From contig NZ_NHSQ01000092.1 in NCBI RefSeq assembly GCF_016653465.1, positions 1-56,501 on the forward strand: a stretch of DNA of 56,501 bases, given 5' to 3'. Made by a program: the position numbers and the translations under genes. Every line of letters starts with the position of its first letter. Position 1 is the stretch's first letter. Positions 1 to 56,501 of this stretch are shown one piece after another. The stretch is from Thiocystis minor (GTDB taxonomy: Bacteria; Pseudomonadota; Gammaproteobacteria; Chromatiales; Chromatiaceae). The notes beneath the pieces are model-generated. The model saw only the letters and a program-made list of their open reading frames with translations. It made no database searches and was not told the DNA's origin.

Positions 1-479
1 GCGTCCCCTTCGCCCCAGCGCACGCTCTCCTTGATCCCGGGACGCGTGCCGTCGGGGTCTTTCGGCTCCCGCGCCCACATCCAGGCATCCACCACGCCCA
101 GCGGCTCGCGCTCGGGGGTGATGGCGTACGTGGGGTGCAAGTACATCCCGCGCTGCGCCTCGAAGCTCAATGGACCCAGACCGTCGATGGCCTGGCCGTT
201 GAAGTTCAGCTCGGTGGTGTCCTGCAGGCACAGCACCACCGGCTGGGTCGCCATCCGTTCGCGCGTGCACTGGCGATGCGGCTCCAGGATGTCCATCCAA
301 TCGAGCGTCTCCTGGGACAGAAAGCGATACGCCGCCTGGGTCTCCGCCCAACCAGTGCACGCGCCCGGAAGGCTCGCCGTGGGTCGCTCGGCCAAGCGCT
401 CGACCAACTGCACCGCCCGTCGGTCGCGGCGTGCGTCGCCCAGATCAATCCCGCGAAATTCGTCTTCTGCCCAGCCCAT
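1..479 (-). CDS. IS4-family (Tn5-like) transposase, N-terminal part, cut by window edge
   Basis: The reading frame starts with ATG at 479 and runs leftwards without a stop to the window edge, so only about 160 N-terminal residues are visible. The start resembles the DNA-binding domain of Tn5-type transposases: WAEDEF near residue 3, LGDARRDRR, then PTASLPGAC and WAETQAAYRFL. LQDTTELNF near residue 90 matches the segment carrying the first catalytic Asp in Tn5 transposase (EDTTSL). A GGGGAT sequence lies just before the ATG. It diverges from a second transposase gene about 80 bp away, so this is an IS cluster or a composite remnant. The DDE core and terminal repeats are outside the window, so I cannot say whether it is intact. 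Confidence 0.8.
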   Translation of the reverse strand, partial: MGWAEDEFRGIDLGDARRDRRAVQLVERLAERPTASLPGACTGWAETQAAYRFLSQETLDWMDILEPHRQCTRERMATQPVVLCLQDTTELNFNGQAIDGLGPLSFEAQRGMYLHPTYAITPEREPLGVVDAWMWAREPKDPDGTRPGIKESVRWGEGD

Positions 480-560
480 GCGATCCCCAATGAACGTGAA
501 TGCTCAAACCGATTTTACCCGCACACGGGGAGTTGTGTGTAATGGGATAGATTTATCGCC

Positions 561-1975
561 ATGTTCGCCAATCCGTTGCCTTTTATTGAGCGTTATGTAG
601 AAGACCTGGATGTCGCGTTGAAGCGCCATGTGCCGGAGCGAGGGTTGAGTCGCGACCAGCGACGGTGGCTGAAGTTCTGTCTGATGGGGCTGCTGTTGAC
701 CAATACGGTGTGCTGGTCAGCCTTTGAGCGAGCGGGACTCGGGGGTATCGGTTCAGCGCGTTGTCGTGGATGTTCCGGCACGCCAAAGTCGTCTGGGAGC
801 GGGTCTGGCAGAGCAGTGTCGAGGTGGTGCTGGCGCAGTATGGGATTCGCGAAGGGGTGTTGAGCGGCGACGACAGCGCGCAGCCACGCGCCAAGCGCAC
901 GAAGCGGATTCATCGGGCTCACAAGGTTTACGACAAGAAGACTGGCGGGTATTTCAACGGCCAGGAATTGGTCTTTTTGGTGTTGATCACGCCCACGGTG
1001 ACGGTCCCCGTGGGAATTCGCTTCGCCTGCCCGGATCCCAAGCCAATCGCGTGGCGCCGAGAAGAGCAGCGGTTGAAGGCGTTGAAGGTGGCGAAAGCCC
1101 AGCGTCCGCCCCGGCCGGCGGCGGATCCGGCCTATCCCGGCAAGCGCCAATTGCTCTTGGAACTGATCGCGGCTTTTCGCCAGGCCCATCCGCAGGTGCG
1201 CATCCAAGCGGTGTTGGCCGATGCGCTGTACGGGACGCAGACATTCCTGGATCAGGCGAGCGCCGCATGCGATGGCGCCCAGACGATCAGCCAATTGCGC
1301 GGCAATCAAAAGGTGCGCTTCCGGGGCCGGGAGCGCCCGCTGACGGCGTTCTTCGCGGCGTATCCCGGTGTGCCGCAGCCGATTCGCCGCCGTGGGGGCG
1401 AAGCCATCACGGTGACGGTCAGCAGCGCCCGGGTGCATGTCTGCGCCCACGGCAAGAAGCGCTTCGTCATCGCCCTGCAGTATCCGGGCGAAACCGAGGC
1501 GCGCTATCTGGTCGCCACGGAGTTAAGCTGGCGGACGCTTGACATCGTCCAAACCGACACCTTGAGATGGCTGATAGAGGTGTTTCTGGAGTATTGGAAG
1601 CTCAATGCAGGATGGGGGCAATTGGCCAAACAGCCGGACGAAGACGGGTCAAGCCGAAGCCTGATCCTGAGCCTGCTGCTCGACCATGCCCTCCTCCTTC
1701 ACCCCGAGCAACGAACCCGCCTGGAGCATCAGGCGCCCGCGTGCACCGTGGGCAGCCTTCGACACGCCTGTCGGGGTGATGCCGTGGTCGATGTCGTACG
1801 AGGACTCTTGACGGCAGAGGATCCGGCGGCCGAACTCGCGCAGTTTACCGAACGGGTCAAGGCGTTGTTTCCGCTCGCCCCCTCCAGCAAGCATATGAGT
1901 GGTCGAGACCGGGGCCGGCAAGAACTCACTCCCTCCTTACGCTACCGCGCGGAACAGGTCTGTGCCCACGCCTAG
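561..1975 (+). pseudogene. IS4-type DDE transposase, frameshifted
   Basis: The first 60 codons (from ATG 561) run in one frame up to LGG near 743; the rest continues in the -1 frame as GYRFSALSWMFRHAKVVW to the stop at 1973-1975, giving about 470 residues in total. The switch falls in a run of five G at 741-745. Candidate catalytic residues are D in GDDSAQ, D in LADALYG and E in RWLIEVFLEYWK; the last segment fits the R(3)E(6)K part of the IS4 YREK signature, with D where Tyr is expected. Either a one-base deletion killed the gene or a -1 ribosomal frameshift makes the full protein. The run is not a textbook slippery heptamer, so I favour an indel. No terminal inverted repeats were recognised. 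Confidence 0.75.
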
Positions 1976-1989
1976 CCCAGGCCGAGACT

Positions 1990-2042
1990 GAAAGTCAAAC
2001 CCGAAAAACTCGAAGATCGAGTTTCACGAATAAAGACTTTCA
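1990..2042. terminator. Nested hairpin after the transposase gene
   Basis: The inner stem AAACTCG / CGAGTTT (2006-2012 with 2018-2024) is enclosed by GAAAGTC / GACTTTC (about 1990-1996 with 2036-2042). A short T run follows (2046-2050). It could end transposase transcription or shield the element from outside transcription. The function is inferred from shape only. Confidence 0.4.
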
Positions 2043-2192
2043 CGCTTTTTCGATGTCGGTTTTTAAACGCTTCATCGGCGATAAGTTCTTGACTGGTTTC
2101 AACGGATTGTTTTTTTAAACATGCTAAAATCTCTACTAAGGGATAATTTTTAGCTATTATACAAAAAGTTGCGCTTAACTTAATGGCAGTGA

Positions 2193-2312
2193 GCCGGCAC
2201 CTGGGGAGTCCGACTTGCAGTCGGACGAATCGGCAGGGCCTCCCGCACCGTCGGTTGGCTTCGCCACGGCCGACAACATGTCGGCGACCCCAGGTGCCGG
2301 CTGCAAGCCGGC
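2193..2312. repeat. MITE-like inverted repeat with internal hairpins
   Basis: A perfect 14-bp inverted repeat, GCCGGCACCTGGGG (2193-2206) and its complement (2288-2301), encloses an 81-bp centre. Hairpin GTCCGAC-ttgca-GTCGGAC (2208-2226) lies just inside the left arm, and GCCGGCT-gca-AGCCGGC (2296-2312) overlaps the right arm. There is no coding capacity. It looks like a small non-autonomous mobile repeat beside the IS cluster. Confidence 0.55.
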
Positions 2313-2353
2313 GCTCCCAGGTTTCGCCTCGCGCCTAGAGTGCGTCAACATGG

Positions 2354-2403
2354 TTGCCGAATTGGCTGCCCACTCAAAACGACGGCGGCCATTGCCGACG
2401 CGA
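2354..2403. repeat. 3'-flank repeat next to mrp (copy 1 of 2)
   Basis: About 49 bp ending some 10 bp from the mrp stop codon. It aligns at roughly 38 of 49 positions with 45503-45551, which lies at the same place relative to glnB. The shared core is TGGCTG..CACT.AAAACGACG. Both host genes are on the minus strand, so in transcript sense both copies are immediate 3' flank. Confidence 0.5.
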
Positions 2404-2413
2404 CTTAAGCGGT

Positions 2414-3505
2414 TTAATTGTTCTGAATCACGATGCGCGGGAACTTGGCGGCGTAATCCTTGGCCTGCAACGACAGCTTAGCGGCGGTCTTGCGGGCAAT
2501 CTCGCGATAGATCTCGGTCGCGCGCGATTCGGGTTGAGCCACCACGGTCGGCTTGCCGCTGTCAGTCTCCTCGCGGATGTGCAGTTCCAGCGGCAGCGAG
2601 CCGAGCAGGTCAACGCCGTACTGGTCCGACATGCTCTGACCGCCGCCGGAACCGAAGATCGGCTCCTCATGACCGCACTTGGAACAGATATGGATGCTCA
2701 TGTTCTCCACGATCCCGAGCACCGGCACCTCGACCTTCTGGAACATCTTCAACCCCTTGCGGGCGTCCAGCAGTGCAATATCCTGGGGCGTGGTGACGAT
2801 GATGGCGCCGGAGACCGGCACCTTCTGCGCCAGCGTCAACTGGGTGTCGCCGGTACCCGGCGGCAGGTCGATGACGAGATAATCCAGATCGGCCCAGTTG
2901 GTGTCGTTCAGCAACTGTTCCAACGCCTGGGTGACCATGGGGCCACGCCAGATCATCGGGGTTTCCTCGTCGATCAGAAAGCCGATCGACATCGCCTGAA
3001 GGTGATAGCTGTTCATCGGCTCCAGGCTTTTGCCGTCCTTCGACTCCGGCTTGCCGGTGATCCCGAGCATGCGCGGCTGGGACGGGCCGTAGATGTCGGC
3101 ATCCAGAATACCGACGGTCGCGCCCTCGGCGGACAGGGCCAGGGCCAGATTGACGGCGGTGGTGGACTTGCCGACACCGCCCTTGCCGGACGCGACGGCG
3201 ATGATGTTCTTGACGTTATCGATGGGCTTGAGCGACTTTTGCACCGAATGGGCCTTGATCTCCCAGCTCACATCAACGTCTGCCGCGCTCACCCCCGCGA
3301 CGCCCAGAACCTTCTCTTTGACCGCCTCGGCGATGGCCGCCTGAACGCCCTTGGCCGGGAAGCCCAGCACGACCTTGACCCGCACCTGACCGCCCTCGAT
3401 CGCGATGTCCTTGATGGAATGCGCGGCGATCAGATCGCGGCCCAGATGCGGCTCTTTATATTCCTTGATCGCGGCTTCGATGGCTTCTTTCGTGGGTTCG
3501 GACAT
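2414..3505 (-). CDS. apbC: Iron-sulfur cluster carrier protein ApbC/Mrp (NBP35-type ATPase)
   Basis: 363 residues, the usual length for bacterial Mrp/ApbC. An N-terminal MIP18/DUF59-type domain (about 1-90) precedes the P-loop ATPase. The deviant Walker A, SGKGGVGKST, is at 106-115, DADIYGPS at 135-142, and the cluster-binding CSKC pair at C274 and C277. Family members bind a 4Fe-4S cluster at a dimer interface and pass it to apo-proteins in the cytoplasm using ATP. The gene stands alone, facing the IS cluster. In many gammaproteobacteria mrp lies opposite metG; here metG is about 3.4 kb away, separated by hsdS and a transporter gene, which suggests an insertion between them. Confidence 0.93.
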   Translation of the reverse strand: MSEPTKEAIEAAIKEYKEPHLGRDLIAAHSIKDIAIEGGQVRVKVVLGFPAKGVQAAIAEAVKEKVLGVAGVSAADVDVSWEIKAHSVQKSLKPIDNVKNIIAVASGKGGVGKSTTAVNLALALSAEGATVGILDADIYGPSQPRMLGITGKPESKDGKSLEPMNSYHLQAMSIGFLIDEETPMIWRGPMVTQALEQLLNDTNWADLDYLVIDLPPGTGDTQLTLAQKVPVSGAIIVTTPQDIALLDARKGLKMFQKVEVPVLGIVENMSIHICSKCGHEEPIFGSGGGQSMSDQYGVDLLGSLPLELHIREETDSGKPTVVAQPESRATEIYREIARKTAAKLSLQAKDYAAKFPRIVIQNN

Positions 3506-3697
3506 GGGGTACTCCAGTGACGGTAGACGCGCCCGGCAACCGCCGGAAGCGCGAAGAAAGTGGCACGTTCACGCAACGAATCGTGAAAACGTCCGTGGCA
3601 TGCAAGCGTTGTCGGTAGCATGGTATCAGCAGTTGCTAATTCAACCCCAGCTTCGACACGGCTTCCCGATGCTCGTAACCACAAAGAACGTGAATGC

Positions 3698-4831
3698 ATG
3701 CCCGAGGGATGGGAGAACGTCGTCGTCACCTCGCACTTCAAGGTCTATACCCCGGACATCAGCCGTCTCGATGCGCGCTTCTTCCGGCTGCTGCTGCAAA
3801 CGAAGGATTTCAAGAATTGGCTTTGGGCTAATCGGTCTGGCGCGGATGGTCGTACCGAAGTCAAGCTCGATGTGTTTGAAATGCTTGAAATCCCACTACC
3901 ACCGATCCGGGAGCAAACCGCGCTTTGTGATGCCTATTCCACCGCTCTCTATCATGCCCCCAGGCTGGAGCAGGAAGCCCAGACCGTCGAAGACGCTGGA
4001 GTCAGCGCCTTTGAAACCGCGCTCGGCGTAGCCGCGCCGCCACCCCCGCCGGAGCGCCTGGTGTTCGTGGCGCGGTTCAGGGACATCGAGCGGTGGAGTC
4101 ATGAGGGGATTTTGCGAGCAGCCTTGCAGCCAAACGCATCGACAACGCGGATTTGGCCTGTGACGCGATTAGGCAACGTGGTTGCCGATCTCGAAAACGT
4201 TTGGAGCCCAAAGTGCCACGATCACCAGGCAGGGAAAGACCGCTGGGGCGTCTTGAAACTTGGCGCAGTGTCGTTCGGGATCTTCGACCAAAGCCAGAAC
4301 AAGGAACTGCCGGAGCGGCTTTCACCTCGCGCGGCCTATGAGGTCAAGAGTGGCGACGTGCTGATCAGCCGCGCCAACGTCGTCCGGTACGTCGGCGCTT
4401 GCGTCCACATTGAAGAAACGCGATCCAGACTGATGCTGTGTGACAAGATTTTTCGCCTGCGTTTTCGCGAAAACAGTCGGTTACTACCGAGGTTTCTCCC
4501 CGAGGTGATGCGGTTGTGCAGCGTGCGGGAACAGATCGAGGCGCGACTGACGGGAACTTCGCCGACCATGAAGAACATCTCCAAGCCCGCGCTCTTGGAT
4601 CTGAGCTTTCCCTTGCCCGAACTCGAGGATCAGCAGGCATTGATAACCGACCTGACAACGGCCCGCCAAACCGCCACCGCCAAACGCGCCGAAGCCCGCG
4701 CCCTGCGCGCCTCCGCCTGGACCGCCTTCGAGTCCGCGCTGTTCGCAACCGGCGACCTACCCGAGCATCAAAGCCCGCCGCGTCAGGAAGCCGCCGACGG
4801 ATCGCTCCCAAACGGCCCTAGCGCCGCTTGA
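3698..4831 (+). CDS. hsdS: Type I restriction specificity subunit HsdS, N-terminally truncated orphan
   Basis: The C-terminal three quarters of an HsdS-like protein are present. The first recognition domain survives only as its tail (FFRLLLQTKDF, LEIPLPP, EQ), followed by a helical spacer, a complete second domain (about 160-330, with VKSGDVLISRANVV and ISKPALLDLSFPLPELEDQQ), and a closing helical region. A complete HsdS would have roughly 130 more residues at the front; the DNA there is instead the upstream flank of apbC. ATG 3620 would add 26 unlike residues; 3698 is preferred, but either could be incidental. No hsdM or hsdR is in the window, so this is probably a non-functional remnant or a spare specificity cassette. 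Confidence 0.7.
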   Translation: MPEGWENVVVTSHFKVYTPDISRLDARFFRLLLQTKDFKNWLWANRSGADGRTEVKLDVFEMLEIPLPPIREQTALCDAYSTALYHAPRLEQEAQTVEDAGVSAFETALGVAAPPPPPERLVFVARFRDIERWSHEGILRAALQPNASTTRIWPVTRLGNVVADLENVWSPKCHDHQAGKDRWGVLKLGAVSFGIFDQSQNKELPERLSPRAAYEVKSGDVLISRANVVRYVGACVHIEETRSRLMLCDKIFRLRFRENSRLLPRFLPEVMRLCSVREQIEARLTGTSPTMKNISKPALLDLSFPLPELEDQQALITDLTTARQTATAKRAEARALRASAWTAFESALFATGDLPEHQSPPRQEAADGSLPNGPSAA

Positions 4832-4862
4832 ACGCGACGCGAGAACGCTCGGCACGCTCAGT

Positions 4863-6632
4863 TCAAAAACGCCAGACCAGCGGGGCGATAGTGATCGTCA
4901 GCACCGCCATCAGCAGATTGAGCGGAATGCCAATCCGGAAATAATCCGAAAACCGATAACCGCCTGGTCCATACACCATCAGATTGGTCTGATAGCCGAT
5001 CGGCGTGGAAAAACTGGCGGACGCGGCCATCATGATCGCGATCGCAAAGGGCATGAAACTCACCCCGAGCGCTTGGCTGGTCGAGAGCGCGATCGGAAAC
5101 ATGAGCACAGCGGCGGCATTGTTGGTGATCAGCTCGGTAAACAGCATGGTCACGAGATAGACAACCGCCAGCGTGACCCAAGGATCGCCCTGAGCGAGCT
5201 GAACCATATTTTCGGCGATGAAGCGCGCGGCGCCGGTTTTTTCCAGGGCGAATCCCAGCGCGAAAGAGGCCGCGATGGCGATCAACACCTTCCAGTCCAC
5301 GGCGGCCCGCGCCTCGCCGCTGTTGAGGCAACGAGTCACCAGCATGAGACCGGCGGCGGCCATCGACGCCTGCAGCATGGGCAGCCACTCCAGGGTCACG
5401 GCCAGTACCATCGCCGTGAGGATGGCGATGGCAATCAGCGCCCGGTTTTGACGCAGCGGCCGGGAGTCGGGAACCCGGCTAACCAGAAAGAAATCGCGCG
5501 AATTATGCTGACGGTCGGCAAAGCCGGGGTCCGCTTCCATCAGCAGCGTATCGCCCGGCCGCAGCACGATATCGCCGATCTTGCCCTGGATGCGCTCGCC
5601 GTTGCGCGCGACCGCGATCACGGCGGCATCGTAGCGATTGCGGAAACGCCCCTCGCGGATGCTCTTGCCGATCAGCGGGCAACTGTCCGAGACCACCGCC
5701 TCCGTCAGACAGCGTTCCGGGCGCGGCACATCGAGCTTGAAGACCTGGTCGCCGGCGGGCACCAAACCGCGAAAGCGCTGGAGATCCAGTACCGAATCCA
5801 CCACGCCCACAAAGACCAGCCGATCGTTGGACTGAAGCCGCTGATGGGGCGCGATGGCGGGCAGTACCTCGCCATCGCGTTCGAGTTCCAGCAGATACAT
5901 GCCGGGCAAATGACGCAGTCCAGCCCCTTCGATGGTCTTGCCGGCCAGCGGGCTGCCCGGCTCAACCAGCATCTCGACCGTGTATTCGCGCGGATCGTCG
6001 AGGTCGCTCATCACCGGCTTGCGGTCCGGCAGCAGCCAACGTCCGAAGAAGGCCAGATAGAGCATGCCGATCAACGCGGCCGGAAGACCCACCCAGGCGA
6101 TGTCGAACATGCCCAGGCCCGGTAGCCCGCCGTGCTCGATCATCAGTCCGTTCACCACCAGGTTGGTACTGGTGCCGATGAGCGTGCAGGTGCCGCCAAG
6201 GATCGCCGCATAGCTGAGCGGGATCAGCAGTTTGGAGATCGGCAGCCGGTTGCGGCGCGCCCACTCGTTAACCGCCGGCAGAAACATTGCAACGACCGGC
6301 GTATTGTTGAGAAAAGCACTCATCGTCATCACCGGCGCCATCAGCCTGAACTGTGCGCGCGCGAGCGTTTTGGGCCGGCCCAGCACGCCCTGCGCGAGCC
6401 AGGACATTGCGCCCGTCTCGCGCAGACCCGCAGCGACCACGTAAAGCACCGCCACCGTGACCATGCCCTCGTTGGACAGTCCGGCTAGCGCCTCGGCGGG
6501 GGTGAGGACGCCGGTCAGCAGCAGGAATGTCACGCCAGCAACCAGCACCAGATCGGCGGCGAGCTTGGTCAGCGCCAGCGAACCGATCACGAGCACCACC
6601 ACCGCGATAGCGAGCCAGGCATCCCAAGTCAT
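4863..6632 (-). CDS. SLC13/DASS-type anion transporter with two RCK_C (TrkA-C) domains
   Basis: 589 residues from ATG 6632, chosen because GGAG lies about 9 bp upstream; the longer in-frame start adds 21 polar residues. Hydrophobic helices fill the N-terminal ~210 and C-terminal ~190 residues, with the family-type segments NNTPVVAMFLP, GTCTLIGTSTNL and ITNNAAAVLMFP. Between them lie two soluble RCK_C-like domains (about 205-275 and 290-360; GSPLAGKTI and CPLIGKSI). This architecture is typical of bacterial inner-membrane sodium-coupled carriers for sulfate or dicarboxylates. Substrate cannot be read from sequence; sulfate is attractive in a sulfur oxidiser but is only a guess. It is transcribed divergently from metG. 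Confidence 0.8.
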   Translation of the reverse strand: MTWDAWLAIAVVVLVIGSLALTKLAADLVLVAGVTFLLLTGVLTPAEALAGLSNEGMVTVAVLYVVAAGLRETGAMSWLAQGVLGRPKTLARAQFRLMAPVMTMSAFLNNTPVVAMFLPAVNEWARRNRLPISKLLIPLSYAAILGGTCTLIGTSTNLVVNGLMIEHGGLPGLGMFDIAWVGLPAALIGMLYLAFFGRWLLPDRKPVMSDLDDPREYTVEMLVEPGSPLAGKTIEGAGLRHLPGMYLLELERDGEVLPAIAPHQRLQSNDRLVFVGVVDSVLDLQRFRGLVPAGDQVFKLDVPRPERCLTEAVVSDSCPLIGKSIREGRFRNRYDAAVIAVARNGERIQGKIGDIVLRPGDTLLMEADPGFADRQHNSRDFFLVSRVPDSRPLRQNRALIAIAILTAMVLAVTLEWLPMLQASMAAAGLMLVTRCLNSGEARAAVDWKVLIAIAASFALGFALEKTGAARFIAENMVQLAQGDPWVTLAVVYLVTMLFTELITNNAAAVLMFPIALSTSQALGVSFMPFAIAIMMAASASFSTPIGYQTNLMVYGPGGYRFSDYFRIGIPLNLLMAVLTITIAPLVWRF

Positions 6633-6689
6633 CCAGTGTCTCCAGTTTCTTTCGGTGATATTCGGAAAAGCTCGCCCCGACGAATCGGT

Positions 6690-6800
6690 GTCCAATCAGG
6701 ATCAGGATTCACGGGATGTCGCAAGAGTAGCAGGATTTTGAAGAGGGGATTTCCGCTCCCGCGCATCTTGAAAAATCCGGTCATCCTGTCCATTCCTCAG
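6690..6800. repeat. Dispersed AGGATT-type repeat (copy 1)
   Basis: Between the transporter and metG lies a string of AGGAT/ATCCT words (TCAGGATCAGGATTCACGGG ... GCAGGATT ... TCATCCTGTCC) forming a loose inverted repeat. A related arrangement, with the words in the same order, is found at 34273-34377. No protein is encoded. The metG promoter must lie in or beside it. Confidence 0.5.
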
Positions 6801-6892
6801 ACCGCACTCAGTCAATCGGCCGCTGCCTCCATGGTCCAGCGGTCGCTGCTCATGCGATACTTTAGCCTTTGATCGAGCCAGCCGAGTCACCC

Positions 6893-8935
6893 ATGAGCCA
6901 ACCCCGCGACATCCTGATCACGAGCGCCCTGCCCTACGCCAATGGGCCTATCCATATCGGTCATCTGGTCGAATATATCCAGACCGACATCTGGGCGCGC
7001 TTTCAGAAGATGCGCGGCCACCATTGCTGGTATGTGTGCGCCGACGATGCGCACGGCACACCGATCATGCTGCGCGCGCGCCAGGAGGGCATCACGCCCG
7101 AGGCGCTGATCACGCGCGTCTCTGCGGAACATCAGGCCGATTTCGCGGATTTTCGGGTCGGGTTCGACAACTATCATTCCACCCACTCGCCCGAAAACCA
7201 GCATTTTGCCACGCTCATCTACGAACGGAATCGCGACGCCGGACACATCGTCAAGCGCACCATCACCCAAGCCTATGACCCGATCGAACGGATGTTCCTG
7301 CCCGATCGTTTCATCAAGGGCGAATGCCCCAAATGCGGCGCGGCGGATCAGTACGGCGACAACTGTGAGGTCTGCGGGGCCAGTTACTCGCCCGCCGAGC
7401 TGAAAAATCCGCGCTCGGCAGTCTCGGGCGCGGTGCCCGAGCAGCGCGAGTCCGATCATTATTTCTTCCGGCTGGGCGATTTCGAGGAGATGCTGCGGGT
7501 CTGGACCCGTGACGGCCTGCAAAAGGAGGTGGCCAACAAGCTCGACGAATGGTTCGACGCCGGGCTTCAGGAGTGGGATATCTCGCGCGACGCACCCTAT
7601 TTCGGCTTCGAGATCCCCGACCATCCGGGTAAGTTTTTCTATGTCTGGCTGGACGCACCCATCGGGTATCTGGCGAGTTTCAAGAATCTGTGCGACCGCA
7701 CCGAGGGGCTGGATTTCGATCATTATTGGGCCAAGGACTCGACCGCCGAGCTGTATCACTTTATCGGCAAGGACATCATTTATTTCCACGCGCTGTTTTT
7801 CCCGGCCATGCTCCACGGCGCGGGCTTCCGCACCCCAAGCGCCATCTTCGCTCACGGCTTTCTCACCGTGGACGGTCAGAAAATGTCCAAGTCGCGCGGC
7901 ACCTTCATCAAGGCGCGGACCTACCTGGATCACCTCAACCCCGAATATCTGCGCTACTACTTCGCCGCCAAGCTGGGGCCGAATGTCGACGACATCGACC
8001 TGAATCTGGAGGACTTCACCGCGCGGGTCAACGCGGATCTGGTCGGTAAGGTGGTCAATATCGCCAGCCGCTGCGCCGGTTTCATCGGCAAGCGCTTCGC
8101 GGGCCGGCTGTCGGGCGCCTTGTCGGAACCCGCGCTGTTCGCCGAGTTCGTCCAGGCCGGCGACGCTATCGCCGACGCCTACGAGCGGCGCGAATTCAGC
8201 CGCGCGGTGCGCGAGATCATGGCCCTGGCCGACCGCGCCAATCAGTACATCGACGAGAAAGCGCCCTGGGTGGTCGCGAAACAGTCGGGGCGGGATGCCG
8301 AGCTGCAAGACATCTGTTCCATGGGGCTCAACCTGTTCCGGCTCCTGATCGGCTATCTGCGCCCCATCCTGACTGGCACCGCCGCCGATGCCGAGGCGTT
8401 TTTGCGGATCGAGCCGCTGACTTGGGCGGCACTCGCCGACCCGCTGCTAAACCATGAAGTCGCACCCTTCAAGCCCTTGATGATCCGCGTCGAGCCGGCG
8501 CAGATCGCGGCCATGCTGGAGGCGTCGAAAGAAGACCTAAGCGCGACTGGCGCGACAACGACCGTGACGGACGAACCCAATCCGCACCTGACGCGCGACC
8601 CCATCGCCGAGCCGGTCGATTACGATACCTTCGCCAAAACCGATCTGCGGATCGCGCTCATCCGCGAGGCACAATGGGTCGAGGGCGCCGACAAACTGCT
8701 GCAACTCACGCTCGATCTGGGCGGCGAAACCCGCAACGTCTTCGCCGGGATCCGCTCGGCTTACGATCCCAAGGATCTGGAAGGGCGGCTGACGGTGATA
8801 GTCGCTAATCTGGCCCCGCGCAAGATGCGCTTCGGTGTCTCGGAGGGCATGGTTCTGGCCGCTGGACCGGGCGGGAAAGACCTCTTCATCCTGAGCCCGG
8901 ACAGCGGCGCCGAGCCGGGGATGAAGGTCAAGTAG
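6893..8935 (+). CDS. metG: Methionyl-tRNA synthetase
   Basis: 680 residues. It charges tRNA-Met in the cytoplasm. HIGH is at residues 21-24 in PIHIGHL, a zinc knuckle of CPKC and CEVC lies at about 145-161, and the KMSKS loop is near 330. An anticodon-binding helical domain follows, and a C-terminal Trbp111-like tRNA-binding domain (about 575-680) supports dimerisation as in the E. coli-type enzyme. ATG 6893 (MSQPRD) was chosen over the upstream TTG at 6869. The Shine-Dalgarno is weak. Confidence 0.97.
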
Positions 8936-9117
8936 CGGGTTCATTGCTGCCGTTCATCCAAATAAAGAGCAGTCGAACCGGAAAAAACAGAATGCCGGAT
9001 TTAGGTTTCTGGTTCGACAAACTCACCACGAACGGATTACATTTAGCCCCGGCGTCTTACGGACATCCTCTTAAAAGACAACTCCAGATCCTCAACCTGG
9101 CGGGATGGAACCTAAAC

Positions 9118-11199
9118 ATGCTGACTCCAAGGCTTCGCGAGACCGAGACTGTCGGCAGGGTTCTGTTCCTGACGCCGGACCGGGACGCCGCCGCCGCGCT
9201 TCAGGCGACGCTGAACCGTCGCTCGATTCGGTGCGAATCCTGCGCGACCCCAGCCGACGCGATGGCGCGATGCGCGATCGAGCCCCCCGCCCTGCTGCTG
9301 ATCGATACGCGATCGGTATCCGAGCCAGAGGATCTCGGCCCGCTGGTTGCCCGCATCCTGGCTGGCCAGCCGACCGCGTGCCCACTGATCGTCCTGGCCC
9401 ACCGCGAGGATATCCGTTTCCGGCTCGCCGCCATGCGCGCGGGCGCCGAGGTCTATCTGCCGCTCCCGCGAGACACTGGAGAACTGGCTGATCGCCTCGC
9501 GCAGCTGCTCGGCGCACGTCGGGAGACACCGGACAAAATCCTGGTCGTCGACGATCAGCCGGTCGCCGCGCTGTTTGCCTCCCGGATTCTGCAGGGCGCG
9601 GGCATGGTCACCGAACGGGTCTGCGACCCGCTGGAGGTGATGCAGGCGCTTGATCGCTTTGCCCCGGATCTCGTGCTGATGGATCTGCACATGCCGGGCG
9701 CGTCCGGAATCGAACTCACCGGCATCATCCGCGAAGAGGACCGTTTCGCCGATCTGCCGATCGTTTTCCTGTCTTCCGAGCTGGATCCGGAACAACAGAT
9801 CGCGGCACTGCGGATCGGCGGCGACGATTTCCTCGCCAAACCGGTCGCGCCCGGCCGCTTGGTGGAATGCGTGCGGCAGCGGCTTCACAAGGTCAGGGAA
9901 CGGGCGCGCCGACAGCAGGGACCGGAGACCATCGACCGACTGACAGGGTTGGCGACACGCGAACGGCTGTTAAAACGACTCGATCAATTGATCGGCCTGA
10001 CACGGCCTGGCCAACCGCCAGGCGACCGGCGAGGCGCCAATGCCGGCCAGTCCGGACAACGCGGTCTGGTGTATCTGGAATTGGCCGGCGGCACGGAAGC
10101 CCTGGAGCGGGTGGCTGAGGTGGTCGCAGGCCGGATCGAGGAGGGCGATTTGGCGGCGCGGGCGGGCGAACTCGCGATTGCCGTGCTGATTCGTCGCGAC
10201 ACGCATCTGACGCTGGCCCAGTTCGCCCAGGCCCTGACCTATCAGGTTGGACAAGCGCTGGCGGATGGCACCTCGACCGCGGACCTGGGCGGCGGCTGGT
10301 ATCCCCTGGTCGGCGGCTGCAATGACTCGGTCACGCTGCTCTCGCGCGCGGGCAAGGCCGCGCGCCTAGCCTTGCGGCGCGGCAACCGTGATCTTGGCCA
10401 CTATCACCGCGGGGATCAGGCCGCGGAAGACCGAACGCTTCAGTCCGCGGTTCTGCAGGCGATCCGGGCCAGCCGCATTCAACTGCTGTTCGAGCCCATC
10501 GTAGCCTTGACCTGTGCCGAGGGAGAGCGCTATGAGGTGACGCCACGCGTGCGCCTCGGCGATGGAGAACTGCTCGCTCCGGCCGATTTCGCCCCGCTCC
10601 TGGTCCGGGCGAATGCTGGCGCCGACCTTGATCGCTGGCTGTTGACCGCTGGACTCGATGCCATGCGGGATCGACTGATCGCCGGCAAACCGGTCCAGCT
10701 TTTTATTCATCAGTCGTTTGCGGTCGTGGCGAAAGAGGATTGGGTCGATTGGGTACGCGACCAGATCAATGACCGAGATCTGATCCGGCTGAGACCTATC
10801 CTGCAGCTTGAAGTCGCCGAGGCGAACGCCCATCTGGAACTCGCCAGTCAACGTTCGAGCCAACTCAACCGGTTGGGAATCCGGATCTGTCTCAATGGGA
10901 TCGACTTCAGCGAACGGAGCAGCCGTGTCCTCCAGGCGGTTTACGCAAACTTTGCGCGGATCGGCAGGCACGTCGTACAAGGGCCGGAAGCGGAATCCAT
11001 TACCTGGCTTATTCAGTCCGCCAAGGCCTCTGGAGCCAAGGTCATCGCCACCGGCGTGGATGGACCGGATGCCGTTGGGCGTCTCTTTAGCGCTGGCGTC
11101 GACCTCATCCAGGGGCCTTATGTTCAGCCGCCAACCGGCAGCATGGACTACGATTTCATTGGTGCCAAAGCAGGGAGTACGATGCGCGAGACGTTCTAA
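9118..11199 (+). CDS. Response regulator with degenerate GGDEF and EAL domains
   Basis: 693 residues from ATG 9118, which has GGGATGGA upstream; ATG 8992 and TTG 8944 are in frame but that stretch is AT-rich and codon-poor. Domains: a receiver-like domain without an evident phospho-Asp (about 10-130); a proper receiver (about 140-255: LVVDDQ, LMDLHMPG with the acceptor Asp near 188, and FLAKPV); a GGDEF-like domain lacking the GGDEF motif (about 275-440); and an EAL-like domain (about 455-680) with FEPIV but TPRVR where EAL is expected. It should neither make nor break c-di-GMP. A FimX-like role as effector or scaffold in pilus or motility control is possible but inferred. Confidence 0.75.
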   Translation: MLTPRLRETETVGRVLFLTPDRDAAAALQATLNRRSIRCESCATPADAMARCAIEPPALLLIDTRSVSEPEDLGPLVARILAGQPTACPLIVLAHREDIRFRLAAMRAGAEVYLPLPRDTGELADRLAQLLGARRETPDKILVVDDQPVAALFASRILQGAGMVTERVCDPLEVMQALDRFAPDLVLMDLHMPGASGIELTGIIREEDRFADLPIVFLSSELDPEQQIAALRIGGDDFLAKPVAPGRLVECVRQRLHKVRERARRQQGPETIDRLTGLATRERLLKRLDQLIGLTRPGQPPGDRRGANAGQSGQRGLVYLELAGGTEALERVAEVVAGRIEEGDLAARAGELAIAVLIRRDTHLTLAQFAQALTYQVGQALADGTSTADLGGGWYPLVGGCNDSVTLLSRAGKAARLALRRGNRDLGHYHRGDQAAEDRTLQSAVLQAIRASRIQLLFEPIVALTCAEGERYEVTPRVRLGDGELLAPADFAPLLVRANAGADLDRWLLTAGLDAMRDRLIAGKPVQLFIHQSFAVVAKEDWVDWVRDQINDRDLIRLRPILQLEVAEANAHLELASQRSSQLNRLGIRICLNGIDFSERSSRVLQAVYANFARIGRHVVQGPEAESITWLIQSAKASGAKVIATGVDGPDAVGRLFSAGVDLIQGPYVQPPTGSMDYDFIGAKAGSTMRETF

Positions 11200-11305
11200 C
11201 GCGCATGCCCCCACTCACGGAAGATCGAGCATCAGTTCGATGCGTCGGTTTAACATCGACATCGGTATATACATGAATCTCGATGCGCGTAGAGTCGATG
11301 GGCTT

Positions 11306-12250
11306 CTAATCCCCCATCGGGGTCGGTTCATACACTAGATTCCAGCATAGCTCCGCATCCATTGCAATATCAGCAATTTCCACTTCCTCGTCTTGGTTGA
11401 ATGGCGGTTGCCGCTCGCTGGAACTGGAACTCTTGAGCAATTGCTCATCGCTCAACTCGGCCAAAATGGTTTGCACATGCTCCCGACCGAGTCGATGCAG
11501 TTCCTCAAGGCTGGCATGGAGCAAGAGGCGGCTAGCGAATTTATTAATTAATCTTGGGATTCCCTGGCTGGCATGATGAAGTGCGCGCACGGCGTCAGCC
11601 TCGATGACGGGATCGCCGGACCAGCCAGCGCATTGCAGGCGATGAGCGATATAGTTCCGGGCGTCTTCCAGCGGCAAAGGCTCAAGGTGACAGGTACAAA
11701 GAATGCGCTGATGCAACTGTTCCAGTTCGGGAGTGCGAATCAACTCGGTGAGCGCTTCCTGCCCAACCAGGAAAATTTGCAGCAGAGGCCGCCCCTGCAA
11801 GCGCAGGTTGGTCAACAGCCGCAATTCCTCCAAGGCGCTCGCCGGAAGCGTTTGAGCCTCATCGACAATCAGGAGCGTTTTTTGGTGATGGCGCATCCGT
11901 TCCTGGAGACGACCTTCCAGTAAATTCAGGATCGTTGCTTTATCGAGGCCGTTGGCCTCGATGCCAAATGCGAAGGCAACCCGCCGCAACAGGTCATCGC
12001 CCTGGACCTGCGCGCTCTCCAGGCGCACGCTGAGCGTGTCAGAATGCTCCAGATCGCCGAGCAGATCGTCGATCAGGGTTGTTTTTCCCGTGCCAGATTT
12101 GCCAGAGACGACGACGAATCCTTCGCCGTGCTTCAAGGCATACTGAAAATACGCCTTCGCTTTGGAGAAACCTCGATGCTTGAAACAGAAGCGGGCATCC
12201 GGGCTGAGCCGGAAGGGATCGTCGGAAAAACCGTAATACTCTGTATACAT
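11306..12250 (-). CDS. ExeA/GspA-like AAA ATPase
   Basis: 314 residues from ATG 12250 (AAGAG just upstream). The start MYTEYYGFSDDPF is typical of the ExeA-like family. Walker A SGKSGTGKTT is at 49-58, Walker B LLIVDEAQ near 125, and sensor-type residues follow in GIPRLINKF. Related proteins energise peptidoglycan remodelling for type II secretion or accompany exosortase/EPS loci. No PEP-CTERM, secretion or peptidoglycan-binding partner is adjacent, and the protein lacks a visible C-terminal membrane or PG-binding region. A Ser/Glu-rich tail follows the ATPase. Role unassigned. Confidence 0.75.
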   Translation of the reverse strand: MYTEYYGFSDDPFRLSPDARFCFKHRGFSKAKAYFQYALKHGEGFVVVSGKSGTGKTTLIDDLLGDLEHSDTLSVRLESAQVQGDDLLRRVAFAFGIEANGLDKATILNLLEGRLQERMRHHQKTLLIVDEAQTLPASALEELRLLTNLRLQGRPLLQIFLVGQEALTELIRTPELEQLHQRILCTCHLEPLPLEDARNYIAHRLQCAGWSGDPVIEADAVRALHHASQGIPRLINKFASRLLLHASLEELHRLGREHVQTILAELSDEQLLKSSSSSERQPPFNQDEEVEIADIAMDAELCWNLVYEPTPMGD

Positions 12251-12587
12251 GGCTCTTGAGAGGCGGTCCGTAGGGCGTTTGTCGGCATTGTCGGGGGGCA
12301 TGCTCGACCTAGTGCAACTGTGCGAAAGTCCCAAGACCGTCTTCAGGTCGTTGTCCTTTTCCTTTTCCTTGTCGTTGTCGTAATCGAATATTCGCCATGT
12401 CGAGACCACGATCACGATCACGACAACGAGGAGGCATCGGTCTCGGAACTTGAGCAGCGAAGCACTAGGGGAATTTGTCCGCGGCGCTCGCGTAGAATAT
12501 CACCCGTTCACCCCATCGTGCGTCATACAACCCAGACGTGACTTCCGCAACCGATAAATTCATCGCAAGCCGATTGTCGGATCCGCA
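12251..12587. other. Gene-free stretch between the ExeA-like gene and hrpA
   Basis: Contains repeat element A (12309-12468) and about 120 bp upstream of hrpA. Both neighbouring genes are transcribed outwards from here, so both promoters should be in this stretch. I did not find a clear -35/-10 pair. Confidence 0.6.
12309..12468. repeat. GACAAC-arm repeat element, copy A (core inverted relative to B and C)
   Basis: Bounded by a 7-bp terminal inverted repeat, CTAGTGC (12309-12315) and GCACTAG (12462-12468). Inside are GTGCGAAAGTCCCAAGACCG on the left and GGTCTCGGAACTTGAGCAGC on the right, themselves imperfectly inverted. Arms of GTCGTT / GACAAC type enclose a core (about 12380-12420) containing the palindrome CGAATATTCG followed by GCCATGTCGAGACC. 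With the ends held in the same orientation, this core reads opposite to copies B and C. The left arm is partly replaced by CCTTTT units. Confidence 0.8.
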
Positions 12588-15500
12588 GTGCACTCTGGCT
12601 GCCGGCACGAATCCACTTTCCTTCGGTACGCCAGATCCACCTTGAATTCACGCCTCCTCCCCACCGAACACGACCTGGATCGCTGTCTGATCCGCGATCG
12701 CCAATCCTTCCGGTCACGACTGCGCGGGCTGCGCAAACGCGAGCGGCCGCACCCTGAGCGGAGTCAGCAGGCTGCCCAGCCCTTCGATCAGAGACTAGCG
12801 AAACTCTGGCTGGACATCCAGCAATCCCAGGCGTTGCTAGAACGACGCAAGGCCCAGGTGCCGAGGATCCAGTATCCCGAGGAACTGCCGGTCAGCGAGC
12901 GCCGCGTCGAAGTGGCCGAGTTGATCGCCCGTCATCAGGTGGTGGTGCTATGCGGCGAAACCGGCTCGGGCAAATCCACTCAGCTACCCAAGATCTGTTT
13001 GGAACTGGGGCGCGGGCTGGCCGGACGCATCGGTCACACCCAACCGCGACGGATCGCCGCGCGCACCCTGGCCAGTCGGATCGCGCAGGAACTAGGCGCG
13101 AGCGCGACCGATCGCGGGGGCGATCCGATCAACAGTCTGGTCGGCTACAAGGTGCGCTTTCATGACCGAATCCGTCCCGAAACCTGTATCAAGCTGATGA
13201 CCGACGGCATCCTGCTGGCCGAAATCCAGCAGGACCGCCTGCTCACCGAGTATGACACGATCATCATCGACGAGGCCCATGAGCGCAGCCTCAACATCGA
13301 TTTTCTGCTCGGCTATCTGCGCGGCATCCTGCCGCGCCGCCCGGATTTCAAGCTGATCGTCACCTCGGCGACCATCGACCCGCAGCGGTTTGCCGCCCAT
13401 TTTGCCGACGACCAAGGCCAGCCCGCGCCCATTATCGAAATCTCGGGCCGCACCTGGCCGGTCGAGGTCCGCTACCGTCCGCCAGCGGACGACGAACACG
13501 CCGGCGAGCGCGACGACGCCATGCAGCAGGCGATCTCGGACGCGGTTGGCGAATTGGCCCAGGTCGGGCGCGGCGACGTGCTGGTGTTCCTCTCCGGCGA
13601 ACGCGAGATCCGCGAAACCGCCGAGACGCTGCGCAAGCACCACCCGCCCGCGACCGAGATCCTGCCGCTGTTCGCGCGCCAGGGGCCGCAAGAGCAGGCG
13701 CGCATCTTTCAGTCGCACAGCGCGCGCCGCGTCATCCTGACCACGAACGTGGCCGAAACCTCGCTCACGGTGCCCGGCATCCATTATGTGATCGATCCCG
13801 GATTCGCGCGCATCAGCCGCTACAGCCATCGCACCAAGGTCCAGCGTCTGCCGGTCGAGCGGATTTCGCAGGCATCGGCCAATCAGCGCAAGGGACGTTG
13901 CGGGCGCATCGCCTCCGGCGTCTGCATCCGGCTCTACCGCGAGGACAATTTCGAGTCCCGCGCCGACTTCACCGAGCCGGAGATCGCGCGCACCAACCTG
14001 GCCGCCGTCATCCTGCAAATGAAGATGCTCGGTTTCGGGGCCGTCGAGCGTTTTCCTTTCGTCGACCCGCCCGATTCCCGGCTGGTCGCCGATGGCTATC
14101 GCACCCTGGAGGAACTGGGCGCGCTCGACGCCCGCGGCGAGCTGACCACGCTCGGGAAGCAGCTCGGACGTCTCCCGGTCGACCCGCGCATCGGGCGCAT
14201 GCTGCTCGCCGCCGTGGAGCATCGCTGTCTGGCCGAGATGCTGATCATCGCGGCGGCACTGAGCGTGCAGGATCCGCGCGAGCGTCCGCTCGACAAACAG
14301 CAGGCCGCCGACGAAATCCACGCCACCTTCCGTCACCCTGAGTCGGATTTCCTCACCTTCGTCAACCTCTGGCGCTTTCTCGACAAGGAACGTCACGAGT
14401 TGTCGCGAAACAAATTCATCAAACTCTGCCAACGCCATTTTCTCTCCTGGAACCGGGTCCAGGAATGGCGCGATATCCATGCGCAACTGCGCGAGCAGAT
14501 GACAGAGATCAGTTATCAGATGTCAGGTGGCAGTTGTCAGTCAGCAGGCAACAAAAATCGCGTGACCGATCATGGTCAACTGCCAACTGACAACTGCCAA
14601 CTGACAACTGACAACATCCACCGCGCCCTGCTGACCGGTCTGCTGGGCAACATCGGTTTCCGCGAAGCCGAGCGCGAGTTTCAGGGCGCGCGCAACGGTC
14701 GTTTCTTCATTCATCCCAGTTCCGCGCTCTTCGCCAAACCGCCGAAATGGGTGGTGGTCGCCGAGCGGGTCGAGACGACGCGCCAGTACGGGCGTATCGC
14801 GGCCCAGGTCCAGCCGGGTTGGATCGAGGACGCGGGCCGGCATCTGCTCCAGCGCAGCTATTCCGAACCGCACTGGCAGGCTAAATCCGGTCAGGTCGCG
14901 GCCTTCGAGAAGGTCACGTTGTTTGGCGTCACGCTGGTTCCGAAGCGGCGCGTCAACTATGGCCCCATCAATCCCGCCGAGGCGCGCGAGATCTTTCTGC
15001 GCTTCGCCCTGGCCGAGGGCGATTTCGAGACCCGCGCGCCCTTCTGGCGTCACAATCGCGAGCTGATCGAGTACGTTCATCACCTGGAGGCCAAATCGCG
15101 CCGGCGCGACATCCTGGTGGACGAGGAGGCGATTTATGCCTTCTATGCCGACCGCGTGCCGACGGGCATTTACTCGACGCCTCAGTTCGAGAAATGGCTG
15201 CGCCAAGCCACGCGCACGGACCCCAAACTGCTGCATCTGCGCATGGCCGATCTCATGCTGCACGAGGCGGCGGACGTGACCGAGCAATCCTTTCCCGACA
15301 GCCTGCGCATCGGCGCCACCGCGCTGCCCCTGGAATACCGCTTCGAGCCCGGCGATGCCGCCGACGGCGTCACGCTCGTCGTCCCGCTGCCGCTCGTCAA
15401 CCAAGTCTCCAGCGAACGGCTCGACTGGCTGGTGCCGGGTCTGATCGAGGAGCGCATCGTCGCCCTGCTGCGCGGTCTGCCCAAACCGCTTCGCAAGACT

Positions 15501-16727
15501 TTCGTGCCCATCCCCGACACCGCCGCCCGACTGGTCGCGCGCCTGAAGCCGTCCGACCGACCGCTGATCCAGGCGCTGTCCGAGGCGTTGAAGGCCATGA
15601 CCGGCATCCAGGTGCCGGAGGATGCCTGGGATCCGTCCGTCATCCCCGAGCACCTGCGCATGAAGATTCGGCTGGTGGACGAGACCGGCAAACCGCTCGC
15701 GGTTGGCGACGATCCGGTTCAGCTCAAGCGCCAGTTCGGCGGTCAGGGCCGGCAGGGTTTCAGCCAGCAGTCATCCAGCCCGATCGAACGCGAGGACATC
15801 ACCCGCTGGACCTTTGGCGATCTGCCCGAGCAGGTCGATCTGACCCGCGCCGGCATCCGGCTGCGCGGCTATCCGGCGCTGGTCGACCGCAGCGACCGCG
15901 TCGCTATTCAGATTCTGGATTCAGCGGAGAGCGCCGCGGCGGCGCAGCGCGCTGGATTGCGGCGACTCGTCATGCTGCATCTCGGGGCCGATCTGCGCCA
16001 ACTGCGCAAGCAACTGACCGACCTGGATCGGATGCGTCTGCAATACGCCAAGGCGCCCAGCGCGAAGAACCCCGGCGACTCAGCGACGCAGGAGACTGGA
16101 AACCCGAGCAAGAGCCAGTCGAGCAAGGAGTTGGATCTGGCCGACGAACTGATCGCGCTCATCCTTGACCTGACGTTCATCGAAGGGCTGCCGCTCATCC
16201 GAACTCAAGCGGTCTTTGAACAGCGCCTGGCCGCGCGTAAGGATCGACTCTTTCCCACCGTGACCGAGGTCTGCAAGCTGATTGGCGGCATCCTCGCGTC
16301 CTATCACGATCTGCGCCGGCGTCTCGCCGGTATCACCCAGATCAACTGGATACCCTCCGTGCTCGACATTCGCGCACAACTCGACGCGCTGATCTTTCGC
16401 GGTTTCCCGCAGCGAATTCCCTTCGCGCATCTCAAGGACTATCCGCGCTATCTCAAGGCGATCGACCAGCGGCTGGAACGCCTAGCGCATGCCCCCGGCC
16501 GCGACCAACAGTGGATGCGCGAGATGGACGAGATCCAAACCCGCTGGCGCAAGCGCGTAGCGGAGCGTCAGCGTACCCTGAGCGACACCGACGGGGATCC
16601 GCGTTTGGACGAGATTCGCTGGCTACTGGAGGAACTGCGCATCGCGCTCTTCGCCCAACAGCTCGGCACCACCGTTCCGGTCTCGGTCAAACGCATTCAG
16701 ACCCGTTGGTGCGAGTTGGGTTTGTGA
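12588..16727 (+). CDS. hrpA: ATP-dependent RNA helicase HrpA (DEAH box) with an in-frame repeat insert
   Basis: 1379 residues from GTG 12588; TTG 12642 is an alternative, and comparison with E. coli HrpA (RDRLRF near residue 22) cannot settle it. Motifs: GETGSGKST at 123-131, DEAH at 228-231, SATID, then QRKGRCGR in motif VI. The helicase-associated and OB regions and the long DUF3418 C-terminus follow. HrpA rescues stalled ribosomes on mRNA in E. coli. Residues about 642-677 (SYQMSGGSCQ ... CQLTTDN) are encoded by a palindromic DNA repeat sitting between REQMTEI and IHRALLTGLL, where the E. coli protein has only a short linker. Confidence 0.95.
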   Translation: MHSGCRHESTFLRYARSTLNSRLLPTEHDLDRCLIRDRQSFRSRLRGLRKRERPHPERSQQAAQPFDQRLAKLWLDIQQSQALLERRKAQVPRIQYPEELPVSERRVEVAELIARHQVVVLCGETGSGKSTQLPKICLELGRGLAGRIGHTQPRRIAARTLASRIAQELGASATDRGGDPINSLVGYKVRFHDRIRPETCIKLMTDGILLAEIQQDRLLTEYDTIIIDEAHERSLNIDFLLGYLRGILPRRPDFKLIVTSATIDPQRFAAHFADDQGQPAPIIEISGRTWPVEVRYRPPADDEHAGERDDAMQQAISDAVGELAQVGRGDVLVFLSGEREIRETAETLRKHHPPATEILPLFARQGPQEQARIFQSHSARRVILTTNVAETSLTVPGIHYVIDPGFARISRYSHRTKVQRLPVERISQASANQRKGRCGRIASGVCIRLYREDNFESRADFTEPEIARTNLAAVILQMKMLGFGAVERFPFVDPPDSRLVADGYRTLEELGALDARGELTTLGKQLGRLPVDPRIGRMLLAAVEHRCLAEMLIIAAALSVQDPRERPLDKQQAADEIHATFRHPESDFLTFVNLWRFLDKERHELSRNKFIKLCQRHFLSWNRVQEWRDIHAQLREQMTEISYQMSGGSCQSAGNKNRVTDHGQLPTDNCQLTTDNIHRALLTGLLGNIGFREAEREFQGARNGRFFIHPSSALFAKPPKWVVVAERVETTRQYGRIAAQVQPGWIEDAGRHLLQRSYSEPHWQAKSGQVAAFEKVTLFGVTLVPKRRVNYGPINPAEAREIFLRFALAEGDFETRAPFWRHNRELIEYVHHLEAKSRRRDILVDEEAIYAFYADRVPTGIYSTPQFEKWLRQATRTDPKLLHLRMADLMLHEAADVTEQSFPDSLRIGATALPLEYRFEPGDAADGVTLVVPLPLVNQVSSERLDWLVPGLIEERIVALLRGLPKPLRKTFVPIPDTAARLVARLKPSDRPLIQALSEALKAMTGIQVPEDAWDPSVIPEHLRMKIRLVDETGKPLAVGDDPVQLKRQFGGQGRQGFSQQSSSPIEREDITRWTFGDLPEQVDLTRAGIRLRGYPALVDRSDRVAIQILDSAESAAAAQRAGLRRLVMLHLGADLRQLRKQLTDLDRMRLQYAKAPSAKNPGDSATQETGNPSKSQSSKELDLADELIALILDLTFIEGLPLIRTQAVFEQRLAARKDRLFPTVTEVCKLIGGILASYHDLRRRLAGITQINWIPSVLDIRAQLDALIFRGFPQRIPFAHLKDYPRYLKAIDQRLERLAHAPGRDQQWMREMDEIQTRWRKRVAERQRTLSDTDGDPRLDEIRWLLEELRIALFAQQLGTTVPVSVKRIQTRWCELGL
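14511..14617. repeat. Palindromic repeat inside hrpA
   Basis: Two arms of about 30 bp, built on TGGCAGTTGTCAGT (left, about 14511-14541) and ACTGACAACTGCCA (right, about 14585-14617), are inverted around a ~45-bp centre. The right arm also contains the direct repeat CAACTGACAACTGC. The whole unit keeps the hrpA frame open in this orientation. Confidence 0.8.
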
Positions 16728-16748
16728 AACCGGGAAAATCCTAGAGTC

Positions 16749-16815
16749 GTCCACGAAAAACACGAAAAGGCACGAAAATTTATTATTTTTCGTGGATTTC
16801 GTGTTTTTCGTGGAC
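16749..16815. repeat. CACGAAA inverted repeat upstream of the GxxExxY gene
   Basis: GTCCACGAAAAACACGAAAA is mirrored by TTTTCGTG...GTGTTTTTCGTGGAC around a short AT centre. It starts about 20 bp after the hrpA stop and ends about 30 bp before the GxxExxY start, so it could also act as a hairpin terminator for hrpA. Confidence 0.7.
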
Positions 16816-16845
16816 AAATAATAATCGGCAAATGGGACAACTTGA

Positions 16846-17226
16846 ATGACCACCAATATTTTATTCAAGGATGAGTGCTATCTGATCCAAGGCGCGATTT
16901 TTGATGTTTACCGGGAAATGGGCTGCGGCTTTCTCGAAGCGGTTTATCAGGAATGTCTGGAAAAAGAACTCTTGGCACGCGGCATTCCCTTTGTCGCACA
17001 ACAGTCACTCACGTTGACGTATAAAGGCGAACCACTTCGCCAACTATTCAAACCCGACTTGATCTGCTTCAACTCCATCATCGTCGAACTCAAAGCCCTG
17101 TCCGCGCTCAACACCCAGCACACCTCCCAGATCCTGAATTATCTCAAAGCGACCGAACTCAGACTCGGCCTCCTCGTCAATTTCGGCTCTCACCCCAAAG
17201 CAACCATCCAAAGAATCATCCTGTAA
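16846..17226 (+). CDS. GxxExxY family protein
   Basis: 126 residues, the normal length for this family. The family name motif is present as GFLEAVY at about residues 27-33. PDLICFNSIIVELKAL (about 66-81) and TSQILNYLKAT resemble the D...ExK core of PD-(D/E)xK nuclease folds, which is where this family has been placed; a nuclease activity is inferred, not shown. The gene is bracketed by CACGAAA repeats on both sides (16749-16815 and 17232-17260), like a small mobile cassette between hrpA and the der cluster. AT content is higher than its neighbours, suggesting transfer. Confidence 0.85.
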   Translation: MTTNILFKDECYLIQGAIFDVYREMGCGFLEAVYQECLEKELLARGIPFVAQQSLTLTYKGEPLRQLFKPDLICFNSIIVELKALSALNTQHTSQILNYLKATELRLGLLVNFGSHPKATIQRIIL

Positions 17227-17231
17227 TGATT

Positions 17232-17260
17232 TTTTGTGTCTGTTCGTGCCTTTCGTGGAC
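17232..17260. repeat. CACGAAA repeat arm downstream of the GxxExxY gene
   Basis: TTTTGTGTCTGTTCGTGCCT followed by TTCGTGGAC. It matches the right arm of the upstream inverted repeat in the same orientation and ends in the same GTGGAC. Confidence 0.6.
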
Positions 17261-17280
17261 AAAAAACAAGGGACCTCGGT

Positions 17281-17805
17281 TTAATGCAGGGTCGCCGGCG
17301 GTTCGCCTTCCCCGTCTTTTCCTGGAAGCAGATCGGCAAACCGCCCGCGCACGTCGGTGAAGTGTTGGAAGTTGGGCGGGGCAAAGGTCCGCCGCTTTTT
17401 TGAAACGCCTTTTGGCTTGAGATTGCACTGCGCCACCCAGAGTCCGTGGCGCGTTTCCAGCGTGAAGGAGACGCTGTCCACCGCGTAGGGCGAGGCGCCG
17501 ATCGAGCCATAGCGCTCCAGGATCGCCTCGAACTGACGCGCCTTGTCCGGCGGCAGGGTCCAGGCTTCCATCAGGACGAAGACGAAATCCGCCTCATGGA
17601 GTTCGGCGATTTGCCGGATCGCGGCGACGGACTGATTTTTCTCCGCCTCGCTACTGGTCTGCAACACGATCGGAGTGGTTCGGCCAGTGGTCAGATTGCC
17701 GACGAAGGCAATGGGCGTCAGTGACTCGCCCTGTTCGAGCAGGCCGCGAGCCACCTCGATCAGCGGGTCGATGATGTCGCGATAGGCCGAGGGCATGGCG
17801 CTCAT
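17281..17805 (-). CDS. Conserved-looking protein of unknown function (174 aa)
   Basis: I do not recognise this family. It has no signal peptide or membrane helix. The middle (about 50-85) mixes predicted strand and helix (AELHEADFVFVLMEAWTL), and the C-terminal third is basic (KPKGVSKKRR) then rich in F and P. It lies 38 bp downstream of der on the same strand, so it may be the last gene of that transcript. Start ATG 17805; a second in-frame ATG lies three codons later. Good codon use and an open frame support a real gene. Confidence 0.6.
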   Translation of the reverse strand: MSAMPSAYRDIIDPLIEVARGLLEQGESLTPIAFVGNLTTGRTTPIVLQTSSEAEKNQSVAAIRQIAELHEADFVFVLMEAWTLPPDKARQFEAILERYGSIGASPYAVDSVSFTLETRHGLWVAQCNLKPKGVSKKRRTFAPPNFQHFTDVRGRFADLLPGKDGEGEPPATLH

Positions 17806-17843
17806 GCGGAATCCTCCTTCTGTTCACATCGCTGAAATCGGGT

Positions 17844-19241
17844 TCACCGCTTGCGGGTGGTGAACTCCTTGAGTCGCTGCCGCTGCTTGACCTGACGCGG
17901 GGTGAGCTGATTGCGCCGGCCCTGAAAAGGATTGTTTCCGGTCTTGAACTCCAGCCGCAGCGGAGTGCCGAGCAGCTTGAGTTCCTTGCGGAAACGATTG
18001 ATCAGATAACGCCGGTAGGTCTCGGGGACCGCTTCGGTCTGATTGCCGTGGATGACGATAATCGGCGGATTGCGTCCGCCCTGGTGGGCGTAGCGCAGCT
18101 TGATCCGGCGCCCGTGCACGATCGGCGGCTGATGCTCCTGCACCGCCGCTTCCAGCAGGCGTGTCAGCACCGGCGTCCCGAGATCGCGGGTGGCGTTGGC
18201 GTAGGCATGCTCCACTTCGTCGAGCAGAAGCCCGACGCCGCTGCCGTGCAGCGCCGAGATCAGATGCAGTTTGGCGAAGTCCAGAAAGGCGAGCTTGCGT
18301 TGAAACTGACTCTTGACCTGCTCGCGCTGTTCGGTGTCCAGTCCATCCCATTTGTTGATGGCGACCACCAGCGCCCGGCCGCTTTCGATGATGTGCCCGG
18401 CGAGCGTGGCGTCCTGTTCGCCGATGCCCTGATGGGCATCAATCACGAGAATGATGACATTCGACGCCGCGATCGCCTGGAGTGTCTTGATGACGCTGAA
18501 TTTCTCGATCGCCTCCTGAACCCGCGCCCGGCGGCGCAGTCCGGCGGTGTCGATCAGGGTGTAATGTCGGCCCAGCCGCTCGAAGGGGATGAAAATGCTG
18601 TCGCGGGTGGTGCCGGGAAGGTCGAAGGTGACCAGACGCTCCTCGCCAAGCAAGCGGTTGATGAGGGTCGATTTACCGGCATTCGGACGCCCGACGACCG
18701 CCACTCGAATACCTTCTTGAGTGTCCTCGCCATCGATCGAGCCCTCCGCCTCGGGCAGTTGCTCGAAGACCCGATCGATCAGCTCGCGGACCCCATTGCC
18801 CTGGGTGGACGACACCGGCCAGGGCTCGCCAAGACCGAGCCGATGAAAATCGGCGGTGGCGAAGGTGGGATCGGTGGAATCGCTTTTGTTGACGACCAGC
18901 GTGATGGGCTTGCCCAGCCGGCGCAGACGCTGGCTGATCTCGATGTCCTCGGGGGAACAGCCGTCGCGCGCGTCCACCATGAACAGCAGGTGGTCGGCCT
19001 CGTCGATGGCGCGCAGCACCTGGCGTTCCATCAGTGCCTCGACGCCCTCGGGCGCGGTGCCGATGCCGCCGGTGTCGACGATCACATAGGGTTTCGGCCC
19101 GATCTGACCGACCCCATACTGCCGATCACGGGTCAGTCCCGGAAAATCGGCGACCAGTGCGTCACGGGTGCGGGTGAGCCGATTGAACAGGGTCGACTTG
19201 CCCACGTTGGGACGGCCGATCAGGGTGATGACGGGAAGCAT
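17844..19241 (-). CDS. der: Ribosome-assembly GTPase Der (EngA)
   Basis: 465 residues with two GTPase domains in tandem, the hallmark of Der. The first P-loop GRPNVGKS is at 8-15 with NKSD near 118; the second, GRPNAGKS, is near 184 with NKWD near 297. A KH-like domain and a basic tail (LKEFTTRKR) close the protein. Der acts in 50S subunit maturation. ATG 19241 gives [12 protein letters not shown]; longer in-frame extensions are Pro/Arg-rich and implausible. It sits downstream of bamB, as in E. coli. Confidence 0.97.
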
Positions 19242-19353
19242 GGGCGTTGGGCTCGATGGCGAATGACGGATGGAGATATAAGGAATCGCAACGGGTCTTC
19301 CGATCGGTGCGGGCAATGTCCGGAAAACCGCCTCCGCGCGGATCGACCGCGGC

Positions 19354-20628
19354 TCATGGCGCCTCGTCGGAGGATGCAACCGGTTTGTCGACGGGCACAG
19401 CGGTTTGGGTTGCGTCGGCCCCCTTGTCGCGCCCCTTGGACACGGACGACGCACCAACGGTCAAGGCGGCGAGCGTGCCGTCTTTCGCATAAACGTAAAG
19501 ACGTCCGCCAGACACCAGCGGGCGCGCCGTGATTCCGCCCTTTTTGCTGATCCGAGTCCGGCCAACCAGACGCCCGTCGGATTGGTTGAGCAGATGCAGA
19601 TAGCCTTCCAGATCGCCGACCGCGAGCAGATTGCCGACCAGTGCCGGGGCGGTGAGTTGACGATAGAGCAGGTTTTCCTGTTTCCAGCGCCCCGCGCCGG
19701 AGTCCAGGTCAGCCGCCCAGATGCGATCCTGCGAGTCCGTGACGAAGAGACCGGTTCCCTCGGCGGCGAGCCCGGCGTGAGCCGACAGTTCGCGACGCCA
19801 GAGGACTTCGCCGGTGGTGGCGTCGACGGCGGCCAGGTCGCCGTTATAGGAACCGACGTAAAGGGTGTTGCCAATCAGGATGGGATCGGCGTCGATGTCG
19901 GCGATGCGCGCGAGTTCCGAGCGGCCGCTCGGGCGCGAAACGATAACCTCCCACAACGGCGTCCCATCCTGTGGATCGAGTTTGATCAGTTTGCCGCCGG
20001 ACAGACCGACGACGATCCCGCTCGGCGTCATGGTCGGGGTACTGCTGCCGCGCAGGGTCAGGACCGGCGCGGGATAAGCGATCCGCCACAGCTCCTTACC
20101 GGTCGCGGCATCCAGGCCGTAGAGGGTATCGTCCAGCGTATGAACGACGAGCTTGCCGTCTCCGGTGAAACGCGGCACCGACAGGACTTCGCTGCCGAGA
20201 AGGGCACGCCATTGCTCGCGACCGTCCTGCGTGGACAGGACGAGCAACTCACCCTGGCTGGTGCCGAGCGCCAGGCGGTCGCCCTCGACATCCGGTCCGC
20301 CGCTGAACGTCAGGCCGGTCTCGCGTTCCCACAGGATGCGCCCCGTCTCCGCCGCGATCGACACCACGCGACCGCGCGCGTCGGCGACATACAGATGGCT
20401 GGCCGCAAGCGCGGGCACGAGATAGAGACGCCGTCCGTCGCTGCCACGCGTGGGTCGCGCCGACCAGAGCACGTTGACCGCGACTTCCTGGACGACGCTG
20501 GAGAGTTTGGTCGGTGGCGTCGGATCCTTATCCTTGCCAAACCAGGGGATGGATCCGCATCCCGCCAGCAACGCGGCCAAGAGAACCGCCCCTAGACGCG
20601 TGAGCGTCGATCTGCATTGGAATCCCAT
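19354..20628 (-). CDS. bamB: Outer-membrane assembly lipoprotein BamB
   Basis: 424 residues. A signal peptide ends in the lipobox LLAGC (Cys about 24). PQQ-like beta-propeller blades follow, with repeated GEVLWR / GRILWE / GKELWR type turns characteristic of BamB. It is anchored in the outer membrane on the periplasmic side and assists BamA in beta-barrel insertion. A low-complexity tail of about 35 residues ([11 protein letters not shown]...) extends past the last blade. It lies between yfgM and der, the standard order. Confidence 0.95.
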
Positions 20629-20727
20629 GTACGCGTATCCGTGACGGAAGTTCGTGAATCATGAACGATGAATCGTGATGACTGGAGGGTTGTGTGCGCG
20701 ATCCACTCGGTCTGTCCTCGCGCCCGA

Positions 20728-21351
20728 CTACCCGGCGGGGAGGTTGTCGAGCTTGAGTCGAATCAATTGCGACAGACCGCTGCCTTGCTCGATCGCCTGT
20801 TCGTAGGCCGCACGCGCGGCGGCCGCATCGCCGCGCGCGGCGGCGAGATCGCCCCGGACCGCGGCGAACTCGCCGGCGAAAGCGGGGCTGTTATCGTGGG
20901 CGGACAGGGTCGCGTCAGCCTCGTCCAACTGACCTTCGGCAACCTGGATGCGCGCCAGCCGCAGGGCCGCGATACGGGCGATGGCCGGATCCGGCGCCTT
21001 GCCAATCGCCTCGCGCAGCACGCGCATGGCGGCGGCGCTATCGCCCGCCTGATAGAGCGCCTTGGCCGCGACCAGCTCGCTTAAGCTTGCATAGGGCGTG
21101 GAGCCGAATTCGTCTTTCAACAGTTCCGCCTGCTTAACGACCGCCTCGGGTTGACTCATGGCGGCGTTGGACAGCAACTGCTCGAAGGCGGAGGACGCCT
21201 GACCGGCGACACGCTGCTGATGATCGGTCCAGAAACGCCAGGCGTAGATGGATCCGAGGCCAATCGCGGCGCCGGCGATCACGGACAGGCCGTTTTCCTT
21301 CCACCACTTTTTGATGGCCTCGACTTTTTCTTCGTCGGTTTCGTAACTCAC
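20728..21351 (-). CDS. yfgM: YfgM-like tetratricopeptide membrane protein
   Basis: 207 residues. The start MSYETDEEKVEAIKKWWKENG is the typical cytoplasmic lead, followed by one membrane helix (about 21-40) and a periplasmic TPR domain rich in Ala and Arg. In E. coli YfgM associates with SecYEG and the chaperone PpiD and affects envelope stress signalling. It is encoded between hisS and bamB, as is usual. Confidence 0.93.
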   Translation of the reverse strand: MSYETDEEKVEAIKKWWKENGLSVIAGAAIGLGSIYAWRFWTDHQQRVAGQASSAFEQLLSNAAMSQPEAVVKQAELLKDEFGSTPYASLSELVAAKALYQAGDSAAAMRVLREAIGKAPDPAIARIAALRLARIQVAEGQLDEADATLSAHDNSPAFAGEFAAVRGDLAAARGDAAAARAAYEQAIEQGSGLSQLIRLKLDNLPAG

Positions 21352-21416
21352 TGCGTTCTCCGTCAGAAAGAAGATGCGTCGGATGGGTAGAGCGAAGCGA
21401 AACCCATCGCCAACCG

Positions 21417-22670
21417 CTAGCCTAAAAACGCCACCAGCTCATCGAACCCCAGTTCGCGTTGCTCGCCTTCCTCGCGCAAGGGTTTGACGCCAAACACGTC
21501 GCGTTCCAGTTCCACCTCGCCAAGCACCAGCGCGTAACGCGCGCCACTCCTGTCGGCTTTTTTGAACTGACTCTTGAAACTGCCGCCGCCACAATGAGTC
21601 ATCAACCGCAGCGCGGGAACGGCATCGCGGAGCCGTTCGGCCAGCATTGGGGCGGCCTGTTGCGCCCGGTCGCCGACCGCGACCAGATAGGCATCGACCG
21701 GCGGCTCGGCGGCATGTCCGGCGAGTTCCAGAAGCTCCACCAAACGCTCCAGCCCCATCGCGAAACCGACCGCCGGCGTGGACCGACCGCCGAGTTGTTC
21801 GACCAGACCGTCGTAGCGTCCGCCCGCGCAGACGGTGCCCTGGGCGCCCAGATCGTCGGTGATCCACTCGAAGACGGTGCGATTGTAATAATCCAGTCCG
21901 CGCACCAGACGCGGGTTCACCAGATAGTCGACACCGGCCTCGTCGAGCCCGTGGCGGATCCGCTCGAAATGGCTGCGGGTCGCCTCGCCCAGATGGTCCA
22001 TCAGCGAGGGCGCGGCGGCGACGATCTTTTGGGTCTGAGGGTTTTTGGAATCCAGGACGCGCAGCGGATTGGTGTGCAGACGCTTGCAACTGTCCGCGTC
22101 GAGCTGATCGGCATGGGCGCCGAGATAGGCGACCAATTGCTCGCGATAGGCCAGACGTTCGTCCGGATCGCCGAGCGAATTGATCTCCAGCCGAAATCCA
22201 TTGAGACCGAGGGTGCGCCACAGACGCGCCGTCAGCAGGATCATTTCCAGGTCGATGTCGGGGCCGTCCAGACCGAAGGCCTCGACTCCGATCTGATGGA
22301 ATTGCCGATAGCGCCCGCGCTGGGGGCGCTCGTAGCGGAACATGGGACCACGGTACCAGAGCCGCTGAGGCTGGACCAGCAAACCGTGTTCGATGGCCGC
22401 GCGCACGCAGCTTGCCGTGCCCTCCGGGCGCAGACTCAGGCTGTCGCCATTGCGGTCCTCGAAGCTGTACATCTCCTTTTCGACGATATCGGTCACTTCG
22501 CCGATGGAACGCTTGAACAGGTCCGTCACCTCGACCAGCGGGGTGCGGATCTCGGCGTAGCCGTAGCCGGAGAGTACCTGGCGCGCCGTGTCCTCGATCC
22601 GATGCCAGATCGCGATGCGTTCGGGCAGAATGTCATGCATCCCCCGGATAGCTTGAATATATTTAGTCAT
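21417..22670 (-). CDS. hisS: Histidyl-tRNA synthetase
   Basis: 417 residues. A class II aminoacyl-tRNA synthetase; RGMHDILPE at the start, motif 2 [12 protein letters not shown], the histidine-binding segment [13 protein letters not shown], and motif 3 [10 protein letters not shown] are visible. The C-terminal anticodon-binding domain ends near VAFLG. It lies 6 bp downstream of rodZ. In many gammaproteobacteria ispG sits between rodZ and hisS; it is absent here. Confidence 0.97.
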
Positions 22671-22676
22671 GCTTGG

Positions 22677-23717
22677 TCATTGCGGATTCACCGGGTCGAG
22701 CGTAAAGCGCGCCACATTGCCGCGCGAGCGGGCCATGACATCGAAGGCTTTCCCGCCAACGATCATCCTGGTAGCCGATGCGTTACCGATCACGAACTTA
22801 TAGGGCGGCTGGCCTTCCAATACGCGACGGTCGCCCTCGCGCATCTCACCGTTGAGCATGACATTTCCGTCGCTGCCCATCACGCTGATCCAGGAGGCGC
22901 CGGAAAATTCGAGCATGACCTCGGTGGACATCGCGGCCGCCGGTTCCTCGTCGGTGTCCGCGAGCAGCGGCCCGCTCGCCTCTGGCTGGGGCGGGTTTGA
23001 CACGCGTTCGGGTTCTGCCGATGCAGGTTCAGACAGTGGGTTTGGTTCTGGAGCATTTTGAGCGATGGCAGGCGTCGGATCCAGCGAGTCCGCCGAGGAT
23101 TCTTCAACGGGCGCCGACATCGGCCGCTCCGGCAGAACAGGCTCGGACGCTTCCTGCTCTTCCAGCGGAATGAGATCGACGGCTGGCGCCGTCTTGTCCA
23201 GACCGGATTCGTCATCCTTCGTCCCAGTCTGGGCCGAGCCGAACAGCGAGGGCCAAAAAGCCGAGCCGGACTCGGCCCCTTGCCCGGCGCGGTTCTGCCA
23301 CCACAGGATCGACAGGCCGATGACCGCACCAACCATGATCAGGCCAATCAGGCGCGCCGGCAGCTTTCCGGAGCGGCCCGCGCGGCGTGGTTGGCGCACG
23401 GGCACAACCGTAGCGATCCGCTCGTCGGCATGCGCCGTCGCGGCGTGGTAGGCGTTGACGATCGAGGTTGGGTCGAGCCCGATCAAACGGGCGTAATTTC
23501 GAAGGTATCCAGCGACATAGACAGGTGCCGGGAGCGCCTCGTAACGATCCTGCTCAAGCGCCTCCACGACATCGTTGCGCAGATGAAGCTGCGTGGCAAT
23601 GCGTTCGATTTCGATCCCGCGCGACTGACGCTGTACCCGCAGCCGCCGGCCAGGGCTTTCGGCGAGATCGACAACGTTGTGATCGTTCGATTCGCTAGCG
23701 GTCATTTGATTCATCAT
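22677..23717 (-). CDS. rodZ: Cell-shape protein RodZ
   Basis: 346 residues. A cytoplasmic helix-turn-helix of the Xre type (about 22-90; RRLRVQRQSRG, YVAGYLRNYARLIGLD) that in E. coli binds MreB; an Arg-rich stretch; one membrane helix (123-140); an acidic, Pro/Ser-rich periplasmic linker (about 145-265); and a DUF4115 beta domain (about 268-346, ASWISVMGSDG). It links the MreB cytoskeleton to the elongasome. It follows pilW by 9 bp. Confidence 0.94.
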   Translation of the reverse strand: MMNQMTASESNDHNVVDLAESPGRRLRVQRQSRGIEIERIATQLHLRNDVVEALEQDRYEALPAPVYVAGYLRNYARLIGLDPTSIVNAYHAATAHADERIATVVPVRQPRRAGRSGKLPARLIGLIMVGAVIGLSILWWQNRAGQGAESGSAFWPSLFGSAQTGTKDDESGLDKTAPAVDLIPLEEQEASEPVLPERPMSAPVEESSADSLDPTPAIAQNAPEPNPLSEPASAEPERVSNPPQPEASGPLLADTDEEPAAAMSTEVMLEFSGASWISVMGSDGNVMLNGEMREGDRRVLEGQPPYKFVIGNASATRMIVGGKAFDVMARSRGNVARFTLDPVNPQ

Positions 23718-23726
23718 GACGGATCC

Positions 23727-24506
23727 CTACAACTCTCGGGTTTTGGGCGCTTGTGGGAAATTGGTTTTCAGTACCTGATCGTAGTAGTCCGCACGCTTGC
23801 GGTTGCCAAGCTTGCGCTCAACCTGCGCCCCGATGACGAGTGCGCGATAGGAGGTTGCGGGAGTGCGAACCGTACTTGGCTCGAAATACCGATCCAGATA
23901 GCCCTTCGCGGCCTGCGCGTCGCCGGCGTTGTACTTGAACTCGGCCAACCTGGCCAGCGCGGGACCGAAATTCGGATTCGCGGCGATGGCCGCGCGATAA
24001 TACTCCTCGGCCTTGCTGGCATTGCCCGCGCTGGCGGCACAGTTGCCGGCGTTGGTCATGGCGATCCAAGGCGTCGAATAGAGCGGGTTCGCCAGCGCTT
24101 TTTTAAATTGTTCATCGGCCTCCGCATACCGCTTCTGGCGGCACTCGTAGGAACCGTAGGCATAGCGGACATCCGAATTGTTGGGCGAGAGCTTCAACGC
24201 CTGTTCATAATGCTGCCGGGCGCGCTCGGCCTGACCGATCTCCTCGTAGAGAAACGCCACCCAGACGTGGGCGCGGGGATATTTCGCGTCGGCCTCGATG
24301 GCCTGCTGGGCGCGCCGAAAGGCAACCTCGGTCTGGCCGCGGTTGTAGTATTCCTCAGCCATGCGGACGTAAAGCTCGGCGGGGCTGTCCTCGGGATCCA
24401 GCCCGAGCGACTCGTCGTTTTGCTGGATGGTTTTCTTACCGCCGCAGCCGGCCAGCAGGAGACAGAGCCCGACGATCATGACAGATTGAAGCATGTGACG
24501 GTTCAT
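23727..24506 (-). CDS. pilW: Type IV pilus biogenesis lipoprotein PilW/PilF
   Basis: 259 residues with a lipoprotein signal ([10 protein letters not shown], Cys about 21) and about five tetratricopeptide repeats ([37 protein letters not shown]). Family members sit in the outer membrane and promote assembly of the PilQ secretin. Its ATG overlaps the rlmN stop by 4 bp (ATGA), implying translational coupling. Confidence 0.93.
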
Positions 24507-25600
24507 CCGGTCGCCACCCTCCGACCCTCTTCGACCACCACGCGCCCAAGCCGGCGCGTGCGGTCGTCCACCCGGCCAACCAACTGCCCGCAGGCGGCGG
24601 CAATCTCGTCGCCGCGCGTCTTGCGGGTCATCGCGAAGAGCCCAGCGCGCGTGAGCCGCACGCGGAACTCCTCGATGCGCTCGGGGGGCGAGGTGCCGAA
24701 GTCGCTCCCGGCGAAGGGATTGAAGGGAATCAGATTGAGCTTGGACGGTATGCCTTCGAGCAAACGAATCAGTTGTTTGGCATGAGCCAGACTGTCATTG
24801 ACGCCATCGAGCATGACGTACTCCCAGGTGATTTTGCGGCGCTTGTCCTGACCGACATACGCCTTGCACGAGGGCAACAACTCAGCCAGCGGATACTTCC
24901 GGTTGATCGGAACCAACTGGTCGCGCAGCGCGTCATTGGGCGCATGCAGCGAGACGGCCAGCGAGACGTCGCTGACCTCGCGCAGCCGATAGATGTTCGG
25001 CACGATGCCAGAAGTGCTCAGTGTCACTCGCTGCTTGGCCAGCATATAGGCAAGATCGTCCTGCATGATGTCCATGGCCTTGACGACGGCCTCGAAGTTG
25101 GCGAGCGGCTCACCCATGCCCATCATCACCACGTTGGTCGGCGGTTTGTCGAGCTGGCGCGCGGCATGCCAGACCTGACCGATGATCTCGCTCACGGCGA
25201 GGTTGCGATTGAAGCCCTGCCGAGCCGTCGCGCAGAAGGCGCACTCCAGCGCGCAGCCAACCTGGGAGGAGACGCAAATCGTACTGCGCCGCCCCTCGGG
25301 GATGAACACGGTTTCGATGCGCTGCCCGTCATGGAGTTCCATGATCCATTTGACGGTGCCATCCGCCGAGGGATGGGACTCGATGATGCGCGGCAGACGG
25401 ATCTCCACTGTTTCGCGCAGGGTTTCGCGCAATGATCGGGAGAGGTCGGTCATGGCGTCGAACTCGACGACGCCATGCTTATGGACCCACTTGAACAGAT
25501 TGCGTCCATGAAACGCCTTGACGCCCAGCCCGATGACCAGCGCCTCGCAGTCGGCAAGGTTCAGATCCAGCAGGTTGGGCTTGGTTCCGGCGGTGCTCAT
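24503..25600 (-). CDS. rlmN: Dual-specificity 23S rRNA / tRNA methyltransferase RlmN
   Basis: 365 residues. A radical-SAM enzyme: the CX3CX2C cluster motif is CALECAFC. It methylates C2 of A2503 in 23S rRNA and A37 in some tRNAs. GMGEPLANF and the C-terminal cysteine region (AACGQLVGR) are as expected. ATG 25600 ([13 protein letters not shown]) is chosen; the longer form adds 31 basic residues. It lies 13 bp after ndk. Confidence 0.96.
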
Positions 25601-25613
25601 GGACGGATGCCTG

Positions 25614-26042
25614 TTAGCGGGTGCGTGGGCAAACGCCTTCCGGGAAGAAGAAGGCAATTTCGACTTCCGCCGTCTCCGGGGCATCCGAGCCATGGGCGGC
25701 GTTTTCGGTGAAGGAGTCGGCGAAATCCGCGCGGATGGTGCCGGGGGCTGCGTTGGCCGGATTGGTGGCGCCCATTATGTCGCGATTCTTGGCGACGGCA
25801 TCCTCGCCTTCCAACACCTGGACCATGACGGGACCGGAGGTCATGAAACCGACCAGTTCCTCGAAGAAAGGCTTGCCCTGATGAATGGCATAAAAGGCGG
25901 ATGCCTGTTCGCGGCTCAAGTGCAGCATGCGCGCGGCGACGATCTTCAGGCTGGCGGCCTCGAACCGGCTCAGGATGGCGCCGATAGCGTCCTTGGCGAC
26001 GGCATTGGGTTTAATGATGGAAAGGGTGCGCTCTGTGGCCAT
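25614..26042 (-). CDS. ndk: Nucleoside diphosphate kinase
   Basis: 142 residues. Balances NTP/dNTP pools by transferring phosphate through the active-site His in [12 protein letters not shown] (about 117). KPNAVAKD and the [11 protein letters not shown] segment are typical. ATG 26042 ([13 protein letters not shown]); the longer frame adds 38 unlike residues. First gene of the cluster running to der. Confidence 0.97.
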
Positions 26043-26458
26043 GCGGGCTCCGGATCGGGCGTTGAGGATGCGTCGGAAATCGACAAGGGCGAGTGATGAG
26101 CGATCCCGCCCGCTTGATACATGGCGAAGGGATCGTCGTCGTTCGGATCGAATCAATCGGCAAGTTTAGCGTTAGCGACTGACCCGGGCAATGCCAGTCA
26201 TCCGTTTGCGTTCGGCGCACGGATCGATCCGAGCCATGAAGCGCCATCATTCGGAGCGGGCACCTGCTTGATCGCTCACCGGCCTCGCGAGAGGCTCGGA
26301 CCACAACCCCGAGACATTGCCGGTCATCATACTGTCTTCGAATCTTCACAAATCCCTGATCCGTTTTTCCATGGTTTTCCTTAACATCGCGAATTCATTG
26401 ACCCGTTGCACGGACTTCTCCGAAACGCGCCATTCATTTTCCAACCTGTCTTTAAGGA
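26043..26458. other. Intergenic region between ndk and the phosphatase gene
   Basis: 416 bp shared by the divergent ndk and phosphatase genes. It includes a GC-rich hairpin (CCTCGCGAGAGG, about 26283-26294), a candidate Pho box (26321-26338), and an AAGGA ribosome-binding site at 26454-26458. No convincing gene. Confidence 0.6.
26321..26338 (+). promoter_or_regulatory. Candidate Pho box upstream of the PhoX-family gene
   Basis: CGGTCATCATACTGTCTT agrees with the consensus CTGTCATAWAWCTGTMAY at 14 of 18 positions, keeping GTCAT and CTGTC at 11-bp spacing. It lies about 130 bp upstream of the start of a predicted alkaline phosphatase, the expected target of PhoB under phosphate limitation. Found by eye; not scored against the genome background. 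Confidence 0.45.
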
Positions 26459-26467
26459 ATGCCATCC

Positions 26468-26833
26468 ATGACCAAGTCTCTCAGCAAGACACTGTGCAGT
26501 CTGCCAGCCTTCATGCTGGCACTGGGCTGCACCCAGTCCAGTGCGGATATCAGCTTGACGGAGATCCCCGGCGTATCCAGCATGGGAACTGCCACCACGG
26601 CCAGCTTCGACATGCTGGTTCGGTCCACCTCTGGCACCGACACGCCTTTCGCGACGTCGGACAGCCTGGACATCACGGCAAGCATCGCGCCCGCCGCGGG
26701 CGATGTCGGCAGCAGCGCGGATCTCTATCTGGTCGCCTACCAGAATGGCGTCTGGCTGAACCGTGACAGCAGTGGCGCCTGGGGGATCTGGAACGGCGCC
26801 ATGGAGTCACGGTTCCTGCCAGCGCGCCTGTGA
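26468..26833 (+). CDS. Secreted N-terminal part of the PhoX-family gene (5' fragment)
   Basis: 121 residues from ATG 26468, which has AAGGA 9 bp upstream (ATG 26459 abuts that site and is unsuitable). A signal peptide or lipoprotein signal (MLALGC, then SSADIS) precedes a beta-rich module with LYLVAYQNGVWLNRD and WGIWNGAME, an arrangement seen in secreted adhesion-like proteins. The frame ends in an unlike tail (SRFLPARL), while the next frame reads VTVPASAPVTLAAQQ across the same DNA, a natural continuation. One missing base near 26805-26815 would therefore explain the split. Without the joining, the phosphatase downstream has no signal peptide. Confidence 0.65.
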   Translation: MTKSLSKTLCSLPAFMLALGCTQSSADISLTEIPGVSSMGTATTASFDMLVRSTSGTDTPFATSDSLDITASIAPAAGDVGSSADLYLVAYQNGVWLNRDSSGAWGIWNGAMESRFLPARL

Positions 26834-28725
26834 CACTGGCCGCCCAGCAGCCGATCAGTATCATCGAGAATCTAAAGGGTCCTGGGTTTTTCCAGGGTTT
26901 TGTCGGCTACAAAAAAGTCGGCGGCAATGAAGTCGTTTACAACGGAACCCCGCTGACATTCGAGATCAGCGACCTCGTCTTCTCCGGCATCTCCGTGCCT
27001 GCCAGCGTGGAAGAAAAACGCCAGATCCGCAGCACCGAAAGCGTCTTCGTAAAGGGAGAAGAGAAAGCGATCGGCTACCAGGATATCGTGCGCACCAATG
27101 AAGTCCTGGCCAAACTGGGAGGCTCCGCGGCCGAAACCGAAATCTTCGGCCTGCTCAAGGACAAAGACGGTGTCGCCCAACTGCAGGAAGACGCCAGCCC
27201 CTGGGTCTGCACCAATGGTTCGGGGCCGGATCACACGTCCCTCCTGACGTTCGGGAGCGATCTGTTCGCCGTCACGCAGCTTGAGTGCAATCTGGGAGGC
27301 GCCTACATCACCAAGCTGGATCAGGACAGCAGCGGCAACCTGAGCGCTGTTTCCACGCGCTCGGTGGATTTCTCGAATGTCTTCGGCACCTATGTCAACT
27401 GCGCCGGCATCACCACCCCCTGGAACACGCATCTGGGGTCCGAGGAATACGAACTGCCCATGGGCATCTTCAACCCCGAGGCCGAGGGTGGCGCCTGGTT
27501 CGACGATCGGACCCACAACGATCGCATGAAGGCCATTGCAGCCTTCAACAAGCTTGAGAATACAGCCGAAAACGCGGCCTATTTCGGCTATTACTTCGGT
27601 TGGACGCCCGAGGTTCGGATCACCTCCGCCAACGGCGATCACACCGTCGACAAGCACTTCGCCATGGGACGTTTCGCGCATGAACTCGCCTATGTCATGC
27701 CCGATAACCGGACCGTCTATCTCTCCGACGACGGCAGTAACGTCGGACTCTATCTGTTCATCGCGGACAAAGCAGAAGATCTGAGCGCCGGCACGCTCTA
27801 TGCCGCGCGCTGGCTTCAGACCTCGGGCGCTGGCGCGGGTGCCGCCAACATCGAGTGGGTCAACCTGGGCCATGCGACGAATGACGAGATCCGCGCGGCT
27901 CTCGATAACAAGACCACCTTCGGCGACATGTTCGAGAGCGCCGAACCCGTCGACGCCACCGCCGGCACCTGTCCCGAGGGCTTCAAGAGCACCAACACCT
28001 ATGACGAAGGTCTGCTCTGTACCCGCCTGAAATCGGGCATGGAACAGATCACATCGCGTCTGGAGACCCGTCTCTACGCCGCGCATCAGGGCGCGACCAC
28101 CGAGTTCCGCAAGGAAGAAGGGCTCACCTACAACCCGGATGACAATGTGCTCTATGTCGCCATTAGCGAGGTGGCGAAGGGCATGGAGGACGGCTCGTCG
28201 AGCGATATCGGCGGGCCGAATCATATCCGGCTGGAAAAGGCCAACAAGTGCGGCGCGGTCTATGAAATGGGACTCAAAGGGTCGACCGCGGATACTGGCG
28301 GCCAGCCGATCGACAGCAACTATGTCGCTTACAACATGTCCGCGATCGTGGTGGGAACGCCGACGAACTACAGCGGCACGGATCTGTCCGCCAACACCTG
28401 CGATGTCAACGGCATCGCCTCGCCAGACAACGTCACCTATCTGCCGAAGTACAAGGCGCTGGTTATTGGCGAGGATACCAGCGGTCATCAGAACGACTAT
28501 GTCTGGAACTACGATCTCAACACTAAGCGCCTGACCCGTATCGCCACCACGCCCTTCGGCGCGGAGACGACATCGCCTTTCTGGCACGCCAACATCAACG
28601 GCTTTGGCTATTTGACTTTGGTGACCCAGCATCCTTACGGCGAATCGGATGCCGATCAGGCTCAGAGCCCGGATGACAAGGAGTCCCATGTTGGCTACAT
28701 CGGTCCTTTCCCGCGTCTCGATTAG
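26830..28725 (+). CDS. PhoX-family (DUF839) alkaline phosphatase-like protein
   Basis: 631 residues from GTG 26830, overlapping the previous stop as GTGA. Family segments include NCAGITTPWNTHLGSEEYE (about 195-213), matching the PhoX signature CAGG.TPWGTW...EE, with metal-ligand Glu residues, and GRFAHELAYV. PhoX enzymes are secreted, calcium-dependent phosphomonoesterases. Here Ile replaces the second Gly of the signature and Asn replaces Gly in PWGT. The protein needs the upstream frame for export. Either the gene is broken by a frameshift, or the GTGA overlap gives coupled translation of a two-part product. A strong terminator follows. Confidence 0.8.
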   Translation: MTLAAQQPISIIENLKGPGFFQGFVGYKKVGGNEVVYNGTPLTFEISDLVFSGISVPASVEEKRQIRSTESVFVKGEEKAIGYQDIVRTNEVLAKLGGSAAETEIFGLLKDKDGVAQLQEDASPWVCTNGSGPDHTSLLTFGSDLFAVTQLECNLGGAYITKLDQDSSGNLSAVSTRSVDFSNVFGTYVNCAGITTPWNTHLGSEEYELPMGIFNPEAEGGAWFDDRTHNDRMKAIAAFNKLENTAENAAYFGYYFGWTPEVRITSANGDHTVDKHFAMGRFAHELAYVMPDNRTVYLSDDGSNVGLYLFIADKAEDLSAGTLYAARWLQTSGAGAGAANIEWVNLGHATNDEIRAALDNKTTFGDMFESAEPVDATAGTCPEGFKSTNTYDEGLLCTRLKSGMEQITSRLETRLYAAHQGATTEFRKEEGLTYNPDDNVLYVAISEVAKGMEDGSSSDIGGPNHIRLEKANKCGAVYEMGLKGSTADTGGQPIDSNYVAYNMSAIVVGTPTNYSGTDLSANTCDVNGIASPDNVTYLPKYKALVIGEDTSGHQNDYVWNYDLNTKRLTRIATTPFGAETTSPFWHANINGFGYLTLVTQHPYGESDADQAQSPDDKESHVGYIGPFPRLD

Positions 28726-28748
28726 TCGCTTGTCGCGATAACCGACGA

Positions 28749-28780
28749 GCCCGCGGCCGTATTTGGCCGCGGGCTTTTTT
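28749..28780 (+). terminator. Rho-independent terminator
   Basis: A 10-bp perfect GC stem (GCCCGCGGCC / GGCCGCGGGC) with a 6-nt loop and six T. It ends the phosphatase transcript 24 bp after its stop codon. The haem protein gene starts 36 bp beyond, so read-through or a promoter within the terminator region is needed. Confidence 0.93.
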
Positions 28781-28815
28781 GCGTTTTTGTGTTTAACGAT
28801 CAAGGGGATTTAGCA

Positions 28816-31800
28816 ATGATGTTGTCACATCGGCGAGTTGCCAAGGCGAAAGCGGGCATTCTGACGGCCGGTTTCGTCCTGCTGATTTCACAAGGCAGCC
28901 AGGGGTTTCTCGGTTCTCCCGTCCATGGGGATAGCGGGGCTGCCGGAGACGCCGCGGTTCCGTCGGCGGGCGGCGCGACGGTCAGTGTGCGCGATACCTT
29001 CATCCATAACCCCTATGCGTATATCGCCCCTCAGTGCTACAGCCTCACCAGCAACGTCGAGGGCGCTGTCGTCAATCCCTGCTATGTCTGTCATCAGGTC
29101 GGCAAAACGCCGAATTATCTTGACGATAGCGATTTCCAACTGACCTACGAGATGACCGAGGGGGCGTTGATCAACCCCTGGTCGAACCTGTTTGAGGATC
29201 GTTCGGCGCGGATTGCCGATCTCGCCGACGACGCGATCCTCGACTATGTCCGCACGGACAACTATTTCACGCCAGGCGGCGATCCGCTCCTCGCCAACCG
29301 CTTGCGCGCGCTCCCGGCCGATTGGGATCTCGGGCGCGACAGACGCTGGGACGGCTATGTTCCCGATGTCTATTTCCAATTCGACGATCAGGGCTTCGAC
29401 CGTGACCCGGAAGGCGGCTACACTGGCTGGCGCGCCTTTGCCTACTACCCAACTCCGGGAACCTATTGGCCGACCAACGGCGCCGCCAGCGAGGTTCTGA
29501 TCCGCCTGCCGGACGCCTTTCGACGCAACTCACAAGGCGATTTTGACCCGACCCTCTATGCGCTCAACCTCGCGATCGTCGAGGCGCTCGTCAAACGTCG
29601 CGATGTCGTCATCGACCCGGTAGACGAATCGCTCTATCAGACCGATCTCGACCGGGACGGCGCACTTGGCTCGGCCACGGTCGTTCGTTATGACTGGGCT
29701 CCACTGGAGCAGCGTTTCATGTCCTATCTCGGTCAGGCCGGACAACTGCAGCGCGATGGCAAGGTGCATCTTGCCGCCGGCCTGTTTCCGGAAGGCACCG
29801 AATTCCTGCAAGGGTTGCGCTATCTCGACCTCGACGCAACGGGCGCCGTGCGGCCAGCAGCCAGGCTGAAAGAGTTGCGCTACGCGCGGAAAAAATCCTG
29901 GTACAACTATTCAGAACTCAAGGGCATCGTCGACCGCGAGAATGCCGAACGACGCGAGTACGAAAACAACACCATCAAGCAGGTTCCAGGGGATTACGAG
30001 CGGGGTCTGTTCGCGCAGGGCTGGGCCTATCAAGGGTTCATCGAGGACCGCGCGGGCGAACTGCGGCCGCAGACCCAGGAAGAGACCCTCTACTGCATGG
30101 GCTGTCACAGCGGCCTCGGCGCCACCACGGACACGACGTTCGCCTTCGCCAGAAAGCTCGATCCCGACGCCCATCGGCACGGCTGGTATCACTGGACGCA
30201 GAAAGACGCGACCGGCCTAAACGAGCCCAAGGTCGAGATCGCGGGGGCGGGCATCCAGTTCGAGTACTCCTACTATCTGATGTATACCCGCTCCGGAAAC
30301 GAATTCCTCGACAACCCCGAGCTGCGGGAGCGGTTTTTCAATCAGGACGGTTCGCCGAACGCGGCCTCCTTCGAGCGGCTCCACGACGATATCACGCAGG
30401 CGCTGAATCCCTCGCCCGCGCGGGCGCTGGCGCTCGACAAGGCGTATCGAACGATCGTCGAGGATCAGGATTTCGTGGAAGGACGCGATACCAACCTTGA
30501 GCCTTTTCAATGGGTCTTGCCGGTGGTGCCCAAGGATCTGCCGACCGGAATCCCGCAGGCGGCCAACGTCACCGCATTCCAAGGTTGTTTCGACTCTGGC
30601 GGAGCCTGCGAACCGGACCGCCCGGCGCTGCGCGACGACTGGGCCGCGCGCGTCACCGGGGTCGGCATGGCGGGACCGGATGGCGCCCGCTATCAGGTGG
30701 ACTGGCGGGGCATCATCCAGTTGAGCCGCTACGCCCTCGGCATCGAAGGCGTGGAGTTTACCTTTCCCCCGCGCCTGACGCTGCCGACCCGCGCCATCGT
30801 GCCCTTGAAGGATATTCCCGTCTGTTACGACTGCCACCGGATCGCGGCGCCCAGCGTCGATGCCGAGAACCGGGCAACGTTGGCGGTCGATCCCGCCGAC
30901 GGGATCGGCGAGTCGGTCGGCGAAGGGAAACTCCAGCAACTGACCTCGGACGGAGCGCGCGATCTCGGGGCGAAATGGAGTCCGGACGGGCGCCTCATCG
31001 CCTTCGTTTCCGACCGTAGCGGGACAGATCAGATCTGGTTGATGGATGCGACGGGCGGCTCGACGCGGCAGCTCACGCAGGGGCCGTCGAAGCATGCCTG
31101 GCCAGAGTGGAGCCCGGACGGCGGGCGTCTGGTGTCTTGGAGCTTCGATCCGGCGACCTCCCTGCACGGCATCCAGACCATTGATGTCGATGGCCGCAAC
31201 GCGCGCCAGATCGTGACCTGGAGCGGGCATCTGGATCGCCCGGCCTGGCGCCCCGACGGACAGTACATTGCCCTGGCCGCCGAGGTGGATGGCAATTGGG
31301 ATCTCTGGCTGGTGCGTCCCGATGGCAGCGAGCGACGCCGTCTCACCCAGGATCCGGCGATGGAGACCAATCCGCTCTGGAGCCCGGACGGCTCGACGCT
31401 GGCGTACAAGGTCGCGCCTTCGGGTGATTACAATCTCACCATCGAGAACTTCATGACCTTCGAGCAAGGTCTCGACAATCCCACCGTGCATGTCTGGAAT
31501 GGGCCGCAGGCCGTGCAGATGAATGCATGGAGTCCCGATGGCTCGCAGGTCGCCTATACCGCCGAAGTGATCAACGACGCCTCCGGCGAAGATCGCGTCA
31601 CCTATGTCAACATCGTCTCGGACCTGACCTTGAAGGATGGCGAGGCGATCGCCGAACCCTCCGTCATCGTCTCGCAAGGTCAGACGTTGGGCGACCGCGG
31701 CGCGGTCTTCTCTCCGAATGGCGGCGAACAAGTGGCGTTCTGGGCCTGGGACAAGAACTATCGCACCACCCTCTGGCTTTATGATCAGGCCACGCAAGCG

Positions 31801-31923
31801 GTGCGTCAGCTCACGACCTTGGGATCCGACCTGTATCCGCAGTGGAGCCCGGATGGCAAGCGTCTGGTGTTCGAGTCGGGGCGGGGCGGGAATAGCGATC
31901 TATGGATGCTGTCGCTCGATTGA
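28816..31923 (+). CDS. Secreted tri-haem cytochrome c fused to a TolB/PD40-type beta-propeller
   Basis: 1035 residues from ATG 28816, preceded by AAGGGG; the GTG at 28789 lacks such a site. A Sec signal (AGILTAGFVLLISQGSQG) begins the protein. Three CxxCH haem c motifs are visible: CYVCH at C89, CMGCH at C427 and CYDCH at C670. From about residue 700 to the end run PD40/TolB-like repeats (LGAKWSPDGRLIAFVSDRSG, PEWSPDGGRLVSW, PLWSPDGSTLAYK, PQWSPDGKRLVFES). The region between the haems (about 100-420) is acidic and aromatic and matches nothing I recognise. It should be periplasmic or extracellular and redox-active. Substrate and partner are unknown; the neighbour is the PhoX-family gene. Confidence 0.75.
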   Translation: MMLSHRRVAKAKAGILTAGFVLLISQGSQGFLGSPVHGDSGAAGDAAVPSAGGATVSVRDTFIHNPYAYIAPQCYSLTSNVEGAVVNPCYVCHQVGKTPNYLDDSDFQLTYEMTEGALINPWSNLFEDRSARIADLADDAILDYVRTDNYFTPGGDPLLANRLRALPADWDLGRDRRWDGYVPDVYFQFDDQGFDRDPEGGYTGWRAFAYYPTPGTYWPTNGAASEVLIRLPDAFRRNSQGDFDPTLYALNLAIVEALVKRRDVVIDPVDESLYQTDLDRDGALGSATVVRYDWAPLEQRFMSYLGQAGQLQRDGKVHLAAGLFPEGTEFLQGLRYLDLDATGAVRPAARLKELRYARKKSWYNYSELKGIVDRENAERREYENNTIKQVPGDYERGLFAQGWAYQGFIEDRAGELRPQTQEETLYCMGCHSGLGATTDTTFAFARKLDPDAHRHGWYHWTQKDATGLNEPKVEIAGAGIQFEYSYYLMYTRSGNEFLDNPELRERFFNQDGSPNAASFERLHDDITQALNPSPARALALDKAYRTIVEDQDFVEGRDTNLEPFQWVLPVVPKDLPTGIPQAANVTAFQGCFDSGGACEPDRPALRDDWAARVTGVGMAGPDGARYQVDWRGIIQLSRYALGIEGVEFTFPPRLTLPTRAIVPLKDIPVCYDCHRIAAPSVDAENRATLAVDPADGIGESVGEGKLQQLTSDGARDLGAKWSPDGRLIAFVSDRSGTDQIWLMDATGGSTRQLTQGPSKHAWPEWSPDGGRLVSWSFDPATSLHGIQTIDVDGRNARQIVTWSGHLDRPAWRPDGQYIALAAEVDGNWDLWLVRPDGSERRRLTQDPAMETNPLWSPDGSTLAYKVAPSGDYNLTIENFMTFEQGLDNPTVHVWNGPQAVQMNAWSPDGSQVAYTAEVINDASGEDRVTYVNIVSDLTLKDGEAIAEPSVIVSQGQTLGDRGAVFSPNGGEQVAFWAWDKNYRTTLWLYDQATQAVRQLTTLGSDLYPQWSPDGKRLVFESGRGGNSDLWMLSLD

Positions 31924-31957
31924 ATCGAGCTGGATCTCGCGATCCGCACTGGACATC

Positions 31958-31980
31958 GCGCCTCATCCTGGATGAGGCGC
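31958..31980 (+). terminator. Hairpin after the haem-propeller gene
   Basis: GCGCCTCATC pairs with GATGAGGCGC around a 3-nt loop, followed by TTGTTC rather than a clean T run. Probable terminator, 35 bp after the stop. Confidence 0.55.
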
Positions 31981-32020
31981 TTGTTCGGACGTTCGGAATA
32001 TCCGCCATCGTCGATGCGGA

Positions 32021-32467
32021 TTACAGCTCGACCACATCCGAGATGATCTTGTAGAAATACTCAATCCAGTGCTCGCCATCGGGAAAATCCATCGAAATCG
32101 GTCGCTGACCATCGGTCTCCCGGATACAGGTGAACACGGGCGAGCCATCCATGCGGAGGGTTGCCTCGAAGCTCAGAAAGCCATGCGGCATGGCTAATTT
32201 CAGGCCATACGGCGCCTGCTCCGGCCCTGACATCGACATCAGCAGCCCTGACACCCGATCATCGCGACGATCATAGTCATCGGGCCAGATCTGCCGCAGG
32301 ATGGAGATGCGGACGTATTCGTTTTCGACATCCTTGAAGGCGCGGATGAGCGGCGCCGCCAGTTGAGCGCATGACGAATAAACATGCCGATCCTTCAATT
32401 CGGAGTCCTGAGCGCTCAGGACGCTTTCCTGCGCAAGCGCCCTTAATTTTTGCAACGTTGGATTCAT
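32021..32467 (-). CDS. Hypothetical protein (148 aa)
   Basis: Not recognised. ATG 32467 (MNPTLQKLRALAQ) is preferred over a longer frame that adds 30 Arg/Pro-rich residues. A helical N-terminal half with a possible Cys (YSSCAQL) is followed by a beta-rich half (GFLSFEATLRMDG, FTCIRETDG). No signal peptide or membrane helix, so it is likely cytoplasmic. It converges with the haem-propeller gene. Confidence 0.6.
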   Translation of the reverse strand: MNPTLQKLRALAQESVLSAQDSELKDRHVYSSCAQLAAPLIRAFKDVENEYVRISILRQIWPDDYDRRDDRVSGLLMSMSGPEQAPYGLKLAMPHGFLSFEATLRMDGSPVFTCIRETDGQRPISMDFPDGEHWIEYFYKIISDVVEL

Positions 32468-32612
32468 TTCAGTATACCGTGGCCTTGGTTCGCCATCGCC
32501 CGCTGGACCGAGCCGTTCGTCGCGGGCAGTCCTCATGATAGCGGATCGGGGCCACATCTGGATGCCTGGTCGTCACCGCCAGGCGACTCTCTCAGGCCGA
32601 CCGCAACGCTTG

Positions 32613-33407
32613 TCAACGAATGACACTCGCCTCCAACTCGAACATGGGTTTACTTTCCGGACCCACTTCATGCAACGATGGATTCAAATAACGGGCACTA
32701 AGTGTCGGCTTGACGTTCAGCGACAACAGGGAGGGATCGAGATATTTTTTGAGCAGACGCCGTGCCTTCCCGGTATTGCGCACGCCGCGCAAAGTACGGA
32801 CCTGCTTGAGCGCCGTTTGCGTGGGCGCCGTGCCGCCGTGACGACGATAATTGTTGATCACCGCCTCGGTATAGTTGAGCGTCTCCAGATAAGTGACCTG
32901 ACTGTTGGTGCGGTCGACCACACCCTCGCCGGCGTTGTAGGCCATGATCACCCGACCATAATCGTTGTTGTATTTTTTCAGGAGCCGTTTGAGATGTCGC
33001 GTCCCCGCGTGAAGATTGGTCTGAGGATCGAAGAGCGCATCCGCCGAGGAGACGCCATAATCTGCCGCGGTGGCGGGCATTAACTGCATCAGGCCGACCG
33101 CGCCGGCACTGGACACGGCATGGGCATTGTAGTTGGATTCGGCGGCGACGACGGCGCGCACCAGCGCTTCCTCGACGCCGTACCGGCTCGCCACCGCCGG
33201 GATCAGGTCTGCGACCTGGGCACGACTTGGGCGTGTTCGGTTGGGCGGATTGGGCAAGGCCGGTCGAGTTGGCGCGGCGCTGATGGGAACGGCGTCGGTG
33301 GCCTCGGCGATATTCGCGGGTGGAGACTGATCTTTTGGCGCGCTCCAGGCGACGGCGGGAGCAAGCAGCAAAAGCAGCAACAGGACACTCGAAAAAGAGT
33401 TGATCAT
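32613..33407 (-). CDS. Lytic transglycosylase (SLT domain)
   Basis: 264 residues with a Sec signal (LLLLLLLAPAVAWSA), a Pro-rich linker, then an SLT fold. The catalytic Glu is E90 in VVAAESNYN; GAVGLMQLMPATA and AYNAGEGVV are the standard flanking motifs. It cleaves the MurNAc-GlcNAc bond of peptidoglycan in the periplasm. A basic C-terminal extension of about 70 residues is not part of the catalytic fold. It is divergent from nth. Confidence 0.9.
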   Translation of the reverse strand: MINSFSSVLLLLLLLAPAVAWSAPKDQSPPANIAEATDAVPISAAPTRPALPNPPNRTRPSRAQVADLIPAVASRYGVEEALVRAVVAAESNYNAHAVSSAGAVGLMQLMPATAADYGVSSADALFDPQTNLHAGTRHLKRLLKKYNNDYGRVIMAYNAGEGVVDRTNSQVTYLETLNYTEAVINNYRRHGGTAPTQTALKQVRTLRGVRNTGKARRLLKKYLDPSLLSLNVKPTLSARYLNPSLHEVGPESKPMFELEASVIR

Positions 33408-33528
33408 CCGTTCGACGAACCTCTGTGCTGAGCAGGAATCGGGTGGGATGGCTCGCTACATGACCGATGTCGCCGGTCACGGATTGTTCGAGCCGCATCA
33501 CACGACAGAGTGAGACACCATTCAAGCA

Positions 33529-34164
33529 ATGAATAAAGAAAAACGCCAACGAATCTTCGCGCGTCTGCGCGACGCCAACCCCTCGCCCACCACCGAACTG
33601 CTGTATGACACCCCCTTTGAGTTACTGATCGCGGTCATCCTCTCGGCCCAGGCGACCGACAAAAGCGTCAACAAGGCCACCGCCAGCCTCTTTCCGCTCG
33701 CCCGGACTCCCGCGGAGATCCTGGCGCTCGGCGAGGAAGGGCTCAAGTCGCACATCCGCACCATCGGACTCTTCAACAGCAAGGCCCGGAATATTCTCAA
33801 GACCTGCGCCATTCTGATCGCCGAACATGGCGGCGCGGTGCCGCGCGAGCGCAAGGCTCTCGAAGCCCTGCCGGGCGTCGGGCGCAAGACCGCGAATGTG
33901 ATCTTGAATACCGCGTTCGGCGAACCGACCATTGCGGTGGATACGCATATCTTTCGAGTGGCCAACCGGACCCGGCTCGCCGAAGGCAAAACGCCGCTGG
34001 CGGTCGAACAGCAATTGCTGCGGCATGTCCCAAAGCCCTTCCAGAAGGACGCTCACCATTGGCTGATCCTGCATGGCCGCTATGTCTGTGTCGCCCGCAC
34101 GCCGCGCTGTCCGCACTGTGGCATCGCCGATCTGTGCGAGTTCCCGGACAAAACGCTGGATTGA
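33529..34164 (+). CDS. nth: Endonuclease III
   Basis: 211 residues, the E. coli length. A DNA glycosylase/AP lyase for oxidised pyrimidines. The helix-hairpin-helix LPGVGRKTANV carries the catalytic Lys (about 120), the Asp lies in VDTHIFRVANR (about 138), and the 4Fe-4S loop near the end is C-x6-C-x2-C-x5-C (CVARTPRCPHCGIADLC). Start ATG 33529. Confidence 0.97.
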   Translation: MNKEKRQRIFARLRDANPSPTTELLYDTPFELLIAVILSAQATDKSVNKATASLFPLARTPAEILALGEEGLKSHIRTIGLFNSKARNILKTCAILIAEHGGAVPRERKALEALPGVGRKTANVILNTAFGEPTIAVDTHIFRVANRTRLAEGKTPLAVEQQLLRHVPKPFQKDAHHWLILHGRYVCVARTPRCPHCGIADLCEFPDKTLD

Positions 34165-34272
34165 GGATGCCGCGGCTTGACGGCCCGATCCGACGATGCC
34201 GGACCTGACCCTGCTCAATCCAACATTTTTTAGGCGATTTTCGGGAAAGTTCATACCCATGCCCAAGGCTTC

Positions 34273-34377
34273 AAATGGACAGGATGAACGGGATGTTTCA
34301 AGATTCGCAGGATTAAACAACGGCTTTTGACGAAATCCTGTCCATCCCGCGCAATCCTGTTAATCCTGTCCATTAAC
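34273..34377. repeat. Dispersed AGGATT-type repeat (copy 2)
   Basis: GGACAGGATGAACGGGATG ... GCAGGATTAAAC on the left and AAATCCTGTCCATCCCGCG ... ATCCTGTTAATCCTGTCC on the right form an imperfect inverted repeat between nth and the DUF1841 gene. It is related in word order to 6690-6800. Confidence 0.6.
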
Positions 34378-34436
34378 AGCCTCTCCGTGGGTCGATTGTT
34401 TTCGGAACATCACCTTGGCGAGACATCACGCACACC

Positions 34437-34868
34437 ATGTTTTCCTCGGATCGCAACAGCCATCGCGGCGTTTTCATCCAGGCCTGGGAAAAGGCCAGAG
34501 CCGAACAACCGCTGGAACCACTGGAACTCCAAATCGTCGGGATCCTGCGGCAACATCCGGAGTATCAGCCGTTCCTCGAAGCGGGGGATAGCGCGCTGGA
34601 GCGAGACTTCTCCCCTGAGCAGGGCCAATCCAATCCATTCCTGCATCTGGGTCTACACTTGGCGATCCTGGAGCAATTGAGCATCGATCAGCCCGCGGGC
34701 ATCCGGAAATTGTATCGGAACCTGACGCGGCGCACCGGCGACGCCCACGAGGCGGAGCACCGCATCATGGCGTGTCTCGCGGAGAGTCTCTGGAAACTCC
34801 AGCACGACCGGCAGCCCTTCAACGAAAGCAACTATCTGGAGTGCGTCAGGCGTGCCAGACGCGCCTGA
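34437..34868 (+). CDS. DUF1841 family protein
   Basis: 143 residues. The [20 protein letters not shown] start, [13 protein letters not shown] and a C-terminal [12 protein letters not shown] are characteristic of DUF1841, a small helical cytoplasmic family of unknown function commonly encoded beside nth, as here. ATG 34437. Confidence 0.88.
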
Positions 34869-34950
34869 TCTGGCGGTGACCGTCGCCGCATCCGGGGGCT
34901 CCCGTGTTAGCCTTGACCATCGTTACAACCGAAAACGGAACCCTGGATCG

Positions 34951-36348
34951 ATGGCCACGCAAGATTTCGACAGCATCGTGATTGGCACCGGACCTGGCGG
35001 CGAAGGGGCGGCGATGAAGCTGGCCAAGGCCGGTCAGCGGATCGCGGTGATCGAGGCCCATGACGCGGTCGGCGGCGGCTGCACCCATTGGGGCACGATC
35101 CCGAGCAAGGCGCTGCGCCACTCGATCCAGATGCTGGCGGATTACCGCCGCAATCCGCTCTTCCAGCAGACGCAGCATCAGATCGAGGTGGAATTTCCGG
35201 ATCTGCTGCGGGCGGCGGATGGCGTCATCAACGAGCAGGTCCGCACCCGCTATCGCTATTACCAACGCAACCGGGTGCAGGTCATCTTCGGGCACGCGCG
35301 TTTTCTGGAGCCGGATCTGCTGGAAGTGCGACGCCCTGGCGGTCTGACCGATCGACTGCGCGCGCAACATCTCGTGATCGCCACCGGTTCGCGGCCCTAT
35401 CATCCGCCCGAGCTGGATTTCAGCCATCCCCGCATCCGCGACAGCGACTCGGTGCTGGCGCTTCCGCACACCCCAAGATCCATCACCATCTATGGGGCCG
35501 GCGTCATTGGCTGCGAGTACGCATCGATCATGAGCTCGCTCGATGTAAAGGTGAATCTGGTCGACACCCGCGACCGGCTCCTCTCCTTTCTCGACGACGA
35601 GATCACCGATGCGCTCAGTTATCGCCTACGTCAGCAGGGGGTCGTGATCCGGCACAACGAGACCTATCGGCGCGTGGAGGCCGGCGCGGATGGCGTGGTG
35701 CTGCATTGCGAGTCCGGCAAAAAATTCAAGACCGATATTCTGCTGTGGGCGAACGGGCGCACCGGCAATACTCATGACCTGGGACTTGAAACCATCGGCC
35801 TGATCCCCAATCAGCGCGGCCAGTTGGATGTGAACGCCAGCTATCAGACTGCCCTGCCCCACATCTACGCGGTCGGCGACGTGGTCGGCGCGCCAGCATT
35901 GGCCAGCGCCAGTTATGATCAGGGGCGTTTCGTGGGTGCCCATATTGCGGACGGGGACTGCGACTGGTCGCTGATCGAGGAATTTCCGACCGGGATCTAC
36001 ACCGTGCCCGAGATCAGTTCCATCGGCCGCACCGAACGCGAACTCACCGCCAGCCAGATCCCCTACGAGGTCGCCCAGGCGGACTTCAAGAGCATCGCGC
36101 GCGCCCAGATCACGGGACATACCGTCGGCATGCTCAAGCTGCTGTTTCATCGCGAGACGCTGGAGATCCTTGGCATCCACTGTTTCGGCGAACAGGCGGC
36201 CGAGATCGTGCATATCGGTCAGGCCATCATGTCCCAGCGCGGCGCGGCGAATACCATCCGCTATTTCACCGAGACCACCTTCAACTATCCCACCATGGCC
36301 GAAGCCTATCGGGTCGCGGCGCTCAATGGGTTGAACCGGCTCTTTTGA
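34951..36348 (+). CDS. sthA: Soluble pyridine nucleotide transhydrogenase
   Basis: 465 residues. A flavoprotein of the dihydrolipoamide dehydrogenase fold. The FAD-binding [10 protein letters not shown] is at 12-21. In [13 protein letters not shown] the first redox Cys is C44, but Thr49 replaces the second, the mark of SthA against lipoamide dehydrogenase. A central NAD-binding [11 protein letters not shown] and the C-terminal dimer interface follow. It reoxidises NADPH with NAD. ATG 34951 is chosen; the longer frame overlaps the DUF1841 gene. Confidence 0.94.
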
Positions 36349-36689
36349 TCGGCGGGCCGGGTCTGGATCGGACTCGGCGCCATCGGCGGGACTCATCTAT
36401 TGCTATTTCATAAAATACTTATATACTAACCCACGTTCTGAGCGAAAACCGCTGCTTGATCACAGGCACTCGTCCCTGAATAAACCAAATCGCCTGTGGT
36501 TCGCATGGTTGATGTCACAAAAATTAAAAAACCGGAACCGTATCTGCTGCAAGGGTCATTGGCTGACGCAATGCCGATGCCACTCGAAAACAGCGCCTGT
36601 CATGCTGGATGCGGTTCAATCGATCGGGATGTTGCATGGCCGTTTGCGCGTTCATTTCATTTTTCTCTTCCATCACCATGGTGTGTCCT
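36349..36689. other. AT-rich upstream region of the Met/Pro-repeat protein gene
   Basis: 341 bp with no credible gene. It is more AT-rich than its surroundings and holds a sigma70-like promoter (36400-36427). The short open frames here lack a ribosome-binding site and a recognisable product. The long distance from promoter to start (about 260 bp) leaves room for an untranslated leader. Confidence 0.55.
36400..36427 (+). promoter_or_regulatory. Candidate sigma70 promoter
   Basis: TTGCTA (36400-36405), 16-bp spacer, TATACT (36422-36427), in an AT-rich patch. The hexamers match the consensus at four and five positions. Points towards the repeat-protein gene. Confidence 0.45.
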
Positions 36690-37376
36690 ATGTCCAAGCT
36701 GATCCAAGCCGCTTCCATCGTCGCCCTCGCTGCCGCCGCTTCCACTGCTGGCGCTTGGTATGCCGCTCCTCCCCAAGCCCCCGCCATGATGACGCAGGCG
36801 CCGCAACCGGCGGCGGTCAAGCAGGGCGCCGCGAATTTCAGACCGTTAACGGGCCATCCATTCGGTGCCGGTCACGCATTCCCGGACGTTTCGCCGATGC
36901 CCGAGTTTGGACAATATCCCGCCATGCCCGAGATGCCCGCGTTCGGCCAATACCCGAATCGGCCGGACATGCCCCCAATGCCCGAGTTCGGACAGTTCCC
37001 AAATCGCCCTGACATGCCGCCGATGCCCGAGTTCGGACAGTATCCAGCCATGCCCGAGATGCCCGCGTTCGGCCAATACCCGAATCGGCCGGACATGCCC
37101 CCAATGCCCGAGTTCGGACAGTATCCCGCCATGCCCGAGATGCCCGAGATGAAGCGTGAGCGTCCGGCCATGCCTGAAGCGTTCGAGGCCCGAATCAAGG
37201 AAATGGAAGCCCGTCGCGCCCAAGCGAAACAACAGATGGAAGAGCGCCGCGCAGCCATGAAAAGCGAGCAGGAGCAGCGTCGCGCACAATATGCCGCGCA
37301 CAGCTTCGATGCGGGCCGGGGCATGAACTCCAATGCGCCGTGCGCGCCCGCGACAACCTCGCACTCCGTGCAGTAA
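36690..37376 (+). CDS. Secreted Met/Pro-rich tandem-repeat protein with a C-terminal coiled coil
   Basis: 228 residues from ATG 36690 (MSKLIQAASIVALAAAAS), giving a clean Sec signal cut near residue 20-26. Residues 70-154 are tandem units of the pattern MPEFGQYPAMPEMPAFGQYP and NRPDMPP; the DNA repeats are nearly identical, so they are recent or under conversion. Residues 163-202 form a charged coiled coil (EARIKEMEARRAQAKQQ). The protein is extracytoplasmic and low-complexity. In purple sulfur bacteria, sulfur-globule envelope proteins are exported and of unusual composition, and SgpD is described with a coiled coil; similarity is by character only, so the link is tentative. A terminator follows, so it is monocistronic. 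Confidence 0.7.
   Translation: MSKLIQAASIVALAAAASTAGAWYAAPPQAPAMMTQAPQPAAVKQGAANFRPLTGHPFGAGHAFPDVSPMPEFGQYPAMPEMPAFGQYPNRPDMPPMPEFGQFPNRPDMPPMPEFGQYPAMPEMPAFGQYPNRPDMPPMPEFGQYPAMPEMPEMKRERPAMPEAFEARIKEMEARRAQAKQQMEERRAAMKSEQEQRRAQYAAHSFDAGRGMNSNAPCAPATTSHSVQ
36897..37152 (+). repeat. In-gene tandem repeats of the Met/Pro protein
   Basis: Two long units (about 36897-37022 and 37023-37145) each contain ATGCCCGAGTTCGGACAGTA-like and GCGTTCGGCCAATACCCGAA segments. A shorter variant (TTCCCAAATCGCC) separates them. Such repeats can change copy number by slippage. Confidence 0.8.
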
Positions 37377-37421
37377 GGGGTTGAACGATCGCCAGCGGCG
37401 GCGATCCGCCGCTCAGGCAAA

Positions 37422-37452
37422 AGCCCCGTCGCGACCGTGACGGGGCTTTTTT
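37422..37452 (+). terminator. Rho-independent terminator
   Basis: The 9-bp stem AGCCCCGTC / GACGGGGCT with an 8-nt loop, followed by TTTTTT. It lies about 45 bp after the Met/Pro-repeat gene. Confidence 0.93.
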
Positions 37453-37492
37453 CGTGGATGAAGGCAATTTTATGACTGTTCCCGAAACTCGC

Positions 37493-37650
37493 CTCGTGCT
37501 TCGCTACTCAAGTTACGAGACCGGGGTCTCCTCGTTGTCGTTGTCGTTGTCGTAATCGAATATTCGCCATGTCGAGACCGCGATCACGACAACGACAACG
37601 ACAACGACAACGGCCTGAGACGATCTCGGGACTTTCGCACCGTTATACTA
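37493..37650. repeat. GACAAC-arm repeat element, copy B
   Basis: The element lies in opposite orientation to A and C: GTGCTTCGCTACTCAAG on the left, GGGACTTTCGCACC and CTAG on the right. GTCGTT arms (37531-37550) and GACAAC arms (37586-37610) enclose the core CGAATATTCGCCATG...GACC. Its CTAG end (37647-37650) contributes the stop codon of gshA. Confidence 0.8.
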
Positions 37651-39231
37651 GTGGCCCTGGGCGAAATAGGTTTCCAGAAAGTCGTCGAAACTCCGATCGT
37701 CCGCGGCTTCGATCTCTCGCTGTTGCCGGAGCGAGTCGACCGCCAACCGATCGAGCAACGCCTGACGTTCAGGGCTCAACTCCAAGGACCGCAGGTCACG
37801 ACGATGCTTCTCGGCAAGCCGTTGCGAAAAGGCGAAAAAGCCTTCGTGCCGCTCCCGCATCGTTTCCAGGATCCGCGCGGAAGGCGTGAGGTCGGGATGC
37901 CCGACCTTTTCCCGCTGCCGCCGCAAATTCTCGGAGCGCGGGCCATTCGCCGCGCCGTCCAGCAGTTCCGCCGCCGCCGCCATTCCATCAAGAATTTCGC
38001 CCGCCCACTGGCGCAAGGCGACAGGGCTTCGGTCGCGGACTAACGCCAGCCCCGGCTCGCGGCCGCGATGGGCCGTCAGCACCTGATTCTCGTCGATCTC
38101 CCGACGCTCGCGCGCGCCGATCCTCGGGCTGCCGAGCAACAGGCAGTAGAGCATCAGGCCGTCGAGGAACAACAGCTGTTCGTCGCCCACACCCACTGGC
38201 TCGAAAATATTGACATCCAGCGAGCGGAGTTCGACATAGCGAATGCCGCGCCGACGCAAGGCCAGGGTCGGTTTTTCCATCCAGTCCATGATCTGCTTCG
38301 GGCGCACCGTGCTGTAGTACTCGTTTTCGATCTGGAGCACGTTGGCGTTGAGCTGTTCGTAGCGGTCGCCAACCTTGACGCCAATGGCCTCGTATTGCGG
38401 ACAGGGCGTCTGGATGGCCCAGGTCAGACTGCGCACATAGGCGTCGAGGCTGTCGTAGTTGGCCTTGATGCCCGTCCCTTCCTCCTGCTTGTTTTGATAG
38501 CCGATGTCGCCCATGCGCAACGAGGTGGCGTGGGGATAGAACAGGGTATCTGCGTCGAAGCGCTGGAGATCGGTCTCCCGTCCCTGCACAAAGCTGGCAC
38601 AGACCGCCGGCGAGGCCCCAAACAGATAGGGCACGAGCCAGCCGATCCGTTGCAGGTTGCGGATCATGCCCATCTGGGCCTCGGCGCGAAACCCGACGCG
38701 CTCGCCCGTCACCACCTCCTGATCCTGATAGAGATCCCAGAAGGCATCCGCGAAGGAGAAATTGAAGTGCACCCCGGCAATCAACTGCATGGTGCGTCCG
38801 TAGCGATTGCCCAGACCGCGCCGATAGGCGGTCTTCATGGTCGCGGCGTTGGAGGTTCCATACTGGGCGAGCGGAATTTCGCCGGCACGCGACAGGATGC
38901 ACGGCATGCTGGTGCCCCAGAGCAGTTCACCCGGAAGATGCCGGTAGACATAGAGATGGATGTCGGTCAGAAACTCCAGCGCCTCGCGCCCACTGCTCAG
39001 CGGCGGCGTAATGAGTTCGATCAGTGCCTCGGAAAAATCCGTGGTGATGTAGGGATGGGTGAGCGCCGCGCCCAGGGCAGGCGGGTGCGGCGTCTCGGCG
39101 AGTCTGCCGTTCGCCGAGACGCGCAGACCTTCTTTTTCCAGACCGATGCGGTTGCCGGCGAAGGTGGCGCTGCCACCCGCGGCCGCCAACCGTGCAATCC
39201 GCCGTTCCAACGTCGCTTGCGAGTCGTTCAA
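37648..39231 (-). CDS. gshA: Glutamate-cysteine ligase (class 1)
   Basis: 527 residues, close to the E. coli enzyme. It makes gamma-glutamylcysteine, the first step to glutathione (or glutathione amide in purple sulfur bacteria). GLEKEGLRVS near residue 30, TTDFSEALIELITPP, AGVHFNFSF and RYVELRSLDVN are typical active-site segments. It starts 2 bp after the prc stop, so the two are probably cotranscribed. Its TAG stop is the outermost part of repeat element B. Confidence 0.95.
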   Translation of the reverse strand: MNDSQATLERRIARLAAAGGSATFAGNRIGLEKEGLRVSANGRLAETPHPPALGAALTHPYITTDFSEALIELITPPLSSGREALEFLTDIHLYVYRHLPGELLWGTSMPCILSRAGEIPLAQYGTSNAATMKTAYRRGLGNRYGRTMQLIAGVHFNFSFADAFWDLYQDQEVVTGERVGFRAEAQMGMIRNLQRIGWLVPYLFGASPAVCASFVQGRETDLQRFDADTLFYPHATSLRMGDIGYQNKQEEGTGIKANYDSLDAYVRSLTWAIQTPCPQYEAIGVKVGDRYEQLNANVLQIENEYYSTVRPKQIMDWMEKPTLALRRRGIRYVELRSLDVNIFEPVGVGDEQLLFLDGLMLYCLLLGSPRIGARERREIDENQVLTAHRGREPGLALVRDRSPVALRQWAGEILDGMAAAAELLDGAANGPRSENLRRQREKVGHPDLTPSARILETMRERHEGFFAFSQRLAEKHRRDLRSLELSPERQALLDRLAVDSLRQQREIEAADDRSFDDFLETYFAQGH

Positions 39232-39233
39232 TC

Positions 39234-41333
39234 TCAGTCTCTCATGACGGCCATGGGGCGTTTGGCGCGTTCCAGCAGCACGCCATCGATCAGGATGCGT
39301 GCCGCTTCGTCCACCTCGATGCGCGCGATGGCCTTGCGCTGCACGTCCAGGGCGTCTTCGTCGATCTGCTCCGCGTCCTCGTCCACGGGCGTGATTCCCC
39401 GCGCGCGCAGAAAGCTGTCCTGATCGTTCTTGAATGCGCGCTCGCGTTGCTCGTCAGCCGTGCGCCGTTCGGTTTCGCGCAGCGAGACCTGCGTTTGCTC
39501 CTCGATCTCGCGCATCATTTTGCTGCGTTCGGTGAGCATTTTGAAACCGGAATCGCCGGCAATCCGCTCGGCGGACTGGCGTGTCAACAGATCCACCCCG
39601 ACCAGGCCGTTGTGCTGATAGGCTGCGGGCTGAATCCGCGTCCAGGGCAACGCATTGTCGAGCGAGCGTTCGCCGTGCTCCTTCAGATACTCCGCGCTCG
39701 GAAAACGGATATCGGGTTCGACGCCGCGCAACTGGGTGCTGCCGCCGTTGATCCGGAAGAATTCGGCCATGGTCAGCCGCAAACGGCCAAGATCGTTGGC
39801 CTCGCCGGGCACATAGCGGTTGAGATCGATCAGCGTTTGTACCGTTCCCTTGCCGAAGGTCGGTTCGCCGATGATCAGACCCCGCCCGTAGTCCTGGATC
39901 GCGGCGGCGAAAATCTCCGAGGCGGAGGCACTGTCGCGATCGACCAGCACGGCCAGCGGTCCGGAATAGGCCACGCCAGCATCGGTATCCGCCTCGATTT
40001 CGACCTTGCCGAAGGCATCCTTGACCTGAACCACGGGTCCGGTGTCGATAAAGAGACCGGTCAGCGACGTGGCTTCGGCCAGCGAGCCGCCGCCATTGCC
40101 GCGCAGATCGATCAGGATGCCGGCGACGCCGCGCGCGACCAGGTCGTCGATCAAGCGTCTCACGTCGCGGGTCGTGCTGCGAAAATCGCGATTGCCGGAT
40201 CCTTCCGCCGCGAAATCGCGATAGAAGGCGGGGATTTCCACCACGCCGATCTTCAGTCCGGGTCCGTTGGCGAGGTCCTCTACGACAAAGCTCTTGGCGG
40301 CCTGATCTTCCAGCTTGATTTCATTGCGAACCAACGAAATCTCGCGCGCCCGGCCGGTTGAACCGCTGGCCTTCGAGAGCAATTGCAGACGCACCACGGA
40401 ACCCTTCGGCCCGCGGATTTTGTCCACCACGTCCTCCAGCCGCCAGCCGACCACGTCCTCCATCGGGCCGTCGAGTCCCTGGGCAACGCCCACGATCTGA
40501 TCGCCCGTGTGGATCTGGCCGGAGTCGCGGGCCGGGCCGCCGGGGACCGTGCTCTGCACCACGGTGTACTCGTTATCGCCGCGCAGAACCGCGCCGATCC
40601 CTTCCAGGGACAGCTTCATGCTGATGTCGAAATTCTCGGAGGTGTCGGGCGACATGAAGCTGGTATGCGGTTCCAGCGTCTGCGTGTAGGCATTCATGAA
40701 GGTCTGGAAGACATCGTCCCCATCGAACTGATGAATCCGCCGGGCAAGCCCCTCGTAGCGCTTTTGCAGACGCTCGCGAATCTCTGCGTCCGGTTTGTCG
40801 GCCAGACGCAGGGTGAGGAAGTCGTTCATCACCCGTTTGCGCCACAGATCGTCGAGGGTGGCGCTGTCGGTCGCCCAACGGGGATCGGCGGGTTCGAAGG
40901 CGTAGGACTCCGTCCGGGTGAAATCGAACGTGCCTTCCAGGAGTTTGAGCGCATGGGCGACCCGCTCGTCGACCCGCATGCGATAGACGCGAAAGATATC
41001 GAAGGCGATATCGAGATCGCCCCGGCGCAGGCTGTCGTCGAGACGACGGGCGCCATTCTCGAACCGTTCCACGTCGTGTACCAGGAAGAAGGAGCGGTTG
41101 GGATCCAGGGCTTCCAGGTATTTATCGAGAACCTGACGCGCAAAGGTCTTATCGAGATTCACCTTGCGGTAGTGATAGCGTTCCAGCACCTTGTTGATGA
41201 CGATCGCCGATTTGGTGTGCCCCGGATTCGGGAAGAGTTCCGAGAGGGAGATCGGATGCGGAACGGCAAGGGCGGCCGAGGCCGCCAACAGCAGCATCGC
41301 AACCGGCAGGAATCGGAACAGGCGCGGTTTCAT
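39234..41333 (-). CDS. prc: Tail-specific protease Prc (carboxy-terminal processing peptidase)
   Basis: 699 residues with a signal peptide (LLLAASAALAVPHP). An N-terminal helical domain, a PDZ domain (about 245-330; IHTGDQIVGVAQG), then the S41 catalytic domain: the Ser lies in DRDSASASEIFA and the Lys in GEPTFGKGTVQ. A C-terminal DUF3340-type helical region with RETERRTADEQRERAFKND closes it. It degrades periplasmic proteins and trims lipoprotein or hydrolase substrates. Start ATG 41333. Confidence 0.95.
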   Translation of the reverse strand: MKPRLFRFLPVAMLLLAASAALAVPHPISLSELFPNPGHTKSAIVINKVLERYHYRKVNLDKTFARQVLDKYLEALDPNRSFFLVHDVERFENGARRLDDSLRRGDLDIAFDIFRVYRMRVDERVAHALKLLEGTFDFTRTESYAFEPADPRWATDSATLDDLWRKRVMNDFLTLRLADKPDAEIRERLQKRYEGLARRIHQFDGDDVFQTFMNAYTQTLEPHTSFMSPDTSENFDISMKLSLEGIGAVLRGDNEYTVVQSTVPGGPARDSGQIHTGDQIVGVAQGLDGPMEDVVGWRLEDVVDKIRGPKGSVVRLQLLSKASGSTGRAREISLVRNEIKLEDQAAKSFVVEDLANGPGLKIGVVEIPAFYRDFAAEGSGNRDFRSTTRDVRRLIDDLVARGVAGILIDLRGNGGGSLAEATSLTGLFIDTGPVVQVKDAFGKVEIEADTDAGVAYSGPLAVLVDRDSASASEIFAAAIQDYGRGLIIGEPTFGKGTVQTLIDLNRYVPGEANDLGRLRLTMAEFFRINGGSTQLRGVEPDIRFPSAEYLKEHGERSLDNALPWTRIQPAAYQHNGLVGVDLLTRQSAERIAGDSGFKMLTERSKMMREIEEQTQVSLRETERRTADEQRERAFKNDQDSFLRARGITPVDEDAEQIDEDALDVQRKAIARIEVDEAARILIDGVLLERAKRPMAVMRD

Positions 41334-41454
41334 AGGCAGTACTCTCTGTCAATCTTCAGCCGCGTCGAGGATGGCATGCGTCGTTTTCCGCGATAGATCG
41401 GCCTCGCTGGCGCCGACAAGCATCGGGGCTGACACGGTTGAAGCGTTTAAATGT

Positions 41455-41958
41455 TCAAGCTTTGTAGACTTTACGCCGGTAGAGATCGGTCCGCCGACTC
41501 ACCACGCGGTCGACGAACAGCAGTCCATCGAGGTGGTCCAGTTCATGTTGGACCGCGCGCGCTTCATATCCTTCCATGGCGAATTCATGTTCCCGACCAT
41601 CGGGATCCTGCGTCTTGAGACGGATGCTGGTCGCGCGGATGACATTCCCGGTGTAATCCGGCACCGACAGGCAGCCCTCGCGCCCGATCGCATAGCCTTC
41701 CCAGTGCACGATCTCCGGATTCACCAGCACAAGATAGCCGTGATTCGGGGTTTTGGGTCGCCCCGAGACGTCGACGATCACGATGCGCTGAAAGCGTCCA
41801 ACCTGAGGCGCGGCAATGCCGACCGCCGCGGGGCCATCCCGGCGCGTGTCTTCCAGATCCGCGATAAAGGCCCGCAGTTCGTCATCGAAACGCTCGACGG
41901 GCGCCGACACCTGCTTCAGCCGGGAATCGGGGAGTTTGAGGAGATCCAGAATGGCCAT
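41455..41958 (-). CDS. def: Peptide deformylase
   Basis: 167 residues. Removes the formyl group from nascent proteins. All three metal-site motifs are present: GIAAPQVG (49-56), EGCLS, and QHELDHLDG. It starts 3 bp after the GcvR-like gene. No fmt neighbour, so this may be a second def copy of the genome. Confidence 0.95.
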   Translation of the reverse strand: MAILDLLKLPDSRLKQVSAPVERFDDELRAFIADLEDTRRDGPAAVGIAAPQVGRFQRIVIVDVSGRPKTPNHGYLVLVNPEIVHWEGYAIGREGCLSVPDYTGNVIRATSIRLKTQDPDGREHEFAMEGYEARAVQHELDHLDGLLFVDRVVSRRTDLYRRKVYKA

Positions 41959-41961
41959 CGG

Positions 41962-42483
41962 TCAACCAATCAGTAAGTCGACAGGCGAAACATCCACGGA
42001 TACGCCCTGCTCGACGAGGGGCGAGAGCGCGAACTCCAGGGTTTCCAGCGTCTCGGCGCAGAAGCCCTGGATGTTCATGATATAGATCGGCCGCTCCTGG
42101 TCGCCAGCCACGTCCGATTCAAGCTCCAGGATGTTGAAGCCATGATTGACCAGGATGCCGGTCACCTCGGCGACAATGCCGGCGCGATCCGCCCCCGTCA
42201 CCCGCACCTGGAAATTAGGCACCAGATGCCGGTGCAATCCGCCATGCACCTGATCCAGATGGACGCGCAGACCGAGTTCGCCGGCCACGGGTTCAAGTGC
42301 GCCCAGGATCTCCTGACCGGACCCTTTGCCGCGCACCATCAGCATGATGGTGAAGTTGCCGCCGAGCCGAATCATCGATGCCTCGCCGAGATGACAGCCG
42401 GCCTCGTAAAGCGCGCGCGTCACCCGCGAGACGATGCCCGGGCGGTCGGCGCCCACCAGAGTCAACATATTCCAATCGGACAT
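41962..42483 (-). CDS. GcvR-like protein with two ACT domains
   Basis: 173 residues made of two ACT domains: 1-80 (LTLVGADRPGIVSRVTRALYEAG) and about 92-170 (VRVTGADRAGIVAEVTGILVNHG). In E. coli GcvR binds glycine and restrains GcvA at the gcv operon. No gcv genes are nearby, so the regulatory target is unknown. It lies between pgeF and def on the same strand. Confidence 0.85.
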   Translation of the reverse strand: MSDWNMLTLVGADRPGIVSRVTRALYEAGCHLGEASMIRLGGNFTIMLMVRGKGSGQEILGALEPVAGELGLRVHLDQVHGGLHRHLVPNFQVRVTGADRAGIVAEVTGILVNHGFNILELESDVAGDQERPIYIMNIQGFCAETLETLEFALSPLVEQGVSVDVSPVDLLIG

Positions 42484-42511
42484 GGATTTTCTCTCTGTGA
42501 ATCCGGAACAA

Positions 42512-43306
42512 TCATGTTTGGATCATACCTGACGCGGGGCTATCTTCAGCGCGCGGCGCAAGCCAGATCAGGCTGGCCATGCGCCCGGTGACGCCATCGC
42601 GCCGGTACGAAAAAAACCGTCGCGGCTGCGAGAAGGTGCAGTCTCCGCCTCCGTAAATCCGTGCGATGCCGAGCTGGGCCAGCCGTTGACGCGCGAGCAG
42701 AAACAGATCGGCGAACCAGGCACCGCCCGGCGCCCCCCCTGCGCCAGCCGGTCGACCTGGACGAAAGGCCGCCGCCGCGCGCGCATCCGCCGCGACGAAG
42801 CACTCGCGTACCTCGTCGCCGACCGCGAAGGCCGCGGGGCCGATCGCCGGACCGAGCCAGACCAGCAGGCGCTCCGGCGCGATGTCCAGCGCCGCCACCG
42901 CGGCCTCCACCACGCCCCCGGCCAGACCCCGCCAGCCGGCGTGGACGGCGGCGACGCGGGTTCCCCGTTCATCGCAAAGGAGCAGCGGCAGACAGTCGGC
43001 GGTCATCACGACACAGACCGCGTCCGGCGTGTCCGCCACGGCGCCATCGGCGTCGCGGTCCGGATTCGCCGTGCCGACGCGGACGATCGCGCGGCCATGC
43101 ACCTGACGCAACCAGCAGGGCGCTGCGGACAGCCCGAGACGAGCCAGGAGCCGCGCGCGATTGTCATCGACCCGCCCAGGTTCGTCACCCACATGATCGC
43201 CCAGATTGAGGCTAGCGAACGGTCCTTCGCTCCGTCCGCCGTCGCGCGTGGTAGAAATGGCGCGCACCCAGGGCGGCGCCGGCCAGTCAGGGCGAATCAG
43301 TTCCAA
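42512..43306 (-). CDS. pgeF: Peptidoglycan editing factor PgeF (YfiH, multicopper-oxidase-like)
   Basis: 264 residues. The fold keeps the zinc/active-site residues: Cys in MTADCLPLLL, His in AAVHAGWRG, and an early His in VHGRAIVRV. PgeF removes wrongly incorporated L-Ser from peptidoglycan precursors; older annotations call it polyphenol oxidase. It overlaps the 3' end of rluD by 20 bp, the common arrangement. Confidence 0.93.
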   Translation of the reverse strand: MELIRPDWPAPPWVRAISTTRDGGRSEGPFASLNLGDHVGDEPGRVDDNRARLLARLGLSAAPCWLRQVHGRAIVRVGTANPDRDADGAVADTPDAVCVVMTADCLPLLLCDERGTRVAAVHAGWRGLAGGVVEAAVAALDIAPERLLVWLGPAIGPAAFAVGDEVRECFVAADARAAAAFRPGRPAGAGGAPGGAWFADLFLLARQRLAQLGIARIYGGGDCTFSQPRRFFSYRRDGVTGRMASLIWLAPRAEDSPASGMIQT

Positions 43307-44267
43307 CCTCGGCCTCCCATCGCAACAGATCCAACAAAGCCTCCAGGTCCGGGGCCATCGGGATCTCCCAGGCCACCGCCTCGCCGCTCGCCGGATGGTT
43401 CAGCCCCAGGCGGATCGCATGCAGCGCCTGACGCGGAAACGCCTGGAGCCCAAGGGTGAGTTCGGCCGCGCAGCCGCGCGGCGGACGCGGGCGTCCGCCA
43501 TAGGTGCGATCGCCGACCAGCGGATGATGCAGATGCGTCAGGTGTACCCGGATTTGATGGGTCCGACCGGTCTCCAGTTCAACGCTCAGCAGGGTATGGC
43601 CGGGATAACGCTCCAGGACGCGATAATGCGTCACCGCCAGGCGGCCATGGGGCACCACCGCCATCCGGATACGCTGGGTGGGATGGCGGCCCACCGGGGC
43701 ATCGATCCGACCGCCCGTCACCAGCTCGCCAACCGCCAGCGCGCGGTATTCGCGATGCACCTGGCGCGCCTGAAGCTGTTCCACCAGCGACTTGTGCGCG
43801 GCGAGCGTCCTGGCCACCACCAGCAGACCGCTCGTGTCCTTGTCGAGCCGATGCACGATACCGGCGCGGGGCACCTTCGCCAACTCGGGGGCGTAATGCA
43901 GCAGCGCGTTCTGGAGCGTGCCGTCGGGATTGCCGGCGGCGGGATGGACCACCAGCCCCGCGGGTTTGTTGACCACCAGCAGGTGCGCGTCTTCGTAGAC
44001 CAAATCCAGCGCGATGTCCTGGGCCGCGCACGCCTCGCTCGCCGCAAGCCGTGCATCGAGACGGATGGCGTCGCCGTCCCAGACCTTGTCGCGACAGCGG
44101 CGCGGCGCCTCATTGACCAGCACCTGCCCGGACTCGATCCACTGTTGCAGGCGGCTGCGGGAAAACTCCGGCAGCAGCGCCGCCAACGCTTGGTCGAGAC
44201 GGGCGCCCGCGAGCGCGGGATCGACCCGCACCGCGCGCCGCACCGTTTCGTCGGTCGCCGGGTTCAT
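43287..44267 (-). CDS. rluD: 23S rRNA pseudouridine synthase RluD
   Basis: 326 residues from ATG 44267; the longer frame adds 22 residues. An S4 RNA-binding domain (about 18-70; ARLDQALAALLPEFSRSRLQQWI) precedes the catalytic domain with Asp in HRLDKDTSGLLVVA. It makes pseudouridines 1911, 1915 and 1917 in helix 69. It diverges from bamD with about 115 bp between them, the usual gammaproteobacterial pairing. Confidence 0.95.
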   Translation of the reverse strand: MNPATDETVRRAVRVDPALAGARLDQALAALLPEFSRSRLQQWIESGQVLVNEAPRRCRDKVWDGDAIRLDARLAASEACAAQDIALDLVYEDAHLLVVNKPAGLVVHPAAGNPDGTLQNALLHYAPELAKVPRAGIVHRLDKDTSGLLVVARTLAAHKSLVEQLQARQVHREYRALAVGELVTGGRIDAPVGRHPTQRIRMAVVPHGRLAVTHYRVLERYPGHTLLSVELETGRTHQIRVHLTHLHHPLVGDRTYGGRPRPPRGCAAELTLGLQAFPRQALHAIRLGLNHPASGEAVAWEIPMAPDLEALLDLLRWEAEVGTDSP

Positions 44268-44381
44268 GATGAGATGGTCCCAGCGCCTGGGATAGTGGGA
44301 CGCGGTAGACCGCATCGCCGCGCGCTGGAGCAACGCCCTTCGGGTATACTGCGGATGATTTGAAACAGGTGTCCTTGAGTC

Positions 44382-45205
44382 ATGCCTCGAACGTTAACAC
44401 GACTGCCCTTGCTGTTGCTCGTTGTCGCGCTTGCCGGCTGTGGAATCTTCGGCAAGGAAATCGACCCAACCGAGGGCTGGAGCGCCGCGAAGCTCTATGC
44501 GGAGGCGGCCTCCGAACTCGATTCCAGCAATTACACGCGCGCCGTCGAACTTTACGAAAAGCTGGAGTCGCGCTATCCCTTCGGGCGTTACGCCATGCAG
44601 GCCCAGCTCGACGTGGCCTATGCGCACTATCGCGCGGAGGAGCCGGAGAAGGCCATCGCCGCCGCCGATCGATTCATCAAGCTCTATCCGCAGAATCCGT
44701 TCGTCGACTATGCCTACTATCTGAAAGGCATCGTCAACTACAACCGCAGCGTGGGTTTCCTGGATCGCTACATCCCGACGGATGCCTCCCAGCGCGATCC
44801 TGGCTCGGCGCTCGACGCCTTCACGGATTTTTCCGCGCTGGTCGAGCAGTTTCCGGACAGCAAGTACGCGGAAGACGCGCGTCAGCGCATGCTCTATCTA
44901 CGCAACAACCTCGCCAGACATGAAGTGAATGTCGCCCGTTATTACATGCGTCGCGGCGCCTATCTGGCCGCGGCCAATCGCGCCAACCATGTCATCGAGC
45001 GTTTTCAACGCACCAGTGCCGTCGAGGATGCGCTGGAGGTGCTGATCGACGCCTACCGCGCGCTGGACAAGCCGGAGCTGGCCGCCGACGCCAAACGGGT
45101 GCTGGATCTGAATCGTCAGGCCGGGCGTTTCGTGTCCGACGAGCCAGAGCCTGGCGAGGTCGATCTGGCCCGCAAGCTATGGGAATACCTCAAGCTCGAC
45201 GAAGG

Positions 45206-45209
<4 letters not shown>
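44382..45209 (+). CDS. bamD: Outer-membrane assembly lipoprotein BamD
   Basis: 275 residues. The lipobox is ALAGC (Cys about 20), followed by five TPRs (YEKLESRYPFGRYA, RFIKLYPQNPFVDYA). Essential partner of BamA in beta-barrel insertion. The protein is longer than E. coli BamD (245), with an acidic tail. The TAG stop falls in the CTAGTG end of repeat element C. Confidence 0.96.
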
Positions 45210-45982
<773 letters not shown>

Positions 45983-47593
45983 TCAGAAGCCGCTGGTGAT
46001 CGGATACCGGCGATCGCGTCCGAACGCCCGCTCCGAGATGCGGACCCCAGGAGGCGACTGCCGCCGTTTATATTCGTTGCGATCCACGAGTCGCGCCACC
46101 CGGCGCACCACTTCAGCCGGATAGCCTTGGCTGACGATCGCCTCGACGCCCTCGTCCAGTTCGATATAGAGGCGCAGGATCGCGTCCAAAACCTCGTAAG
46201 AAGGAAGGCTATCCTGGTCGGTCTGATCGGGTCGCAATTCCGCCGAGGGCGGCCGCGTCAGCACGCGCTCCGGAATCGCCGCCGAGCGCGTGTTACGGTA
46301 GCGCGCCAGTCGATAGACCAGCATCTTGGGCACATCCTTGATCGGTGCGAACCCACCCGCCATGTCGCCATAGAGCGTGGCATAACCCACCGCCATCTCG
46401 CTTTTGTTGCCGGTCGTCAGCAGGATACGTCCGGTCTTGTTGCTGATCGCCATCAGAATGACCCCGCGACAGCGCGCCTGGATGTTTTCCTCCGTGACAT
46501 CCGCCGGCTGTCCGGCAAAGGCCGGTTCCAGCATGTCCAAAAAGGTTCGGAAGGCCGGCTCGATCGGGATGATTTGCGTCGCCACACCCAGCAGGTGGGC
46601 CTCTTCGAGCGCATCCTCATTGCTCATGTCAGCGGTATAGCGCGAGGGCATCAGAACCGCCTCGACCCGATCCGGCCCCAGCGCATCCACCGCGATCGTC
46701 AGGGTTAGCGCCGAATCGATCCCGCCGGACAGGCCAAGCACCGCCCCGCTGAAACCGTTCTTGCGCACATAATCGCGCACCCCGAGTACCAGCGCGTCAT
46801 AGATGGCCGCCTCTTCGTCGGGCGGCGGTCCCATGGCCGCGGGACTCGTCGCGACGGTCGTCCCGGCGTCATCGAAGTCGACGGTCAGCACCGACTCCGC
46901 GAAACCCGGCGCGCGCGCGACGATCCGCCCGGCGCGATCCGCCACGAAGGAGGCCCCGTCGAATACCAGTTCATCCTGCCCGCCCACCAGATTCGCGTAG
47001 AGGATCGTCAATCCGTGATCGCTCGCCCGACGCGCCACCAGCGCCTCGCGGTCCTCGCTCTTGCCGGCATGAAAGGGCGAGGCATTGAGATTGAGCAGGA
47101 TTTGGGCGCCGGCCTCGGCCGCCTGGCGCGTGGGTCCGGCGTGCCAGATATCCTCGCAGACACTCAGCCCGATCCGCAGACCGCGATGCTCGAACACCGT
47201 CGGCGTCGCGCCCGGCTGAAAATAGCGCTTCTCGTCGAAGACGCTGTAATTGGGCAGATGCTGCTTGGCGTATTCGGCGATCACCTCGCCCTCGCGCAGC
47301 ACCCCGGCCACGTTGAAAAGTCCGCCCACCGCCTGAAGCGGATAGCCCAGCACCAGTGTGATGCCAGTCGCCTCCGCGCGGATGCGTTCCAGCGCCGTTT
47401 CGACCCGGTGCAGGAACTCCGGGCGTAGCAGGAGATCCTCCGGCGGATAGCCGGTCAGCGCGAGTTCGGGGAAGACCAGCAGATCCGCGCCCTCGGCGCG
47501 CGCCCGCGCGGACTCGGCGACGATGCGCGCGGCGTTGCCGGCGACATCGCCAACCAACGGATTCATCTGTGCGATCTGGATACGACAAGCCAA
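45983..47593 (-). CDS. nadE: Glutamine-dependent NAD+ synthetase
   Basis: 536 residues with two domains. The N-terminal nitrilase-type glutaminase (about 1-260) has the triad Glu43, Lys110 and Cys146 (GLSVCEDIW). The C-terminal ATP-pyrophosphatase has LGLSGGIDSALT near 285. Amidates deamido-NAD in the cytoplasm. Followed about 90 bp later by glnB, whose product senses nitrogen, a sensible partner for a glutamine-using enzyme. Confidence 0.96.
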   Translation of the reverse strand: MACRIQIAQMNPLVGDVAGNAARIVAESARARAEGADLLVFPELALTGYPPEDLLLRPEFLHRVETALERIRAEATGITLVLGYPLQAVGGLFNVAGVLREGEVIAEYAKQHLPNYSVFDEKRYFQPGATPTVFEHRGLRIGLSVCEDIWHAGPTRQAAEAGAQILLNLNASPFHAGKSEDREALVARRASDHGLTILYANLVGGQDELVFDGASFVADRAGRIVARAPGFAESVLTVDFDDAGTTVATSPAAMGPPPDEEAAIYDALVLGVRDYVRKNGFSGAVLGLSGGIDSALTLTIAVDALGPDRVEAVLMPSRYTADMSNEDALEEAHLLGVATQIIPIEPAFRTFLDMLEPAFAGQPADVTEENIQARCRGVILMAISNKTGRILLTTGNKSEMAVGYATLYGDMAGGFAPIKDVPKMLVYRLARYRNTRSAAIPERVLTRPPSAELRPDQTDQDSLPSYEVLDAILRLYIELDEGVEAIVSQGYPAEVVRRVARLVDRNEYKRRQSPPGVRISERAFGRDRRYPITSGF

Positions 47594-47620
47594 GGTGGTT
47601 CGCTCCGAAGCTAAATGGTC

Positions 47621-48133
47621 TCAATCAAAAGAGTCGCCATCGATCACCACGAATGCAAGCCCGTTTGGTCGTTCCATGGCAGATGGGTAAACCGACTCAG
47701 GTAGCCAATCTTCGTCCAGGATCTGTTCGAGAAGATAGGGGCACCCGATCGGGAAAAGATGTGGCTCCAGATCGGTTTCAATCACCACCTCGCGCATCGC
47801 CTTGCCATAGACCTTGGCGAGGGTCTCGTTATCCAGACGCGCTTTCAGGCTGGGCGATTGTTCCAGCAGGCGTTCGATGGCCGTCCGTTGACGAACGATG
47901 GTCAGCAGCCAGCTTCGGCCACGCCGTTCAGGTTGGTATTGATGTTTCAGAAGATGTAGGAGCAATACCTGCAAACGGTTCAGGAGTTCCCGGCGTTCGC
48001 TGGCACTCATGCCTTCCAGTTCCTCGGCAAGATGCCGGGCGTCCACCTGATCGATCTGACCGGCGCGCAGCAACCGGGCGTTATGCATGGCCCAGGCATG
48101 GAAATCGGTGTCATAGGTCAGGTTCTCTGTCAT
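47621..48133 (-). CDS. DUF29 family protein
   Basis: 170 residues. YDTDFHAWAMHNARLLRAG, LAEELEGMSASERREL and LLLHLLKHQYQPERRGRSW are characteristic of DUF29, a helical family of unknown function scattered in cyanobacteria and environmental proteobacteria. It lies between sucD and nadE on the same strand. No signal peptide. Confidence 0.88.
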   Translation of the reverse strand: MTENLTYDTDFHAWAMHNARLLRAGQIDQVDARHLAEELEGMSASERRELLNRLQVLLLHLLKHQYQPERRGRSWLLTIVRQRTAIERLLEQSPSLKARLDNETLAKVYGKAMREVVIETDLEPHLFPIGCPYLLEQILDEDWLPESVYPSAMERPNGLAFVVIDGDSFD

Positions 48134-48214
48134 CGCCGTTTCCTGATCGAGATGGAGATGGATTCGCGGAAAAGCCTAAACAGACTCATCAAACTCTATC
48201 GCCCGCCGAATGGG

Positions 48215-49087
48215 TCAAGCCTCCAGCAACTCCGCCATCCGCGCCCCCATCGACGCCGGCGAGCGCACGGTCGCGACGCCGGCGGCCTCCAGCGCGGCAA
48301 ATTTGCCCTCGGCAGTGCCCTGGCCGCCGGTGACGATGGCCCCGGCATGCCCCATGCGCTTGCCGGCAGGCGCGGTGACGCCGGCGATATAGGCCGCCAC
48401 CGGCTTGGTCATCCGAGTTTGAATGAACGCCGCCGCCGCCTCTTCCGCGCCGCCGCCGATTTCGCCGACCAGGATCACCCCATCGGTCCCGGAATCCGCC
48501 TCGAACAGCATCAGACAATCGACAAAATTCAACCCCTGAATGGGATCGCCGCCGATCCCGATACAGGTGCTCTGACCCAGGCCCGCCTGGGTGGTCTGAA
48601 AGACCGCTTCGTAGGTCAGGGTGCCCGAGCGCGAGACGATCCCGATCCGCCCTGGTCGATGGATCGAGCCGGGCATGATGCCGATCTTGCAGGCGCCTGG
48701 GGTGATGACGCCCGGACAATTGGGACCGATCAGGACTGACTCGCTGTTCGCCAACGCCGCCTTGACGCGCAGCATGTCGAGCACCGGAATCCCCTCGGTG
48801 ATACAGACGATGACCCGAATGCCCGCGTCCGCCGCCTCCAGAATGGCGTCCGCCGCATAGGGCGCTGGCACATAGATCATGGTGGCGTCAGCGCCCGTTT
48901 CGCGGACCGCGGCATGCACGGTGTCGAACACGGGGCGGTCGAGATGGCGTTGACCGCCCTTGCCGGGCGTGACCCCGCCGACCAGGTTGGTGCCGTAGGC
49001 GATGGCCTGTTCGCTATGAAAGGTTCCCTGTTTGCCCGTGAAACCCTGACAAATCAGGCGTGTCCCAGCGTCAATGAGGACGCTCAT
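48215..49087 (-). CDS. sucD: Succinyl-CoA ligase, alpha subunit
   Basis: 290 residues from ATG 49087. CoA-binding segment [11 protein letters not shown] near the start; the phospho-His lies in [15 protein letters not shown]. Forms the heterotetramer with SucC, converting succinyl-CoA and ADP to succinate, ATP and CoA. The start overlaps the sucC stop by 4 bp. An overlapping frame runs on into sucC but lacks homology there. Confidence 0.95.
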
Positions 49088-50280
49088 TGCGCGCCCTCCC
49101 GCAGGTCTGTTCTCGTGGCGCGGCCCGCGGCCGTGACCACCTTGTCCGCCGCCTCGCTCAGACTGCTGGCGGTCACGACGGCCAGATCGCTGTCGGCGAG
49201 CATCCGCAGCCCCTGGGGCGCATTGGTGCCTTCCAGCCGCACCACGACGGGGACATCGACATCCACCTCGCGCACCGCCTGCATGATGCCCTCGGCGATC
49301 AGATCGCACCGCACGATACCGCCGAAGATATTGACCAGCACCGCCGTCACCTTGGGGTCGGAGAGGATGAGCTTGAACGCCTCGGCCACCCGGTCCGCCG
49401 TGGCGCCGCCGCCCACGTCGAGAAAATTGGCCGGCGCGCCGCCGTGCAGTTTCACCAGATCCATGGTCGCCATCGCCAGTCCGGCGCCATTGACCATACA
49501 GCCGATATTGCCGTCGAGGCTGATGTAATTGAGTTCGTGCACTTTCGCCTCCGCCTCGCGGGCATCCTCCTGGGTGAGGTCGCGCAATGCCTCCAGGTCG
49601 GGATGACGATAGAGCGCGTTGTCGTCGAGATTGATCTTGGCATCCAGCGCGACCAGATCGCCCGTATCGGTGACCACCAGTGGGTTGATTTCCACCTGAC
49701 TGGCGTCGCACTCGATGGCGAGCCGATAGATCCCATCCATCAGGACCGCCAGCGCCTTGATCTGCGATCCTTCCAGATCGAGCCCGAAGCCGAGCCGGCG
49801 CGCATGAAAAGGTTGCAGGCCAGTGGCCGGATGGACCCGTGTCAACAGGATCTTGTCGGGCGTCGCGACGGCCACCGCCTCGATCTCCATGCCCCCGGAC
49901 GCGGAGGCCATGAACAGCAGTTGCTCCGAGGCGCGATCCACCAGCAGGCTCAGATAGAGTTCGCGGGCGATCGCGGTGGGTTGCTCCACCAGCAGGCAGC
50001 CGACGGGCAAGCCCTCCGGGCCGCTCTGGTGGGTGACCAGACGACGGCCAAGCAGACGGCGTGCCGCGCCGGCGACCTGTTCGTCCGAATCGGCCAGGAT
50101 TACGCCGCCGGCCTTGCCGCGTCCGCCCGCATGCACCTGCGCCTTGACGACCCAGCGCACGCCACCGAGTTCGGCGCAGGCCGCCTGGACCGCTTCCGGC
50201 GTGGACGCGACAATACCCCTGGGCACCGGGATTCGATAGCGCTGAAAGAGCTGCTTTGCTTGGTATTCGTGTAAATTCAT
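49084..50280 (-). CDS. sucC: Succinyl-CoA ligase, beta subunit
   Basis: 398 residues. ATP-grasp N-terminal half ([29 protein letters not shown]), Mg site in [12 protein letters not shown], and the C-terminal ligase domain [18 protein letters not shown]-cycle enzyme. Malate-CoA ligase (MtkA) is a close relative; the ordinary neighbourhood gives no reason to prefer it. The sucAB genes are not adjacent. Confidence 0.93.
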
Positions 50281-50491
50281 CGAATGCTCGCAGTCACGGT
50301 CGGAATGAATAGAGTAGATTCAGAGACGAATCCCATCCCGATGGCGGGGTTCGCGCAATTCTGATCCAAACCGCGTCCAGAGTGAAATGCGTTATTTCAT
50401 GTCAGCGACGGCGCTCGGCGATTCACCCAAGGCTGAGCCGACGCACAAACGACGCATGCCATACCGGACGCTTTTCATCGCGTGGAGCAGG

Positions 50492-52135
50492 ATGTCGAAG
50501 ATGACCGACGACAATGGACACTCGGAACGATCCGATGCGTCAGGCGATCAGCTGAAAGGCCCGAGCAATGACGATGCGCGCTATCCGACATGGGGCGCAT
50601 TACGCTGGCTGTTTCTCCTCCGATTCTTGATTTTACTCGGCCTGGCCCTGGTGTTTTCGCTGTCGGTCAGGGATCCCGCAAATAGCGACATCGACACCCC
50701 ATTCGTCTGGTCGATCCTGGTCGTTTACATGCCGCTCGTTCTGCTCGGCGGACTGGGTCTGCTCAACCGCTGGCCGTACCGGATCCAGCAGGTCCAGCTC
50801 GGCATTTTCGTCGATATCCTTGCCTATACCTCCCTGATGCATGCCGCGGGGGGCATCGCCAGCGGACTTGGCATCCTGCTCGCCGTCGCCGTCGCCGCCG
50901 CCGCGCTGATGATGGAAGGCCGCCTGTCGCTCCTGTTCGCCGCGCTCGCCTCACTGGCCGTGATGACCCAACAAATCTATGCGGCCATGCTGGACAAGGC
51001 TCATGCCACCTCCTTCACGCAGGCGGGTCTGCTGGGTCTGTTGTTTTTCATGGTCGCGCTGATGTCGCATGTGCTGTATCGGCGCGTGCGTTCGGCGGAA
51101 GCCCTGGCGGCCCGACGCAAGGTCGACATCGACGACCTCTCCAAGCTGAATGACTTTATCATCCAGAGCATCGGCACCGGCATCCTGGTGGCCGACGGCG
51201 AACGCCACCTGCGCCTGTTCAATCAGGCAGCACTGGATCTGCTCGGCACCCGGCGGTTCAACACCGAAGCGGCACTGTCCGACCTCTCGCCCGAGTTGGG
51301 CGAATGGCTGGCGTTGCAGGTCCAGCCCTCGCCGCCCAATGGGCGGCTGATCCAGATTGGCAACCGAGAGATTCGCGTTTCGCTCAAGCTGCTGGGCGAA
51401 TACCGCGCCAGTGGCGTCATCATCTATTTGCGCGACAATCAGGAGGTCGCCAGGGAGGCCCAGCAGATCAAGCTCGCCTCGCTCGGAACCCTGACCGCCA
51501 GCATCGCGCACAATATTCGTAACCCCTTGAGCGCCATGACCCATGCCAGTCAATTATTGACCGAAAGTCCGGGGCTGACCGACGATGACCGGCACCTGCT
51601 CGAGATCATCCGCCGCAACGGCGCACGTATCGAAGAAACCGTGCACAGCGTTCTGCAGCTCTCCCGCCGCAATCAGCGAGAACCTTCCCCGATCGCGTTG
51701 TCCGCCTGGCTCGACGAGTTCTCCAGCGAGTTCCGCGAACGCCATGAATTGCACCCCAGCGCGCTCCAGCTCCAGTGCGACGCTGACGACATCCGCGTCG
51801 AGGCGGACCCGCGTCACCTGCATCAGATACTCGCCAATCTGTGCGAAAACGCGCTCATCCATGGCAGGCAGGCCGATCAGCCGCCGCGCATCCTGATCCG
51901 GGCCGACCGGACCGATGATCTCAACGAGGCGCTGATCGAGGTCATCGACACGGGGCCGGGCATCGCGGAGGCGACCGTCAACGCGATCTTCGATCCCTTC
52001 TATACGACAATCGCCAAGGGAACCGGACTCGGACTTTACATCGCGCGAGAACTCGCCGAAAGCAATGGGATTCGGCTGACCTATCAAGCGGTCGCGCCTC
52101 ACGGCAGTTGCTTCAGGCTGGTGTTTTCCGGCTGA
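50492..52135 (+). CDS. PilS-like membrane sensor histidine kinase with HN in the H-box
   Basis: 547 residues from ATG 50492, chosen for the GGAG 4 bp upstream; several upstream ATGs have no such site. Six membrane helices (about 35-205), a PAS-like segment (about 225-315; SIGTGILVADGERHLRLFNQAAL), then HisKA and HATPase. The H-box reads SIAHNIRNPLSAMTHA with phospho-His H340; Asn341 stands where PilS/NtrB kinases have Glu. N, G1 and G2 boxes (NLCENALIHG, DTGPGIAE, GTGLGLYIAREL) look intact. No PilR follows; an HDOD gene does. PilS controls pilin transcription in Pseudomonas; here the target is unknown. Confidence 0.82.
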   Translation: MSKMTDDNGHSERSDASGDQLKGPSNDDARYPTWGALRWLFLLRFLILLGLALVFSLSVRDPANSDIDTPFVWSILVVYMPLVLLGGLGLLNRWPYRIQQVQLGIFVDILAYTSLMHAAGGIASGLGILLAVAVAAAALMMEGRLSLLFAALASLAVMTQQIYAAMLDKAHATSFTQAGLLGLLFFMVALMSHVLYRRVRSAEALAARRKVDIDDLSKLNDFIIQSIGTGILVADGERHLRLFNQAALDLLGTRRFNTEAALSDLSPELGEWLALQVQPSPPNGRLIQIGNREIRVSLKLLGEYRASGVIIYLRDNQEVAREAQQIKLASLGTLTASIAHNIRNPLSAMTHASQLLTESPGLTDDDRHLLEIIRRNGARIEETVHSVLQLSRRNQREPSPIALSAWLDEFSSEFRERHELHPSALQLQCDADDIRVEADPRHLHQILANLCENALIHGRQADQPPRILIRADRTDDLNEALIEVIDTGPGIAEATVNAIFDPFYTTIAKGTGLGLYIARELAESNGIRLTYQAVAPHGSCFRLVFSG

Positions 52136-52220
52136 TTCGGCCAAGCCCAACCGGGGCGCCAAGATCGTTGCCCCAGCGTTGCGAACGGAACAAAGCGAAG
52201 ATGAATTGAGTGCGCCGAGC

Positions 52221-53408
52221 ATGGATACTATTGTCAATCCCGGCGCGGAATCGTTCGAGAACAGAGCGATGAAATCATCCTGGACCACAGGTGGACGCGT
52301 ATCCGCCGCATTGGATACAGTGAAGATCGTTGCCGGTCAGTGTCGGCCGGTTCTTGCGGATCAACCCAACGAGAAGACTCCATTGCATTTTTTAAAAAAT
52401 TGGCGAGCCATCTTCTTTGGTCGCAAACGACGTCAACCCATCGCCCAGCCAACGACCGAAAAAGTCGTGCGGATTCCGTTGACGGAGGAAAGGGAGGAAA
52501 GAGAGGAGGAGGCCGCCGATGTCCAGTGGTCCGCTGTCGATCTCGACCATTGTTACTTCCAATGGTTGTTGGATCTCGATGCATTCATCGAGCAGCCCAT
52601 GAATGAATCCGAGACGCATGCACTCGACTCCTTTGCCCAGATGGCCACGGGACAAACCGCCAGCGCGCATTTAATACCACGCCTGCCGACCGTGATTCCC
52701 CAGCTCATGCAGAGTCTGAAAGACGAGAAAATGACAGGTGCGCAGTTGGCGCACCAAATTTCAAGAGACCCCGTGCTGGTCGGCGAAGTGATTCGCCTGG
52801 CGAACAGTCCTTATTATCGAAGAAGCCATAAAATCGCGAGTATCGAACAGGCGGTCGTGCTGGTGGGCCAGAACGGTTTGCGTCAGTTGATCGCCAGGGT
52901 GGCGTTCTACCCCATCTTGAATCTGCGCTCAGGCTCAATGACCAGACTCGCTGGTTCGCGGATTTGGAGTCAGTCAGAGAAATGCGCCATCGTCTGCCGT
53001 TGTCTGGCCGACCAACGGAAAGAGGATGCGTTTTCGGCGTATCTTGCCGGGCTCGTTTCCAATGTTGGGATGATGGTCGGACTGCACCTGATGGACCAAT
53101 TGCTCAGTACGAAAGAGGAAGGCATCCCACGCACCTGGGATTTTTATCGTCGATTCATCGATTCCGCGACATGCTTCTCCCATCGTATCGTGGAAGAATG
53201 GAGATTTCCCGAGGCCGTGACCCTGGCGATTGGCGAGCAGACAGCGCGCGACGGCAACGAGGCGATGTCTCCTCTTGGAAAAATCCTGTCCTTGAGCGAT
53301 CGCTATAGCAAGATCAGCGTTCTGCAAGAGCATCGCCGGGTGCCGGCGGAGATCGATCTGGCGGCGGCCACAGCCGATCCCTGTTATGGTCAATTATCCT
53401 TGCGGTAG
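52221..53408 (+). CDS. HDOD domain protein
   Basis: 395 residues from ATG 52221; TTG 52179 and ATG 52269 are alternatives, so the start is uncertain. An acidic N-terminal region with EEREEREEEAAD (about 80-95) leads into the HDOD domain (about 150-350): PRLPTVIPQLMQSLKDEKMT, ISRDPVLVGEVIRLANSPYY and IASIEQAVVLVGQNGLRQLI. HDOD proteins are non-enzymatic scaffolds tied to signalling, c-di-GMP and motility. It starts about 85 bp after the PilS-like kinase, same strand, likely cotranscribed. Confidence 0.85.
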   Translation: MDTIVNPGAESFENRAMKSSWTTGGRVSAALDTVKIVAGQCRPVLADQPNEKTPLHFLKNWRAIFFGRKRRQPIAQPTTEKVVRIPLTEEREEREEEAADVQWSAVDLDHCYFQWLLDLDAFIEQPMNESETHALDSFAQMATGQTASAHLIPRLPTVIPQLMQSLKDEKMTGAQLAHQISRDPVLVGEVIRLANSPYYRRSHKIASIEQAVVLVGQNGLRQLIARVAFYPILNLRSGSMTRLAGSRIWSQSEKCAIVCRCLADQRKEDAFSAYLAGLVSNVGMMVGLHLMDQLLSTKEEGIPRTWDFYRRFIDSATCFSHRIVEEWRFPEAVTLAIGEQTARDGNEAMSPLGKILSLSDRYSKISVLQEHRRVPAEIDLAAATADPCYGQLSLR

Positions 53409-53482
53409 GCTAAAGTCGGCCTCATCATCCCCGCCGCCGAGCTGTCCGCAAACGCGATGGGTGAGACAGGCTTCTCGCCGCG

Positions 53483-54643
53483 TCAACCCGCTTTGCCATC
53501 CGGCCGCGGACTCAGCAGCATCGGGGCATGCACCCAGAGAAACAGCCCGAAGGCGAGGATCCAACACAGACCGCCGGCCATCAGCCAAGCCTGATAGCCG
53601 GCGGGAGCAAGCAGTGGCGCTAAACCGCGCAACGCCGCCGCGAGATTGATCAGGACGAAGGCGACCAACGTCAGCGGCGCCGCCTGCATCGCCCGACCGG
53701 TATGCCCCACCGAGACTCGCGACATCATCCCCAGCGTCACCACCCCGAGCGCGCCGACCGTCAGGGCATGCAATGCGCCGCGCGGCGTCAAGGCGGTAAA
53801 GGCCGGCAGTCCATCCAGGATCAGGCCGAGCGCGAGCCAAAGCAGACCCACGTAGAGCACCGTCAGCATGGGCGTGGTCCAGATCCGCCGATCATGCCAG
53901 CCGAGCAGACGCGCCAGTTGCAGCAGACCCAGGGCGATCGCCAACACGCCCGCGAGTAGGCCGAAGGGTTGGATGAGGTCGAGGATCAGCAAACCGGCCG
54001 CCACGCCGAAGGTCAGCCGCTCCAGGATCGGAAACACCCGCGGCCGCGCGCCGTCGATGCCGCTCTTGATGAAGAAGGGCATCACCCGCCCCGAGACCAG
54101 CAGCAGGATCGCCAGCACCAGATCCAGCATCAGACGATGCCCGCGCGTCGCGCCTCCAGCGAGCAGACCGAGCGCATCCAGATGCACCATCGCACCGGCC
54201 AGGGTCATACCGGCAAAGACCACTAAAAAAACTCGATTGACCGGATTGGGGCCATGCCAGAGCGGGCGCCAGAGCGCGAGCGCCAGCGCCGGGAAAAAGG
54301 CGAGATCGAGCAGGACGACCAGCCAGGGCGGCAGCCCGAGCCAGGGCGCGAGCCGCCCGGCCAGCCAGAGTCCGACCAGTGCGGCGAGTCGGGCGCCGGT
54401 CGCGGTCGGCATCCCGGTCCAGTTACGCGCGGCGGTGAGCAGAAAGCCCGCCAGCACGGCCGCGAGATAGCCGAAGAGCAGCTCGTGGGCGTGCCAAGCG
54501 GTGCCGGCGAGATGGCTCGGCTGGGGCCAAAACCCGCTCAGGATCGCCAGCCAGACGGCGACGGAGAGAATCGCTGACAGACCGGCGGCGAGAAAGAAGG
54601 GACGGAACCCAAGCGCGAAGACGGGGATGGCGGTGAGGGTCAT
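53483..54643 (-). CDS. nnrS: NnrS family haem-copper membrane protein
   Basis: 386 residues, about 12 membrane helices. FALGFRPFFLAAG at the start and AWHAHELLFGY, with paired His, are signatures of NnrS; further conserved segments are GRVMPFFIKSG and HALTVGALGVVTLGMMSRVSVGHTGR. NnrS counters nitric oxide stress by protecting metal-dependent enzymes in Vibrio cholerae. No nor or NnrR-type gene is adjacent. The downstream neighbour converges. Confidence 0.93.
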   Translation of the reverse strand: MTLTAIPVFALGFRPFFLAAGLSAILSVAVWLAILSGFWPQPSHLAGTAWHAHELLFGYLAAVLAGFLLTAARNWTGMPTATGARLAALVGLWLAGRLAPWLGLPPWLVVLLDLAFFPALALALWRPLWHGPNPVNRVFLVVFAGMTLAGAMVHLDALGLLAGGATRGHRLMLDLVLAILLLVSGRVMPFFIKSGIDGARPRVFPILERLTFGVAAGLLILDLIQPFGLLAGVLAIALGLLQLARLLGWHDRRIWTTPMLTVLYVGLLWLALGLILDGLPAFTALTPRGALHALTVGALGVVTLGMMSRVSVGHTGRAMQAAPLTLVAFVLINLAAALRGLAPLLAPAGYQAWLMAGGLCWILAFGLFLWVHAPMLLSPRPDGKAG

Positions 54644-54781
54644 GTGCGTCGGGGCCAGTTGGCGACTAAAGCGAGGCTTGCGCGGACGTTAGCCGTCGCG
54701 AGAACCGCCCACCTTGATGCCGGTCAAGCGCCATCGGCTAGGCGCTTGCTGGTGGCTGAAAGCTGACGGCTGACGGCGGAT
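54644..54781. other. Short intergenic region with a CTGACGG repeat
   Basis: Between NnrS and the DsrC-like gene: GGTGGCTGAAAGCTGACGGC and TGACGGCGG near 54751-54780 form a small GCTGAAAGCTGACGGCTGACGG-type direct repeat directly after the DsrC-like stop. Otherwise nothing is seen. Confidence 0.4.
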
Positions 54782-55423
54782 TCAATGTTCGCCCTTGGTC
54801 CGCAGCAGCCCCGCCAGCCGATTGCCCTGCTTCTGCGGTCCGCCGCGCGGAAAGATCTGATGCAGATAGCGGTTGCTGCCGCGCTCGCGGCCCCAGACCT
54901 GACGGAAGTGGGAAATCATGTCGCGCACCGTCGCCTGGGTACCCTGTCGGGCAAAGCGGGCACGCAGATAGCGAATCACCTCCCAATGCTCGGCGTTCAG
55001 CGTCAGCCCCTCCTGTGCGGCCAAGGCGCGCGCGAAGTCCTCCGACCAGTCGGAGGGATCGACCAGATAGCCCTCGCTATCGGTCAGGATCGCGCGCTCG
55101 CCAACCCGAACCGCGCGGGTCGTCATGCTCGGGTAGGCATTGCTGCCGCTCGGGAATTCGCCGGGGAGTCCGCGCGAGTCCCGCTCGGACTGGGTGATCG
55201 ACCAGAGTTCGATCGGGATCTCGCCGTCGAGCCGGCCCTCGAAGCGCTCCACCCCGGAGACCAGGATCTTGCCGCTGGTCGGCGGCAGATCGAAGCTGGC
55301 CAGGCCCGCGCGATCGGTCAGCACCGGCGCGGTCTCGGTACCGTCCGCGTCCAGGCGCAGAACGACGGGGGTCCGCTTAAGTGGCTCATGGGTAGCCTTC
55401 ATGGAAATTCTGACTGCGATCAT
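54782..55423 (-). CDS. DsrC/TusE-family protein lacking both redox cysteines, fused to an N-terminal beta domain
   Basis: 213 residues from ATG 55423, supported by GGAGAG 6 bp upstream. Residues 109-213 align with DsrC: LTDSEGYLVDPSDWSEDFA, LNAEHWEVIRYLR, RQVWGRERGSNRYLHQIFP and FPRGGPQKQGNRLAGL. DsrC carries persulfide/trisulfide on two C-terminal cysteines; here Asn201 stands at the CysB site and Glu212 at the CysA site, so sulfur transfer by that route is impossible. Residues 1-100 are a separate beta-rich domain (VVLRLDADGTETAPVLTDRAG, GKILVSGVERFEG) resembling an Ig/transthyretin-like fold. DsrC relatives without cysteines have been proposed to be regulatory. Divergent from a LysR gene. 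Confidence 0.8.
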   Translation of the reverse strand: MIAVRISMKATHEPLKRTPVVLRLDADGTETAPVLTDRAGLASFDLPPTSGKILVSGVERFEGRLDGEIPIELWSITQSERDSRGLPGEFPSGSNAYPSMTTRAVRVGERAILTDSEGYLVDPSDWSEDFARALAAQEGLTLNAEHWEVIRYLRARFARQGTQATVRDMISHFRQVWGRERGSNRYLHQIFPRGGPQKQGNRLAGLLRTKGEH

Positions 55424-55526
55424 CGTCTGCTCTCCGACGGTTACGACATCCGGTGGATCGACGCCGCCAGGCGGCCCGAACCGAATCCACACTGACTGTG
55501 ATGAGTTAAGCTTAGTGGCGAGCATG

Positions 55527-55559
55527 ACCAAAGAAAAACGAAATGATTCGGTCTTTGGT
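55527..55559. promoter_or_regulatory. Candidate operator dyad ACCAAAGA-N17-TCTTTGGT
   Basis: A perfect 8-bp inverted repeat (55527-55534 and 55552-55559) in the 179-bp region between the divergent DsrC-like and LysR genes. Arm centres are about 25 bp apart. Plausible regulator site; unverified. Confidence 0.4.
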
Positions 55560-55574
55560 ATCGGAAATTTCGAT
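55560..55574. promoter_or_regulatory. Candidate LysR-type box (T-N11-A)
   Basis: ATCGGAAATTTCGAT has the T-N11-A pattern with 6 of 7 dyad pairs matched. It lies 29 bp upstream of the LysR start, where autoregulatory sites usually sit. Confidence 0.45.
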
Positions 55575-55602
55575 AGTTGCCAGTGACGCTTGAGCACCCA
55601 AC

Positions 55603-56463
55603 ATGGACATCGACCAGATCAAGACCTTTCTCGCGGTCGCCGCCCACGGCAGTTTCCTGGAGGCCGCCAATCGCGTGCATGTCACGCAATCCACCGTGAG
55701 CGCGCGCATCCAGAACCTGGAGCAGGGGCTGGGCGCGCGGCTGTTCGTGCGCAACCGCTCGGGCGCCAGCCTCACCCCGGCCGGCCAGCGCTTTCTGCGC
55801 CACGCCAAGACCCTGCTGCTCACCTTCGAGCAGGCGCGTCACGATGTCGGTCTGCCGAGCCGCTTTCGCGCCAGCCTGACGATCGGCGCGCGCATCGCGC
55901 TGTGGGACGACTTCCTCCCGCGCTGGGCCGGGCGGATGCGTGCGGCGGCGCCGGACATCTCGCTCAATACCGAGATCGGCTTCGAGGAGGATCTGATGCG
56001 CCGCATCATCGCCGGCACCATGGATCTGGCCCTGATGTACAGCCCCCAGCAGGGCGCGGGCATCCAGGTCGAGCATCTGTTCGACGAGACCCTGATCCTG
56101 GTCGGCGGCGACCCCGAGCAGGGCGCGCCGGACGACGGCTATATCTATGTCGACTGGGGGCCGACCTTCTACGCCCAGCACCGCAAGGTCTATCCGGACC
56201 TGGAACGGCCCGCCCAGACCGCCAACATCGGCTGGCTCGGTTTGCAGTTGATCCTCGCCAATGGCGGCACCTGCTTCGTCCCCGAGCGGGTCGCCGCCAG
56301 CTATCTGCGCGGCGGCTGTCTGCATCGGGTCGCGGGGGCGCCGACCCTGACCCTGCCGGCCTACGTGGTCTATCCGAGCGACCGCGACTCCAGCGAACTC
56401 ACCACCGCGCTCGCCAACCTGCGCGCGCTGGTGGACGAGGGGGCGGCGACGGGATCCGTCTGA
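55603..56463 (+). CDS. LysR family transcriptional regulator
   Basis: 286 residues. Winged helix at 1-60 (IKTFLAVAAHGSFLEAANRVHVTQSTVSARIQNLE) and a substrate-binding domain from about 90 (LTIGARIALWDDFLPRWAGRM). The divergent position and shared 179-bp control region suggest it regulates itself and the DsrC-like gene. The inducer is unknown. The start ATG 55603 gives the canonical MDIDQIKTFL. The C-terminus, about 10-15 residues shorter than many LysR proteins, still looks complete. Confidence 0.93.
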   Translation: MDIDQIKTFLAVAAHGSFLEAANRVHVTQSTVSARIQNLEQGLGARLFVRNRSGASLTPAGQRFLRHAKTLLLTFEQARHDVGLPSRFRASLTIGARIALWDDFLPRWAGRMRAAAPDISLNTEIGFEEDLMRRIIAGTMDLALMYSPQQGAGIQVEHLFDETLILVGGDPEQGAPDDGYIYVDWGPTFYAQHRKVYPDLERPAQTANIGWLGLQLILANGGTCFVPERVAASYLRGGCLHRVAGAPTLTLPAYVVYPSDRDSSELTTALANLRALVDEGAATGSV

Positions 56464-56501
56464 ATCGAATCGCCCCGCCGTCCCACCACTCACTCCAACC
56501 C

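Follow-up and report, generated by a model that had tools for sequence, protein, structure and literature searches.

We found that a 56,501-nucleotide stretch of the Thiocystis minor genome, hereafter the window, carries three copies of a small dispersed element whose internal core runs in either direction relative to the element's own ends. Across the genome the two orientations are nearly equal in number, the core is inverted in place at orthologous sites, sites without the element read through a single TA, and the left end is similar to one found on an IS630-type element in Thiorhodococcus. We put at roughly 70% the probability that the element is an IS630-type MITE whose core is inverted in place, slowly, by an error acting on the arms that enclose it, with template switching as the favoured agent.

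Read directly from the window sequence, copy A occupies positions 12309–12468, copy B 37493–37651 and copy C 45206–45373; B is one base longer than first stated, and the whole element is reversed there on the plus strand. As the first-pass annotation had described, the three copies have in common their ends, hexamer arms and core, namely GTGCGAAAGTCCC, TTGAG(C/T)AGCG, GTCGTT/AACGAC arms (partly degenerate in A) and CGAATATTCGCCATGTCGAGACC. Oriented by its ends, the element begins with C-TA-GTGCAACTGTGCGAAAGTCCCAAGACCGTCTCAG and closes with GGAGGCCCCGGTCTCGGAACTTGAGCAGCGAAGCAC-TA-G. Between them lie, in this order, GTCGTT hexamers forming the first arm, the core CGAATATTCGCCATGTCGAGACC together with a few bases linked to it, and AACGAC hexamers forming the second arm. 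In copy A, all on the plus strand, the left end (12309–12346), which resembles an IS630-type end of Thiorhodococcus, is followed by a left arm of partly degenerate GTCGTT-type hexamers (CCTTTTCCTTTTCC; 12347–12384), the core (12385–12407, located by the core search), the right arm (12408–12429) and the right end (12430–12468). Copy B runs from its right end (37493–37531, minus strand) through an arm of TCGTTG hexamers (37532–37556, plus strand), the core (37557–37579, plus strand, core search) and an arm of AACGAC hexamers (37580–37613, plus strand) to its left end (37614–37651, minus strand). Copy C comprises a left end (45206–45245), a left arm (45246–45268), a core on the minus strand (45269–45291, core search), a right arm of 7.7 perfect ACGACA units (45292–45340) and a right end that has lost AAG before the terminal CAC (45341–45373), with every part except the core given on the plus strand. 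With the ends aligned, the core of A, followed from the left end towards the right, reads CGAATATT...GAGACC, and the cores of B and C run the opposite way, again as first noticed. We call the A-like orientation "same" and the B/C-like orientation "opposite".

The predicted single-strand folds of A, B and C had z-scores of -2.8, -5.4 and -3.4, and for C one of 200 shuffles folded as well. Arm pairing is long and perfect in B, and the arms of A are unlike. Copy length varies mainly in 6-bp steps (23 of 32 copies share one remainder), so the arms gain and lose units. Copy A lies in the region between ORFs 11306–12421 (minus strand) and 12588–16727 (plus strand); the listed minus-strand ORF runs into the copy, and its true start may be further in. 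The TAG of B's left end is the stop codon of the minus-strand ORF 37648–39231, which we take to be glutamate-cysteine ligase-like, and the CTAG of C supplies the stop codon of ORF 44382–45209, presumably BamD-like; insertion at a CTAG target can thus keep a TAG stop. Other repeats were also seen. Within ORF 36609–37376, positions 36892–37148 of the window form an array whose repeat units measure about 45 and 126 bp and code for MPEFGQYP-type repeats, and a CAACTGA heptamer array lies at 14577–14615 within the long ORF 12588–16727. TAACTGA direct repeats are described for Thiocystis violascens in the available part of PMC4679880, and in the genome G005 (identified below) arrays near 418.6, 1480.9, 4056.0 and 4458.5 kb of contig C1 match the ACCACTGACC-type heptamer repeats in the flank of copy L026.

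To delimit the family we used a 23-bp core query with up to 3 mismatches and, as a control, the core read backwards. The T. minor genome (G000), a draft of 5.3 Mb in 198 contigs, gave 47 core matches and the control 0, which excludes chance. Among 54 relatives searched, own genome counted, three contained the core: T. minor with 47, the uncultured Thiocystis MAG Loclat_bin-17750 (G004) with 12, and G005, a single 5.0-Mb contig that is probably Thiocystis violascens DSM 198, with 3. Seven of 210 same-family genomes matched the core. Four of these are real, the fourth being Thiorhodococcus mannitoliphagus DSM 18266 (G201) with 11 cores; G116, G127 and G218 each gave a single 3-mismatch match without arms or ends and were dropped as chance. 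We infer that the element family belongs to the Chromatiaceae. Full elements span 122–183 bp between outer ends (32 full copies in T. minor), and the family as a whole is about 150 bp long. Right ends numbered 35 in T. minor and 14 in the MAG, so that broken copies exist beyond the 47 and 12 scored cores. Among matches lacking a core, L122–L124 are copies of the element that were broken or deleted; the pattern used did not match L125, and L126 and L127 seem to be unrelated. End matches with 3 mismatches (including those on C70, C127 and C142) are at chance level; the controls of that search matched 4 times. Rfam at gathering thresholds gave no match in the window, and a viral collection gave no exact match to the core pattern.

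Copy A is no lone exception within a uniform family, the circumstance in which the first-pass annotation would have read its core as a single old rearrangement: the 47 cores of T. minor divide into 24 same and 23 opposite. End motifs scored 45 of them (23 same, 22 opposite) and arm-flanking motifs the other two (L068 and L069), with the call for L049 weak. The 34 copies in which both ends were recognised comprised 20 same and 14 opposite, and both orientations also occur in the MAG (5 same, 7 opposite) and in G005 (1 same, 2 opposite). Orientation was unlinked to the similarity of the ends. Among the 34 copies, nearest neighbours agreed in orientation at a rate of 0.46 against a shuffled mean of 0.50 (p 0.66), and the mean end distance was 11.3 within orientation classes and 12.0 between them. 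The fourth core base is likewise mixed (same:opposite, A 16:16, T 8:6, G 0:1). Where TCAT precedes the core, every copy is opposite, 4 of 4 in T. minor (L012, L024, L058, L106) and 3 of 3 in the MAG (L116, L117, L118), which suggests that this sublineage spread after a core flip; some copies have thus spread in the flipped state, and orientation is not fully independent of lineage. The arm-flanking left motif was found in 21 same and 14 opposite copies and the right motif in 18 and 14. In both classes, then, the bases immediately flanking the arms remain attached to their own end, which places the inverted segment between the arms.

Comparison of the flanks of 70 copies (47 from T. minor, 12 from the MAG, 3 from G005 and 8 from T. 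mannitoliphagus) yielded eight orthologous pairs in all, drawn largely from drafts (T. minor and the MAG), and the core was inverted in four of the eight. Two discordant pairs have both flanks assembled, copy A with L120 of the MAG and L011 with L115. In the other two, L007/L119 and L112/L121 (G005 versus the MAG), the MAG copy sits at a contig end; because L119 and L121 each lie where a MAG contig breaks off, the strict count is two of six. The concordant pairs were L033/L111, L050/L116, L010/L107 and L029/L109. In alignments of the discordant pairs, ends and flanks are collinear and disagreement is confined to the segment between the arms. The core therefore flips in place at fixed loci, in the manner of a spacer inversion, and the flanks are unchanged. 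This bears out the proposal in the first-pass annotation that the segment between the inverted arms can turn round. Of its two suggestions, an inverting repeat or a core swapped during spread, the inversion is real, and since flipping occurs at fixed loci a swap during spread is not the whole account. The orthologous sites also tell against two subfamilies with opposite cores, each spread by transposition with no flip after insertion. The uniform TCAT sublineage is what such subfamilies would produce, but the main core alleles and end lineages are mixed, and we regard this history as very unlikely.

Two further explanations of the discordant pairs are that the core was replaced or that it was misassembled. 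In ectopic gene conversion, the arms would let two copies pair in opposite senses and the core of one would replace that of the other; all copies do have similar arms, and the core sequences differ between several orthologues, as conversion would predict. However, L112 and L121 (the latter ending its contig) both carry a GAGATC core ending found in 3 of the 70 copies although their orientations differ; inversion in place explains this better than replacement does and leaves conversion unlikely. Alternatively, assemblers might have joined the core either way round, an idea that gains from the draft state of the T. minor and MAG assemblies and from several copies that end contigs. It is nonetheless the least probable of the explanations considered, because the single-contig G005 holds both orientations, full elements are no longer than the 183 bp given above, and the T. 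mannitoliphagus draft shows no mixture. Moreover, in A, L120 and L011 the core can be tied to its ends by features peculiar to those copies: no other of the 70 copies has the exact core of L120 or that of L011, and A has a degenerate left arm. As these marks lie close to the ends, an assembler mix-up is unlikely there. Inversion in place thus accounts best for the discordant pairs.

The tempo of inversion can be judged from T. mannitoliphagus, in which all 11 cores are same and 0 of 11 opposite, against 23 of 47 opposite in T. minor (Fisher p 0.002, with the 11 copies related by descent rather than 11 independent trials, and four of them at contig ends). The difference among its left ends amounts to 0.57 of 37 bases (7 copies, match limit 4 mismatches), compared with 3.7 of 37 in T. 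minor (35 copies, limit 6), and its arms are comparable. Finding all 11 cores in one orientation in a young-looking family speaks for slow inversion by mutation and against a fast switch, under which even young copies should be mixed. The same orientation is probably that of the founder. Assuming a star phylogeny and a common founder orientation, we estimate roughly that each copy undergoes between 11 and 72 flips per substitution per site; the lower bound is weak because some flipped copies, those of the TCAT sublineage, have spread as such. Two of the 11 cores, L285 and L286 (contigs C366 and C110), both in the same orientation, lie in copies whose left end takes another form (CTAGTGCTGCGGGTTAGAAGTCGCGAGGCC) while core and arms are unchanged, so that one core is carried by different ends.

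These data bear on a phase-variation switch, in which a site-specific recombinase or transposase would flip the core through the arms in living populations, perhaps altering transcription of neighbours. Near-equal states (24:23) are expected of a freely running switch, and a crude ORF scan placed 28 of the 47 T. minor copies between ORFs (15 tandem, 8 convergent, 5 divergent), with 17 overlapping an ORF and 2 unclear. Set against this are the uniform cores of T. mannitoliphagus, arms that are hexamer arrays of varying length with no evident crossover site, and orientation that had no clear relation to gene context in the same crude scan of 47 copies, where numbers are small. A switch of this kind is distinctly improbable. 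The active inversion envisaged in the first-pass annotation accordingly holds insofar as the core does invert in place; the process looks slow, however, and unlike an actively inverting switch. More speculative still, and highly improbable, is a bistable part, by which the mobile element would bring an invertible cassette to dozens of places in the genome, where an activity of the host or of a transposase would flip it and so could alter the termination or expression of neighbouring genes, with each copy's state inherited over many generations.

Slow inversion in place concerns the core; the element that carries it looks like a TA-targeting MITE of the IS630/Tc1 type. It is short, dispersed and, judged by its length, probably non-coding, with ORFs running into some copies, and its ends form terminal inverted repeats, the typed consensus left and right ends agreeing at 24 of 33 positions. 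Insertion was precise at five of the eight sites compared, where clean empty sites carry one TA (B, L015, L019 in G005, L073 and L093). Copy B is absent from both the MAG and G005, and both read through its site with one TA. The L019 site, empty in G005, holds pieces of the element in the MAG. Among the same eight sites, L022, L024 and L026 gave no alignment across the junction and no clean empty site. Site C is unoccupied in the MAG and G005, with a right flank that fails to align next to the site. Consistent with duplication of the target, 27 of the 32 full copies are flanked by TA on one side or both, 14 of them on both; counted the other way, 18 lack TA at one or both flanks, 5 at both. 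Although TA is present in all five empty sites, 11 of the 32 T. minor copies pair TA at one junction with TC or GA at the other. CTAG has there become CTCG or CGAG, an A:T to C:G change that is the same on either strand, and this asymmetry hints at systematic repair acting at the junction.

TA targets point to the IS630/Tc1 superfamily, and empty sites with a TA fit IS630 better than REP/REPIN (RAYT-associated) elements. Searching four genomes for DDE_3 brought up, in T. mannitoliphagus, an IS630-type element with a DDE_3 transposase domain beside its end. The MITE left end, in its T. mannitoliphagus form, matches this Thiorhodococcus IS630-type end at 26 of 33 bases and the right end at 20 of 33; beyond the common CTAGTGC, the left end agrees at 19 of 26, a level reached by 0 of 200000 shuffles. 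By sequence comparison, the MITE has ends similar rather than identical to those of an autonomous IS630 member in another genus. At up to 3 mismatches, the IS630-type end occurs 10 times in T. mannitoliphagus, 2 times in G202 and 17 times in G203, and 0 times in T. minor, the MAG, G005 and G028. All 29 listed ends follow TA, 28 of them CTA. The proposed mover is thus missing from the searched Thiocystis genomes, where the MITE is commonest.

In the mechanism we favour, a non-autonomous DNA transposon (MITE) would insert at TA, mostly in a C-TA-G context, moved most likely by an IS630-family transposase. Its non-palindromic core (23 bp and a few linked bases) sits between inverted GTCGTT/AACGAC hexamer arms, and after insertion an error acting on these arms would invert the core in place. 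The inverting agent would most likely be polymerase template switching between the arms during replication, or else recombination or cruciform processing. Flips would be slow per generation, fast relative to base substitution and probably neutral; old families would approach one half, young families would keep the founder orientation, and flipped copies would also spread.

Within this mechanism, reciprocal recombination or cruciform processing between the arms is a possible but less probable agent than template switching. RecA exchange usually needs longer arms than most here, which counts against recombination, whereas the unlike arms of A fit an exchange without homogenisation. Recombination has also been proposed for chloroplast loops that flip between short inverted repeats (PMC12928735, citing Kim and Lee 2005, in the portion available). 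Template switching, by contrast, is documented at such arm lengths; as far as the available text of PMC8604942 goes, switching between inverted-repeat arms inverts spacers and equalises the arms, and loop inversions are reported in bacterial rRNA genes in that of PMC8794818. Template switching should therefore make the arms alike, yet those of A differ, which argues against full homogenisation. Template switching between the arms is still the agent we favour.

As a rule, inversion of a spacer flanked by short inverted repeats is observed at individual loci. Here dozens of copies, related genomes, and older- and younger-looking families offer a setting in which the rate, its dependence on arm length and the agent could be measured, a natural record of hairpin-shaped DNA flipping over evolutionary time. 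A further lesson is that descent cannot safely be read from the direction in which an internal segment of a hairpin MITE points.

Several known systems share parts of this arrangement. RUP, the repeat unit of pneumococcus and a MITE linked to IS630-Spn1, is likewise small (107 bp), with terminal inverted repeats, a TA target and IS630-like ends; it differs in host and sequence, and the accessible text of PMC2229807 mentions neither hexamer arms nor an invertible core. Correia/NEMIS elements are also small TA-flanked bacterial MITEs, but their size variants differ by a 50-bp internal sequence, and core inversion goes unmentioned in the same portion of that source. In the PMC literature searched, as far as its text was available, no report describes core inversion in a bacterial MITE or a MITE family randomised by spacer inversion. 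The IS630-type element of Thiorhodococcus (T. mannitoliphagus, with the same end in G202 and G203) has a CTAGTGCAAC-starting end like the MITE left end and is inserted after TA. Unlike the MITE, it is full-size with a transposase and was not found in the Thiocystis genomes searched; its apparent far end lies in L282. Template-switch inversions of spacers and loops, as described in the available parts of PMC8604942 and PMC8794818, turn a spacer in place between inverted arms, reversibly and recurrently. They concern single loci, with 2–5 substitutions in yeast and rRNA loops of typically 4 nt, whereas the core here is at least 23 bp and belongs to a mobile family. Chloroplast hairpin loops of 5–50 bp flip between inverted repeats of 11–24 bp (PMC12928735, in the portion available), but these sites are in plastids and do not form a transposable family scattered through a genome. 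That a spacer can invert at short inverted repeats is already known, and the present case adds a hairpin MITE with its core inverted in place often enough for the two orientations to be nearly equal.
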